A DNA stretch of 8,929 bases from Gemmatimonadota bacterium. Its GTDB lineage: Bacteria; Latescibacterota; UBA2968; UBA8231. Positions 1 to 8,929 of this stretch are shown one piece after another. Made by a program: the position numbers and the translations under genes. Numbering within the stretch: the stretch's first letter is position 1; each line of letters starts with the position of its first letter. The notes beneath the pieces are model-generated. The model did not search any database. It was not told the origin of the DNA and worked only from the letters and a program-made list of their open reading frames with translations. The stretch spans positions 1 through 8,929 of the forward strand of contig JAPOZF010000331.1 in NCBI GenBank assembly GCA_026706165.1, written 5' to 3'.

Positions 1-422
1 GCCATAGACGGAAACTCGGTCTGGTGCCCGATCCGGTTGGCGATGTGCTGATCGATGGAGATCCCGGCGCGGCTGTGGTCCCGTCCACCCGGCTCGCCGG
101 TGTACAAGGAGGCCACCTTCCCGGCGTGTCCCCGCAGCTTCTTCAAGTGGGGATGGGAAAGGTCCTGCAGGATGTTGACCTTGTGCTGGATCGGCCGGAG
201 GGGCTCCAGGGTCGGCTTGAGGGCGAGGGTCGAGCCCTCGCCGGAGGCGCCCCACTCATGGGTGTTGACGCCCAAGGGAAAGAAAGTCGCCAGGAAACGG
301 ATTGGCACCCCGGCCGCAACGTCTCCCACCGGCGCGGCCGCCACGCCGGGAATCGACTCCAGCCACGGGAGAGCCAAGCCTACCCCGGCGGCCCTCAGAA
401 ATGATCGACGATCTTGCAACAT
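1..422 (-). CDS. DUF1552 family Tat-exported protein (N-terminal part)
   Basis: The first 140 residues of a DUF1552 protein are visible; the gene runs off the left edge. Family members are usually a little over 400 residues, so roughly the first third is seen. The N-terminus has a twin-arginine signal (DRRSFLR, Arg5-Arg6), a hydrophobic stretch (residues 11-22) and an Ala-rich region near residue 30 where cleavage could occur, so export of a folded protein is likely. Family features follow: FFPLGVNTHEW (47-57), NILQDLSH (83-90), a YTGEPGG segment (107-113) and GISIDQHIA (120-128). The ATG at 422 is preceded by GGGGAG five bases upstream. The molecular role of DUF1552 is not established. In Planctomycetota and relatives such genes often sit beside DUF1592/DUF1588 cytochrome-like genes; any partner here would lie left of the window. 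Identification rests on recognising the family pattern. Confidence 0.88.
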   Translation of the reverse strand, partial: MLQDRRSFLRAAGVGLALPWLESIPGVAAAPVGDVAAGVPIRFLATFFPLGVNTHEWGASGEGSTLALKPTLEPLRPIQHKVNILQDLSHPHLKKLRGHAGKVASLYTGEPGGRDHSRAGISIDQHIANRIGHQTEFPSM

Positions 423-515
423 GGGCACTCCCCGGAGAAAACGTCCTTTGCCATCAAGCGGTCCGACGGCTCACGATGCTCCGGCACGAGCAGCGCCGTC
501 AACGCGATGACCGAC

Positions 516-545
516 AATATACCCTTTAGCTACGACCTTTGCCAG
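516..545 (-). promoter_or_regulatory. Candidate promoter for the DUF1552 gene
   Basis: On the minus strand, CTGGCA (545-540) and TATATT (521-516) are separated by 18 bases and match sigma-70 type -35 (4 of 6) and -10 (5 of 6) hexamers. It lies in the 144-base gap between the PhyH-family stop and the DUF1552 start and would give a leader of roughly 85-90 bases. This is a pattern match only, and the host's sigma factor preferences are unknown. Nothing else stands out in 423-566. Confidence 0.25.
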
Positions 546-566
546 CGTCCCGCGGCGAGGCAACAG

Positions 567-1412
567 TTAATCGGGCACGGCCTCCGCCGGCAGATGCCGT
601 TCCATCCAGGCCTTGAGGGGAACATCCTCGGGTCCGGGCGAGGTGTAACCCATGCCGCCGGTGCCGGCGCCCAGGAGCTGCCGGCGAATGGGGCCACAGC
701 GATCCATCAGGTGACCTACGGTCATGTCGTCCCGGGGCCTGAGCCAGCGGTAGCTGTAACCGTAGAACAGGACTTTCCGCGTCCAGTCCGAATCGTTGGG
801 ACTGCCCGAGTGCCAGAGCCGCCGGTCGAAGAAGACCGCAGTCCCCCGCGGGACGCAGACGGTCAGGGCGTCGGCCGGGTCGGAGACACCGTCGTCAGGC
901 AGGGCCAATCGGTTGCGCCGGTGGCTTCCGGGCACGATGGTGAAGTTGCCGCAACCGGGTTGCGACGTGTCCGTGAGGAAGAAGCCGATCTTCAATGAGA
1001 CCCGCGGCCGGGGATCGCCTTCCAACTCCAGGTTCAGGCGGCCGCTGTCCTGGTGCCACTCCAGCCGTTTCTTCCCGGGCGGTCGAACCCGTCTGGGCGG
1101 TGTAATGATCATGTCGGTGTGGTAGAGCTGGATGTTCCAGCCGAGGATCCCCCACACCTTGGGGAACGTCAGAGGCCAATCCAGCAATCGGAGGAACAGG
1201 TCGTCGCGTCCGATGAAATCCAGGATATGGATCATCTCTCCGGCATCAATGCCGTTTGTCTGGCGATGCCGGTGATCGAGCCGGTCGACTACCGCGGCCA
1301 GATCGCCGACCAACGACGCCGGCAGGGCATCGGGAACGATGAAATAGCCCTCCTGTTCGAACTTTCGTCGTTCCTTTGCGGTGAGGCGATAGTCGAGACA
1401 ACCGGGTTCCAC
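567..1412 (-). CDS. PhyH-family Fe(II)/2-oxoglutarate dioxygenase
   Basis: A 281-residue cytosolic oxygenase of the phytanoyl-CoA dioxygenase (PhyH) superfamily, which uses Fe(II), O2 and 2-oxoglutarate to hydroxylate small molecules or lipids. The facial triad is present: His120-x-Asp122 in WHQDSG and the distal His201 in RLWHSGSPN. Arg212 in the following strand (WTRKVLFYGYSYRW) is the expected 2-oxoglutarate-binding residue. The N-terminal LTAKERRKFEQEGYFIVPDA segment is typical of the family. The reading frame is open up to a TTG at 1484. I prefer the GTG at 1412 because it has a purine-rich GAGGGGGAG nine bases upstream, gives an N-terminus only about ten residues before the conserved part, and the TTG has no ribosome site. 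The substrate cannot be read from sequence. It is transcribed in the same direction as the PKS genes but separated from them by a gene on the other strand, so a tailoring role is only possible. Confidence 0.9.
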   Translation of the reverse strand: MEPGCLDYRLTAKERRKFEQEGYFIVPDALPASLVGDLAAVVDRLDHRHRQTNGIDAGEMIHILDFIGRDDLFLRLLDWPLTFPKVWGILGWNIQLYHTDMIITPPRRVRPPGKKRLEWHQDSGRLNLELEGDPRPRVSLKIGFFLTDTSQPGCGNFTIVPGSHRRNRLALPDDGVSDPADALTVCVPRGTAVFFDRRLWHSGSPNDSDWTRKVLFYGYSYRWLRPRDDMTVGHLMDRCGPIRRQLLGAGTGGMGYTSPGPEDVPLKAWMERHLPAEAVPD

Positions 1413-1421
1413 TCTGTCCAA

Positions 1422-1430
1422 CTCCCCCTC
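1422..1430 (-). promoter_or_regulatory. Ribosome binding site deciding the PhyH gene start
   Basis: GAGGGGGAG on the minus strand, nine bases before the GTG at 1412. It supports a start 24 codons inside the longest open frame. No convincing -35/-10 pair for this gene was seen between 1413 and 1560. Confidence 0.45.
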
Positions 1431-1571
1431 GACTCGCTCGTCCGCGGCACATCGATGAAGTCTATTCCCGTGCCGGACTTCCAATCGATATCAGAACCGG
1501 ACACGGCAGACAAGCGCTGCAGATTCCGTTGGGCGTTGGGCTTGAGGTGGGTATGAGCCGGCCGGGGCAGG

Positions 1572-1580
1572 TGCTATGAT
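1572..1580 (+). promoter_or_regulatory. Extended -10 promoter element for the STAS gene
   Basis: TGCTATGAT combines the extended -10 TGn with a five-of-six match to TATAAT (TATGAT at 1575-1580). No good -35 is seen at the usual distance, as is common for extended -10 promoters. Initiation about seven bases downstream would leave a leader of about 30 bases that contains the ribosome site. The element overlaps the upstream in-frame ATG at 1576, which argues against that ATG being the start. Confidence 0.4.
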
Positions 1581-1605
1581 GTGGTCATCTATCAGCGAAG
1601 ACTTC

Positions 1606-1611
1606 AAGGAG
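1606..1611 (+). promoter_or_regulatory. Strong ribosome binding site of the STAS gene
   Basis: AAGGAG followed by six bases and the ATG at 1618. This near-consensus site selects that ATG over the in-frame ATG at 1576, which has no such site. Confidence 0.7.
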
Positions 1612-1617
1612 AAAACC

Positions 1618-2265
1618 ATGCCACCACTAATCAAATGGAGCCGAAGATCAGGAATTCTGATCGCGATGCCGGTCGGACGCATTGACGGAAGCAACTACCT
1701 CGAATGCCAGAACATCCTGGAGTCCGGTATCGATCCCGAAGAGGGCGCCCTGATTCTGGATCTTGCGCGCTTGGGCTACATCAGCAGCGCGGGCCTTCGC
1801 GTCTGCCTGGTCATTGCCAAGAAGTTCAACGAACCGGGAAAGGCCTTCGGCATCTGCAACCTCTCCAGTTCGATCCGCGACATCGTCACGGTCAGCGGCT
1901 TTGATCAGATTATCCCGGTGCACGAATCCCAGGGGGCGGCAATCGAAGCCATCACGGGGGTGACAGGCTTCGAAAGCGACCGGGCGGCAACTCAGGCGGC
2001 CAGCACCATCCCGACGAAGCGCGCGGTCAACTTCGATATCGTCGGTGAGAACATCCGGGATATTGCCAATTTCACAATCGAAAAATACGAATACAAGAAC
2101 GACAGAACCCTTTCCCTCCAGGCCCGGGAGGCGGCGATCGCCGGAATTACGAATGCCCTGTGGCGGTTCGTCGAGCGTTTGAGAACCCGGCGCCAAAAGA
2201 TTCTTGAGGAGATGTTCAACTCGGCTGAGAAGGCGTTGGACGAGGTCATCGCCAAGACGGATTAG
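1618..2265 (+). CDS. STAS-domain protein with helical C-terminal extension
   Basis: A 215-residue soluble protein. Residues about 5-115 form a STAS domain of the anti-sigma-factor-antagonist type: the GRIDGSNY segment (20-27), the buried strand ALILDLARLGYI (44-55) and the SSAGLR motif (56-61). Ser57 aligns with the phosphorylated Ser58 of Bacillus SpoIIAA, so control by a serine kinase of the SpoIIAB/RsbW type and a PP2C-like phosphatase is plausible; neither partner is in the window. The C-terminal part (about 140-215) is rich in charged and hydrophobic residues in helix-like spacing (for example FVERLRTRRQKILEEMF, 184-200). I do not recognise it; it could be an oligomerisation or partner-binding helix bundle. 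The start at 1618 is chosen from AAGGAG six bases upstream. The gene is divergent from the PhyH gene and convergent with the reductase-sulfotransferase gene, so it is probably its own transcription unit. Its target is unknown. Confidence 0.88.
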   Translation: MPPLIKWSRRSGILIAMPVGRIDGSNYLECQNILESGIDPEEGALILDLARLGYISSAGLRVCLVIAKKFNEPGKAFGICNLSSSIRDIVTVSGFDQIIPVHESQGAAIEAITGVTGFESDRAATQAASTIPTKRAVNFDIVGENIRDIANFTIEKYEYKNDRTLSLQAREAAIAGITNALWRFVERLRTRRQKILEEMFNSAEKALDEVIAKTD

Positions 2266-2282
2266 CGGCAACGCTGCCGGTC

Positions 2283-2327
2283 GTGCCGATGTGATTTGAA
2301 AGGCCGCGAAAACGGCGCTTACGGCAC
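2283..2327. terminator. Weak nested hairpin in the convergent gap
   Basis: Between two genes that face each other, GTGCCG (2283-2288) can pair with CGGCAC (2322-2327), and inside it GCCG (2303-2306) with CGGC (2313-2316). A hairpin here could serve both strands, but neither side has a clear U-tract and the stems are short with a large internal loop. Offered as the only candidate terminator structure in the 66-base gap. Confidence 0.2.
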
Positions 2328-2331
2328 CAGA

Positions 2332-4836
2332 TCACGCATCGGGATTGCGAATTCCCCTGCGGGTAAGAAAGTCCCCGTATCCCGAGAATGCAGCGTTGAC
2401 CTCCTCGGAAGTCAAGCCGTAGTCCGCCAGATCGTAACGGTGTTTCGGCTGCTTGCGGCGATGCTGCGCTTGCTGGAACAGCCAATCGTCCATGGTGCTC
2501 AGGACCGACTGTTTGAGCGGCCAGTTGAACCGCTCGTAGATACTGTGCACCACGGCCAGCGGATCCTCCACCAGATCGACGTAGTTTACGTCCAGCCAGC
2601 GATGTTCCAGTTCGGGATGGGCTTCCCGGAACTTCACGCCCCTTTCCATCATTCCGCTCATAAATTCCAACAACTCCGCACCGAGGCTTTCCCGCGGCTG
2701 CGGTTGGACGGAAAGTGAGCGGGCCTTTTCCACAAAGCTGTTCCAAGACCCCATGAACTGGCTGGGGCTTCTGTGCGTCTGGATGAACAGGGCGTCGGGA
2801 TAGGTCTCGACCAGGGTCTCCAGCTCCATGAGGTGAAAGGGCATCTTGAACAACCATTGCCCGCGGTGACCAGGCGTCCGTTGCCGACGCTGCCAATTGT
2901 AATGCTGCATGATTCGGCGGTGGTGGGCATAGGCATGCCGCGAACCGGTGGCAGCCAGCCACCGGCCGAATTCGGGGATATGAAATCGAACGGTAGAGGT
3001 CCATGCGCCGAAGGCCATGTTCAAGATCGGGAAGTCCTCTGCCGGTTCGTCGATGTCGAAGTCGTGAACTCCTTTGAAGACTTCGATCACCCGGGACGAT
3101 TCGAGCATTTCCTTGACCCGCGCCCGGCGTGGGTCCTCCGGTGTACCGCCGATCGTGGCGTATTCCTCCTTTGGCAAGACCGGCCCGGCGTACTCATAGC
3201 CCCGCAACGACCAGAATCGCGGGTCCCGGGCCATGAGGCGATGCAGGTAGGTGGTGCCGGTTCGGTTGATCCCGACGATGAATACCGGTCGCGTGATCTC
3301 TTCCCTTTCGATTTCCGGGTACTGCATCCGTTCCCGGGCAAACCCGGCGTTATTCCGCAGGAGACGGCTGAAGTCGAAGACCAGTCCAGGAAGCTTGTCC
3401 TCCAGCAGTCTGACCTCGGAAGTTCGCACCGCGCGTACCAATTGCTCAAGGTTTCGACACATCCAGGCGGGATACGCCTGATCGAAAGAGACTCCGTGGT
3501 CCTCGGCGTAGCGCTCCGCCCGTGAGATCAGGCCGTCGAAGTCCAAGCGGCCCTGTGAAATGGGATGGGGCCATTGCCATTGGTGGTCCATGACCCACTG
3601 GTAGGAGTGTCGAAGCTTGGTCAGCACCCCCGGCCATTGGATCCGGTGCGGGCAGTCCTCCCGGAGCGCACGGTCCGAAATGGGAAACCGGTGCTGCGGT
3701 TTGTCCTGGCTGAACCAATACTTCGCAAAATGATCGAGCACCGCCCATTGTCCGTGAAGGGCCGAGTTCTCCATGGCCTGGCAGGCACGCTTGAACGACT
3801 CGTAGGACACCTCCGGCAGATAGGTCCCGAAATCGGCGAATTCGAGGTCGTAATAGTCCAGTTGGGGGTTGCAACAATGGTAGATGGTGAAACGCCGTTC
3901 GGGATTCAAGGAGATGGCCGTGCAGGCTCGGCTCAGCGTATCGACCGCCTCGTGGCCGGATCGAAAGTTGAGTCCTTCCGGGATGGTTTCGGACTCCAGC
4001 GCGGCAGCGAATATCTTCACCGCCAGGTCGCTTGCCCGGACGAAACCCGTACTGGAGATATTGACATGTGGCAGCCGGAATATCGCCAACGGCAATCCGG
4101 CCTGCTGCGCAAACAGAAGGACCTGCTCGGTTGCCAGCTTGCTCCACGAATACCCCAACAAACCGATCGGAAACTCTCGCTTCATCGTGTCGAGATCCGG
4201 TTGCGCCTGGTGGCCGATGGGTCTGTCCTTGAATTCGCGTGCGAAGGAGTAGAAATACTGCGGAAACACGCCCATGGTCGAGGCGTAGAACAGGTGCTTG
4301 AAGCGCCTGCGCAGACAGAGTTCCATCAGATTGCCGACACTGAGCGTATTGAGTTCCCGGATAGCCAGGTAGGAAGAAGAGAGATTGATATCGGCCGCAA
4401 GATGATAGACGGCGTCGATCCGCTGGCAATAGCTGTTGAATTCGGTTGCGCTCAGACCGAATCGGACTTGGCCGATGTCCCCGGCCACCGCGCGGATCCG
4501 CGGAGCGAACGTGTCCTCCCAGAGGTCCGCCTCTTGCAGGGCGGCGCGCAGGCGCTCGAATCCATGCTCTTCACTGTCGGCCCGGACCAGGCAGTGCACG
4601 ACCAGACGGAGATTCTGTTGAAGGAGGTCGCGCAGAAAGAATCGGCCGATGAAGCCGGTCGCGCCCGTCAGCAAGACCTCTCGGAATTCGGCCGGGGACA
4701 CCGGGTCGGCCGGCGGCTCCTGTCTGATCACGGCGCGGATGGACCGGCGCATGATCTCGACGTCCTTCTGACACTGCGGCGGCAACGTTCCAACGAGCGG
4801 CGGTATTTTGGTGTCGGGCGAGGAGAATTCAGTCAC
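2332..4836 (-). CDS. swfB: Thioester reductase-sulfotransferase fusion (SwfB-like)
   Basis: An 834-residue two-domain cytosolic enzyme. Residues about 50-420 form an NAD(P)-dependent thioester reductase (Male_sterile/NAD_binding_4 type, as in Lys2 and NRPS/PKS R domains): Rossmann motif TGATGFIG (57-64), Ser186-Thr187 in FYASTMG, and catalytic Tyr229-xxx-Lys233 in YSWSK. Residues about 430-834 form a Sulfotransfer_3-type domain: a helical lead-in, the PAPS 5'-phosphosulfate loop GINRTGTT (522-529), a K-x-P-x-H motif (Lys664-His668) and the 3'-phosphate pair Arg689 and Ser697, eight residues apart as in canonical sulfotransferases. The frame is open far upstream into the PKS gene, but the start is the GTG at 4836, with GAGGAA six bases before it and 44 bases after the PKS stop, implying one operon. 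The fusion and its position match SwfB of the sponge-symbiont swf operon as I recall it. Likely role: reductive release of the ACP-bound chain and sulfation of a hydroxyl. The order of action and the product are inferred. Confidence 0.92.
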   Translation of the reverse strand: MTEFSSPDTKIPPLVGTLPPQCQKDVEIMRRSIRAVIRQEPPADPVSPAEFREVLLTGATGFIGRFFLRDLLQQNLRLVVHCLVRADSEEHGFERLRAALQEADLWEDTFAPRIRAVAGDIGQVRFGLSATEFNSYCQRIDAVYHLAADINLSSSYLAIRELNTLSVGNLMELCLRRRFKHLFYASTMGVFPQYFYSFAREFKDRPIGHQAQPDLDTMKREFPIGLLGYSWSKLATEQVLLFAQQAGLPLAIFRLPHVNISSTGFVRASDLAVKIFAAALESETIPEGLNFRSGHEAVDTLSRACTAISLNPERRFTIYHCCNPQLDYYDLEFADFGTYLPEVSYESFKRACQAMENSALHGQWAVLDHFAKYWFSQDKPQHRFPISDRALREDCPHRIQWPGVLTKLRHSYQWVMDHQWQWPHPISQGRLDFDGLISRAERYAEDHGVSFDQAYPAWMCRNLEQLVRAVRTSEVRLLEDKLPGLVFDFSRLLRNNAGFARERMQYPEIEREEITRPVFIVGINRTGTTYLHRLMARDPRFWSLRGYEYAGPVLPKEEYATIGGTPEDPRRARVKEMLESSRVIEVFKGVHDFDIDEPAEDFPILNMAFGAWTSTVRFHIPEFGRWLAATGSRHAYAHHRRIMQHYNWQRRQRTPGHRGQWLFKMPFHLMELETLVETYPDALFIQTHRSPSQFMGSWNSFVEKARSLSVQPQPRESLGAELLEFMSGMMERGVKFREAHPELEHRWLDVNYVDLVEDPLAVVHSIYERFNWPLKQSVLSTMDDWLFQQAQHRRKQPKHRYDLADYGLTSEEVNAAFSGYGDFLTRRGIRNPDA

Positions 4837-4842
4837 GTCTTG

Positions 4843-4848
4843 TTCCTC
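4843..4848 (-). promoter_or_regulatory. Ribosome binding site deciding the swfB GTG start
   Basis: GAGGAA on the minus strand with a six-base spacer to the GTG at 4836, inside the 44-base gap after the PKS stop codon. It fixes the gene start 286 codons inside the open frame, the rest of which overlaps the PKS gene out of phase and shows no homology. Confidence 0.65.
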
Positions 4849-4880
4849 AATGGTGTGGATTCCGAACTGGCCTGTCGGAT

Positions 4881-7800
4881 TCAGCGAGTTGCGAGTTCCG
4901 CCAAGGAGCCCGGTTCGACGCCGAGATCCTGCGGGAAGTGGTCTTCGATCCGGTTGGCGAAAGCCGAGGGCGCACGGCGGACGTGCTGCCCGGCAACGCG
5001 GGCGACATCGTCGCGTCCGGCCGTTGCCGTTTTCGTCTCGTCCTCCTCGACATCCTGCTTTCCATGGATGATGTCCTGGGCCAGCGAGAGAGAGGAGGCG
5101 GTGGTCATCAGTTCCAGAGCACTGACCTGATAGTTGAACTGCATCCGTATGAACGCTCCGAGCTCGGCGACCGAGATGGAGGTCAGGCCGAAGCTGGACA
5201 ACGGTTCTTCCGGACCGCCCTCGTCGTGGCCGCACAATTCGGCCACCTTTCCCGCGATCTGCGTCACTACGGTGTCCAGCGTGAGTTGGCCGCCCACATC
5301 CACCGAGAATGCGTCCGCGTTGCTGAGCACCCGTCCGGTGCGCATGTAATCGGGCGAGTCGACCGTCATTGGCGGACGGGAGAAGACGGCGGTGATGAGG
5401 TGCTCCCGGTCTTTTGTACTGCGCATGGCGTAGTCCAGATTGCTGATGGAGAAATCGGCGCTGACCGGAGGCATGCCTGATGACCGGGTGATGCGCAGTA
5501 CGTGCAGATTGCGCGAGGCCATGCCGGCCTCGGCGACCGCGGCCAGGTTGTAGCTGAGAGCAGGCAGCCCTTCGCGGCGGCGGAAAGAGGCCAGCCCGTC
5601 CAGGAACCCGTTGGCGGCGCTGTAGTTGATCTGACCCGGGTTGCCGAACGTCGAGGCGACGGAGGAAAACATGACGAAATGGTCCAGGGCGCAATCGGCT
5701 GTCGCGTTATGGAGATTGAGGGCGCCGCACGCTTTCGGCGCGAATACCTTGGCCAGCGATTCGGGCGTCAGGTCGGCCAACAGGCAGTCGTCCAACGTGC
5801 CCGCGAGGTGGAACACGCCCTTGAGCGGTCGATCCAACTCGTCCACACACCGCCGGACGTCCGCCTCGCAGGCGACATCTCCCGGGACGACGTCGATCTC
5901 GATCTCCTCGGTGAGGTACCACAAGGCGCTGGTCTTCCGGATCCAGTCGGCAGTACGCCGGCGCTGCGGGTCGCGGTCCATCAGGGTGACGTGGCGTGCT
6001 CCCGCGGCCGCCAGATACGGCAGCAACAGCCGGCCGAATCCGCCGAAAGCGCCTGAGACCAGATAGGTCGCTTCCGGGTCGAGATACGGGCGCAGATCGA
6101 CGATCGGGAAGCCGGGCTCCGGCGGAGCTTTCAGGACCAGTTTCCCCGTGTGCCGGCCGGTGGTCATCAGGCGCAGCGCCCGGGCATATTCGCCATATTC
6201 GAAGCAGGTGATCGGCAATGGCGGCACGGCCTCCTGATCCAGCAGATTCATGCACTCCTGGGAAAGCTCACGCGCCAACCCCGGGTCGTCGTTCATCAGG
6301 CGGTCGATGTCGATGGCCGCGAAGCGAAGGTTCTTGCGGAAGACGCTCAGGCTGAGGGCGCTGTCGGCATAGATGTCCACCTTGCCGATCTCGCAGTGCC
6401 ATCCACCCGGCCGCAAAGCCTCCAGACAGAGGGCGATGTGACGTCCGGACAGGGAGTTCAGGACCACGTCCACTCCCTCGCCGCCAGTGGCCTCCATGAC
6501 CCCTTCGAACCAGTCGAAACTGTGGGAATCGAAGGCCGCTCGCACGCCCATCTCGCGCAGTTGTTGGCGTTTGCCCTCGCTTCCGGCCGTGGCGTAGATT
6601 TCGGCCCCCGCGTGCTTCGCCAGGGCGATCGCCGCCTGGCCGACACCGCCCATGGCGGAGTGGATCAGCACGCTTTGGCCTTTTCGCAGGCGTGCGAGAT
6701 ACACCAGGGAATAGTAGGCGGTGACATAAACCGAAAGCACCGAAGCGGCCTCCTCCATGCTCAGAGACGGAGATTTGACGAACACCAGGTAATCCTTGAC
6801 CACGGCTCGATTGGTGATGCAGCCGCCCTGGGTAAAGGCCACGGCATCGCCGACGCTGCAGGTGCGCACTGCAGGGCCGACGCGGCGTACGACACCGCTC
6901 GCCTCAATCCCCACCGAGCGGCCCAGGGCCGATCGCTCGTAGGAGAGTGCCGGAAGCAACCCCAGCGTCACCATGACGTCGCGGAAGTTGAGCGCCGCCG
7001 CCGCCACGTCGACCTCCACGTCGTACGGCCCCAGCGGGACGGGTTCACAGGTCTTCATCTGCAGACCGCCCACCTGGCCTGGATTGTCCAGGGTCAGCCG
7101 GTATGTCGAATTCTCCCCCGCCGGCACCAGAGGAGACCGCTCCCGAACGTGGATCAGACGCGGCGCCCACACCCGGTTGCCGCGTACCGCCAACTCGCGC
7201 TCGCGCAGGTCGCACTCGTCGAGCCAGGCCAGCGTCTTCAGATCCTCGGCGGCGCCCAGATCCACCAGCCGAAAATCGATGGCGGCTTCCTCGCCCACGT
7301 CCGCGGCGACCTCCTGGCTGATGCTGCGAAAGGCTCCCCACACGGCACCGCCACGCGGTTCCGTCACGTCCAACACGGCGCGGCGCGTCACCACGGTCAG
7401 GCGGCAGGGGCGGCGTGCGTGCTCCACGCGGAAGGGGACAAACGCCTTGACGAAAGAGACCAGACGCCTCACCAACTGCTGTCCGGTCGGGTCTTCCGGG
7501 TCGGCGCCGCAGATGATGTCGATCGCTTCCAGACCGGCCGCTCCGGGCCAGTCGGCGAGATCGCCGACTCGGTCGGCCTCCAGTTCCGAGTAGGAAATGG
7601 GGACCGCCTGAGACGCATCGAGGAATTCCAACCACTCGGCCGCCAAGCTGTCCGGTTCGCCGATGACCCAACGCGGCCCGGCGAGCCGGTGCGGTTCGGG
7701 CGGGTTTGCGTTCAGGTCCGGCGCCTGCAACAGAGTCGTCCTCCGGCCGGCCCGCACCGTGGTCCAGCCGGCGTCCGGCTCAATCGATGATCCATTGCCC

Positions 7801-8929
7801 TGGACCACCAGCGCCAAGCCGCCGGGGACCGCCAGCCGGCGCAGCAGGCGCCAATGTTCCGGTCCGAACGTCCGAGCATCATCATGGAGCATCAGGAGGT
7901 CCGCGGCATGCGGCCGTATCAGGCCGGTGTCCAACTCCGGCGCCTGGTCTGATGCGAGATCCAGGCGGGCGAAGCGCAGGACGGCATCCTGGCCATGAAA
8001 CGCGTCGTAGTGGGCATGGACCTGCTCCTCCGTGGCGCCCATCAGCCAGTACTCGGTTTGAGCGTTTTCGCCGGCCAAATGGTCGAGACATTGTTTGAGG
8101 ACGGTCTGCTCCGGGGTCCGTCCGCCCGCGATTTCCATGACGTGGCAAGCCCGGGGGGCGCCGGCAGGCTGCTCCAGGCCGGCGATCAGCGCCGCGGGCT
8201 CGATCTCGCCGCCCGGCGGGCCGTTCAACAAAGACTGCGCTTCTTCCACGAACTTGGGCTGCCACGAGACCACGTGCTTGCTGCGGGGCAGGTCATTCCA
8301 GCGCGGGTTGGAGTTGAACGAGACGTACGCGTCGATACACGCAACCAGGTCTCCGGTGTCTCCGTCGTAGAATCGGATGCTGCCCCCGGATCGTTCGCCG
8401 CGCCGTTCCGTGAACTGCCCCAGTTCGTTCACGTCCGCCCAGTCTTTCTCCTTCTTCACGTAACAGGTCAAACGCGGACCGGTCGGCGGACGCAGGAACG
8501 TCACTCCTTGAGCGCGCCGCGGCATGGCGAAGATGTCCGTCGCGCGGAGCAGATGATAGAGAAAAATTTGAAGTCCTCCGTCGAGCAGCGCCGGGTTCGC
8601 GACATACCCTTCCTGGCGGCCGGTCGTCCATAACTGCTCATCCATTTCGACGTCGAAAAGGTAGTCGGCCGAGTTGCCTTCCCACAGAACACGTTTGATG
8701 TTCCGGAAGTACGGACCGTACTGGAAGGTCTCGCCGAGGCTGGCGTCGATGCGCTCGTAGAAATCGCTCTCGCCCACGAAGTAGTAGGGCTCGAAACCGG
8801 TCGTATCGATATCCGCCACGCGCAACGGCACGTTCACCGGGAACTGGCTGTCCACCAGGCGTAACTTTCCGCGGGAGTGCATTTCACTTTGCGCCTCGGT
8901 TTCATAGGAACGGGACGAGGTGGTGAAGG
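4881..8929 (-). CDS. swfA: Mono-modular FAS-like type I PKS, C-terminal part (SwfA-like)
   Basis: The frame is open to the right edge, so 1348 C-terminal residues of a larger synthase are seen; KS, AT and the first DH half must lie beyond. Numbering from the Met codon at 8882, which is internal: DH second hotdog 30-195 with FQYGPYF (53-59) and catalytic Asp101 in LLDGGLQ; a degenerate methyltransferase remnant about 205-395; structural KR half about 400-580; ER about 590-918 with LNFRDVM (631-637) and the NADPH loop SAMGGVGQ (742-749); catalytic KR about 935-1125 with SGAFGGFG (943-950), an LDD motif (1030-1032), and Lys1050, Ser1074, Tyr1087 and Asn1091; ACP about 1200-1275 with attachment Ser1235 in GLTSIS. 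A 55-residue charged tail follows. There is no thioesterase. The domain order is that of animal FAS and highly reducing PKS, so a fully reduced acyl chain is expected. The swfA name rests on this order plus the downstream reductase-sulfotransferase fusion; related RkpA/WcbR capsule-lipid synthases are an alternative family. Confidence 0.92.
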   Translation of the reverse strand, partial: FTTSSRSYETEAQSEMHSRGKLRLVDSQFPVNVPLRVADIDTTGFEPYYFVGESDFYERIDASLGETFQYGPYFRNIKRVLWEGNSADYLFDVEMDEQLWTTGRQEGYVANPALLDGGLQIFLYHLLRATDIFAMPRRAQGVTFLRPPTGPRLTCYVKKEKDWADVNELGQFTERRGERSGGSIRFYDGDTGDLVACIDAYVSFNSNPRWNDLPRSKHVVSWQPKFVEEAQSLLNGPPGGEIEPAALIAGLEQPAGAPRACHVMEIAGGRTPEQTVLKQCLDHLAGENAQTEYWLMGATEEQVHAHYDAFHGQDAVLRFARLDLASDQAPELDTGLIRPHAADLLMLHDDARTFGPEHWRLLRRLAVPGGLALVVQGNGSSIEPDAGWTTVRAGRRTTLLQAPDLNANPPEPHRLAGPRWVIGEPDSLAAEWLEFLDASQAVPISYSELEADRVGDLADWPGAAGLEAIDIICGADPEDPTGQQLVRRLVSFVKAFVPFRVEHARRPCRLTVVTRRAVLDVTEPRGGAVWGAFRSISQEVAADVGEEAAIDFRLVDLGAAEDLKTLAWLDECDLRERELAVRGNRVWAPRLIHVRERSPLVPAGENSTYRLTLDNPGQVGGLQMKTCEPVPLGPYDVEVDVAAAALNFRDVMVTLGLLPALSYERSALGRSVGIEASGVVRRVGPAVRTCSVGDAVAFTQGGCITNRAVVKDYLVFVKSPSLSMEEAASVLSVYVTAYYSLVYLARLRKGQSVLIHSAMGGVGQAAIALAKHAGAEIYATAGSEGKRQQLREMGVRAAFDSHSFDWFEGVMEATGGEGVDVVLNSLSGRHIALCLEALRPGGWHCEIGKVDIYADSALSLSVFRKNLRFAAIDIDRLMNDDPGLARELSQECMNLLDQEAVPPLPITCFEYGEYARALRLMTTGRHTGKLVLKAPPEPGFPIVDLRPYLDPEATYLVSGAFGGFGRLLLPYLAAAGARHVTLMDRDPQRRRTADWIRKTSALWYLTEEIEIDVVPGDVACEADVRRCVDELDRPLKGVFHLAGTLDDCLLADLTPESLAKVFAPKACGALNLHNATADCALDHFVMFSSVASTFGNPGQINYSAANGFLDGLASFRRREGLPALSYNLAAVAEAGMASRNLHVLRITRSSGMPPVSADFSISNLDYAMRSTKDREHLITAVFSRPPMTVDSPDYMRTGRVLSNADAFSVDVGGQLTLDTVVTQIAGKVAELCGHDEGGPEEPLSSFGLTSISVAELGAFIRMQFNYQVSALELMTTASSLSLAQDIIHGKQDVEEDETKTATAGRDDVARVAGQHVRRAPSAFANRIEDHFPQDLGVEPGSLAELATR

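Follow-up and report, generated by a model that had tools for sequence, protein, structure and literature searches.

A swf locus of a probable sponge symbiont pairs a FAS-like synthase with a reductase-sulfotransferase fusion predicted to form alkyl sulfates

The 8,929-nucleotide stretch of DNA analysed here (the window) is supported by its sequence as a swf locus, a further member of a family known since 2013 (PMC3908369), because every testable feature of its swfA and swfB matches the swf family as that paper describes it. The explanation that we favour, and regard as fairly probable, is that an acyl chain would be built on SwfA, released reductively to an alcohol, O-sulfated and exported. 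A primary sulphate had already been proposed by the swf discoverers, in whose account a swf cluster expressed in E. coli gave no swf-specific compound that could be detected (PMC3908369), and our literature search found no report demonstrating a swf product. New here are a wider set of loci, SwfA-SwfB fusions, links to CysN/C and transporter genes, and a co-inherited domain, STASC. With the alkyl sulfate class, the fusions, the PAPS genes, the transporters and STASC, what was an orphan cluster becomes a pathway whose parts can be assayed.

The 3' part of swfA, a FAS-like type I PKS gene by homology to the SwfA of locus L002, occupies 4881..8927 of the reverse strand as 1348 codons plus a stop and is open at the window edge. 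A Pfam scan gave the domain order DH(part)-ER-KR-ACP. The second half of the dehydratase domain (PF14765) lies at 8451..8768 and has the D-x-x-x-Q motif, the first half being off the window; the enoyl reductase domain (ADH_N, ADH_zinc_N) follows at 6129..7091, the ketoreductase domain (PF08659) at 5532..6071 and the acyl carrier domain (PP-binding) at 5088..5261, all on the reverse strand. The carrier domain was also recognised by its motif FGLTSISVAELG, which has a Thr before the active Ser, a position that we take to be usually Asp. The same scan found no thioesterase domain in the SwfA part or in SwfB. Over 1343 columns the SwfA part shares 79% identity with L002 SwfA, whose row of 2367 letters it matches at about residues 1019-2365, and its identity to 52 long SwfA rows is 46-79%. 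The KS and AT domains lie beyond the window edge, and the counts of their motifs come from relatives: L002 SwfA has HATGT, GHSSGE and IAFH, and among the 53 relatives' SwfA of at least 2000 aa, HATGT occurs in 53, DPQ[IV]R in 23, DPQQR and HGTGT in none, GHSSGE in 51, IAFH in 53 and CALVE in 42. The DH motif D-x-x-x-[QH] is present in all 53. The SwfA alignment conserves the His and the Asp/Gln motif of DH as well as the ER and KR sites, so a reduced chain is expected. The earlier note had called the synthase a single-module reducing PKS without a thioesterase; the window bears out the reducing domains and the missing thioesterase, while the single module, KS-AT-DH-ER-KR-ACP, is seen only in complete relatives (domain scan of L002).

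A spacer of 44 bases (4837..4880, reverse strand) separates the swfA stop from the start of swfB, which encodes an 834-aa thioester reductase-sulfotransferase fusion at 2332..4836 of the reverse strand. Its GTG start at 4836 was chosen where the aligned homologues begin. The R domain (NAD_binding_4, 6.4e-48; 3958..4671, reverse strand) has TGATGFIG and Tyr229-x-x-x-Lys233, and the PAPS sulfotransferase (ST) domain (Sulfotransfer_3, 2e-31; 2515..3288, reverse strand) has GINRTGTT, His668, Arg689 and Ser697. Open reading frames, Pfam and a residue census thus agree with the claim that an R-ST fusion with intact reductase and PAPS sulfotransferase motifs follows the synthase after 44 bases. Tyr229/Lys233 and the R/G/T/T of GINRTGTT are each kept in 80 of 80 aligned SwfB rows, Arg689 in all 79 rows with a letter there and Ser697 in 77 of 78; this joint conservation of both sets of catalytic residues counts for the alkyl sulfate reading. 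Locus L072, whose longest open piece is 542 aa, was excluded from the census and from the SwfB tree, and three partial rows were included (L009, L037 and L060; 651, 674 and 691 aa). The best solved match to the R domain is MxaA (4u7w, 1.4e-37, SwfB residues 52-337). The MxaA terminal reductase (4u7w/4w4t), which presumably carries out a four-electron release to a primary alcohol, differs from SwfB in serving an NRPS chain and having no sulfotransferase. The best solved matches to the ST domain are 2zq5 and 2z6v, which we take to be mycobacterial enzymes whose substrate is unassigned or a glycolipid. A structure model of SwfB built from 24 sequences was set aside (mean pLDDT 57.5, pTM 0.47).

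We then compared the window with the swf clusters described in PMC3908369. As in PS11G3, PSA11D7 and POR_0547-0550 of that description, SwfA has a DH-ER-KR-ACP end without a thioesterase, and a contiguous R-ST protein of about 835 aa (832-839 aa in the published clusters) comes right after swfA. No swfC (B12 radical SAM) gene was seen within the window; PSA11D7 likewise has swfA then swfB without swfC (PMC3908369), and in 22 of 81 loci, the window included, swfA-swfB stands with no swfC seen. The window's SwfB shares 94% identity with a full-length relative, and the tree places it among swf loci, in a five-row set with L001, L002, L003 and L005 (SH-aLRT 100), so the swfA-swfB assignment made earlier stands. 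In all, 80 related loci under eight phylum labels were collected, and swfA precedes swfB, with both on one strand, in 73 of the 81 loci including the window. In two Saprospiraceae, SwfA and SwfB are a single frame (L079, 3179 aa; L080, 3198 aa), which scans in L079 as KS-AT-DH-ER-KR-ACP-R-ST and makes the pair expressible as one protein. The MAG projects of the window's relatives are, we take it, sponge projects, and the host is probably a sponge symbiont. Clusters of the same type are described in sponge-associated bacteria, as swf-like gene cluster families of sponge MAGs (PMC9426513) and in Ca. Thalassonella (PMC10227082). The SwfB tree has more phylum changes than the minimum, the pattern that horizontal spread would give, so that the swf product may be a trait common to unrelated symbionts. 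Some recurring neighbour "families" from the first clusterings proved to be antisense shadows, cast by swfB or by the STAS gene, and were discarded.

In the pathway that we favour, the animal-FAS-like SwfA would assemble an acyl chain, reduced for the most part, on the ACP that it carries, probably iteratively. Since a thioesterase is lacking, the SwfB R domain would take the ACP thioester and use NADPH to release the chain, most likely through two hydride transfers that yield the primary alcohol, and the ST domain of the same polypeptide would sulfate the primary hydroxyl from PAPS to give a long-chain alkyl sulfate, both steps being read from family and motifs. Against this, the sequence does not discriminate between two- and four-electron reduction by the R domain. 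SwfC, present in many other members, may methylate the chain. SupA and SwfA are said in passing to make methyl-branched fatty acids (PMC9864124, citing PMC3908369); the cited source itself describes the swf role as unknown. Aliphatic sulfates are recorded from sponges, ascidians and echinoderms (PMC6780655), and coccidian type I FAS, as described in PMC3908369, resembles SwfB in ending with R then ST but is eukaryotic and multimodular, unlike swf.

The neighbourhoods of the relatives bear on PAPS supply and export. CysN/C, assigned by a Pfam scan of the L011 gene, was found in 6 of 80 loci, each time at most 2.7 kb from swf, which speaks for the alkyl sulfate reading, but these loci represent only three lineages, four of the six being Nitrospirota. 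An APS kinase was found in all eight genomes tested. RND, MFS and NCS2 permease genes occur in 11, 8 and 7 of the 80 loci, respectively, all within 3 kb, and a membrane-fusion protein gene in 8, once at 3.4 kb; the CysN/C and transporter queries were drawn from swf flanks, which biases these distances toward near. The adjoining RND, MFS or NCS2-type transporter of such relatives may export the anionic product or place it in the membrane. Against this, none of the four families was found in 50 of the 80 loci within the available flanking DNA, and the Pfam scan found no transporter or PAPS gene in the window.

Convergent with swfB, and absent from the earlier note, a gene at 1576..2265 of the forward strand (Pfam, homologues and fold matches; start perhaps 1618, judging from 215-aa homologues) encodes a STAS domain fused to a C-terminal helical-hairpin domain that we call STASC (2011..2262, forward strand, by homologues), which has no Pfam match at E<=0.001. 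The STAS fold is nearest to anti-sigma antagonists, Ser71 is invariant in the alignment and presumably corresponds to the SpoIIAA phosphosite, and the fold matches include 3ny7, a SulP-type STAS bound to ACP. A related STAS protein, P0222, encoded by pPS11G3, shows 42% identity over 91% to that of the window; for the sup clusters, a SupE match is printed in Table 1 of PMC3908369. The window differs from the swf clusters as described there in its fused STAS and STASC convergent with swfB, with no swfC seen.

In 33 of 80 loci STASC (E<=1e-8) lies no more than 1.4 kb from swf, and nowhere in those flanks is it more distant. With kinship uncorrected, it occurs in 35 of 298 Gemmatimonadota, namely each of the 33 that have swfB plus two whose swfA stands at a contig end, and among 198 Nitrospirota in just three genomes, those with swfB or a swf remnant. 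This co-inheritance in relatives argues for STASC as a dedicated helper that would act beside the alkyl sulfate pathway, its likeliest role being regulation or permease coupling. That the STAS gene and STASC are instead bystanders or sponge-symbiont markers outside the swf system seems to us rather unlikely, although STASC was found in only 2 of the 25 swf genomes of Pseudomonadota that were tested, four Latescibacterota have it without swfB, second copies adjoin varied genes (two such regions, L081 and L089, are near CysN/C), and paralogues of the linked permease occur in the genomes that carry it.

Some swf operons place a PF00860 permease, a STAS domain and STASC side by side, reminiscent of SLC26/SulP proteins, which combine an SLC23/UraA-like membrane part with STAS (PMC6497670). 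Unlike in SLC26/SulP, the parts are separate genes, several operons run from permease to STASC with no STAS between, and the window's STAS is of the anti-sigma-antagonist type noted above. The STAS domain is missing at half of the STASC loci. Among 20 upstream regions, a STAS match stands beside STASC in 11, a permease in 10 and both in only 4, which rules out permease-STAS-STASC-swfA as the usual order; in 5 of the 20 the permease-STASC gap is 0.12-0.16 kb, too small for STAS. It is conceivable, if doubtful, that swfAB forms the enzymatic core of a larger, hitherto unrecognised and repeatedly transferred sponge-symbiont device, in which an alkyl sulfate synthase joins an NCS2-fold permease, STASC and, in about half, STAS as a split SLC26-type transporter; STASC or STAS would link the permease to ACP, and sulfated lipid would move out (or sulfate in). 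The permease-STASC pairs without STAS make this device less probable; in the window, STAS and STASC are one fused gene. An apparent mutual exclusion of STASC and RND/MFP (0 shared, 36 and 15 loci) was broken on longer flanks by L117, with an RND gene upstream of its permease-STASC locus.

CurM and olefin synthases resemble swf in having a sulfotransferase within a PKS assembly line. By analogy, the ST could sulfate a beta- or other in-chain hydroxyl on the ACP and the R domain release the chain last. The product would then be an alcohol or aldehyde bearing an in-chain sulfate, or, once the sulfate is lost, an alkene. We judge this order improbable. An iterative synthase may skip DH so that a hydroxyl remains, and most SwfA have another residue in place of the Gly in the DH motif HxxxGxxxxP (motif matched in 9 of 53 SwfA); the DH, ER and KR sites are nevertheless conserved. 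Among 60 of the 67 matching PDB sequences listed, up to E=10, the ST region matches only 2zq5 and 2z6v and no CurM/OLS-type ST. The CurM/OLS-type succession of ST then thioesterase is not that of the window, where ST is the last SwfB domain and no thioesterase domain follows. For curacin A, PMC3908369 describes sulfonation as an activating step that is followed by thioesterase action, decarboxylation and sulfate loss, a route different from swf.

About as improbable is that the R domain yields an aldehyde and the ST acts on another acceptor (a sugar, another lipid or another enzyme's alcohol), the fusion merely co-localising two steps of a longer lipid pathway. According to PMC12783407, reduction by R domains may end at the aldehyde, the ST resembles 2zq5/2z6v, and the flanks include an aminotransferase (L019), an aldehyde dehydrogenase (L051), an SDR (L002) and, in seven loci, a recurrent epimerase-type SDR; yet none of the annotated families that recur across phyla is a candidate for making an acceptor, the cross-phylum companions being swfC, STASC and transporters.

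A RkpA/WcbR-like role, with the synthase lipid serving a capsular or other surface polysaccharide, is very improbable: POR_0547/0548 were formerly annotated as WcbR type (PMC3908369) and one locus (L104) has an upstream Alginate_exp gene, but no capsule gene occurs in the window or among the annotated recurring neighbour families. The "swf/RkpA/WcbR neighbourhood" invoked earlier proved too loose, the SwfA KS being clearly separate from WcbR and RkpA in PMC3908369. Of 558 matching records of type I PKS on plasmids, the 40 listed reach at most about 36% identity to the L002 SwfA KS-AT, and all 558 stay below 60%.

The window carries the 3′ part of swfA, the gene of a FAS-like type I PKS (minus strand, entering at the window edge, 8927, and closed by a TGA at 4883-4881), and, after a spacer of 44 bases, swfB (minus strand, 4836 to 2332), whose start was set at GTG 4836, the point at which aligned homologues begin. 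The Pfam scan finds PS-DH (part), ADH_N/ADH_zinc_N, KR, and PP-binding in the swfA part and no thioesterase, and NAD_binding_4 (6.4e-48) and Sulfotransfer_3 (2e-31) in SwfB, a fusion of a reductase (R) and a sulfotransferase (ST) domain. The KS, the AT, and half of the DH lie beyond the window edge, and the domains within it are DH(part)-ER-KR-ACP; the single module named in the earlier note thus goes beyond what the window shows. The scan and the coordinates bear out the earlier note on the reducing PKS without thioesterase and on the fusion protein 44 bases on; its motifs and residue numbering are correct, and its assignment to the swfA-swfB arrangement holds, the SwfA part being 79% identical to SwfA of the related locus L002 (aligned to residues 1019-2365). 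The swf family was defined by Della Sala et al. in 2013, with SwfA (KS-AT-DH-ER-KR-ACP), SwfB (R+ST), and, in some clusters, SwfC, a radical SAM enzyme with a B12 domain (PMC3908369); the swfC gene of L022 has the same Pfam families (radical SAM, B12 domain). The window is a new member of this family, already known since 2013. What the analysis adds on swf is a natural SwfA-SwfB fusion, PAPS and transporter neighbors, and a co-inherited domain, STASC, which is frequently accompanied by a permease and frequently by STAS; one STASC copy is in the window.

A search of 5.8 billion proteins, with 7997 candidates scored, gave 588 SwfB relatives at E values up to 1e-20, and the 120 of them listed are 60-94% identical to the window SwfB. 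In a scan covering a single genome for each species, 112 stretches were confirmed, and the best 80 of these are the loci L001-L080. In the 53 SwfA relatives with a length of 2000 aa or more, HATGT is found in 53, GHSSGE in 51, IAFH in 53, CALVE in 42, DPQ[IV]R in 23, and DPQQR and HGTGT in 0. For plasmid type I PKSs, identity to a SwfA KS-AT is at most ca. 36% in the 40 records listed out of 558 and below 60% in all 558.

The SwfB active sites were compared in 80 rows, 79 loci (L072 omitted) and the window. The Tyr and Lys of the R domain and the R, G, T, and T of the ST 5′ site are present in 80/80 rows, and the Asn of the 5′ site differs in three. The ST His is conserved in 79/79 rows with a letter, the ST Lys differs in one row, and the 3′ site has Arg in 79/79 and Ser in 77/78 rows with a letter. 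Locus L028 (swfB at 9926-12376) has Ala in place of Ser at the 3′ PAPS site. The best solved match of the R domain is MxaA (4u7w, 1.4e-37), whose product is a primary alcohol, and those of the ST domain are 2zq5 and 2z6v. The SwfA DH keeps its His and the D-x-x-x-[QH] motif, but the Gly of HxxxGxxxxP is mostly substituted (full motif in 9/53). The residue preceding the active Ser of an ACP is usually Asp; the window has Thr there, and 68/73 SwfA rows have Thr or Asn, the remaining five comprising four without the pattern and one probably in a wrong frame. According to PMC3908369, SwfA-ACP is loaded by Svp and not by E. coli ACPS. Thr/Asn instead of Asp may be linked to this failed loading. R domains can yield either an aldehyde or a primary alcohol (PMC12783407). 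Judged from sequence, the best reading of SwfA-SwfB is the chemistry proposed in the earlier note, in which reductive release to a fatty aldehyde or alcohol would be followed by O-sulfation; it was printed in outline for swf in 2013 (PMC3908369).

The best sequence evidence that SwfB may act on the ACP-bound chain of SwfA comes from two Saprospiraceae loci, in which both proteins form one open frame (L079, 3179 aa; L080, 3198 aa); the domain scan of the L079 chain reads KS-AT-DH-ER-KR-ACP-R-ST. Over all 81 loci including the window, the order is A-C-B in 31, A-B with C downstream in 12, C upstream in 4, C on the other strand in 4, and A-B without visible C in 22, the window among them. swfA is upstream of swfB in 73/81. 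In L008, L011, L013, L030, and L052, swfC precedes swfB and the contig ends within swfC or at most 0.33 kb before it, so that swfA is out of view; the contigs of L005 and L047 start inside swfB, and in L028 swfA is absent from the 9.9 kb upstream of swfB.

Convergent with swfB, the window has a STAS gene (plus strand, 1576-2265) composed of a STAS domain and the 84-residue C-terminal STASC, for which Pfam gives no match. STASC (E<=1e-5) occurs in 36/81 loci. In 28 of these it precedes swfA and shares its strand, in 7 it lies downstream of swfB in the opposite orientation (the window type), and in 1 it lies downstream in the same orientation. The constant element is STASC rather than STAS, because only 17 of 35 STASC loci (window excluded; some flanks short) have an adjacent STAS hit.

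Of the 298 Gemmatimonadota genomes, 33 have swfB and 35 have STASC, namely all 33 swfB genomes plus G206 and G283, in which STASC adjoins swfA and the contig ends within swfB or swfA. Fisher's test on the strict count (33/33 vs 2/265) gives 7e-42, a statistic that ignores phylogeny. In 198 Nitrospirota, STASC is present in exactly three genomes, two with swfB and G385, whose swf remnant (L100, G385:C1, 10165-11144) passes from the first SwfA residues directly to the SwfB ST region with STASC still upstream, reflecting decay or assembly error. The fourth Nitrospirota profile match, G459, scores 210 bits over the ST part and seems to be a stand-alone sulfotransferase. In 64 Latescibacterota, STASC occurs in 5/5 swfB genomes and 4 others; in three of the latter (L092, L093, L094), STAS-STASC and a permease lie 6-8 kb from a different type I PKS (domains scanned for two of the three). 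Against co-inheritance, STASC is found in 6 of 39 swf genomes whose loci lack it or served as control (L004, L032), including 2 of the 25 Pseudomonadota among them.

The STAS-STASC model (mean pLDDT 82) has a STAS fold and a two-helix hairpin. Nearest to the STAS fold are anti-sigma antagonists, with weaker matches including the ACP-bound YchM STAS (3ny7), and Ser71 is invariant in 77 sequences. The plainer reading of this predicted fold is a putative anti-sigma-antagonist-type regulator. The other idea starts from SLC26 transporters, which combine SLC23/UraA architecture with a STAS domain (PMC6497670); by analogy, the permease and STAS/STASC might therefore form a split SLC26-type transporter. 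In 10/17 Gemmatimonadota upstream regions examined and 0/3 others, a PF00860 permease stands at most 2 kb from STASC and on its strand; such a permease also adjoins STAS-STASC in 4/4 Latescibacterota that have STASC without swfB. STAS stands beside STASC in 4 of the 10 permease regions; in 5, the permease-STASC gap is 0.12-0.16 kb with no STAS between. Among matches listed, with up to four candidates scored per genome, orthologues of at least 65% identity occur in 34/35 swf genomes, and six other genomes have only paralogues of 43-47%, which are also listed for swf genomes; the 35th, G136, has a 71% orthologue in region L107. The order permease (SupE-like)-STAS-POR_0546-like protein-swfA is readable in ORF17-19 of Table 1 in PMC3908369, although the text of that paper sees the clusters as sharing no more than the swf genes.

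CysN/C-like genes lie 0.6-2.7 kb from swf in four Nitrospirota loci (L001, L009, L011, L012), L042, and L073; that of L011 encodes an elongation-factor-like GTPase followed by APS kinase (Pfam), and APS kinase is present in 8/8 genomes tested. Of the 80 loci, 11 have RND pumps, 8 membrane-fusion proteins (MFP), 8 MFS transporters, and 7 NCS2-type permeases. Counts within 3 kb of the swf core (320 kb of flank) versus farther out (377 kb) are 6/0 for CysN/C, 11/0 for RND, 7/1 for MFP, 8/0 for MFS, 7/0 for permease, and 33/0 for STASC; because the query sequences were drawn from swf flanks, a choice that biases toward near, this clustering is support, not proof. In L089 (G069:C67, 287-4782), a sterol-methyltransferase-like gene, CysN/C, and a second STAS-STASC gene stand close together, ca. 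34 kb from swfB on one contig. Other recurring genes, mainly in Gemmatimonadota, are amidase (8 loci), epimerase-type SDR (7), and beta-lactamase-family (7). The amidase-family loci are L035, L043, L044, L046, L061, L066, L068, and L071 (Pfam of the L046 member only). Another family recurs near swf in five Gemmatimonadota (L061, L063, L064, L068, L071), its L071 member having AlbA_2 and HATPase_c_4.

On the SwfB tree (80 rows), the eight phylum labels need 17 changes versus a minimum of 7, and the window falls in a fully supported set of five rows, the other four coming from Nitrospirota (one), Latescibacterota (one), and Gemmatimonadota (two). swf has likely been transferred between symbionts, but the number of changes can also be raised by mislabelled bins and by paralogy. 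Publications already report swf-like clusters from MAGs of Nitrospirota, Latescibacterota, and Acidobacteriota (PMC9426513). The far end of the window holds the beginning of a DUF1552 (HXXSHH) protein truncated by the window edge (minus strand, 3-428) and, beyond the STAS gene, a PhyH-type dioxygenase gene (minus strand, 567-1484) with relatives in L006, L008, L010, and L080, three of which are Latescibacterota.
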